DNA of 61,894 bases from Pseudomonadota bacterium (GTDB taxonomy: Bacteria > Pseudomonadota > Gammaproteobacteria > UBA5335), in NCBI GenBank assembly GCA_034189865.1, contig JAXHTV010000017.1, positions 1 to 61,894 on the forward strand, given 5' to 3'. This document shows, one piece after another, positions 1 to 61,894 of the stretch. The stretch's first letter is position 1. Every line of letters begins with the position of its first letter. The notes under the pieces were generated by a model. The model saw only the letters and a program-made list of their open reading frames with translations. It had not been told where the DNA came from and ran no database searches. Made by a program: the position numbers and the translations under genes.

Positions 1-273
1 CCCCTGTCGGCGCGCGGCTTGTTCGGTAAACGCCAAGTTGGCCGGATTGGAATCGCAGGCGCTGACCTCATATCCATGCATGGCGAAGAACAATGCGTGA
101 CGACCGAGTGTGCACCCGAAATCCAGCACGCGTCTTACGCTTCTTGACCGCAGCATCGGTATAGACTCCCGGACATCCGGTTCCGGGGTCACCCAATGAA
201 TCGTGGTCGGGAACTCCGGCCAGTAGGTATCCGGGTCTCCGCTGCGGGTCAGCAAATCGTATTCAACGCTCAT
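1..273 (-). CDS. Class I SAM-dependent methyltransferase, partial
   Basis: Ninety-one N-terminal codons are visible; the gene runs off the left edge. VLDFGCTLGRH (residues 49-59) followed by Gly-Tyr-Glu-Val-x-x-x-Asp fits motifs I and II of SAM-binding Rossmann methyltransferases, with Gly-Cys-Thr-Leu-Gly in place of the usual glycine-rich loop. The ATG at 273 is the only start with a matching frame. The substrate cannot be inferred. It is divergent from the M61 peptidase gene. A stop codon of a short upstream minus-strand frame (263-265) overlaps its start. Confidence 0.7.
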   Translation of the reverse strand, partial: MSVEYDLLTRSGDPDTYWPEFPTTIHWVTPEPDVRESIPMLRSRSVRRVLDFGCTLGRHALFFAMHGYEVSACDSNPANLAFTEQAARRQG

Positions 274-419
274 ATAGCAACTCGGTGAATGGGTGGTCTG
301 GCGTAAACCGGTAAGGAAGGTTACCCGCAAATTGTGTCAGATCTTCGATGGCGCGCTTCTCTGCTTTCGGGTCGTTAGGCTCTAAGCTGCAATGCTGGCT
401 TTTTTGATATCCTGGCCGG

Positions 420-2258
420 ATGACAGAACATCACGAAATTTCCTACCAGGTCAGCTTCTCCAACCCCGGTACGCATGTGTTCGAAGTGTGCTGCACCATT
501 CCCGATCCGGACCCGGACGGGCAGTGTTTTTCCTTGCCGGCGTGGATTCCCGGCAGCTACTTGATCCGGGATTTCGCCCGCCATGTGGTGGATATCCATG
601 CCAAAGGCAGTTCGGGGCAGCACGTTGAGATTGTTAAGATCGACAAACAGACTTGGCAGGCTGAGCCGGTGAGCGGCTCATTGACCGTCTTGGCCGAAAT
701 CTTCGCGTTTGATCCGTCGGTGCGCGGTGCGCATCTCGACCACACCCACGCTTTTTTTAATGGCACTTCGCTGTTCCTTCGCGTGCATGGCCGCGACCGA
801 CGTGCTTGTCGAGTTCGGCTTTGTGCGCCTGAGAACATTACTGGAAACGGTTGGCATGTCGCCACGGCGATGGCCCCGGAGACCACCGATGCTCAGGGGT
901 TCGGTTGGTATCGGGCCGAGAATTATGAAGCGTTGATTGATCATCCGGTGGAAATCGCTCCTCAGACGGTGGTTGAGTTCAGCGCCTGCGGTGTTCCGCA
1001 TCGCATGGCCATTCGCGGCCGACACCAAGCGGATACAGAACGGTTGGCGGGTGATCTGAAGCGAATCTGCGAGCATCACATCCGGTTCTTCGGTGAACCG
1101 GCGCCTATCGAAAACTATGTCTTCTTGTTGAACGCGGTGGGCAAAGGGTACGGGGGATTGGAACACCGTGCTTCTACTGCGTTGATTAGCCGCCGAGATG
1201 CCTTACCCACGCCGGCACAAAACGGCGTCTCTGAGGACTACCGGGAGTTTTTGGCGCTCTGCAGCCATGAGTATTTTCATACTTGGAACGTGAAGCGCAT
1301 CCGTCCCGAGGTATTCAATCCGCCGGATCTGCACCGTGAGGTTCATACTCGCCTGTTGTGGGTGTTCGAAGGGATGACGTCCTACTACGACGAGCTCTCA
1401 TTAGTGCGCTGCGGCTTGATTAACCGCGAGAGTTACTTGGAAATGTTGGCCCGGACCATCACCCGCGTCCATCGTACCTCCGGGCGGCTTCGGCAGTCGG
1501 TGGCGGAGTCCAGTTTCGATGCCTGGACCAAATTCTATAAGCAGGATGAGAATTCACCGAACGCGATTGTCAGCTACTACAGCAAAGGTGCTCTGGTGGC
1601 CTTGTTGCTTGATTTGGAGCTTCGTCGCAACGCCATCTCACCGATGAGTCTGGATACCGTGATGCGTGCGCTATGGCAACGTTACGGGCTCACTGGGCGG
1701 GGTGTTCCGGAAAACGGCATCGAAGATCTACTCCGCGATTTGGGCGCACCGGATCTCGACGATTTTTTTGCCCGTTATGTGTATGGAACCGCTGAATTGC
1801 CCTTGGCGGAAGCGCTGGCCCATGTCGGAGTTACGCTGGAGTGGACGGTACCTAAGAACGAAAAGGACGTCGGCGGATATGGTGCGCCCAAATCCAATGG
1901 CGCAGGATCCCGAGCCGAATGGGGAATGCGCACCGAGGCCACGGAAGGCGGGTTGCGTCTTCGGCATGTGGATCGCGGCGGTGCGGCGGAGCAAGCGGGT
2001 TTGGCGCCGGGCGATGTGGTGATCGCCGTTGACGGCCTGCGTATCGATTCCGCCGGTCTGGAGCGACTGATGGCACGGACGGGGCCTGAGACGACGTTGC
2101 GCGTACACGCATTCCGTGGCGACGAGTTGTTCGACTGTGATGTTGTTACTCAGCCGCCACGAGCCACCAGCTGTTGGTTGCGCTGTGTGCCGGATGCGGG
2201 GCCTGATGTCCAAAGTGCCCGAGACGCTTGGCTGGCGGGACGAGATCCCAGTCGGTAA
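420..2258 (+). CDS. M61 family metallopeptidase with PDZ domain
   Basis: This 612-residue protein belongs to peptidase family M61 (glycyl aminopeptidase type). The zinc site is visible as HEYFH at residues 283-287, with a downstream FEG glutamate near residue 317 as the likely third ligand. GGLEH at about residue 248 matches the substrate-binding Gly-x-x-Glu motif of related aminopeptidases. The C-terminal 110 residues form a PDZ-like domain containing a GLAPGDVV loop. The family is known to cleave N-terminal Gly or Ala from peptides; the native substrate here is unknown. No signal peptide is evident, so a cytoplasmic location is likely. The gene stands alone before plsY, with a 124-bp gap. 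Confidence 0.88.
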   Translation: MTEHHEISYQVSFSNPGTHVFEVCCTIPDPDPDGQCFSLPAWIPGSYLIRDFARHVVDIHAKGSSGQHVEIVKIDKQTWQAEPVSGSLTVLAEIFAFDPSVRGAHLDHTHAFFNGTSLFLRVHGRDRRACRVRLCAPENITGNGWHVATAMAPETTDAQGFGWYRAENYEALIDHPVEIAPQTVVEFSACGVPHRMAIRGRHQADTERLAGDLKRICEHHIRFFGEPAPIENYVFLLNAVGKGYGGLEHRASTALISRRDALPTPAQNGVSEDYREFLALCSHEYFHTWNVKRIRPEVFNPPDLHREVHTRLLWVFEGMTSYYDELSLVRCGLINRESYLEMLARTITRVHRTSGRLRQSVAESSFDAWTKFYKQDENSPNAIVSYYSKGALVALLLDLELRRNAISPMSLDTVMRALWQRYGLTGRGVPENGIEDLLRDLGAPDLDDFFARYVYGTAELPLAEALAHVGVTLEWTVPKNEKDVGGYGAPKSNGAGSRAEWGMRTEATEGGLRLRHVDRGGAAEQAGLAPGDVVIAVDGLRIDSAGLERLMARTGPETTLRVHAFRGDELFDCDVVTQPPRATSCWLRCVPDAGPDVQSARDAWLAGRDPSR

Positions 2259-2382
2259 CGGCGCCCTCCGAGACTTTTGATTATTCTCAAGCCGATGTCG
2301 TTATCGTTGGCTCGTGCGGTCTGTCTCTATGACTAACTGCGTTATCATGTGCCAGCTTGTTAGATAAGGTGACCGGACTGCT

Positions 2383-3033
2383 ATGGTTCTCGAGATTTTT
2401 GCCAAACTGTTATTGAGCTATCTGCTCGGCTCGGTGATGGGCGGTATCGTGCTTGGCTGGTTTCGGGGGATTGATCTCCGAGAGCACGGCAGCAAAAACG
2501 TCGGTGCCACCAATGCGCTGCGCGTGCTGGGAAAGCCCTACGGTGTGGGCGTTTTACTCATCGATGGCGGCAAAGGTGTGTTGGCGGTGACATGTATCGC
2601 TGCCCTCGTCCTACCCGGCATCGATGCCGTCACGGAGCCCTCGCTTATGCGGGTGCTGTGTGCCGTTGCGGTGGTACTGGGCCACGTTTATCCGGTGTTT
2701 TTCGGTTTTAGTGGTGGCAAGGGAGCGGCCACACTGGCCGGGGCGGCATTCGCGGTAATACCCGCGGCTCTGCCGGTGGTACTCACCATATGGGTCATCA
2801 CGTTGATGCTTACCGGTTATGTGGGTATATCCACGATATTGGGTGCACTATCGGCACCGGTTTACGTCGCGTTTGCGACCCCTGGGGGGCTGGCGACGCC
2901 GGTGGGTCTGTTTACCTTGGCGATGGCCGCTCTGGTGTTGTACACGCACCGCAGCAACATTGGCCGCATGTGGCGCGGCGAAGAAAATCGTTTTGAGTCG
3001 GTGATGTTGCTGCGCCGATTACGTTCCCGATGA
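2383..3033 (+). CDS. plsY: Glycerol-3-phosphate acyltransferase PlsY
   Basis: PlsY is the inner-membrane enzyme that transfers an acyl group from acyl phosphate to glycerol 3-phosphate, the first step of phospholipid synthesis. The family signatures are visible: GSKNVGATNALR near residue 38 and SGGKGAATL near residue 107, between about five hydrophobic membrane segments. The length of 216 aa is slightly above the usual 200. The start is preceded by an AAGGTGA ribosome-binding site. It is followed at 25 bp by birA and probably leads the plsY-birA-coaX-SPOR cluster. Confidence 0.93.
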   Translation: MVLEIFAKLLLSYLLGSVMGGIVLGWFRGIDLREHGSKNVGATNALRVLGKPYGVGVLLIDGGKGVLAVTCIAALVLPGIDAVTEPSLMRVLCAVAVVLGHVYPVFFGFSGGKGAATLAGAAFAVIPAALPVVLTIWVITLMLTGYVGISTILGALSAPVYVAFATPGGLATPVGLFTLAMAALVLYTHRSNIGRMWRGEENRFESVMLLRRLRSR

Positions 3034-3058
3034 AGGGATTTCCCGCGGTGCCCACGCG

Positions 3059-4054
3059 ATGCGCATGCTGACACCCAGTGCTGAACGGCTCATTCAACGC
3101 TTGGCCGACGGCGAGCTCCATTCCGGGGACGCGTTGGCGCGGGAGCTTGGGGTCACCCGCGCTGCGGTTTGGAAGCAACTTCACCAATTGAAGGCACTTG
3201 GGCTCTCCCTCGAGTCCGTCAGGGGCCAAGGCTACCGCCTAACAGACCCCATTTCCCTTTTGAATCCGAATGACATCCGCGCTTGCCTTTCTCCGGGAGC
3301 CCGTCGGGATCTGGCACATTTAGATATTTTTCCGTTAATCGATTCTACCAACGCGTATTTGCTGGGTTTGCCGCCTTCCGACGACATTGCCCGGGCCCGT
3401 GTTTGTTTGGCCGAGTATCAGTCGGCGGGGCGTGGCCGGCGCGGTCGGCGGTGGGCTTCTCCGTTCGGTGCCAATATCTATTTATCTTTGAGTTGGCGCT
3501 TCGATGACATGCCCCATGATATTTCGACCCTTTCGCTGGCATGTGGCGTGATGACCGTCCGGGCCTTGCAGCGATGCGGCGCGAGTGAGATTTCTTTGAA
3601 GTGGCCCAACGACTTGGTTTGGCACGGACGCAAATTGGCGGGGTTGCTGATTGAAATGCGCGCCGAAGCGGCAGGCCGTTGCGACGTGGTCGTCGGCATT
3701 GGCGTGAACGTCACCATGCCGGCCGATGCGGCGAAGGAGATCGAGCAGGATTGGGTAGACTTGAAACAAGTCTTGGGCGGCGCGGCACCGGATAGAAACG
3801 TGATCGCGGGTCACATGCTGGATGAACTACTTACCGGGCTCGAATGCTTTTTCGAGCGGGGGTTCGCCCCGTTTCGGGAGCAATGGCAAGCCTTGGATAT
3901 GCTCAGTGGCCAAGCGGTACGCATCGAGCACAATGGGCAGTGGCGTGACGGGGTGGCGGAAGGGATTGATGCGCAAGGGGCGATCAAGGTTCGCCATGGT
4001 ACGGAAGTTCGTCATTATCTGTCCGGTGATGTGACTTTGCGAACGCTGACATGA
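3059..4054 (+). CDS. birA: Biotin ligase / biotin operon repressor BirA
   Basis: BirA makes biotinyl-5'-AMP and transfers biotin to the carboxyl carrier protein of acetyl-CoA carboxylase; the long form also represses biotin genes. An N-terminal winged helix (about residues 10-60, with LGVTRAAVWKQL) shows that this is the bifunctional class. The ligase signatures are GRGRRGRRW (residues 124-132) and KWPND (from residue 181), followed by GIGVNV. The length of 331 aa is close to the E. coli protein. The ATG at 3065 is an alternative start two codons in. Its last four bases overlap the coaX start. Confidence 0.95.
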   Translation: MRMLTPSAERLIQRLADGELHSGDALARELGVTRAAVWKQLHQLKALGLSLESVRGQGYRLTDPISLLNPNDIRACLSPGARRDLAHLDIFPLIDSTNAYLLGLPPSDDIARARVCLAEYQSAGRGRRGRRWASPFGANIYLSLSWRFDDMPHDISTLSLACGVMTVRALQRCGASEISLKWPNDLVWHGRKLAGLLIEMRAEAAGRCDVVVGIGVNVTMPADAAKEIEQDWVDLKQVLGGAAPDRNVIAGHMLDELLTGLECFFERGFAPFREQWQALDMLSGQAVRIEHNGQWRDGVAEGIDAQGAIKVRHGTEVRHYLSGDVTLRTLT

Positions 4055-4803
4055 ATTTATTGCTGGATATCGGAAACCACTGGCTAAAGTGGGCCACCGT
4101 CGATGCGAGCGGTCTTTTCCCCGGTGGACGCCTGCGTCACGAAGAGACGGCGGACGAGCTGCTGGCCGGCATTTGGCCGATGTCCATTCCACCCCAGCGG
4201 ATTATTGTTTCCAACGTGGCGGGGAACGCCATGGCTGAAAAGCTGAGAGAACAAGCGGGCGGTCGCTGGGGAATCGACGTTGAATTCGTGGTCGCGCAAA
4301 CGCAGGCACACGGTGTGCGTTGTGCCTACGATAAGCCGGAACGGCTCGGCCCAGACCGTTGGGCGGCCTTGGTGGGGGCACGGCAGCGTTACCCCGGGCG
4401 GGTCTGCGTGGTGGATCTGGGTACGGCCATTACAGTGGATGTAATGGACGAAGACGGTCGGCATGTGGGTGGTCTGATCGCGCCCGGAATCGGCCTGATG
4501 CGGCGCGCTCTTTTGAGCGAAACACGTGACATTGCCGGTCACAGCGAGAACCCGATGCCATTGTCCGCCGCCGGTTGGTTGGCGCAAGACACCTGTGCCG
4601 CGGTCGACCAAGGTGCGATGGAGTGTGCCCTCGGCTTGTGCGACCGGGTAATGTCTCAGCTGCATCGGTTGTGGCCAGACGGGGCCTTCAGCATGGTCTT
4701 GACCGGTGGCGATAGCGCAAATGTGGTGGGGCATCTGACCGGAAACGTCATCCATGATCCGGATCTGGTCTTGCATGGCTTGGCTTTCATGGGGCGAGAA
4801 TGA
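4051..4803 (+). CDS. coaX: Type III pantothenate kinase
   Basis: CoaX phosphorylates pantothenate in the first step of coenzyme A synthesis. It is the type III (ASKHA-fold) enzyme, unrelated to E. coli CoaA. Visible signatures are DIGNHWLKW at residues 6-14, RLGPDRWAALVGAR, VVDLGTAITVDV and LTGGD. The 250-aa length is typical. It is translationally coupled on both sides through ATGA overlaps, to birA upstream and to the SPOR-domain gene downstream. The birA-coaX-SPOR order also occurs in Pseudomonas. Confidence 0.95.
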   Translation: MNLLLDIGNHWLKWATVDASGLFPGGRLRHEETADELLAGIWPMSIPPQRIIVSNVAGNAMAEKLREQAGGRWGIDVEFVVAQTQAHGVRCAYDKPERLGPDRWAALVGARQRYPGRVCVVDLGTAITVDVMDEDGRHVGGLIAPGIGLMRRALLSETRDIAGHSENPMPLSAAGWLAQDTCAAVDQGAMECALGLCDRVMSQLHRLWPDGAFSMVLTGGDSANVVGHLTGNVIHDPDLVLHGLAFMGRE

Positions 4804-5534
4804 ACGCCAAGTGGCTTTTTTTGGTGTTGGTCCTGGCAAACCTGCTGACGGTCGTCTGGTTTGCGCGCCAACCCGAACCGCTGGCCGAATCGGATTCCCG
4901 GCTGCTTCTGCAAGCAGAAATTCCCAAGTTGGAGTCCATCAACCCGGCAGCGGCCCAGTTATACCCTGAGGTTCCGGCTCCGCTGTCACCGCCGAACGCG
5001 GAGATCGCCGGTTCGGCCCTGCCCTGGTGTTTACAGCTCGGGCCGTTTGCAGACGATCTGGGAGCGGAGCGGGTGCTGCTGGAATTACAGGCGCAGGGTT
5101 TCCAGGTCACCTGGCGAGTACAGGATGAAGACTTCAAGGTTGGGGATTGGATTTTTATTCCACCCGCAGCCGACTTCGAAGCGGCCAAACGGGAGATGAG
5201 CCGTCTGCGTGCGCTGGGCTTGCGGGATCTGTATGTGGTCGCGTCGGAACAGTGGCGAAACGCCATTTCGCTGGGTCTTTACAGCAACCCGGGCGGTGTG
5301 GAGCGGCGCATGCGCGAATTGAAAGCGCTGGGTGTCGATGCGCGGGTTGAGTCCCGATTCCGCACTCGCCGGAGCTACTGGGTTGACGCGCGAGGTAACG
5401 ATCCGGCTCCGCCTGTTTCTTTGACCGCCAGCGCGGAAATTAATGTGGTCGATTGCGCCTTGCAAAACGGAGAGGGTTACAACACGCGCGCGCTTAATCA
5501 ACCCGCCAACGATGACGACGCATTGGGACCCTAA
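4800..5534 (+). CDS. SPOR-domain-like membrane protein
   Basis: A 244-aa protein with a single N-terminal membrane segment (about residues 4-21), a low-complexity Pro/Ala/Glu linker, and a region from about residue 75 to 190. That region resembles SPOR repeats (CLQLGPFADDLGAERVLLEL, then SLGLYSNPGGVERRMRELKALG). SPOR domains bind denuded peptidoglycan glycans at septa, so a periplasmic, cell-wall-associated role is likely, but no specific function can be given. It overlaps coaX by four bases and is the last gene before tRNA-Thr, the position a similar protein has in pseudomonads. Confidence 0.8.
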   Translation: MNAKWLFLVLVLANLLTVVWFARQPEPLAESDSRLLLQAEIPKLESINPAAAQLYPEVPAPLSPPNAEIAGSALPWCLQLGPFADDLGAERVLLELQAQGFQVTWRVQDEDFKVGDWIFIPPAADFEAAKREMSRLRALGLRDLYVVASEQWRNAISLGLYSNPGGVERRMRELKALGVDARVESRFRTRRSYWVDARGNDPAPPVSLTASAEINVVDCALQNGEGYNTRALNQPANDDDALGP

Positions 5535-5638
5535 GGGATCACTTGTGGCCCGTTATCAGTCAGATAGTTGCACAATGCCGTCGGCTTCGGCCCATGGCCG
5601 TTTCCGCCATTTGGTGCTTATAGATCGGGTCGTCTTGA

Positions 5639-5667
5639 TTGCCAGCGGCGTCTCGGGTTTTTAGAAT
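5639..5667 (+). promoter_or_regulatory. Promoter of tRNA-Thr(UGU)
   Basis: A -35 box TTGCCA (5639-5644) and a -10 box TAGAAT (5662-5667) are separated by 17 bp, each with one mismatch to the sigma-70 consensus. The predicted start is about 30 bp before the tRNA. The bases after the -10 box are GC-rich (AGGCCGC), as in discriminators of stringently controlled stable-RNA promoters. Confidence 0.6.
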
Positions 5668-5705
5668 AGGCCGCTTGCACTTCGTTGTTGCAAGGTTATA
5701 CACAG

Positions 5706-5781
5706 GCTGGCGTAGCTCAGTTGGTAGAGCAGCTGATTTGTAATCAGCAGGTCGCGGGTTCGACTCCTGTCGCCAGCTCCA
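5706..5781 (+). tRNA. thrU: tRNA-Thr (anticodon UGU)
   Basis: A complete 76-nt cloverleaf. The acceptor stem GCTGGCG pairs with CGCCAGC, the anticodon stem GCTGA/TCAGC encloses loop TTTGTAA with anticodon TGT, the T arm carries GTTCGACTC, and the 3' CCA is encoded. It corresponds in position to E. coli thrU, which lies beside tyrU; here the two are separated by about 23.7 kb. Confidence 0.97.
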
Positions 5782-5815
5782 ATTTTCATCTTCCCCAAAG
5801 GGGTTTGGCCAGCGT

Positions 5816-5843
5816 GCCAAGGGCCGCTCGCACGACCCTTGGC
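5816..5843 (+). terminator. Hairpin after tRNA-Thr, weak terminator candidate
   Basis: GCCAAGGG (5816-5823) and CCCTTGGC (5836-5843) form a perfect 8-bp stem with a 12-nt loop. There is no clear T tract, so Rho-independent termination is uncertain. It lies 35 bp after the tRNA and 182 bp before the 3' end of the convergent M42 gene. Confidence 0.35.
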
Positions 5844-6024
5844 GGTTGCTAACCTTCGCCTATTTAGCCTTTAACTGAATTGGCCAGTGGTCTATCGTCA
5901 CAGCTTTCCCGCGTTCAAGAGCCCAATGCCGTTATTTTTAGAGCGTTGACTCGCCCAGCGGATTTTGTCCGCAGATGCTCAGTCAGTTTGGTATTTCTCG
6001 CCGTCGAAGGGACTCATCCGGGCG

Positions 6025-7149
6025 TCAGTCGTTCTGGTGTTCAATCGGCTCCAGGTGCGGGAAACGGTCGCGATGGGTAAGCCCTGTGGGATAAATGGGT
6101 TCGCTTTGGGCGTAAGTGACGAGCAGGCGCCAGATGGCTCGAACACTGTCCAAGTGCGTTCTCTCGTAACCATGCGTCGCATCGGTGCCGAAGGTGATCA
6201 GGGCATCGCGGACGTCATGTCCGGCCGTGATGGCCGAGTTGGCGTCCGAGTAGTAGTAGCGGAACACATCGACCTGATAGGGGATTTGGTTATCCCGGCA
6301 TAGTTGGGTGAGTTTGTGCCGCAGGTGATAATCGTATGGCCCGCTGGTGTCTTGAGCACAAATCGTCACCCCGCGCTCTCGTGCATTTTGGCCGGGCGCG
6401 ACCGGACCGATGTCGATGCCGACAAATTCGCTGACCCGGTCGGAAAGCGATGCCCCGGCCCCCGTGCCGACTTCTTCGGTCACGGTGAAAATGGCGTGGA
6501 GATCAATCGCAGGGACGATGGCGTTCGCTTTGATGGTCCTAAGCGCCGTCAGGAGGGCGGCGGCGCCTGCCTTGTTGTCCAGGTGTCGGGCGGTCACAAA
6601 GCCGCTGTCGGAGACTTCCGGGTCCGAATCGAAGGCGACGTAGTCACCGATCTGAATGCCCAAATCAGCCAGATCAGCAGCGTCCAACGCCGGCTCGTTG
6701 ACACGCACCTCGATCTGCTTCCACCCAACCGGTAGCCGATCGACTGCCTCGTTGAAGGCATGGCCCGAGGCCAGCAGCGGAAGGACTTGGCCTCGGTAGG
6801 CGCCGCGTTGGGTGAAGATCGTCACGCGGCCACCTTCGGCGAAGCGGCTGGACCAGGTTCCTACCGGCGCCAACTGGAGGCGGCCATTGGGTTTGAGCGC
6901 TTTAACCGTGGCGCCGATAGTATCCAGGTGGTTGACGACCGCCCGCGAGTAAGTCGGATCGTGCCCTTGTAAGGTCGCGATGATCGTTCCCCGCCGCGTC
7001 AGCTGAAAGGGGATTTCCAGTCTTTCCAGTTCGCTGCACAGATAGCGCGAGAGCTCGTCGGTGAACCCGGTCACGCTCGGAATCGCCAGCATCTCCAGTA
7101 ACCGGTCCAACAGATAGCGGTCGGCTTTGGCTTGGATCGACGCACTCAC
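6025..7149 (-). CDS. M42 family peptidase of the NAGGN osmolyte system, copy 1
   Basis: This 374-aa protein belongs to the M42 peptidase subfamily that accompanies the synthesis genes of N-acetylglutaminylglutamine amide (NAGGN). All expected dinuclear-metal and catalytic residues are present: His74 and Asp76 (VNHLDTIGA), bridging Asp191 (RHLDNKAGAA), general base Glu225 and ligand Glu226 (VTEEVG), Asp246 (GIDIGP), and the C-terminal HGYERTH. It is probably a working aminopeptidase or dipeptidase. Its role in osmolyte turnover is inferred from gene association and is not shown. It is the last gene of the operon, 6 bp after its paralogue. Confidence 0.88.
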   Translation of the reverse strand: MSASIQAKADRYLLDRLLEMLAIPSVTGFTDELSRYLCSELERLEIPFQLTRRGTIIATLQGHDPTYSRAVVNHLDTIGATVKALKPNGRLQLAPVGTWSSRFAEGGRVTIFTQRGAYRGQVLPLLASGHAFNEAVDRLPVGWKQIEVRVNEPALDAADLADLGIQIGDYVAFDSDPEVSDSGFVTARHLDNKAGAAALLTALRTIKANAIVPAIDLHAIFTVTEEVGTGAGASLSDRVSEFVGIDIGPVAPGQNARERGVTICAQDTSGPYDYHLRHKLTQLCRDNQIPYQVDVFRYYYSDANSAITAGHDVRDALITFGTDATHGYERTHLDSVRAIWRLLVTYAQSEPIYPTGLTHRDRFPHLEPIEHQND

Positions 7150-7155
7150 CGGTTC

Positions 7156-8337
7156 TTAATCCTTGTCACGAGATGGGTCGTCGTGCTCGGGGTGGATGAC
7201 ATCCTGGGGTGCGGGAACGCGCGCCGGCATCGGTGGCATATTCTCTTCGGTGATTTGGTGGGAGAACTTATCGACACTGACGATGGGCGTGTCCTGGTCG
7301 AACGTGGGTTCGGTGGTGACATAGGCGATCAGCAGCCGGCCGATGTTCAAAAGACTATCGATGTGGGTGCGTTCGGTGCTGTGTGATGCGTCGCCAGCAT
7401 AGGCGATCACGGCCGTACGGACGTCATGGCCGGCGGCAAGAGCTGAGGCGGTGTCGCTGTGGTAAGCCTCGAGGAGCTTTTTCTGGCAAGGAATTTTTTC
7501 CCGCTCGGCGATGCGTTGCAAGTTGGCGATGAAGTGATAATCGTACGGACCGCTGGCATCGCCCGCCGCAATAGTGACGCGGCGCATCGGGCTTTTTTCG
7601 TCCGAGGGGACCGAGGCGAAGTCCACCGTGAGCAACTCGCTCACCTCCGGCAAGACCGCGCTGCCGGAGCCGAAACCTACCGTTTCGGTAACCGTGAACA
7701 GAAAATACGTATCGCGCCTTGGCCGTTGCTCACTTTCCACCAGCACGCGAAGGGTTTCCAGTACGGCCGCCGCACCGGCTTTGTTGTCCAAATTGCGAGC
7801 GATGATAAAGCCGTTATCCAAGACCTCCGGAAGCGCGTCTAGCGCAATGAAATCACCGACTTCAATGCCGAGTGCGCGAACGTCGTCGTCATTGAAAACG
7901 GCTTCGTCCAAGCGTAACTCGATGTGATCCCAATCCATCGGGACGCCTTCCACGCCTTTGTCACGGGACACGCCCCACTCGACGGTGGGCAGCAAGGTGC
8001 CCCGGAATGCCCGGTGTTCGCTGAACAAGGTGACGCGGGCGCCTTCGGCAAAACGGCTCGACCAATAGCCGATGGGCGCAACCTGGATTCGCCCGTCCGG
8101 GCGGATCAGGCGAACCATGGCGCCGATGGTGTCGATATGGTTGACCACTGCCCGGACCGGCCCATTGCCGGTTCCGGGGAGTTTGCACCGGATGGTGCCG
8201 CGGCGGGTCAGGTTGTAGTCGATGCCGATTCGTTCCAACTCGCGGCCGACGTAATGGACGATTTCATCGGTGAAACCGCTGGGGCTGGGGATCGCCAATA
8301 GTTCCAGCAGTGTTTTCTGTAGACGTTGTGCGTTCAC
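7156..8337 (-). CDS. M42 family peptidase of the NAGGN osmolyte system, copy 2 (altered active site)
   Basis: A 393-aa paralogue of the following gene. I place the start at GTG 8337, one base after the ngg stop; a longer frame reaching 8445 would read through the ngg 3' end in another frame and has no family similarity there. His67, Asp69 (VNHIDTIGA), Asp184 (RNLDNKAGAA), Asp239 and the C-terminal HSTERTH are kept. The normally paired glutamates read Glu218-Thr219, so the metal-ligand Glu is replaced by Thr. A C-terminal tail of about 45 residues, rich in Pro, His and Asp, is unlike copy 1. It may have reduced activity, altered metal use, or a structural role in a mixed oligomer. Confidence 0.83.
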   Translation of the reverse strand: MNAQRLQKTLLELLAIPSPSGFTDEIVHYVGRELERIGIDYNLTRRGTIRCKLPGTGNGPVRAVVNHIDTIGAMVRLIRPDGRIQVAPIGYWSSRFAEGARVTLFSEHRAFRGTLLPTVEWGVSRDKGVEGVPMDWDHIELRLDEAVFNDDDVRALGIEVGDFIALDALPEVLDNGFIIARNLDNKAGAAAVLETLRVLVESEQRPRRDTYFLFTVTETVGFGSGSAVLPEVSELLTVDFASVPSDEKSPMRRVTIAAGDASGPYDYHFIANLQRIAEREKIPCQKKLLEAYHSDTASALAAGHDVRTAVIAYAGDASHSTERTHIDSLLNIGRLLIAYVTTEPTFDQDTPIVSVDKFSHQITEENMPPMPARVPAPQDVIHPEHDDPSRDKD

Positions 8338-8338
8338 T

Positions 8339-10036
8339 TTATAAGACCGGCAACCGCTCCTTGGCCTTGTCGACTTTCGACAGGGGGAACAGTAAATCAA
8401 TGAACCGCTCTGCGGTGGGCTGCGGTTCGTGGTTCGCAAGGCCAACCCGTTCGTTGGCCTCGATGATCACGTAGTCGGGTTGATCTGGTGACTGTACCAT
8501 GAAGTCGAAACCGACCACGGGGATTTCAAGGCGCTTGGCCGCCTTGACGGCGGCGTCGACCAGCCGGGGATGAAGAATCTCTGTCACGTCGTGCAAGGTG
8601 CCGCCCGTGTGCAGATTGGCGGTTTTTCGTACGGCGATACGCTGACCCTCGGCGGGAATGCTGTCGAGCTGAACACCCTGCTCGACCAAGCATTTTTCCG
8701 TTTCACTGTCGATAGGGATAGTGCTCTCACCGCCGGTGGCCGCTTCGCGCCGCCGGCTTTGTTTTTCAATCAACGTTCGCGCCGTATTGACTCCATCGCC
8801 GATAATTTCCGCCGCCTTGCGCATGGCCGCGGCGACCACATGATAGTTGATCACGACAATTCTGAGATCATGGCCTTCCACCACCTGTTCCAGTAACACC
8901 CGCTCGGAGAACTGCCAGGCCGTTTGGATGGCCGCTTCGAGTTCCGCCGCTGATCGAACCCCCACGGTGATGCCTTTACCTTGCTCTCCAATAGTCGGCT
9001 TGACGACCACGGTGCCGTGTTTTTGGAGAAATGCTCGATTTTCCGTGTCCGTGCCGGCCAATTGGAAGTCGGGAACCTTCAACCCGTCTTTGCTTAGCCA
9101 GCGGCTGGTGACGTATTTGTCCTGGCAGCGACTCATGGCGATGGCGGTGGTGAGATCGCACAAGGATTCCCGGCAGGTCACGCTTTTGCCGCCGCGGGTC
9201 AGTCGAAAGTAGCCCTCAGATGGATCCAACAGTTCCACGGCGATGCCTCGCGATCGCGCCTCGTCGACAATGATGCGGGCATAGGGGTTGAGGTTATGGC
9301 GAATTTCCGGGCCGATGAATAGCGCTTCGTTGTAGGCGTTTTTGTTCTTGATGCTAAACGTTTGGATGGGTTCGAAGCCGAGTTTCTGATACAGCGCCTT
9401 GGCTTGGTGATTGTCGTGGATGACGGAAAGATCCATGTGGCTGCGGCCAAGCTTGCGAAAGTGATGGGCCAGAGCGCGCACCAGGTACTCGCCAACTTTG
9501 GGTCGCTTGGCCAGTGGGTCCACCGCCAAGCACCACAGGCTGCAACCTTGGGTTTTATCGCCCAGTACCGCGCGATGGTCGATACCCATCACGGTTCCGA
9601 AGACTTCGCCCGTGACCTCGTCCGAGACGACGAAGAACAAGAGTTTCTTGGAGTGCCGGCAATCCCAAAGATACAAAGGGTCGGTGGGCACCATGTCGCG
9701 TTTCAGATACAAGTCGTTGATGATTTCCGCATCGTTCGGGCTTTCCAACCGGCGGAACACCAGCCCGGGATAGTTGGGCGGTTCGGCATCGGCCTTGGAC
9801 AGATCGAGCCGTAACATATCCGACGGATCCAGAAAGAGCTGTTGGGGGGCGTAAGAAAGCACCACGTGAGGATTGGCCACATAGACGGCGATATCCCGTT
9901 TGCCCCGATTTTCGTGGACCAGTTCAGCGGCCACGGTTTCGGCGTCTCCACAGTGGTTGGCGAAAATGACACGACCCCATCCGCAATAGACGTGATGGGT
10001 GCCGGTTTCGGCTTCCAGAATCTCTTGCTCTGTCAT
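8339..10036 (-). CDS. ngg: N-acetylglutaminylglutamine synthetase
   Basis: A 565-aa fusion of a GNAT acetyltransferase domain (about residues 90-235, with the acetyl-CoA-site region ending NHQAKALYQKLGFEPI) and an ATP-grasp ligase domain (about 300-555, with VVKPTIGEQGKG, LLEQVVEGHDLR and IIEANERVG). This architecture is that of Ngg, which makes N-acetylglutaminylglutamine from glutamine units. The ATP-grasp part resembles cyanophycin synthetase. It follows asnO after 56 bp and is separated from the next gene by a single base, so the genes are cotranscribed. Expression is probably raised by osmotic stress, as for characterised homologues; no specific operator is visible. Confidence 0.92.
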   Translation of the reverse strand: MTEQEILEAETGTHHVYCGWGRVIFANHCGDAETVAAELVHENRGKRDIAVYVANPHVVLSYAPQQLFLDPSDMLRLDLSKADAEPPNYPGLVFRRLESPNDAEIINDLYLKRDMVPTDPLYLWDCRHSKKLLFFVVSDEVTGEVFGTVMGIDHRAVLGDKTQGCSLWCLAVDPLAKRPKVGEYLVRALAHHFRKLGRSHMDLSVIHDNHQAKALYQKLGFEPIQTFSIKNKNAYNEALFIGPEIRHNLNPYARIIVDEARSRGIAVELLDPSEGYFRLTRGGKSVTCRESLCDLTTAIAMSRCQDKYVTSRWLSKDGLKVPDFQLAGTDTENRAFLQKHGTVVVKPTIGEQGKGITVGVRSAAELEAAIQTAWQFSERVLLEQVVEGHDLRIVVINYHVVAAAMRKAAEIIGDGVNTARTLIEKQSRRREAATGGESTIPIDSETEKCLVEQGVQLDSIPAEGQRIAVRKTANLHTGGTLHDVTEILHPRLVDAAVKAAKRLEIPVVGFDFMVQSPDQPDYVIIEANERVGLANHEPQPTAERFIDLLFPLSKVDKAKERLPVL

Positions 10037-10092
10037 GATGTGGCTCCTGGCGTCAGGTTCCGTGACACAATGGATTTGGCGGTTGATCTGTA

Positions 10093-11868
10093 CTACAGGT
10101 CATGGTTTTGTAACCAGAGTTCCAGCAGACCGAGCTGCCAGAGCTTGGAGCCTCTCAGCGGGGTGATGTGATCGTGTGGTTCGGCGAGCAGTCGTGCCAC
10201 GTAGTCTTCCCGGAATAGCCCCCGCTGACGGGCCCGGTCGTTGGTCAACGCATCCTGCACGTAACCGAGAATCGGTCCGGATAGGTACTTTAAAGCGGGG
10301 ACCGGGAAATACCCTTTCGGGCGGTCGATGACCGCGGCAGGTATTACTTGGCGGGCCGCTTCCTTGAGGACCAATTTGCCGTCGCCGGCGACTTTGTGTT
10401 CCGGCGGGATCCGGGCTGCAAACTCGACCAGTTCGTGATCCAAAAAGGGCACCCGAGCCTCCAGCCCCCAGGCCATGGTCATGTTGTCCACCCGTTTGAC
10501 GGGGTCGTCGACCAGCATCACCGTCGAGTCCAGTCTTAGCGCTTTGTCCACGGGGTGGTGCGCGCCCGGGGTATCGAAATGCCGCCGGACGAACGCGGCT
10601 GCGGCATCGTCCGGTGTGGCGTGGGCGGCTTGTACCGTGGCCAGATATTCATCGAAGTCTCGGTCGAAAAACGCCTGTCGATAGCTGGAGAAGGGGTCGG
10701 TGGTGCTCACCAGTGGCGGATACCAATGGTAGCCGCCGAAGACCTCGTCGGCTCCTTGCCCGCTCTGCACCGCGCGGCAGCTTTTGGAGACTTCACGGGA
10801 GAGTAAGTAAAACCCGATGCAGTCGTGGCTGACCATCGGTTCGGACATGGCGGCGATGGCGTCCGGCAAATGGGTTAGTAGTTCGTCCGACGCCACACGG
10901 ATGCGGTGGTGGTCGGTGCCATAAGCTTGGGCGATGATGTCGGAATACTGAAACTCGTCACCGGCTTCGTTGCCGGCGGCTTCGAATCCGACCGAATAGG
11001 TCTTGATGCGCTCGGCGCCTGCTTCCGCCATGAGCCCGACCAAGAGGCTGGAGTCTACGCCGCCGGATAATAATACCCCGACATCGACCGCCGCCACCAA
11101 GCGCCGTTTCACAGCGGCCCGGAGCTCATCCAGCAGCAGGTCGCGCCACTCGTTCAGCGAGCGGCTTTGGTGGGCCGCATCGTGTGTGTAGGTCAGTTGC
11201 CAGTAGGCGTGCTCGGTCATGTGCCCATCTTCGCCGATCCGCATCCAATGGCCGGGCGGCAGTTTGCGGACCCCCTTGAGCAGTGTGTAGGGCGCCGGGA
11301 CGACGGCGTGAAAATTCAGATAAAAATTCAACGCTTCGGCATCAATAGATGTGTCGACGCCGCCGGCAGCGACCAGGGCCGGCAGAGTGGAAGCGAAACG
11401 AAAGTGACTGCGATCGCGGCTGTAGTACAGCGGTTTGATGCCGAGCCGGTCTCGGGCGAGAAAGGTCTCGCCGCTGTCTCGCTCCCAAATGGCGAAGGCG
11501 AACATGCCCTTGAATCGCTCAAGACACTCCGCGCCCCAGGCGTGATAGGCTTTTAAGATGACCTCGGTGTCGCCATCGGAGTAGAAGCGATAGCCTTTTG
11601 CGGTCAGTTCCTGGCGCAGCTCCGGGTGGTTGTAAATTGCCCCGTTGAACACGATGCCCAGGCCCAGCGACGGATCGAACATGGGCTGTTGGGAGTGAGC
11701 GGACAGGTCCATGATCATCAGTCGGCGGTGGCCAAATCCGCGGTTGCCGGCGCAGAATACCCCGCCTTCGTCGGGGCCCCTGGGTTCCATGGTCTGGTTC
11801 ATGACGGCCAGTACGGACGGATTGACGGCTGTGCCGTCCCAGCGGATTTCTCCGTTAATTCCACACAT
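10093..11868 (-). CDS. asnO: N-acetylglutaminylglutamine amidotransferase
   Basis: A 591-aa asparagine-synthase-like enzyme that amidates N-acetylglutaminylglutamine to the osmolyte NAGGN. The N-terminal nucleophile Cys2 is present (MCGINGE), so glutamine can serve as nitrogen donor. The PP-loop SGGVDSS at residues 268-274 forms the adenylating site. It is the first gene of the minus-strand operon asnO-ngg-M42-M42. The neighbourhood separates it from housekeeping asparagine synthetase AsnB, which has a similar layout. Confidence 0.92.
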   Translation of the reverse strand: MCGINGEIRWDGTAVNPSVLAVMNQTMEPRGPDEGGVFCAGNRGFGHRRLMIMDLSAHSQQPMFDPSLGLGIVFNGAIYNHPELRQELTAKGYRFYSDGDTEVILKAYHAWGAECLERFKGMFAFAIWERDSGETFLARDRLGIKPLYYSRDRSHFRFASTLPALVAAGGVDTSIDAEALNFYLNFHAVVPAPYTLLKGVRKLPPGHWMRIGEDGHMTEHAYWQLTYTHDAAHQSRSLNEWRDLLLDELRAAVKRRLVAAVDVGVLLSGGVDSSLLVGLMAEAGAERIKTYSVGFEAAGNEAGDEFQYSDIIAQAYGTDHHRIRVASDELLTHLPDAIAAMSEPMVSHDCIGFYLLSREVSKSCRAVQSGQGADEVFGGYHWYPPLVSTTDPFSSYRQAFFDRDFDEYLATVQAAHATPDDAAAAFVRRHFDTPGAHHPVDKALRLDSTVMLVDDPVKRVDNMTMAWGLEARVPFLDHELVEFAARIPPEHKVAGDGKLVLKEAARQVIPAAVIDRPKGYFPVPALKYLSGPILGYVQDALTNDRARQRGLFREDYVARLLAEPHDHITPLRGSKLWQLGLLELWLQNHDL

Positions 11869-12159
11869 ATAGAACTGTTCCGTGGGTTATCTGCGGATCG
11901 TTTGGGCGGGTGATGATGAATAAATCTGTGCGTACGCGTGCGACGTTCCGCTGAGTTGTTTTTCGGTTGCGTTTGATCAGGGCGACGAAGGGGGCTTGAA
12001 GAGGATGCTCGCTGGAATACTCGCTTAAGCGCTTTGGCGCCTGCGAGTTCCCGGAAGTATGGGCTACAGCTTGGTAGATAACCGTCAAAATATTGAGCAA
12101 TCTTAAGGGTTCCTCGGAGGCGAGGCACGAATCTGAATTAAATCCTGCAATCGCCGGAT
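11869..12159. other. Divergent intergenic region between asnO and the DUF3147 gene
   Basis: This 291-bp stretch must hold the promoters of the osmolyte operon (leftward) and probably of the DUF3147 gene (rightward). I could not assign a convincing sigma-70 pair for either. A 5-bp hairpin CCTCG-GAGG-CGAGG lies at 12112-12125. No coding signal was seen. Confidence 0.4.
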
Positions 12160-12332
12160 CGATGCATTCCGTTGTGGGTACCCTGACCGTTACCTTAACG
12201 TATCGTAGGGGTGCTTGTCAGGGATCGGCTGCGATTGACTCTTTCAAGCACCCTGTGATCGGTTCGGAGAACCGACACCGCCTGTCCGCTCTCGAGCTCG
12301 AACAGGCGGTCAGGGGATTCGACGGTGCATCG
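12160..12332 (+). promoter_or_regulatory. Candidate structured RNA leader of the DUF3147 gene
   Basis: Nested complementary segments suggest a folded 5' leader ending 29 nt before the start codon. Outer helix: CGATGCA 12160-12166 with TGCATCG 12326-12332. Second: CCCTGA 12181-12186 with TCAGGG 12310-12315. Inside are three arms: GGGTGCTTG 12209-12217 with CAAGCACCC 12245-12253 (its interior also pairs), TCGGTTC 12259-12265 with GAACCGA 12269-12275, and CCGCCTGT 12278-12285 with ACAGGCGG 12302-12309. I do not recognise a riboswitch consensus. Chance pairing has not been excluded by alignment. Confidence 0.45.
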
Positions 12333-12361
12333 CAAAGGGCGAATTTTTATGAGGACTGTCC

Positions 12362-12709
12362 TTGTACGTCGCAGTTAAAGTCGTCGTGACTGCCGTTTTG
12401 GTCGTGGCGGTTTCCGAGCTGGCCAAGCGCAGTTCGTTCATGGGCGCGCTGTTGGCGTCGGTGCCGTTGGTGTCTGTCCTGGCCATACTCTGGCTTTATT
12501 TTGATACCCAAGATATTTCAAAAGTCAGTGCCTTGGCCTCAAGCATTTTTTGGCTGGTCTTGCCGTCGCTCGCCTTCTTTTTGTTATTGCCGTGGCTACT
12601 TAAAACCGGCGTGAACTTCTACCTTAGCTTGGGCTGTTCCATTGCAGTGACGGCAGTCTGCTACGGACTGGTGGTGGCGGTTCTGGGCCGTTTTGGCATC
12701 GGGCTATGA
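12362..12709 (+). CDS. DUF3147 family membrane protein
   Basis: A 115-aa, almost wholly hydrophobic protein with about four membrane segments. It matches what I recall of the DUF3147 family: an N-terminal SELAKRSSFMGALLASVPL motif, then WLYFDTQD, and SLAFFLLLPWLLKTGVNF near the middle. The function of the family is unknown. The start is a TTG preceded by GAGGA at about 7 nt; no in-frame ATG is available. It lies 48 bp before the TldD-like gene and downstream of a candidate structured leader. Confidence 0.8.
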   Translation: MYVAVKVVVTAVLVVAVSELAKRSSFMGALLASVPLVSVLAILWLYFDTQDISKVSALASSIFWLVLPSLAFFLLLPWLLKTGVNFYLSLGCSIAVTAVCYGLVVAVLGRFGIGL

Positions 12710-12757
12710 AACCGGATATGGGCGCCCGTCCCAGCACATGATCGGGTGGGACTTTGA

Positions 12758-14194
12758 ATGACCACTGAAAAAATCATCAGAAACTTCAAGCAAGTGCTTC
12801 CGGTCGTGGACTGGTGGTCTTTGCGTTTGGTATTCGAAAACGAGGAGTCATTGCGGCTTCGGCAGGGGGTGCTGCAACCACCCCATCTGACACACAGCCA
12901 AGGTGCTCACATCACGGTGTGTCATCGCGGCGGGATGGCGTATGCTGCCACCTGCGAGCTGACGCCTGCAGGTTTCCGCAGGGCGTTGGCCGAAGCGCTC
13001 GAATGGGCGCTTAGCACGCGAGATTGGGGGCTGTTCGATGCGGACCGGTTTGCTCGTCCATCACGCTCGGGGCATTACCGCTCGCCGGTTGAGTCGCCCT
13101 GGGACAGCGCGAGTGTGGGCGATAAGATCGATCGCTTGCGAGGTGTCAGCGATGCGCTGAAAGTCAGCGACACCATTGTCGATTGGCAGGTCGAGTTGAC
13201 CGCGAGCCACGTTCGAACGCTGTTACTGACCAGCGATGATGTGGAAATCGAACAGGATTTTTCCTACCTCTTGCCGGGCTATATGGCGGTTGCCAATAAA
13301 GGTGCGCAAACACAGACGCGTTCCGGCGGCGGGTGGGGGAACGTCCGTCAAGGTGGCTTGGAGCAGTTGTCGAACCTTGGGTTTGATCAAGATGCCCAGC
13401 GCGTGGCCGAGGAGGCGGCTGCTCTGGTCGACGCTCCGGAGTGTCCCGACGCAAACATGTCGGTGTTGTTGATGCCGAGCCAAATGACCTTGCAAATCCA
13501 TGAGAGTATCGGGCATCCGCTCGAGCTGGATCGCATCTTGGGCGACGAGCGCAACTACGCCGGGACCAGTTTCGTCACCTTGGATATGTTTGGGAGTTAC
13601 CGCTATGGTTCACGGCTTTTGAATATCACCTACGACCCCACGTGGGCCAATGAGGCCGCAAGCTACGCTTTTGACGACGAGGGCACACCGGCGGAGCGAG
13701 AGTTTTTAATACGCGACGGCATTCTCGAGCGTCCGCTGGGTGGTGCTCTATCACAGTTGCGCGCGGGCACAGCGGGGGTGGCCAACAGCCGCGCGTGCAG
13801 TTGGAACCGCCCGCCCATCGATCGTATGGCCAATCTCAACTTGGAGCCGGGTGAACATCCTTTCGATCAGTTGGTGGCCTCGATAGAGCGGGGCGTGTTG
13901 ATGGATACCAACCGGTCGTGGTCCATCGACGACAGTCGCAACAAGTTTCAGTTCGGTTGTGAGCTGGGCCGACTCATCCAGGACGGCGAGCTCAAAGGCG
14001 TTGTGAGAAATCCGAACTACCGGGGCATCTCTGCGAACTTTTGGCGTAACCTCGTCGCCGTGGGGGATGGAGAGACCTTCGAGGTCGGTGGGACGCCCTA
14101 TTGCGGCAAAGGTGAGCCCAACCAGGCCATTGCCGTCGGGCACGCTTCTCCCGCCTGCGTTTTTCAGCAGGTTGATGTCTTTGGCGGCCTTTGA
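12758..14194 (+). CDS. TldD-like metalloprotease subunit (TldD/PmbA family)
   Basis: A 478-aa protein of the TldD/PmbA (COG0312) family. The HExxxH metal motif of TldD is present as HESIGH at residues 248-253, followed by the family pattern PLELD. The C-terminal YCGKGEP segment matches the conserved TldD cysteine region. TldD works as a heterodimer with TldE/PmbA to degrade unfolded or modified peptides, for example in microcin maturation and antitoxin removal. The adjacent next gene looks like the partner. Whether this is the housekeeping TldD or a divergent paralogue cannot be told from the window. Confidence 0.85.
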   Translation: MTTEKIIRNFKQVLPVVDWWSLRLVFENEESLRLRQGVLQPPHLTHSQGAHITVCHRGGMAYAATCELTPAGFRRALAEALEWALSTRDWGLFDADRFARPSRSGHYRSPVESPWDSASVGDKIDRLRGVSDALKVSDTIVDWQVELTASHVRTLLLTSDDVEIEQDFSYLLPGYMAVANKGAQTQTRSGGGWGNVRQGGLEQLSNLGFDQDAQRVAEEAAALVDAPECPDANMSVLLMPSQMTLQIHESIGHPLELDRILGDERNYAGTSFVTLDMFGSYRYGSRLLNITYDPTWANEAASYAFDDEGTPAEREFLIRDGILERPLGGALSQLRAGTAGVANSRACSWNRPPIDRMANLNLEPGEHPFDQLVASIERGVLMDTNRSWSIDDSRNKFQFGCELGRLIQDGELKGVVRNPNYRGISANFWRNLVAVGDGETFEVGGTPYCGKGEPNQAIAVGHASPACVFQQVDVFGGL

Positions 14195-14195
14195 G

Positions 14196-15512
14196 ATGGA
14201 AGTCTATTTTCGTGAGCTTTCGGCGCGGCTTTTTGCCTCTCTGCATGCCGAAGAGGTGATGTTTGCCAGTTATGAGGGCGAAAGATCGGATTTCGTTCGT
14301 ATCAACCAGAGTCGAATTCGTCAGGCCGGTCGGGTCCGGCAACAATTCCTGGAGCTGAATCTGATCCACGACGGACGGCAGCTTAACGCTAGTCTGTCGT
14401 TGACGGGCCAACTGGACGACGATTTGGCCCAAGCGAAGTTCTGCCTGAAGCAACTGCGCGAACGACTGCCATTTCTTCCCCGTGATCCATTTCTGAGCCA
14501 TGCCACCGAGCGCTTTGAACTGCGAGAGGTCACGGACAATGAGTTACCGCCCTCGCGACAGGCGGTGGAAGCGATCCTGGCCGCTGCCGACGGGCTCGAT
14601 TTGGTCGGTCTGTGGTCTGGCGGTGAGTTGGTCCGTGGTTTGGCTGGCTCGGTAGGCCAGTACGGTTGGCATCGTCAGAGCAGTTTTAACTTCGATTGGA
14701 GCGTTTACCATCAAGCCGACAAGGCCAGCAAGCAGAGCTGCGCGGGGGCACACTGGGATTCGGCGGTTGCGTTACGCCAAATCTCCGCCGCCCGCGAGGA
14801 TCTGGCGATGCTGGCCAAACCGCCACGGACGATCCAGCCCGGGCGTTATCGTGTGTTCCTTTCGCCGAGCGCGATGTTCGAGATCCTAACGTTACTGAAT
14901 TGGGGCGGATTTGGCCTGAAAAGCCACCGAACCCAACAAACCCCATTGCTTCGGATGGTGAAAGAGGGCGTAGAGCTCGATGGGCGTATCCACCTCACAG
15001 AAGATCACGCCGGCGGGTTGACGCCGCGATTTACGCGTCGCGGGTTTGTCAAACCGGAGCGAGTCGAGTTGATCTCGGCAGGGCGTTACCGCGATTGTCT
15101 GGCCAATTCGCGGAGCGCGAAAGAGTATGGCGTTGCCGTGAACTGTGCTATCGAGCACCCCGAGTCGCTCGTGATGCAGGGTGGGCAGCTGCCCCGCATG
15201 GATGTCCTGAGGGCGCTCGACACGGGCATTTATGTGAGCAATTTGTGGTATTGCAACTATTCGGATCGCAATCACTGTCGCATCACCGGGATGACACGCT
15301 TTGCTTGCTTTTGGGTCGAAGGTGGCAAGCCGGTCGCGCCGATCAACGTGATGCGCTTTGACGAAAGCTTGTTCGACGTGCTGGGAGACAAGCTTGTCGA
15401 TCTGACGGTTGAACAGGATTACATTGTTGATTTCACGACCTATGGCAAACGTTCTGAAAACAGCGCGAGATTGCCGGGCGCTTTGGTCGACGATTTTCGA
15501 TTCACTCTCTAG
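14196..15512 (+). CDS. TldE/PmbA-like partner subunit
   Basis: A 438-aa TldD/PmbA-family protein without the HExxxH motif, as expected for the non-catalytic TldE (PmbA) subunit. I choose ATG 14196, two bases after the tldD-like stop; ATG 14175, which overlaps the upstream gene by 20 bp, is an alternative that adds seven residues. SAKEYG (about residue 308) and the C-terminal domain fit the family fold, although overall similarity to classical PmbA looks low. Its immediate coupling to the TldD-like gene supports a dedicated heterodimer; in E. coli the two subunits are encoded apart. Confidence 0.8.
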   Translation: MEVYFRELSARLFASLHAEEVMFASYEGERSDFVRINQSRIRQAGRVRQQFLELNLIHDGRQLNASLSLTGQLDDDLAQAKFCLKQLRERLPFLPRDPFLSHATERFELREVTDNELPPSRQAVEAILAAADGLDLVGLWSGGELVRGLAGSVGQYGWHRQSSFNFDWSVYHQADKASKQSCAGAHWDSAVALRQISAAREDLAMLAKPPRTIQPGRYRVFLSPSAMFEILTLLNWGGFGLKSHRTQQTPLLRMVKEGVELDGRIHLTEDHAGGLTPRFTRRGFVKPERVELISAGRYRDCLANSRSAKEYGVAVNCAIEHPESLVMQGGQLPRMDVLRALDTGIYVSNLWYCNYSDRNHCRITGMTRFACFWVEGGKPVAPINVMRFDESLFDVLGDKLVDLTVEQDYIVDFTTYGKRSENSARLPGALVDDFRFTL

Positions 15513-16076
15513 CCGATTGTTCGGCGTCAACCGAACGTTTGCTTGTCTCCGACAAAACGCGGGCGTTTGAACCCGAAGCCTGATCCCGCCGTAGTCTTCT
15601 GAAGTTTCTCGAATGGTCGCTTGGCCGTCTTCGCGATGGCTGGTAATTTCCGGCAGACGCGGTAGGATAAAGCAATCGAACAGTCTGTTGAGTCGACGAT
15701 AGATAGCCGTGTGATTAAAAAACGGTAAAAACAGTCGGCTTCGCTAATTGTCCAACGCGCTGCGTTAGTTCTAACAGCGTGTAAGTATTCGCCGTCTTCG
15801 ATTGTTTCGATCAAGTCGGGGATTCTCGTTCGGGGGAGCCGGCGTTCACACGCCGGCGGCTAAGGAACTCCAATAATAAGCCGTTATATGGATGTAATGG
15901 GCGTGAACTCAGCGTTGCGTGCGCTGTCATCATGGCTGTGATCGTCCGAGTGATCCGGTGTGCGTGTGTAATCCCGGATCCCCTGCTCGATGCGGTTTGC
16001 CCGCATCGGAAAATGGACACCGGTGATGTGTCGGTCGCGTCTCCGGTCATTCGCTCGAGCAATAAAGGGTGCGGCG
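15513..16076. other. 564-bp intergenic region, no gene recognised
   Basis: Apart from the short terminator at its left end, the stretch holds a perfect 8-bp hairpin GCCGGCGT-TCAC-ACGCCGGC (15838-15857) and an imperfect CGCTG/CAGCG hairpin (15758-15779). Short open frames on both strands have no family similarity or ribosome-binding sites that I can recognise. It is AT-richer around 15710-15735. It presumably carries the promoter of the sulfotransferase-like gene. Confidence 0.4.
15519..15546 (+). terminator. Likely terminator after the TldD/TldE pair
   Basis: GTTCGG (15519-15524) pairs with CCGAAC (15531-15536) over a 6-nt loop, followed by GTTTGCTTGT. It starts 7 bp after the tldE-like stop. 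The stem is short, so efficiency may be moderate. Confidence 0.5.
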
Positions 16077-17456
16077 GTGAGTAATACAGCAGAACAGTCG
16101 GGTGCATACAACCACGACACGCGATTTCAGGGTACGGATAAGCAGATGGACCGGATGGTGCGGGTGCTCAAAGTGCGGCGCCGCGCGCGGACCAATCTGC
16201 TGAGCGGTTTTGTCGACATAAGTAACTTTAAGTACCGTGAGGTTGGCCAGATCGATTTTTTCGATCTATGGGAACGAGAGCAGACCCGCCTCACGCCGTT
16301 TTGTCTCGACGATGAAAACCGATGCGTGATTTTCGTCCACACGCCCGTTGAGACGGACCTCACTCAAGTCCACCCGTTTTTTTACGAAGCGCAGCGACGT
16401 CACGCCGAAGTTCTCTACGCGGTTCCATACGATCTGTTGAATCAGATCGCCGACGCTGCGTGTGATCCCGCAGCCGATGAGGATGTGATTTTTCTCCACA
16501 GCACCGGCCGTTGCGGTTCCACGCTGCTGTGCAAACTTCTTGGCGACCTCCCAGGGGTCCAGTCTGTCTCCGAACCCGATTTTTTCAGCCAGATCGTCAA
16601 TCTGCGTGAACACGCGACGGATGATCGAGATGCCGAGTTGGCGCGAATCATACGCTCGTGCACACGTTTGCTCTATGCGCATCTCATCGGCCGCCGGCCG
16701 GATTGCAAGAAAGTCGTGATCAAACTCCGGGGCGTCTGTATATCGGCCGCGGATGTTTTTGTCGCCGGCTTGCCCGCGGCTAAAAATATGTTTCTCTATC
16801 GAAATGCGCTGGAAACCGTCGATTCATTCATCGGCGCAATCTACGGTGTGCCGCTGGTGCGCTGGGCGGGGAAATTCGGGCTGGATGCCAAGCTGCTGCG
16901 GCTGATTGCGGCAGTCAGCCCCATGAAAAAGAACCCTCAGGCTCTCGCGCCGTTGTTGAAAGACCCGCACTACGAGAAGAATACGCCGGAGGATCTGGTG
17001 GCTTTTCTCACGGTTGCGTGGCTTTCGAAGATGGATAGGGCGTTGAATCTCACGCTATCCCGTGAAGGATTGTTTGAAGCACTGGTCCGATATGAGGACT
17101 TGACGGCCGCACCCATGCCGATAGTCGCCCAGCTCTCACGCGCCTTGTGCCTGCCGGCGGTCGATGACCTCAGTCGCGAGAGGATGCAGGTGACGTTGTC
17201 CAAGAATTCCCAAGAGGGCACGGCATTGGCCAGCACTGGCAAGACTTGGATGTCTCCCGGGCAAATCCAGCTGATGCGGAAGATGTTGCAGCTGCATAAC
17301 CAAATTCGTGACGAAAAATATCGTATTCCCGGAACCCTCTCAGCCCGCGAAGCGGTGTTGGAGGAGGGCTCTTCCCGGTGGGGTCGCGTGATCGAGAGTG
17401 CTTGGCCGCTTTCGGTTGATGGCGAGGCCCCTCGGGCGTCCAAAGTCGCCGGTTGA
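16077..17456 (+). CDS. Sulfotransferase-like protein
   Basis: A protein of about 459 aa. The segment HSTGRCGSTLLCKLL (about residues 140-154) matches the 5'-phosphosulfate-binding P-loop of PAPS-dependent sulfotransferases, and FLYRNALETVDSF about 100 residues later fits the 3'-phosphate-binding region. The first 120-130 residues are an extension of unknown function. I prefer the GTG at 16077, preceded by AAGGGTG; an open frame continues upstream to 15990, and ATG 16146 is a later option. The sulfate acceptor is unknown. Confidence 0.65.
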   Translation: MSNTAEQSGAYNHDTRFQGTDKQMDRMVRVLKVRRRARTNLLSGFVDISNFKYREVGQIDFFDLWEREQTRLTPFCLDDENRCVIFVHTPVETDLTQVHPFFYEAQRRHAEVLYAVPYDLLNQIADAACDPAADEDVIFLHSTGRCGSTLLCKLLGDLPGVQSVSEPDFFSQIVNLREHATDDRDAELARIIRSCTRLLYAHLIGRRPDCKKVVIKLRGVCISAADVFVAGLPAAKNMFLYRNALETVDSFIGAIYGVPLVRWAGKFGLDAKLLRLIAAVSPMKKNPQALAPLLKDPHYEKNTPEDLVAFLTVAWLSKMDRALNLTLSREGLFEALVRYEDLTAAPMPIVAQLSRALCLPAVDDLSRERMQVTLSKNSQEGTALASTGKTWMSPGQIQLMRKMLQLHNQIRDEKYRIPGTLSAREAVLEEGSSRWGRVIESAWPLSVDGEAPRASKVAG

Positions 17457-17567
17457 ATCCAGTTCCGTAAGGGGTTACGGTGGCGGCTCAATGGCCGCCT
17501 TGTTTAGTGTCTTCCGCGGCTATGCTCTGTTGCCGCGTCTCACTGCGAGGCCTGTAGGCTGACCTCG

Positions 17568-18311
17568 ATGAACCAAAATCCAGTTGACGAGCCATCGGAA
17601 TCGGGGCGCTCCCGGTATCTCCATTTTGCCGTTTTCCTGGGCTTGATCGCCCTGTCGTTCGGGCTGTATCGGGCCTTTGGGCTTGGGGAGTATCTGAGCC
17701 AGGAGCGCATGGCCGATACACTGCAAGCGGTGCGTGCGTGGGCACAAGCGGCGGGTGCTGGCGGCTTTCTCTTGTTTTGGCTGGGCGGCGTGGTGGCGAT
17801 TGTCGTCAATATTCCAAGCGTGTTGGTGATTGCTGCGGCTGCTGTCATCTACGGCGCGCTTGGTGCCGTTGCTTTGGGGTTTCTTTGTTTGAACACGGCG
17901 GCAGTGATCATTTTCTGGCTGAGTCAGAAGCTCGGTCGGGAATTCGTATCGAGCGTTTTCCGCCATTCCATGCGTCGGCTAGAAGCTCATTTTCGGGATC
18001 GCGGCCTGATCACCGTTATCCATATGCGGCTGCTCTTTTTTGCGTTGCCGCCGGTGAACTGGTTTTTGGGTGTGATGAATCTTAGTTTCCGTGATTTTAT
18101 GCTTGGGACCGCATTGGGAAGTCTACCCAAAATCATCCTGTTCTCGTGGTTGGGCGGCGTCATTTTCGACAAGCTGGCCCGCGCCGATGGAAGCCTGACT
18201 TGGCATTCGCCGGAGTTGATCGTGCCCATGGGGGTGGGGGTGATGCTCAGCCTGATGCTGCGTATCGCCGATCGTTTGTGGCTGGCGCCTCGCGGCAGCG
18301 TCGCCCGCTGA
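17568..18311 (+). CDS. TVP38/TMEM64 family membrane protein
   Basis: A 247-aa integral membrane protein with about six hydrophobic segments. It carries the VTT-domain pattern NIPSVLVIAAAAVIYGALGA, the central amphipathic region with RLEAHFRDRG, and the later MRLLFFALPPVNWFLG and GTALGSLPKI segments. TVP38/TMEM64 and DedA proteins are linked to lipid transport or scrambling in membranes. The specific role here is unknown. It is followed by a strong hairpin at 18363. Confidence 0.85.
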   Translation: MNQNPVDEPSESGRSRYLHFAVFLGLIALSFGLYRAFGLGEYLSQERMADTLQAVRAWAQAAGAGGFLLFWLGGVVAIVVNIPSVLVIAAAAVIYGALGAVALGFLCLNTAAVIIFWLSQKLGREFVSSVFRHSMRRLEAHFRDRGLITVIHMRLLFFALPPVNWFLGVMNLSFRDFMLGTALGSLPKIILFSWLGGVIFDKLARADGSLTWHSPELIVPMGVGVMLSLMLRIADRLWLAPRGSVAR

Positions 18312-18362
18312 GGCGAGCTCATTACATCAATATGCCGAAACCGGTGAGTGATGTTTCACCTC

Positions 18363-18401
18363 AAGAAAGCCGCCGTGAAGGTTAAACACGGCGGCTTTCT
18401 T
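18363..18401. terminator. Bidirectional Rho-independent terminator
   Basis: AAGAAAGCCGCCGTG (18363-18377) and its exact complement (18387-18401) form a 15-bp perfect stem with a 9-nt loop. The A-rich and T-rich ends of the stem supply a short U tract in both directions. It sits between the convergent TVP38-like and hydrolase genes and so serves both. Confidence 0.85.
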
Positions 18402-18434
18402 GCGAATGGCGTTTCGTCTGAGACGGGTTTTGCC

Positions 18435-19307
18435 TCAGGCGACCGCGGGTGTCAGTCCCGACGGGGGCTGAATGAGTTTGTCGCAGATTTGGCTGATGAT
18501 CTCGTCGGCTTCGGGAACATACCGAAGGCCGCGGTGGTGACCGGGGATGGTTTTTGGCCAGATTTTCGCGTCGAACATTTTGCGCATGGTGCGCCGGCCG
18601 GACCAGGAGAGGGTGTCAATCCGGAAAAATAGAAGTTCGACCGGGATCGAGCAGCGCTCACGCAATTGGTCGAAGTCCCGTTTTTCCAGGATGGTACGGA
18701 ACTCGGGATAGGAATCCCACCACTCCCGCATCCGCACACTGTTGTCGAAAAGGTAGGGGTGTCCGCAGTGGCGGAGCACTTTTTGCCGCATCTTTTCTCG
18801 TCGATAGAACGGTCCCAAGGCTTTCCCGAGCAAAGTCACGTGACCGGGAATATACGCGCCGATGAGCAGTATTGCCTTGGCCGCTTGTTGAGATGATTCC
18901 CTGCCGGCGGCGACCAGAGCCGCGCTCAGCGCGAAGGTACTGGCACTCAGTCCCACCATCACGGGGTTGGCTGACTCGTTGCGGAGAAGGTTCTTGAGGT
19001 CGTCGACCACCAGCGGCATTTCGATATAACCGCACTTGCCTTCATAGCGGTAGTGGGCCTCATAGACAGCGGAGACGCCGACATCCTTGAGCAGTTTGGT
19101 AACCAAGCCTTGGCTATAACTGCCCCTCACCGGATCGAAGCCGCCGGGGATGAGAACGACGGGCGGAGAGCTCGGATTCTTGCTCCCACCTTCAAGGGTG
19201 TTTTCGATGAGATAGGTGCCTTGCAGCTCGGTGTCGTACCAGTGGGTTAAATAGCGGCTGCGCACACCTTCAATGCTTTGTTGGTGTAAGAATTCGACGT
19301 CGCCCAT
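18435..19307 (-). CDS. Alpha/beta hydrolase fold protein
   Basis: A 290-aa protein with features of the alpha/beta hydrolase fold: VVLIPGGFDPVRGSY (about residues 50-64) as the oxyanion-hole strand, nucleophile Ser121 in GLSAST, FRIDTLSW as a candidate acid region, and IPGHHRGL with the likely catalytic His near residue 256. No lid or specificity signature is recognised, so the substrate is unknown. It is a single gene with no operon partner; its 256-bp upstream region separates it from the carbamate kinase gene. Confidence 0.75.
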   Translation of the reverse strand: MGDVEFLHQQSIEGVRSRYLTHWYDTELQGTYLIENTLEGGSKNPSSPPVVLIPGGFDPVRGSYSQGLVTKLLKDVGVSAVYEAHYRYEGKCGYIEMPLVVDDLKNLLRNESANPVMVGLSASTFALSAALVAAGRESSQQAAKAILLIGAYIPGHVTLLGKALGPFYRREKMRQKVLRHCGHPYLFDNSVRMREWWDSYPEFRTILEKRDFDQLRERCSIPVELLFFRIDTLSWSGRRTMRKMFDAKIWPKTIPGHHRGLRYVPEADEIISQICDKLIQPPSGLTPAVA

Positions 19308-19563
19308 AGGTCTACATTACTCGCTCGTTTACGTGATTGGGTTTCCCGGTGGGTCAATTTACACGTTCATTCACTGCCATTTATCGTCTGATGAGACGAA
19401 ATGCTGAAGCGCGCGGTGGTTTGCCACGCGTTCCATTGAGTGAAGCGCTTACTATAGATTTGTCGTTTCGATCGCCACCGGCCGAATCAACCGGATGTCG
19501 ATACCCCCACCCCAAGGTCACGGTTCCAAGTATACCCAAGATGAATCTTTGCGCGATGACAGC

Positions 19564-20481
19564 TCAATGCAAATCCGGTTTGGAGGCCGATACTCGGGTG
19601 CCGCGACGCCCGGTCAATAGTGCCGAGGCCTCGGTCAGTTGGCCGATGCTTGCAAATCCACCGGTTTGTTCAACGAACCGAGAGGCTGCTTCCACTTTCG
19701 GGTTCATCGACCCCGCATCGAATTTGTATTGCCGCAACAACTCGGGCGTGATCTCGTCGATAGGTTGATTGCGGGTCGGCCAGTCCGCGTATACGGCGTC
19801 GATGTCCGTGAGGAGGAGTAGCCCATCGGCACCTAGATGCGTCGCCAGCAGCGCGCTCGTGAGGTCCTTGTCGATGACAGCTTCTACGCCAGTCCAAGTG
19901 TTGCCCGATTGCTTTACAACCGGGATGCCGCCGCCACCGCAGCAGACCACGATAAAGCCGGCATCGGTGAGTGACCGGATGGCCGGCAGTTCCAGTATTT
20001 CCAGCGGCTCCGGCGAAGGTAAGGCGCGACGCCATCCGGCTCCGTCCCGGGTGAAGGTCCACGCCCGCCTGGCCGCCAACTCACGCACTTGTGTATCCGA
20101 ATATATCGGGCCGATGGGCTTGGACGGTTTTTTGAACGCGGGGTCGAGCGGATTGACTCGTGCCTGGGTTAATACCGCGGCCACGCGCGATTCACCGAGG
20201 TGGTTTGTGAGCGCTTGGGCGATGAGGTAGCCCAGCATGCCTTGGGTTTGCGCCCCCAATACGTCTAGGGGATAGGGCGCTACGTTCGTGTGGGCCAGGG
20301 CCTGCAATGCGAGCAGCCCGATCTGGGGTCCATTGCCATGGGTGATGATCACTTCGTGGCGGCGCGCGATATCCGCGATTGCCGCAGCGCTTTCGGCAAT
20401 GTGACGGCGTTGAACGTCGTGCTCGGGTGCTGCCTCCCGTGGGAGTAGGGCGTTGCCGCCCAGTGCCATGACGATTCGCAT
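19564..20481 (-). CDS. arcC: Carbamate kinase
   Basis: A 305-aa amino-acid-kinase-fold enzyme that interconverts carbamoyl phosphate plus ADP and carbamate plus ATP. It shows MALGGNALL at the N terminus, THGNGPQIG, CCGGGGIPV, VIDKDLTSALLA and the C-terminal FDAGSMNPKVEAA motif of carbamate kinases. I chose ATG 20481, which overlaps the upstream stop in TGATG; a longer frame to 20679 lies inside the upstream gene. No arginine deiminase or carbamoyltransferase gene is adjacent, so the source of carbamoyl phosphate is not shown by context. Confidence 0.92.
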   Translation of the reverse strand: MRIVMALGGNALLPREAAPEHDVQRRHIAESAAAIADIARRHEVIITHGNGPQIGLLALQALAHTNVAPYPLDVLGAQTQGMLGYLIAQALTNHLGESRVAAVLTQARVNPLDPAFKKPSKPIGPIYSDTQVRELAARRAWTFTRDGAGWRRALPSPEPLEILELPAIRSLTDAGFIVVCCGGGGIPVVKQSGNTWTGVEAVIDKDLTSALLATHLGADGLLLLTDIDAVYADWPTRNQPIDEITPELLRQYKFDAGSMNPKVEAASRFVEQTGGFASIGQLTEASALLTGRRGTRVSASKPDLH

Positions 20482-21830
20482 CAGTGGTTTACTTTGAGCC
20501 GGTTGCTGAGGAAGTCGTCCAGGATTTGTCGTAATCCAGGGCGGCTGGCGTCCTCGTATTCGTAGCGTACCCGCGCCACCGGTTTGCTCAGCCCGACGGT
20601 TTTGGTCAAGTCGACAGGCGTTGCCGATACGATTACGTCGACGTCGGACCGTTGAATGGTCTCCGCCAAATCCCGGCATTGTTGCTTGTCGTAGCCAATC
20701 GCGGGAAGTACCGGGCCTATATGAGGATATTGGGCGTAGATTTGCCGAATGCTGGGGGCCGCGAAGGGTCGTGGGTCGACAATGTCAGCGGCCCCGGCCG
20801 CCATGGCGGCTGCGTACCCGGCGCCATGGGGCAGGCCGCCGTGGGTTACGGATGGTCCATCCTCGATCACCAGGATTCGCTGACCGCGAATCCGCTCCGG
20901 ATGTTCTACCGAGACCGTGGAGTGTCCTAAGACAATGGGAATATTCGGGCAGCACGTGCGGATATTGTTTCTGACCGTTTCGATATGGGCTTCCGGGGCG
21001 GCGTTGGCTTTGGCAATGATCGCTACATCCGCGGTGCGCAGTACACTTTCTCCGGGGTAGTAAGTGAGCTCATCGCCGGGCCGCAGTGCGTCGGCAAGGA
21101 CAATATGCAAATCGGGCTGGATAAACGGAAAGTCGTTGTTCCCCCCCTCCCAGAGGATCAGGTCGGATTCCTGTTCAGCCCGCTGAAGGATGTGAGCGTA
21201 GTCGATACCAGCGTAGACGATATTTCCGGCTGCGATGTGGGGCGCGTATTCTTCCCGTTCCTCGATCGTACAATGTTGGGTATCCAGATCTGCTTCGCGT
21301 TCGAAGCGTTGGACGATCTGTCGTTCGAGATCGCCATACGGCATCGGATGGCGTAGCACGGCACAGCGCAGATGCCGGTTTTTGAGCTGACGGGATATGC
21401 AGCGGGCCACCGGCGATTTACCGCATCCGGTTCTTACCGCTGAGACGGCGATCACCGGGAGTGTTGATTTCAGGCTCGTGCGTTCGGGGCCCAGCAGTAC
21501 GAAATCTGCCCCCAGCGATTGAACGCGTGCCGCCTGGTGCATCACGTGGGCGTGGGGCACGTCGCTGTAGGCAAAGATGACCTGTTGCACATGATACTCT
21601 CGGCACAATGTCTCTAGCAGTGATTCGTCCTCAATGGGAATACCCTCAGGGTATTGTTCACCCGCAAGAATTGATGGGTAACGCCGAGCAGTGGTTAAGG
21701 GGATTTGGGTGGTCGTGAACGCGACGACTCGGGTCGTCCGATCATCGCGGAAAACCTGGTTGAAGTTATGGAAATCGCGTCCGGCCGCGCCCATAATCAC
21801 GGTCCGCACGGGGAGGAGGGGCTTGGTCAT
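20481..21830 (-). CDS. Cyclic 2,3-diphosphoglycerate synthetase-like P-loop protein (COG2403)
   Basis: A 449-aa protein of the family annotated after archaeal cyclic 2,3-diphosphoglycerate synthetase. An N-terminal Rossmann-like part (IMGAAGRDFHNFN) precedes a P-loop, RTGCGKS at residues 133-139; ILWEGGNNDFPF and SVTHGGLPHGAGY follow. Bacterial members have no established function, and synthesis of the archaeal thermoprotectant is unlikely here. It is translationally coupled to carbamate kinase and divergent from an APC permease with about 20 bp between starts, suggesting a shared metabolic role. Confidence 0.75.
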   Translation of the reverse strand: MTKPLLPVRTVIMGAAGRDFHNFNQVFRDDRTTRVVAFTTTQIPLTTARRYPSILAGEQYPEGIPIEDESLLETLCREYHVQQVIFAYSDVPHAHVMHQAARVQSLGADFVLLGPERTSLKSTLPVIAVSAVRTGCGKSPVARCISRQLKNRHLRCAVLRHPMPYGDLERQIVQRFEREADLDTQHCTIEEREEYAPHIAAGNIVYAGIDYAHILQRAEQESDLILWEGGNNDFPFIQPDLHIVLADALRPGDELTYYPGESVLRTADVAIIAKANAAPEAHIETVRNNIRTCCPNIPIVLGHSTVSVEHPERIRGQRILVIEDGPSVTHGGLPHGAGYAAAMAAGAADIVDPRPFAAPSIRQIYAQYPHIGPVLPAIGYDKQQCRDLAETIQRSDVDVIVSATPVDLTKTVGLSKPVARVRYEYEDASRPGLRQILDDFLSNRLKVNH

Positions 21831-21850
21831 TTTTGTATGATCGCCGCCGA

Positions 21851-23068
21851 ATGACTGTCAATATTCCACTTAGACGCAGTTTAACACTTCCGATGGTGGT
21901 GCTTTATGGGCTGGGCACGACCATCGGTGCCGGTATCTATGCGCTCATCGGGGAAGTGGCGCGAACAGCGGGCATGTTGGCGCCTTTGGCGTTCTTGTTG
22001 GCCTCGTTCATGGCGGCGTTTACTGCATTGAGTTTTGCGGAGATGGCTTGTCGCTTTCCTCGGAGTGCGGGCGAGGCGGTGTATGTGACCCAGGGGTTGG
22101 GTGTCCGCTGGTTGGGCGTGGTGGTCGGCCTTTTGGTCGTGTCAGCCGGCACTGTTTCGGCAGCTGCGTTGGTTCACGGTTTCGTGGGTTACTTTGGTGA
22201 TCTGATGCCCATTCCTAAAGTGCCCGTGATGGTTCTGGCGGTGCTGGTTCTGGCGGCAATCGCGGCATGGGGTATCGGGGAGTCGGTGCGGCTGGCGGCG
22301 GTTGTCACGCTCGTGGAAACGGGCGGTTTGTTGTTGGTTGTCGCGTTCGGCGCGGACGCCTTGGCCGAACTGCCCAATCGTTGGCGGGAGTTCGAATTGA
22401 ATGGGGGTGCCTCGCCATGGGCCGGCGTTATGGCCGCTGCCCTACTGGCGTTCTATGCATTCTTGGGTTTTGAGGACATGGTCAACGTCGCTGAGGAAAT
22501 CAAGGATGTTGAGCGCATACTCCCACGCGCCATCGTGATGACTCTGGTTTTGACCACTTTAGTCTATTTTCTCGTGGCCATCGTTTCGGTGCTGGTTGTG
22601 GCGCCTATGGACCTGGCCGATGCCGGCGCGCCCTTAACCCTTGTCTATGAGCGGGCGGGTGGTTATTGGCCGTCGGCGCTAAGTGTGGTCGGTGTGCTGG
22701 CCATGATCAATGGCGCCTTGATTCAGCTCATCATGGCCTCGCGCGTGGTTTATGGTCTGGCGCGGCAGGGCACGCTGCCGATGTTTTTGGCCGCGGTACA
22801 TCCCAAACGGCGAACACCACTGTGCGCGACCGCGCTAATCGGGATGCTGGTTCTCGCGGCCGCGCTATGGTTTCCTTTGGCTGCATTGGCTGAGTGGACG
22901 TCCCGGTTCACGCTGACGGTTTTTGCGATGGTTAATTTGGCATTGCTGGTCATCAAGTGGCGTCGCGCTTTTCCAGCCCCTGTCTGGGCCGTGCCGGTAT
23001 GGGTTCCGGCTATCGGTTTTGTGGTCAGCTTTTCCTTCCTTGGTTGGGGTTTTTGGCGCTGGGTGTAA
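21851..23068 (+). CDS. APC superfamily amino acid permease
   Basis: A 405-aa protein with about 12 membrane segments and the APC signature in helix 1 (GLGTTIGAGIYALIG), a conserved helix-2/3 region (FAEMACRFPRSAGEAVYV), and LGFEDMVNVAEEIKD in the middle. It probably imports an amino acid or amine by proton coupling; the substrate is unknown. I choose ATG 21851 because family similarity starts there; a TTG at 21833 would add six residues. The gene is divergent from the cDPG-synthetase-like/carbamate kinase pair. Confidence 0.85.
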   Translation: MTVNIPLRRSLTLPMVVLYGLGTTIGAGIYALIGEVARTAGMLAPLAFLLASFMAAFTALSFAEMACRFPRSAGEAVYVTQGLGVRWLGVVVGLLVVSAGTVSAAALVHGFVGYFGDLMPIPKVPVMVLAVLVLAAIAAWGIGESVRLAAVVTLVETGGLLLVVAFGADALAELPNRWREFELNGGASPWAGVMAAALLAFYAFLGFEDMVNVAEEIKDVERILPRAIVMTLVLTTLVYFLVAIVSVLVVAPMDLADAGAPLTLVYERAGGYWPSALSVVGVLAMINGALIQLIMASRVVYGLARQGTLPMFLAAVHPKRRTPLCATALIGMLVLAAALWFPLAALAEWTSRFTLTVFAMVNLALLVIKWRRAFPAPVWAVPVWVPAIGFVVSFSFLGWGFWRWV

Positions 23069-23080
23069 TGCCTCGGGGGC

Positions 23081-23110
23081 TTGCTTTCCGGGTTTTGAGT
23101 TCACTACAAT
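23081..23110 (+). promoter_or_regulatory. Promoter of the TetR-efflux operon
   Basis: TTGCTT (23081-23086) and TACAAT (23105-23110) are separated by 18 bp. The predicted start lies at about 23117, just before the palindrome at 23122-23135, so a bound repressor would block initiation. Confidence 0.5.
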
Positions 23111-23121
23111 GCGCCGCTGAC

Positions 23122-23135
23122 TGGCCGATCGGTCA
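23122..23135. promoter_or_regulatory. Likely TetR-family operator
   Basis: TGGCCGATCGGTCA is a 14-bp palindrome with one mismatch, built on the perfect core CCGATCGG. It lies 26 bp before the regulator start. The size, symmetry and position fit an autoregulatory operator for the adjacent TetR-type repressor. Confidence 0.6.
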
Positions 23136-23160
23136 ATTTAGAAAAGCCTAAGGTTTTCCC

Positions 23161-23796
23161 ATGCGCGATGATTTGACTCCGCCGATCAGTGCGGGCGAGC
23201 AAGGTATATTGGACGCCGCCAAGGAATTGTTCTCTGAGCACGGGTTCGATGGGGTCTCGATCAACGCCATCGCGGCGCGCGCGGGCGTTTGTAAGGCGAA
23301 CGTTTTTCATCATTTCGAGTCCAAAGAAGCACTCTATCGCGCGGTGCTGGAGCGCTCCTGTGAGCGCTTCTCTGGTCTCTTGGGGGATGTGCTGACCCGT
23401 AGCACCAGTTTGCATCAGGGGGTTCAGGATTTTGCCGGGGCCCATCTGCGTTTGCTGTTTTCGGACGAGGCTCGATCCCGTTTGGTGGTCCGGGGTTTTT
23501 TGGATGACAGCGTCCAGCGTGGTGGTGACTTGGTCGAACAGGTCATGGCGGCGAACTTTGCGCTGTTGGTAAAGCTGTTTTCCGATGCGCGGGATCGTCA
23601 TGAACTGCGTGCGGATGTGGATCCGGTGCTGCCGGCGTTTCTTCTGCTCGCCGCCAACTCGGTTTTTTTTCAATCGCAAGGAATCTTGCGACGCTTTGCG
23701 GAGTTCTCGTTCGCGGACGATGCCGATCGCTATAGCGAGATGCTGTGCGATGTGCTCTTGAACGGCGTTAAAACGCCAACGCCACAATCAACGTAA
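23161..23796 (+). CDS. TetR/AcrR family transcriptional regulator
   Basis: A 211-aa protein with the TetR helix-turn-helix near residues 15-60 (AAKELFSEHGFDGVSINAIA, then AGVCKANVFHHFESKEALY). The C-terminal ligand-binding domain is variable, as usual. It is the first gene of an operon with the three efflux components; the membrane-fusion gene follows within about 15 bp. The palindrome at 23122 suggests that it represses its own operon until a ligand, probably an efflux substrate, binds. Confidence 0.9.
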   Translation: MRDDLTPPISAGEQGILDAAKELFSEHGFDGVSINAIAARAGVCKANVFHHFESKEALYRAVLERSCERFSGLLGDVLTRSTSLHQGVQDFAGAHLRLLFSDEARSRLVVRGFLDDSVQRGGDLVEQVMAANFALLVKLFSDARDRHELRADVDPVLPAFLLLAANSVFFQSQGILRRFAEFSFADDADRYSEMLCDVLLNGVKTPTPQST

Positions 23797-23811
23797 ACAA
23801 TGGACGTAACA

Positions 23812-24891
23812 ATGAACGTACGGCATGCCTGGATGCTCCTCGGGTTTTCGGCTCTGATCTTGACGGCTTGTGGCGGCGAGCAGGCTGCGGAACAGCCGCA
23901 GGCAGAGCGACGCACCCTCATTACGGTCGCTGAAGTTCAAACCCGTGCAGTCGAAGATATCGAGGTGTCGGTAGGGCGCATCGTCAGTAAGAGCGACCCC
24001 CAGGTTTCTGCCGAGGTGGCCGGTCGGGTGGTTTCGATCGAAGTTGAGAAAGGCGATGTCGTCGAAAAAGGGCAGCTGCTCGCCCGGCTGGATCCGAAAG
24101 ACTATCAGTTGGGCCGAGATCGCGCGCGCGCCGAAATTCGCCGTCTCGAAGCCGTGTTTCAACAGCAGAAGCGTTTGGTAGGTCGGTATCAAGAACTGGC
24201 GAAGGAAAGCTTCTTCTCTCAAAGTGCCTTGGACGAAGCCAAAACCCAGCTGGAAGCGACATCCGAACAGTTGGTCGCCGCGCGCACGCAACTCGAACAG
24301 GCCGAACGAAATCTCGCGCGGACCAATGTGGTGGCGCCGGTCAAGGGTAAGATCGAGCAGCGACTGGTGAGCCAGGGTGATTTTGTGGGCACGGGCTCGC
24401 CGTTATTCTTGCTGACCTCGGATGAGATGTTGCGAATCGAGTTGCCCTTCCCGGAAACACTTTCGGAGGATTTGGCCGTCGGGCAGGTGGTTCGTTTGTC
24501 TGTCCCGTCTGATCCCAAGAAAATGGTTGGGGCCAGAATCACGGAGCTTCGGCCTGTGATCAGCGCGTTGAGCCGGTCGGTTGAGGTCGTGGCCGAGATT
24601 GCCAATCCGGGCGGGTGGCGGCCCGGAGGCAGTGTGACCGGTGAGGTGATTATGGGGCGCCGTGAAGGCGCGCCGGTTGTGCCGCCAGTGGCGTTGGTTC
24701 AACGTCCGAGCGGCACTGTCGTTTACCAGGTCGAGGACGGCGTAGCGCGCGAGCGGGTGGTGATCACGGGCGTTCGACGGGCCGATTTCGTCGAGGTGAC
24801 TTCGGGGCTGCAAGGCGGTGTGACCGTCGCGGTGGATGGGGCTGCATTTCTAACCGATGGTGCGCCGGTTCGGGTCCGCGAAGGAGGTTGA
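23812..24891 (+). CDS. RND efflux periplasmic adaptor (membrane fusion protein), lipoprotein
   Basis: A 359-aa adaptor that links an inner-membrane RND pump to an outer-membrane channel. The N terminus is a lipoprotein signal with lipobox LTAC (Cys20), so the mature protein is anchored in the inner membrane. A biotinyl-lipoyl half motif (VSAEVAGRVVSIEVEKGDVV), a long coiled-coil hairpin (about residues 100-165) and a beta-barrel domain follow. I choose ATG 23812, with a nearby GGA; ATG 23800 would add four residues before the signal. It lies 3 bp before the pump gene. Confidence 0.9.
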   Translation: MNVRHAWMLLGFSALILTACGGEQAAEQPQAERRTLITVAEVQTRAVEDIEVSVGRIVSKSDPQVSAEVAGRVVSIEVEKGDVVEKGQLLARLDPKDYQLGRDRARAEIRRLEAVFQQQKRLVGRYQELAKESFFSQSALDEAKTQLEATSEQLVAARTQLEQAERNLARTNVVAPVKGKIEQRLVSQGDFVGTGSPLFLLTSDEMLRIELPFPETLSEDLAVGQVVRLSVPSDPKKMVGARITELRPVISALSRSVEVVAEIANPGGWRPGGSVTGEVIMGRREGAPVVPPVALVQRPSGTVVYQVEDGVARERVVITGVRRADFVEVTSGLQGGVTVAVDGAAFLTDGAPVRVREGG

Positions 24892-24894
24892 TCC

Positions 24895-27800
24895 ATGAAT
24901 TTGCCGGAACTATCGATTAGGCGGCATGTGCTTGCCTACATGATGAATGCGGTTCTGCTGTTATTCGGGCTTATCGGCTACACATTCTTGGGTGTAGACC
25001 GTTTCCCGGATGTCGATATCCCCGTAATCACTATCACAACCATCCAGCCCGGGGCCAACCCGTCCATTATCGACGCCAGTGTGACCAGTATCATCGAGCG
25101 TCAGGTGAATAGTGTTCCGGGCATCAAAAACATCCGTTCAAGCTCCACCCCGAGTGTCTCGGTCGTCGCGATCAATTTTGAGTTGGAAAAAGACATTGAT
25201 GTCGCTTTCAACGAGATCCAGGCCAAGATCAATCAAGTCTTAAGGGAGTTGCCGGACGACGCCGATCCGCCCATCGTGGCGAAGTTGGAGACGGGTTCGC
25301 AGCCCATTATGTGGCTTGCGCTTACCGGTGACCGCACCCAGCAGCAGCTCAATACCTACGCCAGCAACGTGCTGCGAAAGCAGTTCGAAAGCATCAACGG
25401 CGTTGGTGAGGTTCGAATCGCCGGGCAACGGGAACGGGTGATTCGTGTTGAGCTCGATCCAACCCGCTTGGCCGCCTACAATCTGACTGTCCAGGACCTC
25501 GTTCGCGCCTTCAGTACGGAGCATTTTCTGCTTCCCGGCGGATTTCTGGTGTCTGCCGAAACGGAGACGCTGTTGAAGCTCGACCTGGAGTACCACGATC
25601 CGTATCGCCTCCAAGATATGGTGGTGGGGTACCAGGAAGGCGCCCCAATCCTGCTCCGTGACGTCGCCGACGTCCGTGACAACATGGAGGACTTTCGTGA
25701 GTTGGCGCGCTTCAACGGTGAGCCCACCGTGGGTTTGGGTGTCGTCAAAGTGCCGGGCACGAATTCGGTCGCCATCATTGACGAAGTGAAACGGCGGCTG
25801 GAAGAAGAAATCGTTCCGCAGTTGCCGCCGGGGCTGGATGTCGGCATCGCCTCGGATACCTCCGGCTTTATTCTCGAGTTGGTTCATGCGTTGCAAGAGC
25901 ACTTGGTTGTCGGAACCGTTCTGGCCGGCCTCATCGTCTTGGTGTTTTTGAGGAACTTCCGTTCGACCATCATGATCGCAGCGGCCATCCCGGTATCGCT
26001 GTTGGGCGCCGTGGCGGTGATGTATTTCTTTGGTTACACCTTTAATTCGGTCACCTTGCTTGCGCTGCTGCTTCTCATCGGCGTAGTGGTGGACGATGCC
26101 ATCGTGGTGTTGGAGAACATTTATCGTCATCGTGAAGAAATCGACCCCGACCCGGTGAGTGCGGCCATTAACGGCACCGAAGAGGTGATGTTCGCGGTAT
26201 TGGCGGCCACCTTATCGTTGGTGTCGATCTTCGTTCCGGTGGTATTTATGGGCGGTATCGTCGGGCGGTTTTTCCAATCGTTCGCCGTGGTGGTGGTGTT
26301 TGGTGTTCTGGCCTCCTGGTTTGTCGCGCTGAGTTTGACCCCGATGATGTGTTCTCGCTATTTGGTCGTCAGTGAGCAGCATGGCAAGATTTACGGCTTT
26401 TTCGAGCGCGCTTTTCGGTCAATGGAAAGCGGGTATTCTCGACTCCTCGGCTTCTCGCTGCGGCACCGGCCGCTTGTTCTGTTGATCAGCGGTGCTGTCG
26501 TGGCTTCTAGTTACTACTTTTTTACCCACGTGGGCGGGGAGTTTGTGCCTCAGGAAGACCAGGGGCGCATGCTGGTTCAATTGAAAACGCCCTTGGGTTC
26601 AAGCATTGAATACACCGATGCGAAACTACTCGAAGCGGAGGCTATTCTCAACGAAGAGCCGCTGATCACGAGCTACTTTACGGCCATTGGTTTGGGGCAG
26701 CAGGGCCAGGTGAACCAAGCCGTCGGCTTTGTGAATATGGTTCCCCGCGAAGAGCGCGAGATTAGCCAAGGTGAGATGATCTTGGAGATGCGGGAGCGCA
26801 TGGCGGAGATACCCGGCGCTCAGGTATTCGTCTCCGAAGTCCCTGCGTTTTCAGGTGAGCGGGGCGAGCCGCTTCAATTCGTACTCCGCGGCCGGAGTCT
26901 CAACGACGTGGCGCGTTACGCGACCGAGCTGCGCGACCGGCTGGTTGAGACTCCAGGTATGGGTAGCGTGGATTTGACGCTTCAGCTGGACTTGCCCCAA
27001 CTGGAACTCGAAGTTGATCGGGTGCGTGCCGCCGGTGTGGGCTTGTCCGCCATCGATGTGGCACAGGCAGCCAACGTCCTGGCGGGTGGTTTCGATGTCG
27101 CGCGGTACAACGATGATCCGGGTGATGGTGAACGATACGATATTCGATTGAAAGCAGCCGACGGTGTGTTTGAATCACCCGCTGATCTGAACAAGATTTT
27201 TCTCCGGAACCGGCAGGGCGAGTTGGTTCGTCTGGATACCGTGGCTGAATTTATTGAGAACGTCGGCCCTGCTGAAATCGGACGCTATGACCTGCGGTAT
27301 GCTGCGTTCTTCTTCAGTAATCCCACGATGCCGCTTGCCGAAGCTGTGGCGACCTTGAATGAGGTTTCTGGCGAAGTGCTTCCGGCGGGGTATTCCGTTC
27401 AGTTGTTCGGGCAGGCGGCAGAGTTGGGAGATACCGTCGGCTATGTTGTATTCGCGCTCGTTATTTCGTTGGTGCTGCTCTATATGGTGCTCGCGAGTCA
27501 GTTCGACTCGTTCTTGCAGCCGCTGATCATCATGGTAGCGCAGCCTTTGGCAGCCATTGGTGGGGTGGCTGCGCTGTGGCTGCTCGGCTATACCATGAAC
27601 ATGTTCTCCATGATCGGTATGCTGCTATTAGTGGGGTTGGTTGCCAAAAACTCGATACTTTTGGTTGACCTCACCAATCAGCGTCGAGCCCAAGGCATGG
27701 ATATTGGAGATGCGCTTCGAGATGCCTGCCCGACGCGTCTGCGGCCGGTGTTGATGACCTCGCTCACTGTGATCTTCGCACTACTGCCGGCCGCGCTTGG

Positions 27801-27984
27801 CTATGGTGCGGGTGCCGATACCAATGGTCCGTTGTCCGCCGCCGTTATCGGCGGGATGTTTACATCCACGGCATTGACTTTGGTGGTGGTGCCGGTGGTG
27901 TATTCACTGGTCGAAGGACTCAAAGCCCGTTTAGGTTTTAAAATCGCCACCGCAGAGGGAGCGGCGAATACCCATGCTCACTGA
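24895..27984 (+). CDS. RND family efflux pump, inner-membrane subunit
   Basis: A 1029-aa proton-driven exporter of the hydrophobe/amphiphile (HAE1, AcrB-like) class with 12 predicted membrane segments and two large periplasmic loops. The proton-relay pair is visible as Asp400-Asp401 in GVVVDDAIVVLENIYRH. The second-half repeat GLVAKNSILLVD is also typical. The sequence resembles broad-range pumps more than heavy-metal CzcA types, but the substrate is unknown. It shares an 11-bp overlap with the outer-membrane gene, so the three components are made together. Confidence 0.95.
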   Translation: MNLPELSIRRHVLAYMMNAVLLLFGLIGYTFLGVDRFPDVDIPVITITTIQPGANPSIIDASVTSIIERQVNSVPGIKNIRSSSTPSVSVVAINFELEKDIDVAFNEIQAKINQVLRELPDDADPPIVAKLETGSQPIMWLALTGDRTQQQLNTYASNVLRKQFESINGVGEVRIAGQRERVIRVELDPTRLAAYNLTVQDLVRAFSTEHFLLPGGFLVSAETETLLKLDLEYHDPYRLQDMVVGYQEGAPILLRDVADVRDNMEDFRELARFNGEPTVGLGVVKVPGTNSVAIIDEVKRRLEEEIVPQLPPGLDVGIASDTSGFILELVHALQEHLVVGTVLAGLIVLVFLRNFRSTIMIAAAIPVSLLGAVAVMYFFGYTFNSVTLLALLLLIGVVVDDAIVVLENIYRHREEIDPDPVSAAINGTEEVMFAVLAATLSLVSIFVPVVFMGGIVGRFFQSFAVVVVFGVLASWFVALSLTPMMCSRYLVVSEQHGKIYGFFERAFRSMESGYSRLLGFSLRHRPLVLLISGAVVASSYYFFTHVGGEFVPQEDQGRMLVQLKTPLGSSIEYTDAKLLEAEAILNEEPLITSYFTAIGLGQQGQVNQAVGFVNMVPREEREISQGEMILEMRERMAEIPGAQVFVSEVPAFSGERGEPLQFVLRGRSLNDVARYATELRDRLVETPGMGSVDLTLQLDLPQLELEVDRVRAAGVGLSAIDVAQAANVLAGGFDVARYNDDPGDGERYDIRLKAADGVFESPADLNKIFLRNRQGELVRLDTVAEFIENVGPAEIGRYDLRYAAFFFSNPTMPLAEAVATLNEVSGEVLPAGYSVQLFGQAAELGDTVGYVVFALVISLVLLYMVLASQFDSFLQPLIIMVAQPLAAIGGVAALWLLGYTMNMFSMIGMLLLVGLVAKNSILLVDLTNQRRAQGMDIGDALRDACPTRLRPVLMTSLTVIFALLPAALGYGAGADTNGPLSAAVIGGMFTSTALTLVVVPVVYSLVEGLKARLGFKIATAEGAANTHAH

Positions 27985-29413
27985 AATTAAGGCAATCAAG
28001 GTTATCGGGGCGTTTTGTTTATCCGCCGTGACGGGCGTCGTTCATGCGGAAGGTTTGATGGACGTCTACCGTCTTGCCGAGCAGCGGGATCCGGTTTATG
28101 CCGCCGCGCAGCATGAGCGTGAAGCGGTTTATACATTAAATCGTCAGGCGCTTGGTGTGTTGTTGCCCTCCATCGATTTTGATGCGAGCGCGACCTACCT
28201 CGATCAAGAAATCGAGAGTGATCCCGTCGAGTTTCCCGCGCCAAGCTATTTGCCCTCGTTTCTCACCGGCGGCAGCTCCCAGATTGAGCAAGGTGGTGAA
28301 GTCGAAGATACGGACTGGAGTTACGGCGTGAAGTTGCGTCAGCCCATCTTCGTGGCTGAAGCGATCGCGCGTTACGGTCAGGCGAAACGGCAGGTGTCGC
28401 TGGCTGACGTTCAGTTCTCACTGGCGCAGCAGAATTTGATTTTGAGGGTTGCGGGCGCCTACTTCGACGTGCTCTTGGCAGACCGGCAGCTCGGTACCGC
28501 GCAAGCCGAAAAGCGCGCGATCGAGCAGCAACTCGCCTTCGCGCGGCGTAGCTTTGAAGTGGGTACCGCGTCGGTAAACGACATCAATGAGGCGCAGGCC
28601 CGATTCGATCTGGCGACCGCCAATGTTCTCCAGAGAATCAATGATTTGGCTATTGCTGAACGCGAATTGACGCGTATCACCGGGGAGCCAGTTGGTTTCT
28701 TGGCGCGCTTCGCCGAGGAATTGCCTCTAGTGGGCCCGGAGCCCAACGATTTGGAAGTCTGGCTGGAGCGGGGGAGGGTAGGCAGTCTTCTGCGTACTGC
28801 CCAAGAGTTGGGCGTTGAAGTCGCGGAAAAAGAAATCGACGCGCGCCAAGGGGCTCGGCTGCCGACGTTGTTTTTCGTTGCCGGTTACGATGTTCGTCGC
28901 AACAATCGCCCGAGCCTGGGTGGTGATGTGACCAGTACTGACACCGACACCGCGAGCATCGGTGTGCAGCTTAGCGTCCCGCTGTTTCGCGGCGGTTTGT
29001 TGTCCGCGCAGGTGGACGAAGCAGCCGCCCGATACAGCCAGGCTAAGAGTCAGTTGGTAGATGCGACTCGCCAAGCTGAACTGCTCACCAGCCAAGCGTT
29101 TCTGGAGTTAAATAACAGTATTGCCCGGGTGCAAGCGCTTCAGCAGGCATTGAAGTCCAGTCAAACCGCGCTGGAATCGACCCAGATCGGCCGCGATGTT
29201 GGCATCCGAACCAATGTGGATGTTTTGAATGCGTTGCAGCAAGTTTTTTCTTCGCAGCGAGATCTCGACTCTGCTCGCTACGGCTATGTGCTGAGCCGGT
29301 TAAATTTGCAGGCTGCCGTTGGAACGCTCGGTGTTCAGGACCTGCAAGCAGTGGATGTCTTGTTAACCGAAACCGCGCCTGGCGATTCTGATTTGCTCAA
29401 TTTGTCCGAATAA
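27974..29413 (+). CDS. TolC family outer-membrane efflux channel
   Basis: A 479-aa protein with a signal peptide (cleavage likely after VVHA, about residue 25), then the two TolC-type repeats rich in coiled-coil helices, including AARYSQAKSQLVDATRQAEL. TolC trimers form a barrel in the outer membrane and a periplasmic tunnel. It overlaps the RND pump gene by 11 bp and completes the tripartite system. No terminator was seen before the tRNA promoter at 29449, so some read-through is possible. Confidence 0.93.
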   Translation: MLTEIKAIKVIGAFCLSAVTGVVHAEGLMDVYRLAEQRDPVYAAAQHEREAVYTLNRQALGVLLPSIDFDASATYLDQEIESDPVEFPAPSYLPSFLTGGSSQIEQGGEVEDTDWSYGVKLRQPIFVAEAIARYGQAKRQVSLADVQFSLAQQNLILRVAGAYFDVLLADRQLGTAQAEKRAIEQQLAFARRSFEVGTASVNDINEAQARFDLATANVLQRINDLAIAERELTRITGEPVGFLARFAEELPLVGPEPNDLEVWLERGRVGSLLRTAQELGVEVAEKEIDARQGARLPTLFFVAGYDVRRNNRPSLGGDVTSTDTDTASIGVQLSVPLFRGGLLSAQVDEAAARYSQAKSQLVDATRQAELLTSQAFLELNNSIARVQALQQALKSSQTALESTQIGRDVGIRTNVDVLNALQQVFSSQRDLDSARYGYVLSRLNLQAAVGTLGVQDLQAVDVLLTETAPGDSDLLNLSE

Positions 29414-29448
29414 ATCCCAGTGACATTCCGTTCTGTTGGTATTGGTGG

Positions 29449-29477
29449 TTGACAGCGAGGAGTCGCTTTCCCAAAAT
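29449..29477 (+). promoter_or_regulatory. Promoter of the tRNA-Tyr-Gly-Thr-tuf operon
   Basis: A consensus -35 box TTGACA (29449-29454) is followed after 17 bp by CAAAAT (29472-29477), with a GC-rich stretch after it. The predicted start lies about 12 bp before tRNA-Tyr. It gives the operon its own promoter at the right border of the accessory block. Confidence 0.65.
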
Positions 29478-29495
29478 ACCACGCTTGCTTTTTTC

Positions 29496-29580
29496 GGAGG
29501 GGTGCCCGAGCGGCCAAAGGGAGCAGACTGTAAATCTGCCGGCTACGCCTACGTAGGTTCGAATCCTACCCCCTCCACCA
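29496..29580 (+). tRNA. tyrU: tRNA-Tyr (anticodon GUA)
   Basis: An 85-nt class II tRNA with a long variable arm. Acceptor GGAGGGG pairs with CCCCTCC, anticodon stem GCAGA/TCTGC encloses CTGTAAA with anticodon GTA, and CCA is encoded. It is first in the Tyr-Gly-Thr-tuf cluster. Confidence 0.97.
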
Positions 29581-29749
29581 GACTTGTTTGAGTAGCCTCC
29601 GGTCCGCGATTTGGCGGGGGCGATTGTTGCCCAAAGCCTGGGTAGGTTGAGCGCGAGTTCGGGCTTGTTGGGAAGGCGTGATAAGTGCCAGCGGCGTGAT
29701 GGCTGATTGGCTTTTTATCCGGTTTCGTCGTTGGTTCGAGCCTCGGCAT

Positions 29750-29823
<74 letters not shown>

Positions 29824-29909
29824 TTAATAAAGAGCGTGGCTTGTTTGATGGCTGGCCGCCATGGTGAGATCGCACCATGGGTGCCTGTCGGTGGTAGGCG
29901 TTGTTTGCG

Positions 29910-29985
<76 letters not shown>

Positions 29986-29998
29986 TATTTGTCCTCAG

Positions 29999-31271
29999 CC
30001 GGCGAATGTGGCTGAGGCTGTGATCAAGAAGGCCTCGTGATTCGTTAAGAGTTGTCAGTATTTGAATGAGGTGTAGCCGTGTCGAAGGGAAAATTTGAGC
30101 GTACCAAGCCGCATGTAAATGTGGGGACGATTGGTCACGTGGACCATGGTAAGACGACGTTGACGGCGGCGCTGACGAAGGTGCTGGCTGAGCAGCACGG
30201 TGGTGAGTTCAAGGCGTACGATCAGATTGACAATGCGCCGGAAGAGCGGGCTCGTGGTATTACGATTGCGACGGCGCACGTGGAATACGAATCGGATGCG
30301 CGGCACTACGCGCACGTCGACTGCCCGGGTCACGCGGATTATGTGAAGAACATGATCACGGGTGCGGCGCAGATGGACGGAGCGATTTTGGTGGTTTCGG
30401 CGGCTGACGGTCCGATGCCGCAAACGCGAGAGCACATTTTGCTGTCGCGTCAGGTGGGTGTTCCCTACATTGTCGTGTTTTTGAACAAGGCTGACATGGT
30501 GGACGACGCGGAACTTCTGGAGCTGGTTGAGATGGAAGTTCGCGAGCTCTTGGATACCTATGAGTTTCCGGGTGACGACACCCCCATTGTAGTGGGTAGT
30601 GCGCTGAAGGCGCTGGAAGGCGACAGCTCGGATATCGGTGTTCCGGCCATATTGAAATTGGTTGCGGCCATGGATGATTACATCCCCACGCCGGAGCGTG
30701 CGGTGGATGGTGATTTCCTGATGCCGGTGGAAGATGTCTTTTCCATTTCCGGGCGTGGCACCGTGGTGACGGGTCGTGTGGAGCGGGGCATTGTCAAGGT
30801 CGGCGATGAAGTCGAGATTGTGGGTATCCGCGACACCACCAAGACCACCGTGACGGGGGTGGAGATGTTTCGGAAGTTGCTGGATCAGGGACAGGCGGGC
30901 GACAACGTGGGTGTGTTGCTGCGTGGTACCAAGCGCGACGATGTGGAGCGTGGGCAGGTGCTGTGTAAGCCGGGTTCGATCAAGCCGCATACGGGTTTTG
31001 AAGCGGAAGTGTACGTACTGACCAAAGAAGAAGGTGGTCGTCACACGCCGTTTTTCAATGGTTATCGTCCGCAGTTTTATTTTCGGACGACGGACGTGAC
31101 GGGGGCGGTGACGTTGCCTGAAGGCACCGAGATGGTGATGCCAGGGGACAACGTCAAAGTGGAAGTGAAGTTGATAGCCCCGATTGCGATGGAAGAAGGT
31201 TTACGGTTTGCGATTCGCGAAGGCGGCCGCACCGTAGGCGCCGGCGTCGTCTCCAAAATCATCGAGTAAGT
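29999..31271 (+). repeat. Long direct repeat, copy 1 (fusA tail remnant plus tuf)
   Basis: A 1,273-bp block that reads identical to 46620-47892 at a constant offset of 16,621 bp. It consists of the last 42 bp of fusA (29999-30040, including its TGA), the 38-bp fusA-tuf spacer, the whole tuf gene and two further bases. The flanks differ immediately (29998 G versus A; 31272 A versus G). The fusA tail has no coding role here. Confidence 0.9.
30079..31269 (+). CDS. tuf: Elongation factor Tu (copy 1)
   Basis: EF-Tu carries aminoacyl-tRNA to the ribosome as a GTP complex. The 396-aa protein shows the P-loop GHVDHGKT, the switch [10 protein letters not shown] and the guanine motif NKAD, followed by two beta-barrel domains. 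It starts at GTG 30079. This copy corresponds to E. coli tufB by its position after four tRNA genes and before secE. The protein and gene are identical to the copy at 46700, consistent with gene conversion. Confidence 0.98.
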
Positions 31272-31285
31272 AGTGAGTGCATGCT

Positions 31286-31321
31286 GTGGCGGCTGATGTA
31301 AGTGATCGATCAAGCCGCCAC
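31286..31321 (+). terminator. Hairpin between tuf copy 1 and tRNA-Trp
   Basis: GTGGCGGCT (31286-31294) and AGCCGCCAC (31313-31321) form a perfect 9-bp stem with an 18-nt loop. No T tract follows directly, so it may be a processing or partial termination signal of the tuf transcript rather than a full terminator. Confidence 0.4.
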
Positions 31322-31334
31322 GGTTGACGATTTT

Positions 31335-31410
<76 letters not shown>

Positions 31411-31438
31411 TTTTTTTTGAATGTTGCGCGGGTAGTCA

Positions 31439-31816
31439 ATGAACGCAAAAACAGAAACGCCGGCTGGATGGATGGATGTCCTCAAGTGGGTGTTGGCGGT
31501 CGCGGTCGTCGTGGCCGGTGTGGTCGCGTTCTACTACTTCGCGGATCAGCTTTTTATCTATCGGGTCCTGATGGTCGTCGCTGCGACGGCTGTCGGTCTG
31601 GCGATTGCAAGCCAAACTGATCTCGGTCGCAGTGTCTTGGGTTTGGCTCATGAGTCCACGCGCGAAACGCGCAAGGTCGTCTGGCCGGGTCGGCAGGAAA
31701 CCGTGCAGACGTCGTTGGCGGTCACGATGATGGTGTTGATCGTCGGCGTTTTTCTATGGGTGACCGATTTGTTATTGAGTGTGGGTCTTCGCCTACTGAC
31801 GGGGATCGGGAGTTAA
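31439..31816 (+). CDS. secE: Preprotein translocase subunit SecE
   Basis: SecE clamps SecY in the inner-membrane Sec channel. The 125-aa protein has three predicted membrane segments like the E. coli form. The conserved amphipathic region [16 protein letters not shown] precedes the last segment. It is the first gene of the long co-directional run and lies 2 bp before nusG, its standard partner. Confidence 0.95.
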
Positions 31817-31818
31817 GT

Positions 31819-32352
31819 ATGGCGAAGCGCTGGTATGTGGTCCAAGCGTATTCCGGATTTGAGCACCAAGTGAAGCGCTCGCTTGAAGATCGGGTTCGTC
31901 GTAGCGGCTTGGAAGATCGCTTTGGTGAGATTTTGGTGCCGACCGAAGAAGTCGTGGAAATGCGCGAAGGCCAGAAGCGTCGGAGTGAGCGCAAGTTCTT
32001 TCCGGGCTATGTCTTGGTCCAGATGGACATGGACGATGATACCTGGCATCTGGTTAAGGAGGTTCCCAAGGTGCTGGGTTTTATTGGTGGCACCAAGGAT
32101 CATCCCACGCCGATTACGGATCGAGAGGCGGATACCATTCTCAATCGCATCAAGGAAGGTGCCGAAAAGCCGCGGCCCAAAGTGTTGTTTGAGCCTGGTC
32201 AAATGGTCCGAGTCATCGACGGCCCTTTCAACGACTTCAATGGGGTTGTTGAAGAGGTTAACTACGAGAAGAGTCGTTTGCGTGTCGGCGTGAGTATCTT
32301 CGGCCGCTCGACCCCTGTCGATCTTGAGTTCAGTCAGGTTGAAAAGGCCTGA
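31819..32352 (+). CDS. nusG: Transcription termination/antitermination factor NusG
   Basis: NusG binds RNA polymerase and links it to Rho or to the ribosome. The 177-aa protein begins [16 protein letters not shown], the usual NGN-domain start, and ends with a KOW domain ([16 protein letters not shown]). ATG 31819 is chosen because residues upstream in the same frame are unrelated to the family and overlap secE. Confidence 0.97.
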
Positions 32353-32431
32353 TTGTTTAAAGCCCGCTTGGCGGAATTGATTTTTAACGGGGAGCCTTAA
32401 GTCGTAGGCGTTCGTACCCGAGAGAGTTGTT

Positions 32432-32863
32432 ATGGCAAAGAAGATTGAAGCTTATATCAAGCTCCAGGTGCCTGCTGGGAAAGCGAACCCCAGTCCTCCT
32501 GTTGGTCCAGCGTTGGGTCAACATGGCGTCAATATCATGGAGTTCTGCAAGGCGTTCAACGCGCAAACGCAGAGCATGGAAGCCGGTATGCCGGTTCCGG
32601 TTGTGATCACCGTCTACAGTGATCGTAGTTTTACGTTCATTACCAAAACGCCGCCGGCGAGTGTCTTGCTCAAAAAGGCCGCTGGTGTTCCTAAGGGTAG
32701 CGGTGTGCCCCACACTCAGAAGGTTGGTAAGGTTACGCGTGAACAACTTGAAGAGATTGCCAAGACGAAAATGCCTGACTTGAGTGCGGCCGACTTAGAT
32801 GCGGCAGTACGCACCATCGCAGGTAGCGCCCGCAGCATGGGCTTGGATGTGGAGGGCGTTTGA
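32432..32863 (+). CDS. rplK: 50S ribosomal protein L11
   Basis: L11 forms part of the GTPase-associated centre and is needed for the stringent response through RelA. The 143-aa length and the N-terminal proline-rich motif [19 protein letters not shown] are typical. It is separated from rplA by only two bases and is probably co-regulated with it by L1 binding to a leader upstream. Confidence 0.98.
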
Positions 32864-32865
32864 CA

Positions 32866-33564
32866 ATGGCGCAATTAGGAAAGCGAATGCGGGCTATTCG
32901 CGAGAAAGTCGAGCCCGGAAAACAATACGCGGTCGATGAGGCGTTTTCGATCTTAAAAGAGTGCGCGCGCGCTAAATTCACTGAGTCTGTCGACGTCAGT
33001 GTGAACCTGGGGGTTGATCCTCGTAAGTCCGATCAAGTGGTCCGCGGGGCTACGGTGTTGCCGAACGGTACTGGTAAAACCATGCGTGTGGCCGTGTTTG
33101 CTCAGGGCGCTAACGCGGACACTGCTAAAGAGGCCGGTGCCGACATCGTCGGTTTTGAGGATCTGGCTGAGCAGGTCAAAGGCGGCAATTTGGATTTTGA
33201 TGTGGTTATTGCCACACCGGATGCCATGCGTGTCGTCGGTCAGTTGGGCCCGATTTTGGGTCCCCGCGGACTCATGCCTAATCCCAAGGTGGGGACTGTG
33301 ACGCCTGATGTTGCTACTGCCGTGAAAAACGCAAAGGGTGGTCAGGTTCGTTACCGCACCGATAAGGCGGGGATCATTCACTGCAGTATCGGAAACGTGA
33401 GTTTTGAAGTGCCGAAGTTGAAAGAGAATCTTGCGACTTTGTTGGCGGACCTCAGAAAGGCCAAGCCCAGCGCTGCAAAGGGTGTCTACATGAAAAAAGT
33501 CACCGTGTCTTCGACCATGGGGCCGGGCGTGGTGGTTGATCAGGCATCACTGGCGGACTCATAG
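32866..33564 (+). CDS. rplA: 50S ribosomal protein L1
   Basis: L1 forms the stalk that guides deacylated tRNA out of the E site, and represses translation of its own operon. The 232-aa protein contains [10 protein letters not shown], a hallmark of the family. The start is ATG 32866, right after the rplK stop; a TTG at 32860 in the same frame would overlap it. Confidence 0.98.
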
Positions 33565-33831
33565 CGCGTTCGGCCTATCAAGTTTACTTAGACGTTTTTA
33601 AAGGCTTTGGGGCCATCGATGAGATGGACGTCAAAGACCGCAGGTGATTCGATGGGCGTTTGGTCAACGAATCTTAATGGCCGCTGGCTGGCCTGCGCAG
33701 ACGGTGACCCAACATCAGGTTTTAACCTGGCGCGGGGCATCGTGTTAAAAGGGGCCGGATGTCATTGCGAATATCCGGTGATCCTTTGGGTGCTCGGGGC
33801 GGTTCAAGCCGGCCCGGCCAGGAGATAAATC
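33565..33831 (+). promoter_or_regulatory. L10 leader region of the rplJL-rpoBC operon
   Basis: The 267-nt gap before rplJ contains GCCTGCGCAGACGGTGACC (33691-33709), which matches the conserved part of the gammaproteobacterial L10 leader. L10 with L7/L12 binds this RNA and blocks rplJ translation. The leader continues to the rplJ ribosome-binding site (AGGAG at 33821-33825). No separate promoter was assigned with confidence. Confidence 0.7.
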
Positions 33832-34359
33832 ATGCCACTAGCACTAGAAAGTAAGAAGGCGTTAGTCGCCGAAGTCAGCCAAGTCGTGGCCGGCGCGCAT
33901 TCCGCCATCGCAGCGGAATACCGTGGTCTTACGGTTGCTGAAATGGATGAGCTTCGCAAGAAGGCGCGCAACGAGGGTGTTTACCTACGGGTGGTAAAGA
34001 ACACGCTCGCTCGTCGTGCTTTGGTGGGGAGTGACTTCGAGTCGCTGGGTGAGCGTTTGGTGGGGCCGTTGGTTCTCGGCTTTTCCTTGGAAGACCCAGG
34101 TGCCGCCGCTCGCCTTTTTAAGGACTTCGGTAAGTCTCACGACGCGCTTAAGGTCAAGGCTCTTGCCCTGGGTGGGCAAGTGCTTGAGGCCTCGGACATC
34201 GATCGTGTTGCCAATCTGCCGACCCGTGATCAGGCCATCAGCACGCTCATGGCGGTGATGAAGGCGCCGGTCGAGAAGTTCGTCCGTACGCTTAATGAGC
34301 CCACGGCGAAGATGGTTCGCACCTTCGGTGCCGTTCGGGATCAAAAACAAGCGGCGTGA
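33832..34359 (+). CDS. rplJ: 50S ribosomal protein L10
   Basis: L10 anchors the L7/L12 dimers to the ribosome and is the autogenous repressor of this operon. The 175-aa protein begins MPLALESKKALVAEV and contains EYRGLTVAEMDELRKKAR, typical of the family; E. coli L10 has 165 residues. A good AGGAG ribosome-binding site precedes it. Confidence 0.97.
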   Translation: MPLALESKKALVAEVSQVVAGAHSAIAAEYRGLTVAEMDELRKKARNEGVYLRVVKNTLARRALVGSDFESLGERLVGPLVLGFSLEDPGAAARLFKDFGKSHDALKVKALALGGQVLEASDIDRVANLPTRDQAISTLMAVMKAPVEKFVRTLNEPTAKMVRTFGAVRDQKQAA

Positions 34360-34433
34360 CATCGCTGACGCATTGCGATTAACCGATTATTCGAACTTTG
34401 CTAATCGAACTGAATTTTTCGGAGTAAATTATC

Positions 34434-34820
34434 ATGGCTGTTTCCAAAGAAGATATTCTGGAGACCATTTCCAACATGACCGTTATGGAAGTTGTGGATT
34501 TGGTCGCCGCAATGGAAGAGAAGTTTGGCGTTTCGGCCGCCGCCGCTGTCGCGGCAATGCCGCCAGCAGCAGCTGGCGGTGCCGGCGCGGCTGAAGCGGC
34601 AGAAGAGCAGAGCGAGTTTGATGTCGTGATGACCAGCTTTGGTAGCAACAAGGTGGCTGTCATCAAAACGGTTCGCGGTATTACCGGTCTTGGTTTGAAA
34701 GAAGCCAAAGATATGGTAGAAGGCGCGCCGGCTACTGTTAAAGAAGGTGCCTCGAAAGAAGAGGCCGAAGATATTAAAAAGCAGCTTGAGGAAGCCGGTG
34801 CTTCCGTCGAGGTCAAGTAA
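34434..34820 (+). CDS. rplL: 50S ribosomal protein L7/L12
   Basis: L7/L12 forms the flexible stalk that recruits translation GTPases. The 128-aa protein has the N-terminal dimerisation helix, an Ala/Pro/Gly-rich hinge near residues 36-53, and the C-terminal domain with [19 protein letters not shown]. It is followed by an attenuator-like hairpin before rpoB. Confidence 0.98.
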
Positions 34821-34868
34821 GCTCATTGATAGTTGCTAACGAAGCGGCTAACGCAATACAGGGCTGGT

Positions 34869-34901
34869 GGCCGGTCGTGCCGCCGGCCTCGTTCTGTTTT
34901 T
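34869..34901 (+). terminator. rplL-rpoB transcription attenuator
   Basis: GGCCGG (34869-34874) pairs with CCGGCC (34883-34888) over an 8-nt loop, followed by the T-rich run TCGTTCTGTTTTT. Its place matches the known attenuator between rplL and rpoB in E. coli, which lowers rpoBC transcription relative to ribosomal protein genes. Confidence 0.65.
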
Positions 34902-34989
34902 CCGGCGTATTATTTCGTTCTCAATACGGATTGCGCCGGCGATTGCTGTTTTCCGATTCCACGGGTTTTGGATCGCCGAGGAACGCCTA

Positions 34990-37900
34990 ATGCCATACTC
35001 CTTTACTGAAAAGAAGCGGTTTCGTAAGGATTTCGCCAAGTTACCTACTGTTAGGGTGGTGCCGTATCTGTTGGCAATCCAGTTGGACTCTTATCGGGAG
35101 TTTCTTCAGTTGGGCGTCGCGCCTGACCAGAGGCGGGAAGCCGGCCTGCACGGCGCGCTGAAGTCCGTCTTTCCGATTACAAGCTATTCCGGATACGCGG
35201 TCCTGGAGTATGTGGATTATCGACTGGGCGAGCCACCGTTTGATATCCGTGAATGTCAGCAGCGGGGGATGACCTATGCTGCTCCGCTTCGGGTCAAGGT
35301 CCGTTTGGTGATCTATGACAAAGAAGCCGGCGAGGCTGGGCAGGTTGTCAAAGATGTGCGAGAGCAAGAAGTCTATATGGGGGAATTGCCCCTGATGACC
35401 GATACCGGTACGTTCGTCGTGAATGGTACCGAGCGGGTGATCGTCTCCCAGCTACACCGCTCTCCTGGCGTTTTCTTCGATCATGACCGCGGGAAAACGC
35501 ACTCTTCCGGAAAAGTGCTCTATTCTGCTCGCGTTATTCCTTACCGTGGGTCATGGCTCGACTTTGAATTCGACCCCAAAGACCATTTGTTCGTCCGAAT
35601 AGATCGTCGTCGCAAGCTGCCAGTATCCATTCTGTTGCGGGCTTTGGGCTTCGAACCGGAGCAGATGCTCGAGATATTCTTTGAGCATAATGTGTTCCGG
35701 ATTAAAAAAGGCGTGGTCGCCTTGGACTTGGTTCCCGAGCGCCTGCGTGGTGAAGTTGCCAGCTTCGATATTAAAGCCGGCAAGAAAGTGGTGGTCGAGG
35801 AAGGGCGTCGAATTACGGCACGGCATATCCGCGAGTTGGATTCTGCGGGGGTCAGTTCGTTGGAAGTGCCGTCTGGCTATCTGGTCGGCAAGGTCGCCGC
35901 TCACGCCGTGGCGGATGAGTCCACCGGAGAGTTACTTGTAGATGCCAACGACGAGTTAACGGAAGAACAGGTCGGCGCGCTGCTGGATGCGGGCGTGGAA
36001 GAACTCCGTACGCTCTATGTCAATGATCTCGACCGTGGCCCGTATATCTCAAATACATTGCGAGTCGATTCCACCACCAACGCTTTAGAGGCGCTGGTGG
36101 AAATCTACCGGATGATGCGACCGGGCGAGCCGCCTACGAAAGAAGCGGCACAAAGTCTCTTCCAGAATCTGTTCTTTACTCCGGAGCGATATGACCTTTC
36201 GCCGGTTGGCCGTATGAAATTCAATCGCCGGCTGGGACGTGGGGACGTTACGGGGCCCGGCATTTTAGATAACAGCGACATTTTGGACGTTATCAAGGCG
36301 TTAATCGACATCCGAAACGGCAATGGTCAGGTGGATGACATCGACCACTTGGGTAACCGACGGGTTCGTAGCGTGGGTGAAATGACCGAGAACGTCTTCC
36401 GCATCGGGCTCGTTCGTGTGGAGCGCGCGGTTAAAGAGCGGCTGAGCTTGGCGGAAAGTGAAGGGTTGATGCCGCAGGAGCTCATCAATGCCAAGCCGGT
36501 GGCTGCCGCAATCAAAGAGTTCTTCGGGTCCAGCCAGCTCTCGCAGTTTATGGATCAGAACAATCCGCTGTCGGAGGTGACGCACAAACGACGTGTTTCT
36601 GCGTTGGGTCCCGGTGGGTTGACCCGGGAGCGGGCCGGGTTTGAGGTTCGTGATGTTCATCCCACGCACTATGGTCGCGTCTGTCCTATTGAAACGCCGG
36701 AAGGGCCGAACATCGGCTTGATCAACTCGCTGGCGGTCTATGCGCGGACCAATGCCTACGGTTTCTTGGAAACACCGTACCGGAAAGTCGTTGATGGCGT
36801 CGTGAGCGATGATGTGGAGTATCTCTCTGCCATTGAGGAGGGGCGTTATGTTGTTGCCCAGGCGAATGCCCGTATCGATGACAGCAAGAGCCTTGTCGAT
36901 GAGTTTGTCTCCTGTCGGTATCAGAACGAATTCACGTTGATGCCGGCGTCGCGTGTGGACTACATGGATGTCTCTCCGCGCCAGATCGTTTCGGTCGCCG
37001 CCAGTTTGATTCCCTTCCTCGAGCACGACGATGCCAACCGTGCCTTGATGGGTTCAAACATGCAGCGCCAGGCCGTACCGACATTGCGGGCTGAAAAGCC
37101 TTTGGTCGGAACCGGTATTGAAAGAGCGGTTGCTATCGATTCCGGTGTGACGGTCGTGGCTAAGCGTGGCGGCAGCGTCGAGAAAGTCGATGCGTCGCGT
37201 ATCGTGGTGCGGGTCAGTGATGACGAAACCATGCCTGGCGAGCCCGGGGTGGATATCTACAATCTGACCAAGTACACCCGGTCCAACCAGAATACCTGCA
37301 TCAACCAACGGCCCTTAGTGAAAGTTGGAGACCGAATCGCCAAAGGCGATGCGCTCGCCGATGGCCCGAGTACCGATATGGGTGAGTTGGCTCTTGGGCA
37401 GAATTGTCTGGTCGCATTCATGCCCTGGAATGGATATAACTTCGAAGACTCCATTCTCATCTCAGAGCGTTTGGCGCAGGAAGATCGGTTTACAACGATT
37501 CACATCGAAGAGTTGTCATGCGTCGCGCGTGACACCAAGCTGGGGCCGGAGGAAATCACTTCGGATATCCCGAACGTCGGGGAAGCTGCGCTTTCCAAGT
37601 TGGATGAGGCTGGCATCGCTTACATCGGCGCCGAGGTGAAAGCCGGGGATATTTTGGTCGGCAAGGTCACGCCCAAAGGCGAAACTCAGTTGACGCCCGA
37701 GGAAAAACTGCTGCGTGCAATTTTCGGTGAAAAAGCCTCCGACGTAAAAGATACCTCGCTGCGCGTGCCGCCAGGAATGGATGGGCATGTGATTGATGTT
37801 CAAGTGTTCACCCGCGACGGCATTGAGAAGGACAGTCGGGCTATCTCTATCGAGAAGGCTGAGCTTCAAAGAGTCCGTAAAGACCTGAACGATCAGATGC

Positions 37901-39078
37901 GGATCCTGGAAGATGATACCTACCAGCGTATCGAGCGGTTGATTGTGGGCAGTGTGGCCGATGGCGGCCCCAATGGGCTGAAGGCGGGAACCAAAATCAC
38001 CAAGAAGTATCTCGGTGATCTGGATCGTGAGAAGTGGTTCGAGATCCGGCTGCACAAGGAAGAAGTTAACGAGCAGCTCGAGCGCATGGCGGCTCAGTTG
38101 AAAGACCAGCGCGAAGAGTTCGACCGTCGCTTCGACGAGAAAAAGCGCAAGATCACCGCCGGTGACGATCTGGCACCTGGTGTGCTCAAGATGGTTAAAG
38201 TCTACTTGGCGGTGAAACGGCGAATTCAGCCTGGCGATAAGATGGCCGGGCGTCACGGTAACAAGGGTGTGATTTCGCAGATCGTGCCGGTGGAGGATAT
38301 GCCCTATGCCGCTGACGGTACGCCTGTTGATATCGTGTTGAACCCGCTCGGTGTTCCGTCCCGAATGAACGTTGGCCAAGTACTGGAAACCCACCTCGGT
38401 TTTGCTGCCAAAGGGCTGGGGCTGAAGATTGGGGCGATGTTGGATGAGCAGCGAAACGTGGCCGAGCTCAGGGACTTCCTGGATCAAATCTACAATCAGG
38501 TTGGTCGCGATCACCAGCAGCACATCGAATTATCGGAATTGAATGATGACGAAGTGATGGAGTTGGCTGGCAATCTTCGCGGCGGCGTCCCCATGGCTAC
38601 GCCTGTGTTCGACGGTGCCGCAGAGTCGGAAATCAAGGATATGTTGGAGATTGCCGGACTGCCCGTCAGTGGCCAGCTTCAATTATTCGACGGACGCACC
38701 GGCGATTCTTTCGATCGCGAAGTGACCGTTGGCTACATGTACATGTTGAAGTTGAACCACTTGGTCGACGACAAGGTTCACGCTCGATCAACGGGTCCGT
38801 ATAGTTTGGTGACCCAGCAGCCTTTGGGTGGGAAAGCCCAGTTCGGAGGGCAGCGTTTCGGAGAGATGGAAGTGTGGGCGTTAGAGGCCTATGGGGCTTC
38901 TTATACCTTGCAGGAAATGCTGACCGTCAAATCGGATGACGTACAAGGGCGCACCCGCATGTATAAGAACGTGGTCGATGGAGATCACAGTATGCAAGCC
39001 GGGATGCCGGAATCGTTCAATGTTTTGATCAAGGAAATTCGTTCCTTGGGTATCAACGTTGAATTGGACCAGGACTGA
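34990..39078 (+). CDS. rpoB: DNA-directed RNA polymerase subunit beta
   Basis: The beta subunit forms half of the RNA polymerase active-site cleft. The 1362-aa protein begins [19 protein letters not shown], so ATG 34990 is the start; the open frame upstream to 34867 is leader sequence. The rifampicin region ([20 protein letters not shown], then [20 protein letters not shown]) shows no classical resistance substitution compared with E. coli. E. coli RpoB has 1342 residues. It is followed after 60 bp by rpoC. Confidence 0.99.
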
Positions 39079-39089
39079 AAGCAAGGCGT

Positions 39090-39116
39090 GCGGCAAACCT
39101 TCTGTGGGTTTGCCGC
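39090..39116 (+). other. Stable hairpin between rpoB and rpoC
   Basis: GCGGCAAACC (39090-39099) and GGTTTGCCGC (39107-39116) form a perfect 10-bp stem with a 7-nt loop in the 60-bp spacer. No T tract follows, so it is more likely an mRNA stability or processing element than a terminator. Confidence 0.6.
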
Positions 39117-39138
39117 GTATTGACTTGCAGGAGATACG

Positions 39139-42100
39139 ATGAAAGACCTACTCAAGTTTTTCCGGCAGCAGGACCAAATTGAAGACTTCGATGCGATTCG
39201 TATCGGTCTCGCGTCTCCCGATATGATCCGTTCTTGGTCCTTTGGTGAAGTTAAAAAACCGGAGACGATTAACTACCGGACCTTCAAGCCGGAGCGGGAC
39301 GGGCTGTTCTGCGCCAAGATTTTCGGTCCAGTTAAGGACTATGAGTGCCTCTGCGGTAAGTACAAACGATTGAAGCACCGCGGCGTAGTTTGTGAGAAGT
39401 GCGGCGTTGAGGTGACCTTGGCCAAGGTGCGCCGAGAACGTATGGGGCACATTGAGCTGGCCAGTCCGGTCGCTCATATCTGGTTTTTGAAATCTTTGCC
39501 TTCTCGAATCGGCTTGATACTGGATATCACGCTTCGTGAAATTGAGCGGGTACTGTATTTCGAAGCCTATATCGTCATCGATCCCGGTATGACGCCGCTG
39601 GAGCGTGGCCAAGTATTGTCGGAAGAGGCTTACCTGGATGCGATCGAGGAGTACGGCGACGAATTCGATGCCCGTATGGGCGCCGAAGCAATCGACGAGA
39701 TGCTGCGGACTATGGATCTGCAGAAAGTCGCGTCCGGCTTGCGTGATGAAATCGCCGGTACGAGTTCCGACACCAAGATTAAGCGTTTGGCGAAGCGGTT
39801 GAAATTGATCGACTCGTTCATCGATTCCGGCAACCGGCCTGAATGGATGATTCTTAAAGTCTTGCCCGTGCTGCCACCCGATTTGCGTCCTTTGGTGCCG
39901 TTGGATGGCGGTCGATTCGCCACCTCGGATCTCAACGATCTCTATCGCCGTGTGATCAATCGCAATAATCGCTTGAAGCGCTTGTTGGATCTTTCTGCGC
40001 CTGAAATCATCGTTCGTAACGAAAAGCGGATGTTGCAGGAAGCCGTCGATGCCTTGTTGGACAATGGTCGGCGTGGCCGGGCCATTACAGGCAGCAACAA
40101 GCGGCCGCTGAAGTCGCTTGCCGATATGATCAAGGGTAAGCAGGGTCGCTTCCGGCAAAACCTTTTGGGTAAGCGGGTCGATTATTCCGGTCGTTCGGTG
40201 ATCGTGGTCGGTCCCACATTGCGGCTGCATCAATGCGGTCTTCCGAAGAAAATGGCGCTTGAGTTGTTCAAGCCGTTCATTTTTTCCAAGCTTCAGCGTT
40301 TGGGTTTGGCGACGACCATTAAAGCAGCCAAAAAGATGGTTGAGCGCGAAGAGCCGCAGGTCTGGGATATCCTTGAAGACGTGATTCGCGAGCATCCGGT
40401 GATGCTCAACCGGGCGCCCACGCTTCATCGTCTCGGTATCCAAGCGTTTGAGCCGGTACTCATCGAGGGTAAGGCGATTCAGCTCCACCCGTTGGTGTGT
40501 ACGGCCTTCAATGCCGACTTTGACGGCGACCAGATGGCCGTTCATGTTCCGTTGTCGCTTGAGGCGCAGCTGGAAGCGCGCGCCTTAATGATGTCGACCA
40601 ACAACATTCTCTCGCCGGCCAGTGGTGAGCCCATCATTGTGCCGTCGCAGGACGTGGTTTTGGGGCTCTACTGGATGACTCGCGAGCGGGTCAACGCGCC
40701 AGGCGAAGGCATGTGCTTTTCGGATGTGACCGAAGTTCAGCGAGCCTATCGAACCGGCGCGGCTCATCTCCAAGCGCGAGTCAAAGTTCGATTGGCCGAC
40801 TCGGTGGAAAATGAAGACGGGGAAATTGAGGAACGCATCCGCTTGGTCGAAACCACTGTGGGGCGAGCGCTGCTATCGGAGATTCTGCCCAAAGGCCTGA
40901 GCTTCGAAGCGATTAATCGCGACATGAACAAAAAGGCGATTTCGGCGGCTCTCAACGCTTGTTATCGGCGTGTTGGGCTTAAAGAAACGGTGATTTTTGC
41001 TGACCAACTCATGTACACGGGGTTTCGGCAGGCCACCATGGCCGGGGTTTCGATCGGTGTCAACGATATGGTCGTCCCCGAAGAGAAGGTCTCGATTTTG
41101 GGTCGCGCGGATGCCGAAGTGAAAGAAATCGAGCAGCAATACGCCTCTGGTCTCGTGACCAATGGCGAGCGCTACAACAAGGTTGTCGACATTTGGTCGC
41201 ACACCAACGATCAGGTGGCCAAGGCGATGATGGAGAAGCTCGGTACTGAAGAGGTGGCGAATGCGGAAGGCGAGTTGGTTAAGCAGCCATCCTTCAACTC
41301 CATTTACATGATGGCGGACTCCGGGGCGCGAGGCAGTGCCGCGCAGATTCGTCAGCTCGCAGGTATGCGGGGTTTGATGGCAAAACCCGACGGTTCAATC
41401 ATCGAGACACCTATTACGGCCAACTTCCGAGAGGGGTTGAATGTTCTTCAGTACTTCATCTCCACCCATGGTGCACGCAAAGGGCTGGCCGATACCGCAC
41501 TCAAAACGGCCAACTCCGGTTACCTGACCCGCCGCTTGGTTGATGTTTCGCAGGACGTCGTGGTCGTGGAAGACGATTGTGGGACCGTACGAGGCTTGCC
41601 GTTGGCGCCTATCGTGGAGGGCGGTGACGTATTGGAGCCCCTCAGTGAGCGTGTCTTGGGTCGGGTGCTGGCGCAACCGGTGTATTTGCCCAATTCCGAC
41701 GAAATCGCGATCGAGCAGGGGACGCTCCTCGACGAAGATCTAGTCGAGAGGCTAGAGCAGATTGGTGCCGATCAGGTCACTGTCCGCTCCGCCATCACCT
41801 GTGAGGCCCGCTATGGTGTTTGCGCGGCTTGCTATGGTCGCGACTTGGCTCGTGGTCATCGCGTCAACATGGGTGAGTCGGTGGGTGTGATCGCTGCCCA
41901 GTCGATCGGCGAGCCTGGCACACAGCTCACCATGCGTACGTTCCATATTGGTGGCGCGGCTTCGCGATCCGTTGCAATCAACAACGTGCAGGTCAAGCAC
42001 AAAGGCTCTCTACGTTTGCACAACGTCAAGACGGTGCAAAATCAGGCGAGCAACCTGATCGCGGTTTCCCGCTCTGGCGAAATCGGCGTTGTCGACGACT

Positions 42101-43347
42101 ACGGGCGTGAGCGCGAGCGTTACAAGATTCCTTACGGCGCAGTGTTGACGGTGGGTGATGGCGACGCCGTGGAAGCGGGGCAAGTCGTGGCTAATTGGGA
42201 TCCGCATACGCACCCGGTGGTCACGGAGATCGCCGGTCGATTGCGTTTCGTCGAGATGAATGAGGGCGTTACCGTCGCCCAACAGGTTGACGATATCACA
42301 GGCCTGTCCAGTGTGGTCGTGATGGATCCGAAGCAGCGCACAGCTGCCGGTAAGGATCTTCGGCCCATGATCAAGATGGTTGACGAAAACGGCGATGATT
42401 TGCATTTTCCTGGGACGACCATTCCCGCGGCGTATTTCTTGCCCGCAGGTGCTGTGGTTAACGTACAAGACGGCGGCGAGGTCAATGTCGGTGACATCTT
42501 GGCTCGTATTCCACAGGAGTCCAGTAAGACCCGTGATATCACCGGTGGTCTGCCACGCGTGGCAGATTTGTTCGAAGCCCGAAAACCCAAAGATCAAGCT
42601 ATCCTGGCAGAGCAATCGGGAACGATTTCCTTCGGTAAGGATACGAAGGGCAAGCAAAGACTCGTGATCACCGACGAACACGGTGAGCCTAATGAAACCT
42701 TGGTGCCTAAGTGGCGAAACGTCACGGTGTTCGAAGGTGAGCACGTGGATCGTGGGGATGTTGTCGTAGATGGCGAGCCCAATCCACAAGATATCCTTCG
42801 ATTGCTTGGTGTTGAGGCATTGGCCGAATACCTTGTCAAAGAGATTCAAGACGTCTACCGATTGCAGGGCGTTAAAATCAACGACAAGCATATTGAAGTT
42901 ATCATTCGTCAGATGCTTCGAAAGGTCGAAATCGCCAATGCCGGCGATACCCGGTTCCTGCAAGGTGAGCAGGTGGATAGGGCGCGTGTGCTGGAAGAAA
43001 ATGAGCGCGTTATCGCCGAAGATAAACAACCTGCACGCTGGGAACCGCTGTTGTTGGGCATCACTAAGGCTTCCCTGGCGACCGAATCGTTTATCTCTGC
43101 GGCCTCATTCCAGGAAACCACTCGGGTGTTAACGGAAGCGGCTGTCAGGGGAATGCGTGACAGCTTGAGAGGCCTAAAAGAGAACGTTATCGTCGGACGC
43201 CTGATTCCGGCCGGTACCGGCTTGGCGTATCACGAGCAACGGCGCAAAGATCGCGATGCCGGTTATTCGCTTGATGCGTCGGTTGTTGCAAGTGCGGCCG
43301 GCGGGGGGCGTGTAGAACGTCCAGAGGACGTTTTCGAGGATCGATAA
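39139..43347 (+). CDS. rpoC: DNA-directed RNA polymerase subunit beta'
   Basis: The beta' subunit holds the catalytic magnesium site. The triad motif NADFDGD is at residues 458-464, the same numbers as in E. coli. The zinc site near residue 70 is visible as [19 protein letters not shown]. The length of 1402 aa is close to the 1407 of E. coli. A GGAGATACG ribosome-binding site precedes the ATG, and a strong terminator follows. Confidence 0.99.
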
Positions 43348-43386
43348 GCCTCAATAGATGCCGGCCTGGGTCGGGCCATTACTCGA

Positions 43387-43437
43387 TGGGCAGCACTGCG
43401 TCTGGTAGCTCAGGCGCGCGCTGCCCATTCATTTTTT
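43387..43437 (+). terminator. Terminator of the rpoBC operon
   Basis: TGGGCAGC (43387-43394) pairs with GCTGCCCA (43420-43427). Inside it GCGTCTG pairs with CAGGCGC, giving a long imperfect hairpin. TTCATTTTTT follows. It separates rpoC from the rpsL promoter. Confidence 0.8.
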
Positions 43438-43547
43438 CAAGCCTTCTTTGCCCCTTTGGCCGAAGGTTCCTGCGCCAGCGCAAATCGCGAATGACAATCC
43501 ACGGCGGCTGATGTGAAAGAGATGCGGTAGGGTGGAAAATCCCGTCC

Positions 43548-43577
43548 TTGACAGGTGCTGTCCCGTGTCTCTAGAAT
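43548..43577 (+). promoter_or_regulatory. Promoter of the rpsL (str) operon
   Basis: A consensus TTGACA (43548-43553) and TAGAAT (43572-43577) are separated by 18 bp. The predicted start is about 60 bp before the rpsL ATG. It lies downstream of the rpoC terminator and drives rpsL-rpsG-fusA-tuf and probably the S10 genes beyond. Confidence 0.75.
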
Positions 43578-43645
43578 TGCGCCTCTTCACGACAGGTGGG
43601 TGCTCCTGCCTGTTTTTGTTTTTTGGACGGATCAATCGAATACCC

Positions 43646-44020
43646 ATGGCAACCATCAACCAGCTCGTTCGTAAGCCGCGCCGCCAAAAGCCTATGAAAA
43701 GCGACGTTCCGGCTTTGGAGAAATGCCCGCAAAAGCGTGGTGTGTGTACTCGTGTTTATACGACCACGCCGAAGAAGCCGAACTCCGCGCTTCGGAAAGT
43801 TGCGCGCGTTAGGTTGACCAATGGTTACGAGGTCACGAGCTACATTGGTGGTGAAGGTCATAACCTTCAAGAGCACTCCGTTGTGTTGATTCGCGGCGGG
43901 CGTGTGAAGGATTTGCCGGGTGTTCGATATCACGTCGTGCGCGGCAGTTTGGATACCGCTGGGGTCAATGAAAGGCGTCAGGGGCGTTCCAAGTATGGCG
44001 CGAAGCGTCCAAAAGGATAA
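43646..44020 (+). CDS. rpsL: 30S ribosomal protein S12
   Basis: S12 sits at the decoding centre and controls accuracy. The 124-aa protein has the standard start [12 protein letters not shown]. The two streptomycin-resistance hot spots carry wild-type lysines (TPKKPNSA and VKDLPGV). ATG 43646 is chosen over an open frame that extends 38 codons upstream through the promoter. Confidence 0.99.
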
Positions 44021-44062
44021 GTGGGTGCGCGTCGCGCACACATGCTGATTGAGTAGCAAATT

Positions 44063-44533
44063 ATGGCCAGAAGAAGAGTTGCGGCAAAGCGGACAATCCT
44101 TCCAGACCCCAAGTATGGAAGTGAGCAGCTTGCCAAGTTCGTCAATATGCTGATGATCGACGGCAAGAAGTCCGTGGCTGAAAATATCGTCTATGGGGCG
44201 CTGGACGACATTGCTGAAAAGCGCGGTGGTGACCCGCTTGAGGTTCTGGATGCCGCACTTGAAGCCGTTCGGCCGGTGGTCGAGGTGAAGTCCCGGCGCG
44301 TGGGTGGTGCCACCTATCAGGTGCCGGTGGAGGTTCGCCCGACGCGACGCAACACGCTGGCTATGCGTTGGATCATCGATGCTGCTAGATCTCGTGGTGA
44401 GATGTCCATGGTTCGTCGGTTGGCCGGTGAGCTGTTGGATGCGTCCGAGAGTCGTGGTTCCGCAGTGAGAAAACGAGAAGACACCCATCGTATGGCTGAG
44501 GCCAACAAGGCGTTTTCGCATTTCCGCTGGTAA
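44063..44533 (+). CDS. rpsG: 30S ribosomal protein S7
   Basis: S7 nucleates assembly of the 30S head and contacts E-site tRNA. The 156-aa protein starts [10 protein letters not shown] and contains [20 protein letters not shown], typical of the family. In E. coli it represses the str operon by binding the rpsL-rpsG spacer; the 42-nt spacer here is shorter and no site was recognised. Confidence 0.99.
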
Positions 44534-44564
44534 TGAATGAAATTTCTTTTAGGGGTTGACGACG

Positions 44565-46661
44565 GTGTCACGCACAACGCCGATTGAGCGCTACCGAAAC
44601 ATAGGCATCATGGCTCACATCGATGCCGGAAAGACGACGACTACTGAGCGTATCCTTTTCTATACGGGTATTTCCCACAAGATTGGGGAAGTTCACGACG
44701 GCGCTGCCGTGATGGATTGGATGGAGCAGGAGCAAGAACGGGGTATCACGATTACCTCTGCGGCGACCACCTGCTTTTGGTCCGGGATGGCCAAGCAGTT
44801 TCCAGAGCATCGAATCAATATTATCGATACGCCTGGTCACGTCGACTTTACGATCGAGGTTGAGCGCTCCTTGCGTGTGCTTGATGGTGCCGTGGCCGTG
44901 TTTTGTGCGGTGGGTGGTGTTGAGCCGCAATCGGAAACAGTTTGGCGTCAAGCTAACAAGTATTCCGTGCCTCGCATGGCTTTTGTTAACAAGATGGACC
45001 GCGTTGGTGCCGATTTCCTGCGGGTCGTTGGTCAGGTGGGCAGTCGTTTGGGCGCGAATGCCGTCCCGCTGCAGTTGCCGATCGGTGCTGAAGAGGATTT
45101 TAAGGGTGTTGTCGATCTCGTAACCCAGAAGGCGATTTATTGGGACGACGAAACCATGGGGGTCAGCTTCTCCGAAGAAGAGCCGCCAGTCGAGATGGCC
45201 GATCAAGTCGCCGAGTATCGTGAAGCGCTTCTTGAGGCGGCAGCCGAAGCCAATGACGAGTTCATGGAAAAGTACCTTGAGCACGGGGAGTTGTCAGAAG
45301 ACGAGATTCGGGAAGGTATTCGCGCCCGAACCCTGGCAAACGAGCTTGTTCCGGTTTTGTGTGGGACCGCCTTTAAGAATAAGGGCGTTCAAGCCATGTT
45401 AGATGCGGTCATTCGTTATATGCCGTCTCCAGTCGACGTTCCTCCGGTCAAGGGCTTGGAGCCTGACGGTGATGTCGAGCTTGAGCGTCGTCCGATGGAC
45501 GATGAGCCGTTTTCGGCGCTGGCGTTTAAGATCGCTACCGATCCTTTTGTTGGCACGCTGACCTTTGTGCGTGTCTACTCCGGGGTTCTCGCGTCTGGGG
45601 ATTCCGTGATGAACCCCAATAAAGGTAAGCGTGAGCGAATCGGTCGTTTGTTGCAAATGCACGCCAACACCCGTCAGGAAATCAAGGAAGTGCGCGCCGG
45701 CGATATCGCCGCTGTGGTCGGGTTAAAGCAGGTCGTCACCGGGGAAACTCTGTGCGACATGGGGTCGCCTGTTGTTCTGGAGCGTATGGAGTTTCCGGAT
45801 CCTGTTATTTCGGTTGCGGTTGAGCCGAAAACGAAGGCTGACCAGGAAAAAATGGGTTTGGCGCTGCAGAAGCTGGCCCAGGAAGACCCGTCCTTCCGAG
45901 TGCGTACAGACGAAGAGTCGGGTCAGACGATCATCTCCGGTATGGGTGAGCTTCACCTTGAGATTATCGTTGATCGTATGCGCCGTGAATTTAAGGTGGA
46001 GGCCAACGTTGGTAACCCGCAGGTTGCTTACCGTGAGGCGATTCGCGCTGCCGTTGAGCAAGAAGGTAAGTTTGTTCGTCAGAGTGGTGGTCGGGGTCAG
46101 TACGGTCATGTTTGGCTTCGCTTGGAGCCCCTGGAGCGCGGTTCGGGTTATGAGTTTGTCAATGAGATCGTCGGCGGGGTTATTCCTAAGGAGTATATCC
46201 CCGCTGTAGATAAGGGTGTTCAGGAGCAGCTCGGCAATGGGGTTATCGCCGGATTTCCCTTGGTCGACGTCAAGGTTACGTTGTACGACGGTTCCTTCCA
46301 TGATGTCGACTCCTCTGAGATGGCGTTCAAAATCGCTGGTTCCATGGCCCTCAAAGAGGGCGTAAAGAAGGCGCAGCCCGCGCTTCTCGAACCGATTATG
46401 AAGGTCGAGGTGGTCACGCCAGAGGACTACATGGGTGACGTGATGGGCGACTTGAATCGTCGTCGCGGGCTGGTGCAGGGAATGGAGGACGGTCCGTCCG
46501 GTAAGGTTATACGCGCCGACGTACCCCTGTCCGAGATGTTCGGTTATGCGACTGATTTGCGTTCTCAGACGCAAGGAAGAGCAAATTATTCAATGGAGTT
46601 CGCCAAGTACGCCGAGGCACCGGCGAATGTGGCTGAGGCTGTGATCAAGAAGGCCTCGTGA
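44565..46661 (+). CDS. fusA: Elongation factor G
   Basis: EF-G drives ribosomal translocation and, with RRF, recycling. The 698-aa protein has the P-loop [15 protein letters not shown], the switch [10 protein letters not shown] and NKMDR. I choose GTG 44565 ([11 protein letters not shown]) because TAGGGG lies 9 nt before it; a TTG at 44556 abuts the Shine-Dalgarno and is too close. Its last 42 bp are copied upstream of the other tuf gene at 29999. Confidence 0.98.
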
Positions 46662-47892
46662 TTCGTTAAGAGTTGTCAGTATTTGAATGAGGTGTAGCCG
46701 TGTCGAAGGGAAAATTTGAGCGTACCAAGCCGCATGTAAATGTGGGGACGATTGGTCACGTGGACCATGGTAAGACGACGTTGACGGCGGCGCTGACGAA
46801 GGTGCTGGCTGAGCAGCACGGTGGTGAGTTCAAGGCGTACGATCAGATTGACAATGCGCCGGAAGAGCGGGCTCGTGGTATTACGATTGCGACGGCGCAC
46901 GTGGAATACGAATCGGATGCGCGGCACTACGCGCACGTCGACTGCCCGGGTCACGCGGATTATGTGAAGAACATGATCACGGGTGCGGCGCAGATGGACG
47001 GAGCGATTTTGGTGGTTTCGGCGGCTGACGGTCCGATGCCGCAAACGCGAGAGCACATTTTGCTGTCGCGTCAGGTGGGTGTTCCCTACATTGTCGTGTT
47101 TTTGAACAAGGCTGACATGGTGGACGACGCGGAACTTCTGGAGCTGGTTGAGATGGAAGTTCGCGAGCTCTTGGATACCTATGAGTTTCCGGGTGACGAC
47201 ACCCCCATTGTAGTGGGTAGTGCGCTGAAGGCGCTGGAAGGCGACAGCTCGGATATCGGTGTTCCGGCCATATTGAAATTGGTTGCGGCCATGGATGATT
47301 ACATCCCCACGCCGGAGCGTGCGGTGGATGGTGATTTCCTGATGCCGGTGGAAGATGTCTTTTCCATTTCCGGGCGTGGCACCGTGGTGACGGGTCGTGT
47401 GGAGCGGGGCATTGTCAAGGTCGGCGATGAAGTCGAGATTGTGGGTATCCGCGACACCACCAAGACCACCGTGACGGGGGTGGAGATGTTTCGGAAGTTG
47501 CTGGATCAGGGACAGGCGGGCGACAACGTGGGTGTGTTGCTGCGTGGTACCAAGCGCGACGATGTGGAGCGTGGGCAGGTGCTGTGTAAGCCGGGTTCGA
47601 TCAAGCCGCATACGGGTTTTGAAGCGGAAGTGTACGTACTGACCAAAGAAGAAGGTGGTCGTCACACGCCGTTTTTCAATGGTTATCGTCCGCAGTTTTA
47701 TTTTCGGACGACGGACGTGACGGGGGCGGTGACGTTGCCTGAAGGCACCGAGATGGTGATGCCAGGGGACAACGTCAAAGTGGAAGTGAAGTTGATAGCC
47801 CCGATTGCGATGGAAGAAGGTTTACGGTTTGCGATTCGCGAAGGCGGCCGCACCGTAGGCGCCGGCGTCGTCTCCAAAATCATCGAGTAAGT
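46620..47892 (+). repeat. Long direct repeat, copy 2 (fusA tail plus tuf)
   Basis: The 1,273-bp block identical to 29999-31271. Here the first 42 bp are the functional 3' end of fusA, so this is the likely source copy. The identity ends two bases after the tuf stop, immediately before the rpsJ start. Confidence 0.9.
46700..47890 (+). CDS. tuf: Elongation factor Tu (copy 2)
   Basis: The tufA-position copy in the str operon, after fusA with a 38-bp spacer. The 396-aa product is identical to the copy at 30079, with the same GTG start. Having two copies serves the very high EF-Tu demand. Only three bases separate its stop from the rpsJ start, so it is fused to the S10 operon with no intervening leader. 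Confidence 0.98.
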
Positions 47893-47893
47893 G

Positions 47894-48205
47894 ATGGCAA
47901 ATCAACGTATTCGTATTCGTTTGAAAAGTTTCGATCATAGGTTGATCGATAAGTCTACGCTGGAGATCGTCGAAACGGCGAAGCGGACCGGGGCGCAGGT
48001 CAAGGGGCCGATTCCGCTCCCGACTCGCAAAGAGCGCTTTACGGTTTTGATTTCCCCACACGTCAACAAGGACGCGCGGGATCAGTATGAAATCCGAACG
48101 CACAAGCGCTTGATGGAAATTATTGACCCTACCGACAAAACGGTGGACGCGTTGATGCGCCTTGATTTGGCGGCAGGTGTCGACGTCCAATTGAAACTTT
48201 ATTGA
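47894..48205 (+). CDS. rpsJ: 30S ribosomal protein S10 (NusE)
   Basis: S10 is a 30S head protein and, as NusE, bridges NusG and the ribosome. The 103-aa protein begins [22 protein letters not shown] 47894 follows the tuf stop by 3 bp; a GTG at 47891 would add one residue. No independent Shine-Dalgarno is clear, so translation is probably coupled to tuf. It is followed by an unusually long 165-nt gap. Confidence 0.98.
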
Positions 48206-48370
48206 TCGCGGGTATGTCGGGTGATTCGGTGGCGGTGTCGTTACCGCGGCTGAGCCCGGCTTATCTCGTTAGGCTTTACGCATCTCCGTAGGTCGAAAGG
48301 CCTTGGATTGGTTTGATTAATTGTGTCTGGGGTCGCACTCCTAGGCAAAAGAACTCAAGGTTGCGAGACG

Positions 48371-49018
48371 ATGGCGCTCGGATTAGTTGGTCGGAAACGC
48401 GGAATGACTCGGGTGTTCACGCCAGAAGGTGAGTCCATTCCGGTCAGTGTAATCGAGGTTACCCCGAACCGTGTGACAGATGTTCGCACGGAGGATAAAG
48501 ACGGTTATTCGGCAGTGCAGGTTACGGCCGGATCTCGCCGGGCCAGTCGCATCAGCCGCCCGGTCGCGGGTCAGTTTGCCAAAGCTGGCGTCGAAGCGGG
48601 CAGAGGCTTTTGGGAGTTTCGGCTTTCGCAAGAGCAGGGCACCGATTTGGCCCCAGGCTCTGAAATAACCGTTGATATCTTTTCTGAAGGTGACGACGTG
48701 GATGTGACCGGGACGTCGATCGGAAAAGGCTTCGCCGGGGTCGTCAAGCGCCATAATTTTCGGACGCAAGACGCTTCTCATGGTAACTCGCTGTCCCATC
48801 GGGCGCCTGGGTCGATCGGTCAGAACCAAACGCCGGGGCGGGTCTTTAAAGGCAAGCGGATGGCGGGGCACTTAGGTGCCGTGAGAACGACTACTAAGAA
48901 CTTAAAAGTCGTTCGCGTCGATGTTGAGAAGAACATCCTGTTGGTAAAAGGCGCGATTCCTGGTGCGAAAGGTGGTGACGTGATTGTGCGTCCTGCGGTC
49001 AATAAGAGTAAGGGTTGA
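48371..49018 (+). CDS. rplC: 50S ribosomal protein L3
   Basis: L3 is a primary 23S-binding protein near the peptidyl transferase centre. The 215-aa protein begins [16 protein letters not shown] and contains the conserved [20 protein letters not shown] segment. The start at 48371 is chosen by family similarity; the in-frame extension to 48323 lies in the leader. Four bases separate it from rplD. Confidence 0.98.
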
Positions 49019-49021
49019 ACG

Positions 49022-49627
49022 ATGGAGCTCAAAGCGCTTGATGGTGACGTATCCATCCAGGTGGCGGATTCGGTGTTCGACGTTGTGCTCAAGGAGCCGC
49101 TCATTCACCAAGTTGTGGTGGCTTACTTGGCGGGCGGCCGAGCCGGGACTCGCGCACAGAAAAATCGTGCAGCGGTTCGAGGCGGTGGAGCCAAGCCTTG
49201 GAGGCAGAAGGGTACTGGTCGCGCGCGCGCCGGGACGATTCGTAGCCCGTTATGGCGCTCTGGCGGCGTTACGTTTGCGGCTCAACCGCGGGATCACGGT
49301 CAAAAAGTCAACCGTAAGATGTACCGGGGCGCGATGCGCTCCATCCTCGCGGAACTTGTTCGTCAGGAGCGCCTCGATGTCGTTGAGCGCTTGGGTGTTA
49401 GCGAAGCCAAGACCAAAGCGCTGGATTCAAAGCTCAAAGAGCTTGGTTTCCGTGGCGGCCTTATTGTGGTCGGTCCCGAGGATGAGCAGCTGGCGCTGGC
49501 GGCGCGTAATTTGAAAGGTGTCGATTTGATGCTGGCTGCTCAGTTGAACCCGGCGGCATTGGTCGGCGCGGAGAAAGTTCTGATGACAGTTGACGCCGTT
49601 CGTGTCATTGAGGAGTGGTTGGGATGA
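49022..49627 (+). CDS. rplD: 50S ribosomal protein L4
   Basis: L4 lines the exit tunnel with a long loop and, in E. coli, represses the S10 operon at both transcription and translation. The 201-aa protein shows the loop region with [20 protein letters not shown] and [17 protein letters not shown]. It overlaps rplW by four bases. Confidence 0.98.
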
Positions 49628-49920
49628 GCGAAGAAAGATTGCTTCAGGTACTCCTTGGGCCGCACGTCTCCGAGAAGAGTACAAACGTGGGCGACGCTCA
49701 TAACCAAGTGGTGTTTAAGGTGCGTACCGATGCCACCAAGTCCGAGATTAAGCAGGCGGTTGAAACGCTGTTTAAAGTGACGGTTACAGGTGTCACTGTT
49801 GCCAATGTGAAAGGTAAACGTAAACGGTTCGGCCGCATGGCGGGCGTACGGAAGGGCTGGAAGAAAGCGTATGTTCGAGTCGCTCAAGGCGGCGAGATCG
49901 ATTTTCTTTCGGTTTCTTAA
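49624..49920 (+). CDS. rplW: 50S ribosomal protein L23
   Basis: L23 lies at the tunnel exit and is the docking site for trigger factor and SRP. The 98-aa protein contains [13 protein letters not shown] and [20 protein letters not shown], typical of the family. The ATG at 49624 overlaps the rplD stop in ATGA. Confidence 0.98.
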
Positions 49921-49972
49921 GAGTTTGGTCCGGTTGCGCCTCCAATAGGAAATAGACTTAGGTAATTTCAGT

Positions 49973-50800
49973 ATGGCAGTCGTCAAGGCAAAACCCACAT
50001 CCGCGGGCCGGCGTTTCGTCGTCAAGGTTCGTACGGACGGCCTTCACAAAGGTGGGCCCTACCAACCGCTGGTCGACAAGCAGTCGCGTAGCGGTGGTCG
50101 TAACAATCAGGGGCGTATCACCTGTCGACACAAAGGCGGCGGGCACAAGCAACGCTACCGCATTGTTGACTTTAGACGGAACAAAGATGGGGTGCCGGGC
50201 GTCGTAGAGAGGCTGGAGTACGATCCGAACAGAAACGCGCATATCGCCTTAGTGCTGTACGCTGATGGTGAGCGTCGATACATTTTGGCGCCTAAGAATG
50301 TCGCTTCCGGGTCCTCCATTGTTTCAGGTCAAGATGCACCGATTCAGCCAGGTAACGCGTTACCCCTGAGAAACATTCCGGTCGGTACAGTCGTTCATGC
50401 GGTTGAGCTGAAGCCGCGCAAGGGAGCGCAGTTGGCTCGCAGCGCGGGCACTTATGCGCAAATCGTGGCGCGAGAAGGTGCCTACGCAACGTTGCGGTTG
50501 CGTTCCGGGGAAATGCGAAAGGTGCTCTTGGAATGTCGCGCCACCGTCGGGGAAGTCGGGAATGCTGAGCACAACCTTCGCTCTCTGGGTAAAGCGGGTG
50601 CGAAGCGATGGTTAGGCGTCCGGCCGACGGTCCGAGGTGTCGCGATGAACCCGGTTGATCATCCACATGGTGGTGGTGAGGGGCGTACGTCCGGTGGACG
50701 GCATCCCGTGACCCCGTGGGGTGTGCCGACCAAAGGGTACAAAACGCGGAAAACCAAGCGTACGGACAGCATGATCGTGCGTCGTCGGAAGGCCAGGTAA
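49973..50800 (+). CDS. rplB: 50S ribosomal protein L2
   Basis: L2 is needed for subunit association and peptidyl transfer. The 275-aa protein contains the universally conserved [20 protein letters not shown] segment, with the critical histidine, near residue 224, and a basic C-terminal tail. Confidence 0.99.
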
Positions 50801-50815
50801 TTTAGAGGATAAGAA

Positions 50816-51088
50816 ATGCCGCGTTCAATTCGAAAGGGTCCTTTCGTTGACCATCATTTGGCAAAGAAGGTGCACGAGACCCAGGAGTCGCGGACCAAAC
50901 GTCCGATCAAAACGTGGTCTCGCAGGTCGATGGTCACACCGGAGATGGTGGGCCTGACCATTGCGGTTCATAACGGTCGTCAGCATGTCCCGGTTTTGAT
51001 ATCCGAGAATATGGTTGGCCACAAACTGGGCGAGTTTGCTCCCACGCGCACCTTCAAAGGGCACGTTGCGGACAAGAAATCGCGCTGA
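50816..51088 (+). CDS. rpsS: 30S ribosomal protein S19
   Basis: S19 sits on the 30S head near the A site. The 90-aa protein begins [19 protein letters not shown] and contains [17 protein letters not shown], both typical. It lies 15 bp after rplB, with AGAGGATAAG as ribosome-binding region. Confidence 0.99.
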
Positions 51089-51101
51089 GAGGGTTTCAAT
51101 A

Positions 51102-51434
51102 ATGCAAGTTGCCGCCAAGTTGAAGCACGCGCGTATTTCACCACAGAAATGTCGGTTGGTCGCGAATGAGATTCGGGGGTTGCCGGTGGACAGGGCTTTG
51201 CAGACGCTCAGCTTCAGTCCAAAGAAGGCTGCTCGAATCATGAAGAAGGTTGTTGAGTCTGCTATCGCAAACGCGGAACACAATGAAGGCGCGGATATTG
51301 ATGAGCTTAAGGTGGCTCGTGTCTGCGTCGACGAAGGTCCGACGATGAAGCGGTTCCACGCCCGCGCCAGAGGTCGTGGTTCTCGAATTCTAAAGCGTAC
51401 CAGTCACATTACTGTGACGGTTGCAGACGAGTAA
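51102..51434 (+). CDS. rplV: 50S ribosomal protein L22
   Basis: L22 extends a beta hairpin into the exit tunnel, the site of macrolide-resistance changes. The 110-aa protein starts [20 protein letters not shown], so ATG 51102 is chosen; the frame is open upstream but overlaps rpsS. The hairpin region around [15 protein letters not shown] is unaltered in length. Confidence 0.98.
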
Positions 51435-51451
51435 CGGTTAGCGAGATTGTT

Positions 51452-52135
51452 ATGGGACAGAAAGTCAACCCGATAGGTATTCGACTCGGAATTGTTCGCG
51501 ACTGGGCATCCACCTGGTATGCGGAGGGGCGTGAGTTTGCGAACTATCTCAATCAAGATATGGAAGTTCGCGATTTTATCCGCAAAAGGTTGTCGAATGC
51601 GTCGGTAAGCCAAATTAAGATCGAACGTCCTGCGCGTACGGCTCAAATCACGATTCATACCGCGCGGCCCGGTATTGTGATCGGGAAAAAAGGTGAGGAC
51701 ATCGACCGGCTTCGTCGCGACGTAGCGGAGTTAATGGGTGTGCCTACGCAGATCAACGTCGAAGAGGTTCGTAAGCCCGAGCTTGACGCTCAGTTGGTTG
51801 CGGAAAGTGTCGCGCAGCAGCTTGAGAAAAGAATCATGTTCCGGCGGGCCATGAAACGGGCGGTTGGTAACGCCATGCGCTTGGGTGCCCAAGGGATCAA
51901 GATCCAGGTATCCGGCCGTTTGAATGGTGCGGAAATTGCGCGAACCGAGTGGTATCGGGAAGGCCGCGTGCCGCTTCATACGCTTCGGGCGGATGTCGAC
52001 TATGCGATTGCGGAGGCGCGCACCACCTACGGTGTCATTGGGGTTAAGGTTTGGGTGTTCAAGGGTGAGGTTTTTCACTCTGACGGTGCTGCAGCCGGTT
52101 CGACAAAAGAACAGGCTAAGGCAAAGGAGGCCTAA
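51452..52135 (+). CDS. rpsC: 30S ribosomal protein S3
   Basis: S3 forms part of the mRNA entry tunnel and helicase activity. The 227-aa protein has the KH-domain motif [17 protein letters not shown] near residue 72 and the C-terminal domain with [20 protein letters not shown]. It lies 3 bp before rplP. Confidence 0.99.
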
Positions 52136-52138
52136 GCG

Positions 52139-52552
52139 ATGTTGCAGCCGAAGCGTACGAAGTACCGAAAGCAACAGAAAGGACGCAATCGCGGGTTGGC
52201 GACACGAGGTAGTCGCGTCAATTTTGGCGAGTATGGTCTCAAGACCGTAGAGCGTGGCCGCGTGACGGCACGTCAGATTGAGGCGGCCCGTCGCGCGATC
52301 AATCGCCACGTCAAACGAGGCGGAAAAGTTTGGATTCGCATTTTCCCAGACGTGCCTGTCACCACGAAGCCAATCGAGGTTCGGATGGGTAAAGGAAAGG
52401 GCAACGTTGATTATTGGGTGGCGAAAGTGCAGCCGGGTCGGGTGCTCTACGAAATGGAAGGTGTCAGCGAAGAGTTGGCCCGCGAAGCGTTTCGTTTGGC
52501 TGCTGCCAAGCTGCCCGTTAAGTGTGTGTTCGTCAGTCGGACGGTAGCGTAA
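52139..52552 (+). CDS. rplP: 50S ribosomal protein L16
   Basis: L16 helps organise the A site of the large subunit. The 137-aa protein begins [19 protein letters not shown] and carries [16 protein letters not shown]. Its stop overlaps the rpmC start in TAATG. Confidence 0.99.
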
Positions 52553-52755
52553 TGAGAGCGAGCGAGTTGAGAGAGAAAACGATCGCTGAGCTTCGCGATG
52601 AATTGCTGAAGCTGCGACGGGAGCAGTTTACTTTGCGGATGCAATCGGCAACGGGGCAACTTAATCAAGTTCACGAGTTCTCGCGAGTTCGAAAAGGCAT
52701 TGCCCGGGTCAAGACCGTCATGACCGAAAAACATGCCAAAGGTGAGGCGAAATGA
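52552..52755 (+). CDS. rpmC: 50S ribosomal protein L29
   Basis: L29 is a small protein next to L23 at the tunnel exit. The 67-aa product begins [18 protein letters not shown]. The ATG at 52552 is chosen by family similarity and coupling to rplP; the frame is open ten codons further upstream inside rplP. It overlaps rpsQ by four bases. Confidence 0.98.
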
Positions 52756-53021
52756 GCGAACAACCGAAGAGCAAGCGCACGCTGATTGGCCGCGTCGTCA
52801 GCAACAAGATGGATAAAACCATCACGGTTCAGATAGAAAGGCGTGTTAAGCATCCTATTTACGGGAAATACGTGCGCCGGTCCACAAAATTGCGCGCTCA
52901 TGATGCAGAGAATATTTGTGGGACGGGCGATTTGGTTCGCGTCGTGGAGTGTCGTCCGATCTCCAAGTCCAAGACTTGGGCGTTGGTTGATATTGTGGAA
53001 AAACGCGATAGTGCCGGTTGA
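52752..53021 (+). CDS. rpsQ: 30S ribosomal protein S17
   Basis: S17 is a primary 16S-binding OB-fold protein. The 89-aa product contains [20 protein letters not shown] and [13 protein letters not shown], typical of the family. In E. coli it ends the S10 operon; here the spc genes continue after 51 bp with no clear terminator. Confidence 0.99.
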
Positions 53022-53072
53022 TATCCTCCGTCGATATCGTCTTTTGTGAACCGCTGATTACGGGTTACGACA

Positions 53073-53441
53073 ATGATTCAGATGCAAACAGAACTCGGTG
53101 CGGCCGATAACAGCGGCGCACGGCGCCTTATGTGCATCAAAGTACTGGGCGGTTCTCGCCGACGGTATGCAAATATTGGCGACGTCATTAAGGTGACAGT
53201 TAAAGACGCGATCCCGCGTGGTCGGGTCAAAAAGGGTGAAGTTTACAATGCCGTCGTCGTGCGCACCCGTAAGGGGGTGCGGCGTCCTGACGGTTCGTTA
53301 ATTCGATTCGATGGCAACGCAGCGGTCCTTTTGAATAACCAGCTTCAGCCTGTGGGCACCCGAATTTTCGGGCCGGTAACACGTGAGCTTCGCTCTGAGC
53401 GATTTATGAAAATAGTTTCGCTCGCACCTGAAGTGCTCTGA
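53073..53441 (+). CDS. rplN: 50S ribosomal protein L14
   Basis: L14 lies at the subunit interface and is the target of the RsfS silencing factor. The 122-aa product begins [20 protein letters not shown], as in most bacteria. It is the first gene of the spc operon in E. coli. No consensus promoter was recognised in the 51-bp spacer. Confidence 0.99.
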
Positions 53442-53463
53442 ATAACGATTTCGGGAGCGAAAC

Positions 53464-53781
53464 ATGAACAAAATCAAACGTGGTGACGACGTCATCGTGA
53501 CAACTGGAAAGGACGCGGGGCGCCGAGGCCGTGTTCTGCGGGTATTACCGAACGATCGCGTTGTCGTTGAGAACGTGAATCTGGTCAAGAAGCACGTTCG
53601 ACCTAACCCGAATCAAGGTGTCGCGGGTGGAATTGTGGAGCAAGAGCGGTCGATTCATGTCTCGAATGTGATGCTGTTCAACCCTTCCACTAAGAAAGGC
53701 GACCGGGTGGGTATCCGTACGTTGGCTGATGGACGTCGAGTTCGCTATTTCAAGTCCGACGGCGAAGTCGTGGACGTATAA
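53464..53781 (+). CDS. rplX: 50S ribosomal protein L24
   Basis: L24 starts large-subunit assembly. The 105-aa product has the KOW motif near the N terminus ([20 protein letters not shown]). It lies 13 bp before rplE; in E. coli the S8 translational operator lies at this junction, but I could not identify it with certainty. Confidence 0.98.
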
Positions 53782-53794
53782 GGTGAGTCGAGCT

Positions 53795-54334
53795 ATGCCT
53801 AGATTGCAAGAACTGTACGCCGACACAATAGCTGCCCAACTCAAAGAGCGTTTGGCGCTAGAGAACTCTATGGAGATTCCTCGGCTGGCCAAAATTACGC
53901 TCAATATGGGTCTTGGTGAGGCCGTTTCGGATAAGAAGGTTATCGAGCATGCGCTCGGCGACATGGCGCAGATTTCGGGGCAGAAGCCCGTCGTCACGCG
54001 CGCCCGGCAGTCTATTGCCGGCTTTAAGATTCGAGACGGCTGGCCCATCGGCTGCAAAGTGACTCTGCGTCGTGATCGCATGTACGAATTTTTGGACCGG
54101 CTTATTTCCATCGCGATTCCCCGAATTCGGGATTTTCGTGGATGTAATCCTCGTGCGTTCGATGGGCGAGGTAACTATTCGTTCGGGGTAAATGAGCAGA
54201 TCATTTTCCCGGAGATCGATTACGACAAGATCGATACCTTGCGGGGCATGGATATTACCGTGACGACTACGGCCCGTAACGATGAGCAGGGTCGGGCATT
54301 ATTGGAAGCTTTTGGCTTCCCATTCCGGAACTGA
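53795..54334 (+). CDS. rplE: 50S ribosomal protein L5
   Basis: L5 binds 5S rRNA and contacts the P-site tRNA. The 179-aa product matches the E. coli length and contains [11 protein letters not shown] and [23 protein letters not shown] 53795 is chosen; a GTG at 53783 and longer in-frame extensions overlap rplX. Confidence 0.98.
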
Positions 54335-54342
54335 GGCGCGAT

Positions 54343-54648
54343 ATGGCAAAGGCAAGTATGGTGGCGCGTGAGCGCAAGAGAGAGCGCTTGGTGGCTAAGT
54401 ACGCTACTCGGCGGGAACAGCTCAAGCGGGTAATCAAGAGCCCGAATACGACCGATGAAGAGCGATTGGACGCAGTGATGAGCTTGTCTAAATTGCCTCG
54501 CAATTCCAGTGCGGTCCGCCAGCGCAATCGTTGCGAAAGAACCGGGCGGCCGAAGGGGTACTATCGCAAATTCGGTCTGGGTCGGAATAAGCTTCGCGAA
54601 GCGGCAATGTCCGGCGATATCCCGGGTTTGGTGAAAGCCAGTTGGTAG
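54343..54648 (+). CDS. rpsN: 30S ribosomal protein S14, zinc-independent form
   Basis: A 30S head protein. The 101-aa product is the long form without CxxC zinc ligands, ending with [20 protein letters not shown] and [12 protein letters not shown]. It lies 8 bp after rplE. Confidence 0.98.
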
Positions 54649-54695
54649 CGCCTCCGGGCGTTCCAGTTAAAAGCGCATAGATTAAGGTTACGCGT

Positions 54696-55091
54696 ATGAG
54701 TATGACGGATCCCATCGCAGATATGCTGACGCGCATTCGGAATGGGCAAAATGCGTCCAAAACGCAAGTTGCGATGCCGAGTTCTCGGTTGAAGATTGCG
54801 ATTGCAAAGCTACTGCAAGAAGAAGGCTACGTGAGTGATGTTCGCTGTCACGGCGAGGAAGGGAAGCCTGTTCTTTCCGTATCGCTGAAGTATCACGACG
54901 GTCGTCCGGTGATCGAGCGAATCGAGCGTACGAGTCGCCCGGGCCTGCGGGTTTATAGATCGAAGGATGAGTTGCCTTCCGTTCTTGGTGGGCTCGGCAT
55001 TGCAATCGTGTCGACGTCTAAAGGTTTGATGACCGACCGGGCTGCGCGCCAACAAGGCCTGGGTGGCGAGATCCTCTGCACGGTCTATTGA
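54696..55091 (+). CDS. rpsH: 30S ribosomal protein S8
   Basis: S8 organises the central 16S domain and represses the spc operon in E. coli. The 131-aa product begins [17 protein letters not shown] and ends [11 protein letters not shown], both typical. ATG 54702 is an alternative two codons in. Confidence 0.98.
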
Positions 55092-55104
55092 GGCGGAAAC
55101 GGAT

Positions 55105-55638
55105 ATGTCGAGAATTGCAAAAGAGCCGGTTGTGGTGCCAAAGGGTGTTGAGATCACTCTCGATGGTAGCCGGCTACAGGTAAAGGGTAAAAATGGTGCC
55201 CTGGATTTGCAGGTCCACGAGGACGTGAATGTCCAAGAGGAGGGCGGGCGGCTGCAATTTTCCGCGCAGCGAGATAGCCGCAAAAGCAGATCGTTAGCCG
55301 CGACCATGCGCACGCTTGCCAACAATATGGTGCGAGGTGTCAGTGAAGGCTTCGAGCGCCGGCTTCAGCTGGTTGGGGTTGGGTACAGGGCCCAGGTACA
55401 AGGAAAGACGCTGAATCTGTCGTTGGGCTTTTCTCATCCTGTTGAGTACCCGATACCCGAGGGTTTAACTATTGAGACACCTAGCCAGACGGAGATTGTC
55501 GTCAAGGGTTCCGATAAGCAGCTGGTCGGTCAAGTCGCAGCAGAAATTCGTGAGTTTCGGCCGCCCGAGCCTTATAAAGGCAAAGGTGTTCGCTACGCGG
55601 GTGAACGCGTGGTGATGAAAGAAGCCAAGAAAAAGTAA
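55105..55638 (+). CDS. rplF: 50S ribosomal protein L6
   Basis: L6 lies near the factor-binding site. The 177-aa product matches the usual length, begins [17 protein letters not shown] and ends with the conserved [17 protein letters not shown] region. Start 55105 is chosen by family similarity; the upstream open frame overlaps rpsH. Confidence 0.98.
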
Positions 55639-55651
55639 GTAGGTTGTTTCG

Positions 55652-56005
55652 ATGGATAAAAAGACTAGCCGTTTGCGAAGAGCACGCCGCGGTCGCGCCA
55701 AAATGCGTGAGCTGGGCGTCAATCGGTTGTGCGTCCATCGCACGCCGCGCCATATCTATGCACAGGTTGTTGCGCCCGATGGAGCACATGTGCTGGCCGC
55801 TGCATCGTCCTTGAGTAAGGAGATTCGTCAGCAGGTTAAATCCACGGGGAACGTTGATTCGGCGGCGCTCGTTGGAAAAACGATTGCCGAGCAGGCGAAG
55901 GCGGCGGGCGTGACCAAGGTTGCTTTTGATCGCTCGGGGTTCCGCTATCACGGGCGTGTAAAAGCGCTCGCAGACGCGGCGCGTGAAAACGGCCTCGAGT
56001 TTTAG
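55652..56005 (+). CDS. rplR: 50S ribosomal protein L18
   Basis: L18 binds 5S rRNA with L5 and L25. The 117-aa product contains [20 protein letters not shown] and ends with [19 protein letters not shown], typical of the family. It lies 13 bp after rplF. Confidence 0.98.
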
Positions 56006-56017
56006 AGGGTTTAGGAA

Positions 56018-56524
56018 ATGATGGATGTCGGCACACAAGCCAACAAAGACGGCTTGCTTGAGAAGTTGGTCGCGGTTAATCGTGTGGCTAAGGTCGTCAA
56101 AGGCGGTCGTCAGTTCGGGTTTACCGCATTGACAGTTGTGGGCGACGGCAATGGCCGAGTCGGCTTTGGCTACGGCAAGGCACGCGAAGTTCCATTGGCG
56201 ATCGAGAAGGCCATGGAAAAAGCGCGAAAGAGCATGCGTCAAGTTCACTTGGCTGAGGGTACGCTCCAGCATCAATTGGTTGCTTCCCATGGTGCGACCC
56301 GCGTGTTTATGAAACCTGCGACGCAAGGTACCGGTATCATCGCAGGTGGTGCCATGCGCGCTGTTTTTGAAGTGGCGGGTGTGCACAACGTTCGTGCCAA
56401 GTGCATCGGGTCGCGGAACCCGATCAACGTGGTCCGCGCGACAGTCAATGGTCTTTGCGGGCAGCATTCTCCGGAACAAGTGGCCGCCAAACGTGGCAAG
56501 GCTGTTGAAGAGCTGGGCGTCTGA
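56018..56524 (+). CDS. rpsE: 30S ribosomal protein S5
   Basis: S5 helps fidelity and mRNA unwinding. The 168-aa product contains [20 protein letters not shown] and [20 protein letters not shown]. An AGGAA site precedes ATG 56018; a second in-frame ATG follows directly. No change typical of spectinomycin resistance is obvious in the loop VKGGR. Confidence 0.98.
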
Positions 56525-56528
56525 AGTC

Positions 56529-56714
56529 ATGGAAAAGAAACGATTGAAACTGACGCTCGTTCGGAGTGTGGCCGGGCGTTTGAAGAATCACCAGGCGTGC
56601 GCCAAGGGGCTCGGGTTGCGACGTATGCACCATTCCGTTGTGGTGGACGCCACCCCGGAGAATCTGGGGATGGTTCGTAACATCGGTTACCTGCTGAAAG
56701 TTGAAGAGGTGTGA
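56529..56714 (+). CDS. rpmD: 50S ribosomal protein L30
   Basis: A 61-aa small protein of the large subunit. It begins [18 protein letters not shown] and contains [12 protein letters not shown], the family motif. ATG 56529 lies 4 bp after the rpsE stop; the frame is open further upstream inside rpsE but is not family-like there. Confidence 0.97.
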
Positions 56715-56715
56715 A

Positions 56716-57150
56716 ATGCGGTTGAACTCGATTTCTCCTGGAAAGGGAGCTCGGTCTCCGCGGAAGCGCGTCGGGCGTGGTATCGGATCCGGGTTAGGAA
56801 AGACCGGGGGGCGAGGGCATAAAGGCCAGAAATCGCGCTCAGGCGGCTACCATAAGCTCGGTTTTGAAGGCGGTCAGATGCCCCTCCAGCGGCGCGTGCC
56901 GAAGCGCGGCTTTCGTTCACGCAAGTCGGCCACTCGTGCGGAGGTGCGCCTGAATGAGTTGGCCGGGTTGAAAGTTGACGTGATCACGCTGGATGTGCTC
57001 AAAGAGGCCTCCATTGTTCCTGCCACAACCCTGGTTGCTAAAGTGATCGCGTCGGGCAAGTTGGATCAGGCTGTGGTCGTTAGGGGTTTGGCTGCGACTC
57101 CCGGTGCCCTGAGTGCGATTGAGCAAGCCGGCGGAAAGGTCGAGGCCTAA
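56716..57150 (+). CDS. rplO: 50S ribosomal protein L15
   Basis: L15 is a late assembly protein rich in glycine and basic residues. The 144-aa product begins [20 protein letters not shown] and contains [13 protein letters not shown], both typical. ATG 56716 lies one base after the rpmD stop. It directly abuts secY. Confidence 0.98.
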
Positions 57151-58482
57151 GTGGCAAAGCAAGGGCAGAAAGGCACCCCGAATTTGGCGGGTACGACCGA
57201 GCTTCGTCAACGCCTGCTTTTTTTGGTGGGGGCGTTGGTGGTGTTTCGCATCGGTGCATTCATACCGGTGCCTGGCGTCGACCCGCAGGCCCTTGCCGAT
57301 TTGTTTGAGCGGAGCAGCGGCACCATTCTGGCCATGTTTAACATGTTTTCGGGTGGTGCGTTAGAGCGGCTCAGTCTCTTCGCTTTGGGCGTGATGCCGT
57401 ATATCTCGGCTTCTATCATCATTCAATTGCTTAGCTCGGTCATGCCGAGTCTGGAACAGTTGAAGAAAGAAGGAGAGGCCGGTCGTCGCAAACTGACTCA
57501 ATATACCCGTTACGGTACGGTGGGTTTGGCGACATTTCAGGCGATTGGCGCTGCGATTGCGCTTCAAAACCAGGGCGTGAACGCAATCCAAGGTCCGGTT
57601 TTTGTCTTGGTGGCTGCGGTGAGTTTGGTGACCGGTACAATGTTCCTGGTTTGGCTTGGCGAGCAGGTGACTGAGCGGGGTATTGGTAACGGCATTTCCA
57701 TGATCATCTTCGCCGGGATCGTGGCCGGTTTGCCCTCCGCGTTGGGCGGTACCTTTGAGCTCGTGCGAACCGGTGAAATGAATGCGCTGATCGGCATTCT
57801 GCTTTTAGTGCTCGCCTTCGCCGTCATTGGTTTTGTCGTTTTCGTGGAACGCGGGCAGCGCCGAATTCCGGTGCACTACGCAAAAAGGCAGCAGGGCCGT
57901 CGCTTGTATGCAGCTCAGAGCAGTCATTTGCCGTTAAAACTGAATATGTCAGGGGTGATTCCGCCCATCTTTGCGTCGAGTATGATTCTCTTTCCCGCGA
58001 CGATCGGGAGCTGGTTTGGGGATGTGCAGGGATTGGGGTGGCTCCAGTGGCTTGCGACCGCGATGTCACCGGGGCAGCCGCTTTACGTGATGGTCTACGC
58101 ACTGCTGATTGTGTTTTTCTGCTTCTTTTATACGGCATTGGTTTTTAATTCTCGAGATACGGCGGATAACCTGAAACGATCAGGCGCGTTTATCCCAGGT
58201 ATCCGGCCAGGGGCGCAAACGGCGACTTACATTGACGGGGTTTTGACTCGACTGACGGTGGTCGGCGCGTTATATGTCACGCTGGTGTGTTTGCTTCCGG
58301 AGTTTTTGATTTTGTATTTGAACGTTCCCTTTTACTTCGGTGGAACGTCGTTGCTCATCATCGTCGTGGTCGTTATGGATTTTATGGCGCAGATGCAGGC
58401 GCATCTGATGTCCCACCAATATGAGGGGCTGCTGAAGAAGGCGAATTTGAAGACGCACGGCCGGGCCGGCGTCCCTCGCTGA
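57151..58482 (+). CDS. secY: Preprotein translocase subunit SecY
   Basis: SecY is the protein-conducting channel of the inner membrane. The 443-aa product has ten predicted membrane segments and the motif [16 protein letters not shown] in segment 2. The start is GTG 57151, immediately after the rplO stop. Its partner SecE is encoded at 31439; SecG is outside the window. Confidence 0.98.
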
Positions 58483-58520
58483 AGATATGCGCCTCTATCG
58501 TTAGTTCGGAGTGGATTAAG

Positions 58521-58634
58521 ATGAAAGTTAGAGCGTCCGTTAAGCGAATATGTCGCAACTGCAAAGTTATTCGTCGTAACGGTGTCGTACGAGTCATTTG
58601 CACTGACGGCAGACACAAGCAGCGTCAGGGCTGA
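58521..58634 (+). CDS. rpmJ: 50S ribosomal protein L36, zinc-binding form
   Basis: A 37-aa protein, starting [15 protein letters not shown] and ending RHKQRQG. Cys11, Cys14, Cys27 and His32 form the zinc site, so this is the zinc-containing form that zinc-starved cells often replace with a second paralogue. A GGAG site lies before ATG 58521. It ends the spc operon. Confidence 0.97.
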
Positions 58635-58664
58635 TTTTACTTTTGTCATTATGGTTTTAATTCG

Positions 58665-58693
58665 TTGAGTTTGTCGCTCTGCAGCGATATACT
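58665..58693 (+). promoter_or_regulatory. Promoter of the alpha operon (rpsM-rpsK-rpsD-rpoA-rplQ)
   Basis: TTGAGT (58665-58670) and TATACT (58688-58693) are spaced by 17 bp. The predicted start, about 58700, coincides with the beginning of the leader hairpin before rpsM. It would allow expression independent of the spc operon. Confidence 0.6.
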
Positions 58694-58696
58694 TGC

Positions 58697-58729
58697 CCGC
58701 TTGCTTTTGGGTCAACAAGCCAAAAGCGG
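58697..58729 (+). promoter_or_regulatory. Candidate alpha-operon leader hairpin (S4 target)
   Basis: GCTTTTGG (58703-58710) and CCAAAAGC (58720-58727) form a perfect 8-bp stem extended by CCGC/GCGG, with a 9-nt loop, 32 nt before rpsM. In E. coli S4 binds a pseudoknot at this place to repress the operon. The primary sequence differs from E. coli, so function is inferred from position. Confidence 0.45.
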
Positions 58730-58761
58730 CAGTTAAGATTTAGGTCAAGGAGACGAATCGC

Positions 58762-59118
58762 ATGGCTCGCATCGCCGGCGTCAATATCCCAGACAACAAG
58801 CACGCTGTCATCGCGTTGACGGCTATTTACGGCATTGGCCGCACGCGAGCTGAATTGATCTGCAATGCGGTCGGGATTGACCCTGCCGTCAAGGTGAAGG
58901 ATCTCGCTGAGCCGGAGTTGGAAGCTATCCGGGGTGCGGTCGCAAGGTATACCGTCGAAGGCGATCTTCGACGAGAAATTGCGATGAATATTAAGCGTCT
59001 TATGGATCTGGCATGTTATCGGGGGCTGCGGCATCGGCGCGGATTGCCTGTGCACGGCCAAAGAACCCGGACCAATTCAAGAACACGCAAGGGGCCCCGC
59101 CGTCCCATCCGTCGTTAA
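58762..59118 (+). CDS. rpsM: 30S ribosomal protein S13
   Basis: S13 bridges the subunits at the 30S head. The 118-aa product begins [19 protein letters not shown] and ends with the basic [16 protein letters not shown] tail. An AAGGAG site precedes the ATG. Confidence 0.99.
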
Positions 59119-59170
59119 GATCAGCTTTAGACTCCGCTTAACTCATTTATTGAATTCGGATTGATATCCT

Positions 59171-59554
59171 ATGGCCAAGCCGACATCCAAGCGAAAGGCT
59201 AAAAAACACATTACTGATGCCGTGGCACACGTTCACGCGTCGTTCAATAACACGATCGTGACAATCGCTGACCGTCAGGGCAACACGATTTCTTGGGCCA
59301 CGTCTGGGGGTTCGGGATTCCGTGGCTCCAGAAAGAGCACCCCATTTGCGGCTCAGGTCGCTGCCGAGCGTGCAGGTACCGTCGCGCAGGAGCATGGGGT
59401 GAAAAACCTGGACGTCCAGGTCAAAGGTCCAGGCCCGGGTCGGGAATCGGCGGTGCGATCACTGAACAATATCGGTTTCAAGATTCTCAGTATTACGGAC
59501 GTCACTCCCATTCCACACAACGGTTGTCGGCCGCCCAAAAGGCGCCGAGTCTGA
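59171..59554 (+). CDS. rpsK: 30S ribosomal protein S11
   Basis: S11 lies on the 30S platform near the mRNA exit. The 127-aa product contains [19 protein letters not shown] and ends [18 protein letters not shown], both hallmark regions. Confidence 0.99.
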
Positions 59555-59598
59555 TCGCTGAGTAGTTGGGTGTGTGACTGAAATGGCAGGAAGGCGGA

Positions 59599-60219
59599 AT
59601 GGCTAAATACATCGGACCCAAGTGTAAACTTTCGCGGCGAGAAGGAACCGACCTGTTCCTCAAGAGTCGCGGCAGCTCGTTGGAGTCGAAATGTCGTATC
59701 GAATCAGTGCCCGGGCAAAAGCGGCAGCGCCGTGGGCGCATGTCCGACTACGGTACGCAGTTACGGGAAAAGCAAAAGCTGCGGCGCATCTACGGTATTC
59801 TCGAGAAACAGTTTCGAAATTATTACGATACTGCCTCCCGTATTCGTGGTAATACCGGAGAAGCCATGTTGCAGCTGCTCGAGCGGCGACTCGACAACGT
59901 CGTTTACCGTATGGGGTTCGCGTCTACGCGAGCCGAAGCGCGGCAATTGGTGAGCCATAAGGGTATCTGCGTCAACGGAAAGACGGTCAATATTCCTTCG
60001 TTTCAAGTCAACTCGGGCGACGTGGTATCGGTCGCGGAAAGAGCGCGAAATCAAGACCGTATTCAGGGGGCCATGCAAGTCGCACTGGAAATCGGGTTGC
60101 CAGCTTGGGTGGAAGTAGACGAAAAGAAACTTGAGGGGACTTTCAAAAGTGTTCCCGACCGTGCGGATTTGCCGCCGGACATTAATGAAAACCTAATCGT
60201 CGAACTGTATTCCAAGTAA
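59599..60219 (+). CDS. rpsD: 30S ribosomal protein S4
   Basis: S4 starts 30S assembly, affects accuracy, and represses the alpha operon. The 206-aa product matches E. coli in length and contains [18 protein letters not shown] and [20 protein letters not shown], the S4 RNA-binding fold. No extra zinc-binding N terminus is present. Confidence 0.99.
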
Positions 60220-60231
60220 GAGGAACTGCCC

Positions 60232-61242
60232 ATGCAGGGCTCCGTAGCAGATTTTTTGAGACCACGTTTAGTCGATGTCGATGAGTTCTCGCCAACGAGG
60301 GCGCGCATCGTTCTTGAGCCGCTTGAGCGAGGTTTCGGTCACACGTTGGGTAATGCGCTTCGCCGCGTTTTGCTTTCGTCTATGCCGGGCGCCGCGGTTG
60401 TCGAGGCCGAGTTCGAAGGCGTGCTTCACGAGTACAGTACGCTTGACGGCGTGCAAGAAGATGTCATCGATGTTCTTCTGAATCTCAAGCAGTTGGCTAT
60501 TCGAATGCATAATCGTGCAGAGGCCAATCTGATGTTGAGTAAGGAAGGGCCTGGGCCGGTAAAGGCGTCTGATATCCAGTTAACGGATGATGTGGAGATC
60601 ATTAACCCAGACTTGGTGATCGCCAACCTTAGCGAAGGTGCCACGCTCACCGGTCGGTTGAAGGTTCGGCGGGGGCGCGGTTACGAGCCGGCGACGCAGC
60701 GGCAAGGTTCGTCGGAGGAGACGCGTTCTATTGGTGGAATCCAATTGGATGCCTCCTTTAGTCCGGTTCGACGGGTCTCCTACACGGTCGACAGTGCGCG
60801 TGTTGAGCAACGCACCGACCTGGATAAGCTTATTCTCGATATTGAGACCAACGGAACGCTGAAAGCGGAAGACGCCATACGCAGGGCCGCATCCATTCTT
60901 CAGGATCAACTTTCGTCCTTTGTGGAGCTGGAAAGCGTTGCAGTCGAAGAACCGAAATCTCAGGGCGCCTCGATGGACCCCTTGCTGCTTCGGCCTATTG
61001 ACGATTTGGAGCTGACAGTTCGCTCGGCGAACTGTCTCAAGGCCGAGAATATTTTTTATATCGGTGATTTGATTCAGCGCACTGAGCTGGAGCTGTTGAA
61101 AGCGCCAAATCTGGGTAAGAAATCTTTGACGGAAATCAAAGAGGTTCTTGCTTCCCACGACTTGTCGTTGGGTATGAAACTCGACAACTGGCCGCCACCT
61201 GAATTGCAGGATAAAAAGTCGGTTATTGAAGCCGGTGGCTGA
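60232..61242 (+). CDS. rpoA: DNA-directed RNA polymerase subunit alpha
   Basis: Alpha dimerises to start polymerase assembly. The 336-aa product has the N-terminal assembly domain ([20 protein letters not shown]) and the C-terminal DNA- and activator-binding domain from about residue 250 ([16 protein letters not shown], then [16 protein letters not shown]). E. coli alpha has 329 residues. It is 12 bp after rpsD. Confidence 0.99.
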
Positions 61243-61283
61243 CTGGGTATTGCCTCGCTGATTTTTGCAGACAGGAACTAGAC

Positions 61284-61676
61284 ATGCGACATCGTAATAT
61301 CGGGCGGCAACTGAGCCGGAACAGCAGTCATCGCAAAGCAATGTTGCGTAATATGACCGTGTCGTTGTTCAAGCATGAACTCATCCAAACCACCTTGCCC
61401 AAGGCCAAAGAGCTGCGCCGGGTCGCCGAGCCGATGATTACGCTGGCAAAGGAGGATGGTTCGTCGCGACGCCGATTGGCTTTCGATCGTTTACGCGATC
61501 GTCACGTAGTGACCAAGCTCTTTGACGAGCTTGGGCCGCGCTACCGGGAACGGCCCGGCGGTTATCTGCGTATTCTAAAGAATGGTTTTCGGCCGGGTGA
61601 TAATGCGCCGATGGCTGTGGTCGAACTGGTCGATCGGCCCATGACGGAAGACGATGGCGAGCTGGAAGACGAATAA
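61284..61676 (+). CDS. rplQ: 50S ribosomal protein L17
   Basis: L17 is a large-subunit protein near the tunnel exit. The 130-aa product begins [20 protein letters not shown] and contains [18 protein letters not shown], both typical. It is the last gene of the long run and is followed by a strong terminator. Confidence 0.99.
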
Positions 61677-61703
61677 GCTTAACTGTTCGGTTCGCCAATC
61701 TGA

Positions 61704-61737
61704 AAGGCCGGGGTTTTCCCCGGCCTTCTTTGTTTTG
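61704..61737. terminator. Rho-independent terminator after rplQ
   Basis: AAGGCCGGGG (61704-61713) and CCCCGGCCTT (61718-61727) form a 10-bp perfect stem with a TTTT loop, followed by CTTTGTTTTG. It ends the ribosomal protein run. On the minus strand the stem's A/T ends give only a weak tail, so termination of ssb transcripts is less certain. Confidence 0.88.
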
Positions 61738-61757
61738 ACTGCGCTTCCCAGGCGACT

Positions 61758-61894
61758 CTAGAAGGGAATGTCGTCGTCGAATTCGTCCGCCGGGGGTGCG
61801 TTTTGGCCAGTCGTTGCCTGATCCGTGGTGGGCTGGCGAGGGAAGCTGCCACTTGGTTCGCCCATGGGGGCGCTACCACCCGCGCGGCTGTCTA
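61758..61894 (-). CDS. ssb: Single-stranded DNA-binding protein, C-terminal part
   Basis: The last 45 codons of a gene that runs off the right edge. The frame ends with an acidic tip, DEFDDDIPF, the conserved C-terminal peptide by which SSB recruits repair and replication proteins. It follows a Gly/Ser/Pro/Gln-rich linker. The gene is convergent to rplQ. The OB-fold domain lies outside the window. Confidence 0.88.
   Translation of the reverse strand, partial: DSRAGGSAPMGEPSGSFPRQPTTDQATTGQNAPPADEFDDDIPF

Follow-up and report, generated by a model that had tools for sequence, protein, structure and literature searches.

Divergent genes for an osmolyte-forming amidotransferase and for a 115-amino acid membrane protein are separated by a 493-nucleotide gap. 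Within it lies a sequence whose folding stability is exceptional, far above that of shuffled or neighboring sequence. It covers positions 12159 to 12333 of the window (the whole stretch of 61,894 nucleotides analyzed here) and is assigned to neither strand. From sequence comparison, it is best read as a lineage-restricted, single-copy, structured intergenic element. We tentatively favor a role as a cis-acting, static module in the 5' untranslated region (UTR) of the membrane protein gene, which would operate with no ligand-driven switch. Two other explanations, a DNA-level relic and chance, rank close behind, while a metabolite-sensing reading of the element is not supported.

Architecture and stability of the element

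In the fold of 12159-12333 (-82.7 kcal/mol), two closing helices and an inner helix enclose three strong arms; it is well defined and extends from 12160 to 12332. The outer closing helix has 7 bp (CGATGCA/TGCATCG, 12160-12166 with 12326-12332; mean pair probability 0.97) and the second 6 bp (CCGTTG/CGACGG, 12169-12174 with 12320-12325; mean 0.91). A UU bulge separates their 5' halves, which span 12160 to 12174; the 3' halves span 12320 to 12332. These enclose a 7-bp inner helix (CCCTGAC/GTCAGGG, 12181-12187 with 12309-12315; mean 0.98), itself covered by an exact 9-nucleotide inverted repeat (12181-12189 with 12307-12315). Arm 1 (12208 to 12254) is a 10-bp hairpin (GGGGTGCTTG/CAAGCACCCT, 12208-12217 with 12245-12254; pair probability 0.97) with apical pairing. 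Arm 2 (12255 to 12278) combines GTG/CAC with TCGGTTC-GGA-GAACCGA (7 bp, 12259-12265 with 12269-12275; 0.94), and arm 3 (12279 to 12308) pairs CGCCTGT with ACAGGCG (7 bp, 12279-12285 with 12302-12308; 0.89) around an inner 3-bp pairing. A small hairpin at 12188-12192/12196-12200 is weak, with a mean pair probability of 0.45. An earlier sequence-only reading had described nested, non-conflicting helices ending 29 nucleotides before a TTG start codon; the helices are present and nested as described, with pair probabilities of 0.89-0.98, and the spacing is exact. Furthermore, the closing helix is kept at a probability of 0.95-0.97 in all five sequence contexts folded (263-451 nucleotides).

That reading had also proposed a comparison with shuffled controls, which the element passes on both strands. 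Segment 12150-12340 folds at -87.2 kcal/mol on the plus strand against -68.1 +/- 4.5 for its shuffles (z -4.22), and the minus strand has a z of -5.67; on neither strand did any of 200 dinucleotide shuffles match its energy. When the window was sampled at about 250 positions per strand, the element gave the lowest z on each strand. As a genome-scale control, we added 800 kb of the same genome, bringing the total to 861,894 bases, and scored 175-nucleotide windows with correction for dinucleotide content. The element ranks fifth on the plus strand and first on the minus strand for excess stability among 11,424 windows, and its plus-strand rank is still fifth of 11,424 when G-U pairs are forbidden. 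Of the other top-ranked windows, most of those that we inspected consist of one long terminator-like hairpin.

Two other strong folds were observed in the window. A very strong perfect hairpin at 18330-18425 (AAGAAAGCCGCCGTG...CACGGCGGCTTTCTT) lies between convergent genes and is probably a bidirectional terminator, and a strong plus-strand fold at 61001-61175 (z about -5.9) falls within an apparent rpoA coding sequence.

The branched layout carries little weight alone, because its frequency in the genome is close to that in shuffled sequence: at least three arms of at least 7 bp, together with at least 13 closing pairs, are found in 38 of 9,011 genomic windows (about 0.4%) and in 6 of 2,243 shuffled ones (about 0.3%). 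The same layout had been taken as a sign of a sensing leader, an argument that these counts undercut. An impressive fold in one sequence is by itself no proof of a riboswitch when shuffled DNA gives similar layouts at a near-equal rate. The closing stem, with 31 pairs in a 215-nucleotide window, is above that of every other three-arm candidate listed.

The plus-strand fold has 64 pairs (61 Watson-Crick and 3 G-U) and the minus-strand fold 60, of which one is G-U; a single-sequence model built on the plus strand also gives a weak match to the minus strand at the same place. Since both strands fold about equally, with 61 of the 64 pairs Watson-Crick, folding assigns no RNA strand.

Gene context and expression signals

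The membrane protein gene (12362..12709, plus strand, TTG start) matches NCBIfam PRK09272.1-2 (NF006749; E 3.1e-42, 143 bits against a cut-off of 119). It had been described as encoding a DUF3147 membrane protein: the small membrane protein stands, whereas the family name has to be replaced by the NCBIfam match. A Pfam search of the protein returned no family above cut-off, DUF3147 being absent even at E<=10, and six homologues gave no DUF3147 match at E<=1. The nearest Pfam family, GlpM, falls well below cut-off (E 0.097, 13.6 bits against 25). Two adjacent TldD/PmbA-like genes in overlapping reading frames follow at 12758-15512, the second with a Pfam match to the C-terminal domain only.

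The divergent neighbor (10093..11868, minus strand) encodes the amidotransferase of the osmolyte N-acetylglutaminylglutamine amide (NAGGN; TIGR03104, E 5.5e-298) and is followed by the NAGGN synthetase gene (8339-10036, minus strand; TIGR03103, E 4.5e-242). With a gene for an M42 glutamyl aminopeptidase (6028-7149), these form a complete minus-strand NAGGN cluster at 6028-11868, whose interior holds two small plus-strand reading frames, 7459-7839 and 7924-8298, with no Pfam family. We also considered a 98-amino acid reading frame running through the element as possible coding sequence and rejected it, as it has no match in Pfam families or plasmid proteins.

A likely Shine-Dalgarno sequence of the membrane protein gene, GAGGA, lies at 12351..12355 on the plus strand. 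It is predicted to pair locally with 12359-12363 or 12381-12385, that is, with nearby start-codon or coding bases, and would be masked by its own local hairpin; no pairing with the element is predicted in any of five contexts of 263-451 nucleotides. We found no terminator in the stretch that separates the element from the gene and, reading the sequence directly past the fold, no U-run terminator on either strand. No sigma-70-like promoter was recognised in the region. In silico, neither form of riboswitch expression platform, terminator/antiterminator or fold-coupled Shine-Dalgarno sequestration, was found.

Search for relatives and copies

No known consensus had been recognised in the element by eye, in agreement with Rfam 15: the whole window yields five tRNAs and nothing else at gathering score, and region 11869-12420 yields no match even at E<=5. 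No second copy exists in the genome, where a DNA search returned the query alone beyond chance 14-20-mers and the covariance model R1 hit one place only. The element is absent from eight other genomes of the same order, searched by DNA and covariance model, and a covariance-model search of 56 relatives gave no credible homologue. Only short or spurious matches were obtained in 369 genomes of the class (covariance model and DNA), in 398 phylum-sampled genomes (DNA) and in the phages and plasmids searched, which hold no copies; searches over more than 40 genomes ran with stricter filters, under which weak relatives could be missed.

Each such match was checked, and several were rejected individually. 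A covariance-model match with an E-value of 0.003 (G034) lies inside a pilT/pilU-type coding sequence and has many broken pairs; an exact 19-nucleotide match (G001) and a 35-nucleotide match (G447) fall in reading frames identified by eye as resembling smg and a MotA/TolQ-type membrane protein, respectively. Seven viral contigs have only the 9-bp arm pattern in common with the element and give no full-length model match.

Among 35 homologues of the membrane protein gene, no upstream region resembles the element by sequence or z-score, nor by model where this was tested. Two of these regions (L022 and L035) carry strong palindromes unrelated to the element; that of L035, from a Thioalkalivibrio metagenome-assembled genome, is a very large nested palindrome at 600-830 (z about -10) upstream of a PRK09272-type gene, with a MITE-like look. 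Upstream sequence of the NAGGN genes in the two same-family members checked is likewise without similarity to the element.

Possible roles and known systems

A static 5'-UTR module is the most economical reading because there is no element-Shine-Dalgarno contact, no terminator and no recognised sigma-70-like promoter. The plus strand would be transcribed within the 5' UTR of the PRK09272-family gene, and the fold may be a self-contained, mostly static cis-acting module that protects the mRNA 5' end or tunes translation; no ligand-driven switching would be involved. The reproducible stability excess, the context-independent predicted closing helix, the intergenic site 29 nucleotides upstream of a start codon served by a plausible Shine-Dalgarno sequence, the lack of relatives of the 98-amino acid reading frame and the slight plus-strand excess of pairs (64 against 60) argue for this role. 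The missing sigma-70-like site, the near-equal folding of both strands, the failure to find homologues of the element, the gene homologues with no comparable leader and the lack of element-Shine-Dalgarno pairing argue against it, and we hold it as a first choice short of an even chance.

The near-equal folding of the strands, in which G-U accounts for just 3 of the 64 plus-strand pairs and one of the 60 minus-strand pairs, suits an element or relic that is palindromic at the DNA level (an insertion resembling a MITE or REP, a cruciform or an array of protein-binding sites). Its inverted repeats would work, or once have worked, as DNA, and its RNA fold would be a by-product. The inverted-repeat termini and the unrelated palindromes upstream of two homologous genes point the same way, but the element is single-copy, the genome lacks a REP-type Y1 transposase, no target-site duplication is evident by eye, and phages, plasmids and related genomes searched hold no copies; we consider this origin rather doubtful, if next in rank. 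Somewhat less probable again is a functionless extreme of a G+C-rich intergenic region. Such an accident would fit a multibranch layout found nearly at shuffle frequency and the lack of conservation, and a top-five place among 11,424 windows is not impossible at random; against it, 0 of 200 shuffles reached the energy on either strand, most of the other top windows that were inspected look like functional terminators, and the 31 closing-stem pairs exceed those of every other three-arm candidate listed. An independent small RNA, encoded on one or the other strand between the divergent genes, would explain an autonomous fold that is equally strong on the minus strand, but with no sigma-70-like promoter, no U-run terminator directly past the fold on either strand and no conservation, it appears unlikely.

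Known riboswitch classes were mostly discovered through conservation. A new riboswitch class that senses a ligand and controls the small membrane protein, or the NAGGN genes if read from the minus strand, would account for the compact multibranch core, its stability and its site just before a gene. It is possible, yet the element, as modeled, lacks every distinguishing feature tested: no genome set searched yielded homologues, no terminator or element-Shine-Dalgarno pairing was found and the Shine-Dalgarno hairpin is local, homologous genes lack the element and none occurs near same-family NAGGN genes, the opposite strand folds equally well, and Rfam gives no match. We therefore rate it as slightly less likely still than a small RNA. 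Least probable of all would be a new class of structured RNA, narrow in distribution, that reacts to osmotic or ionic conditions beside the NAGGN operon and sets how strongly the membrane protein or osmolyte genes are expressed. If the element does function as an RNA, a sparsely sampled order would have provided an orphan leader next to osmolyte genes and a candidate osmotic or ion sensor.

Compared with the cis-regulatory leaders and riboswitches of Rfam, the element shares a multibranched fold of about 175 nucleotides close upstream of a start codon, but differs in that no Rfam match at any threshold tried, and no conservation, covariation or expression platform, was found. Like REP/BIME and MITE sequences, it lies between genes, contains inverted repeats and can fold on either strand with few G-U pairs; unlike them, it is single-copy and shows no evident target duplication. 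A PF01797 profile search for the Y1 (RAYT) transposase gave no match in the genome and did match five control genomes, so that, with the single copy, we rejected a REP/RAYT identity.

The NAGGN operon of Pseudomonas aeruginosa is controlled by a divergent MarR-type repressor, PA3458, with a palindromic DNA site (PMC8070244). No MarR gene lies between the amidotransferase and membrane protein genes here, and we rejected a PA3458-like site, the motif being at chance frequency in the window and absent from this intergenic region. Both loci place NAGGN biosynthesis genes next to an intergenic region from which another gene diverges; that gene encodes a MarR-type repressor in P. aeruginosa (PMC8070244) and a PRK09272-type membrane protein here.
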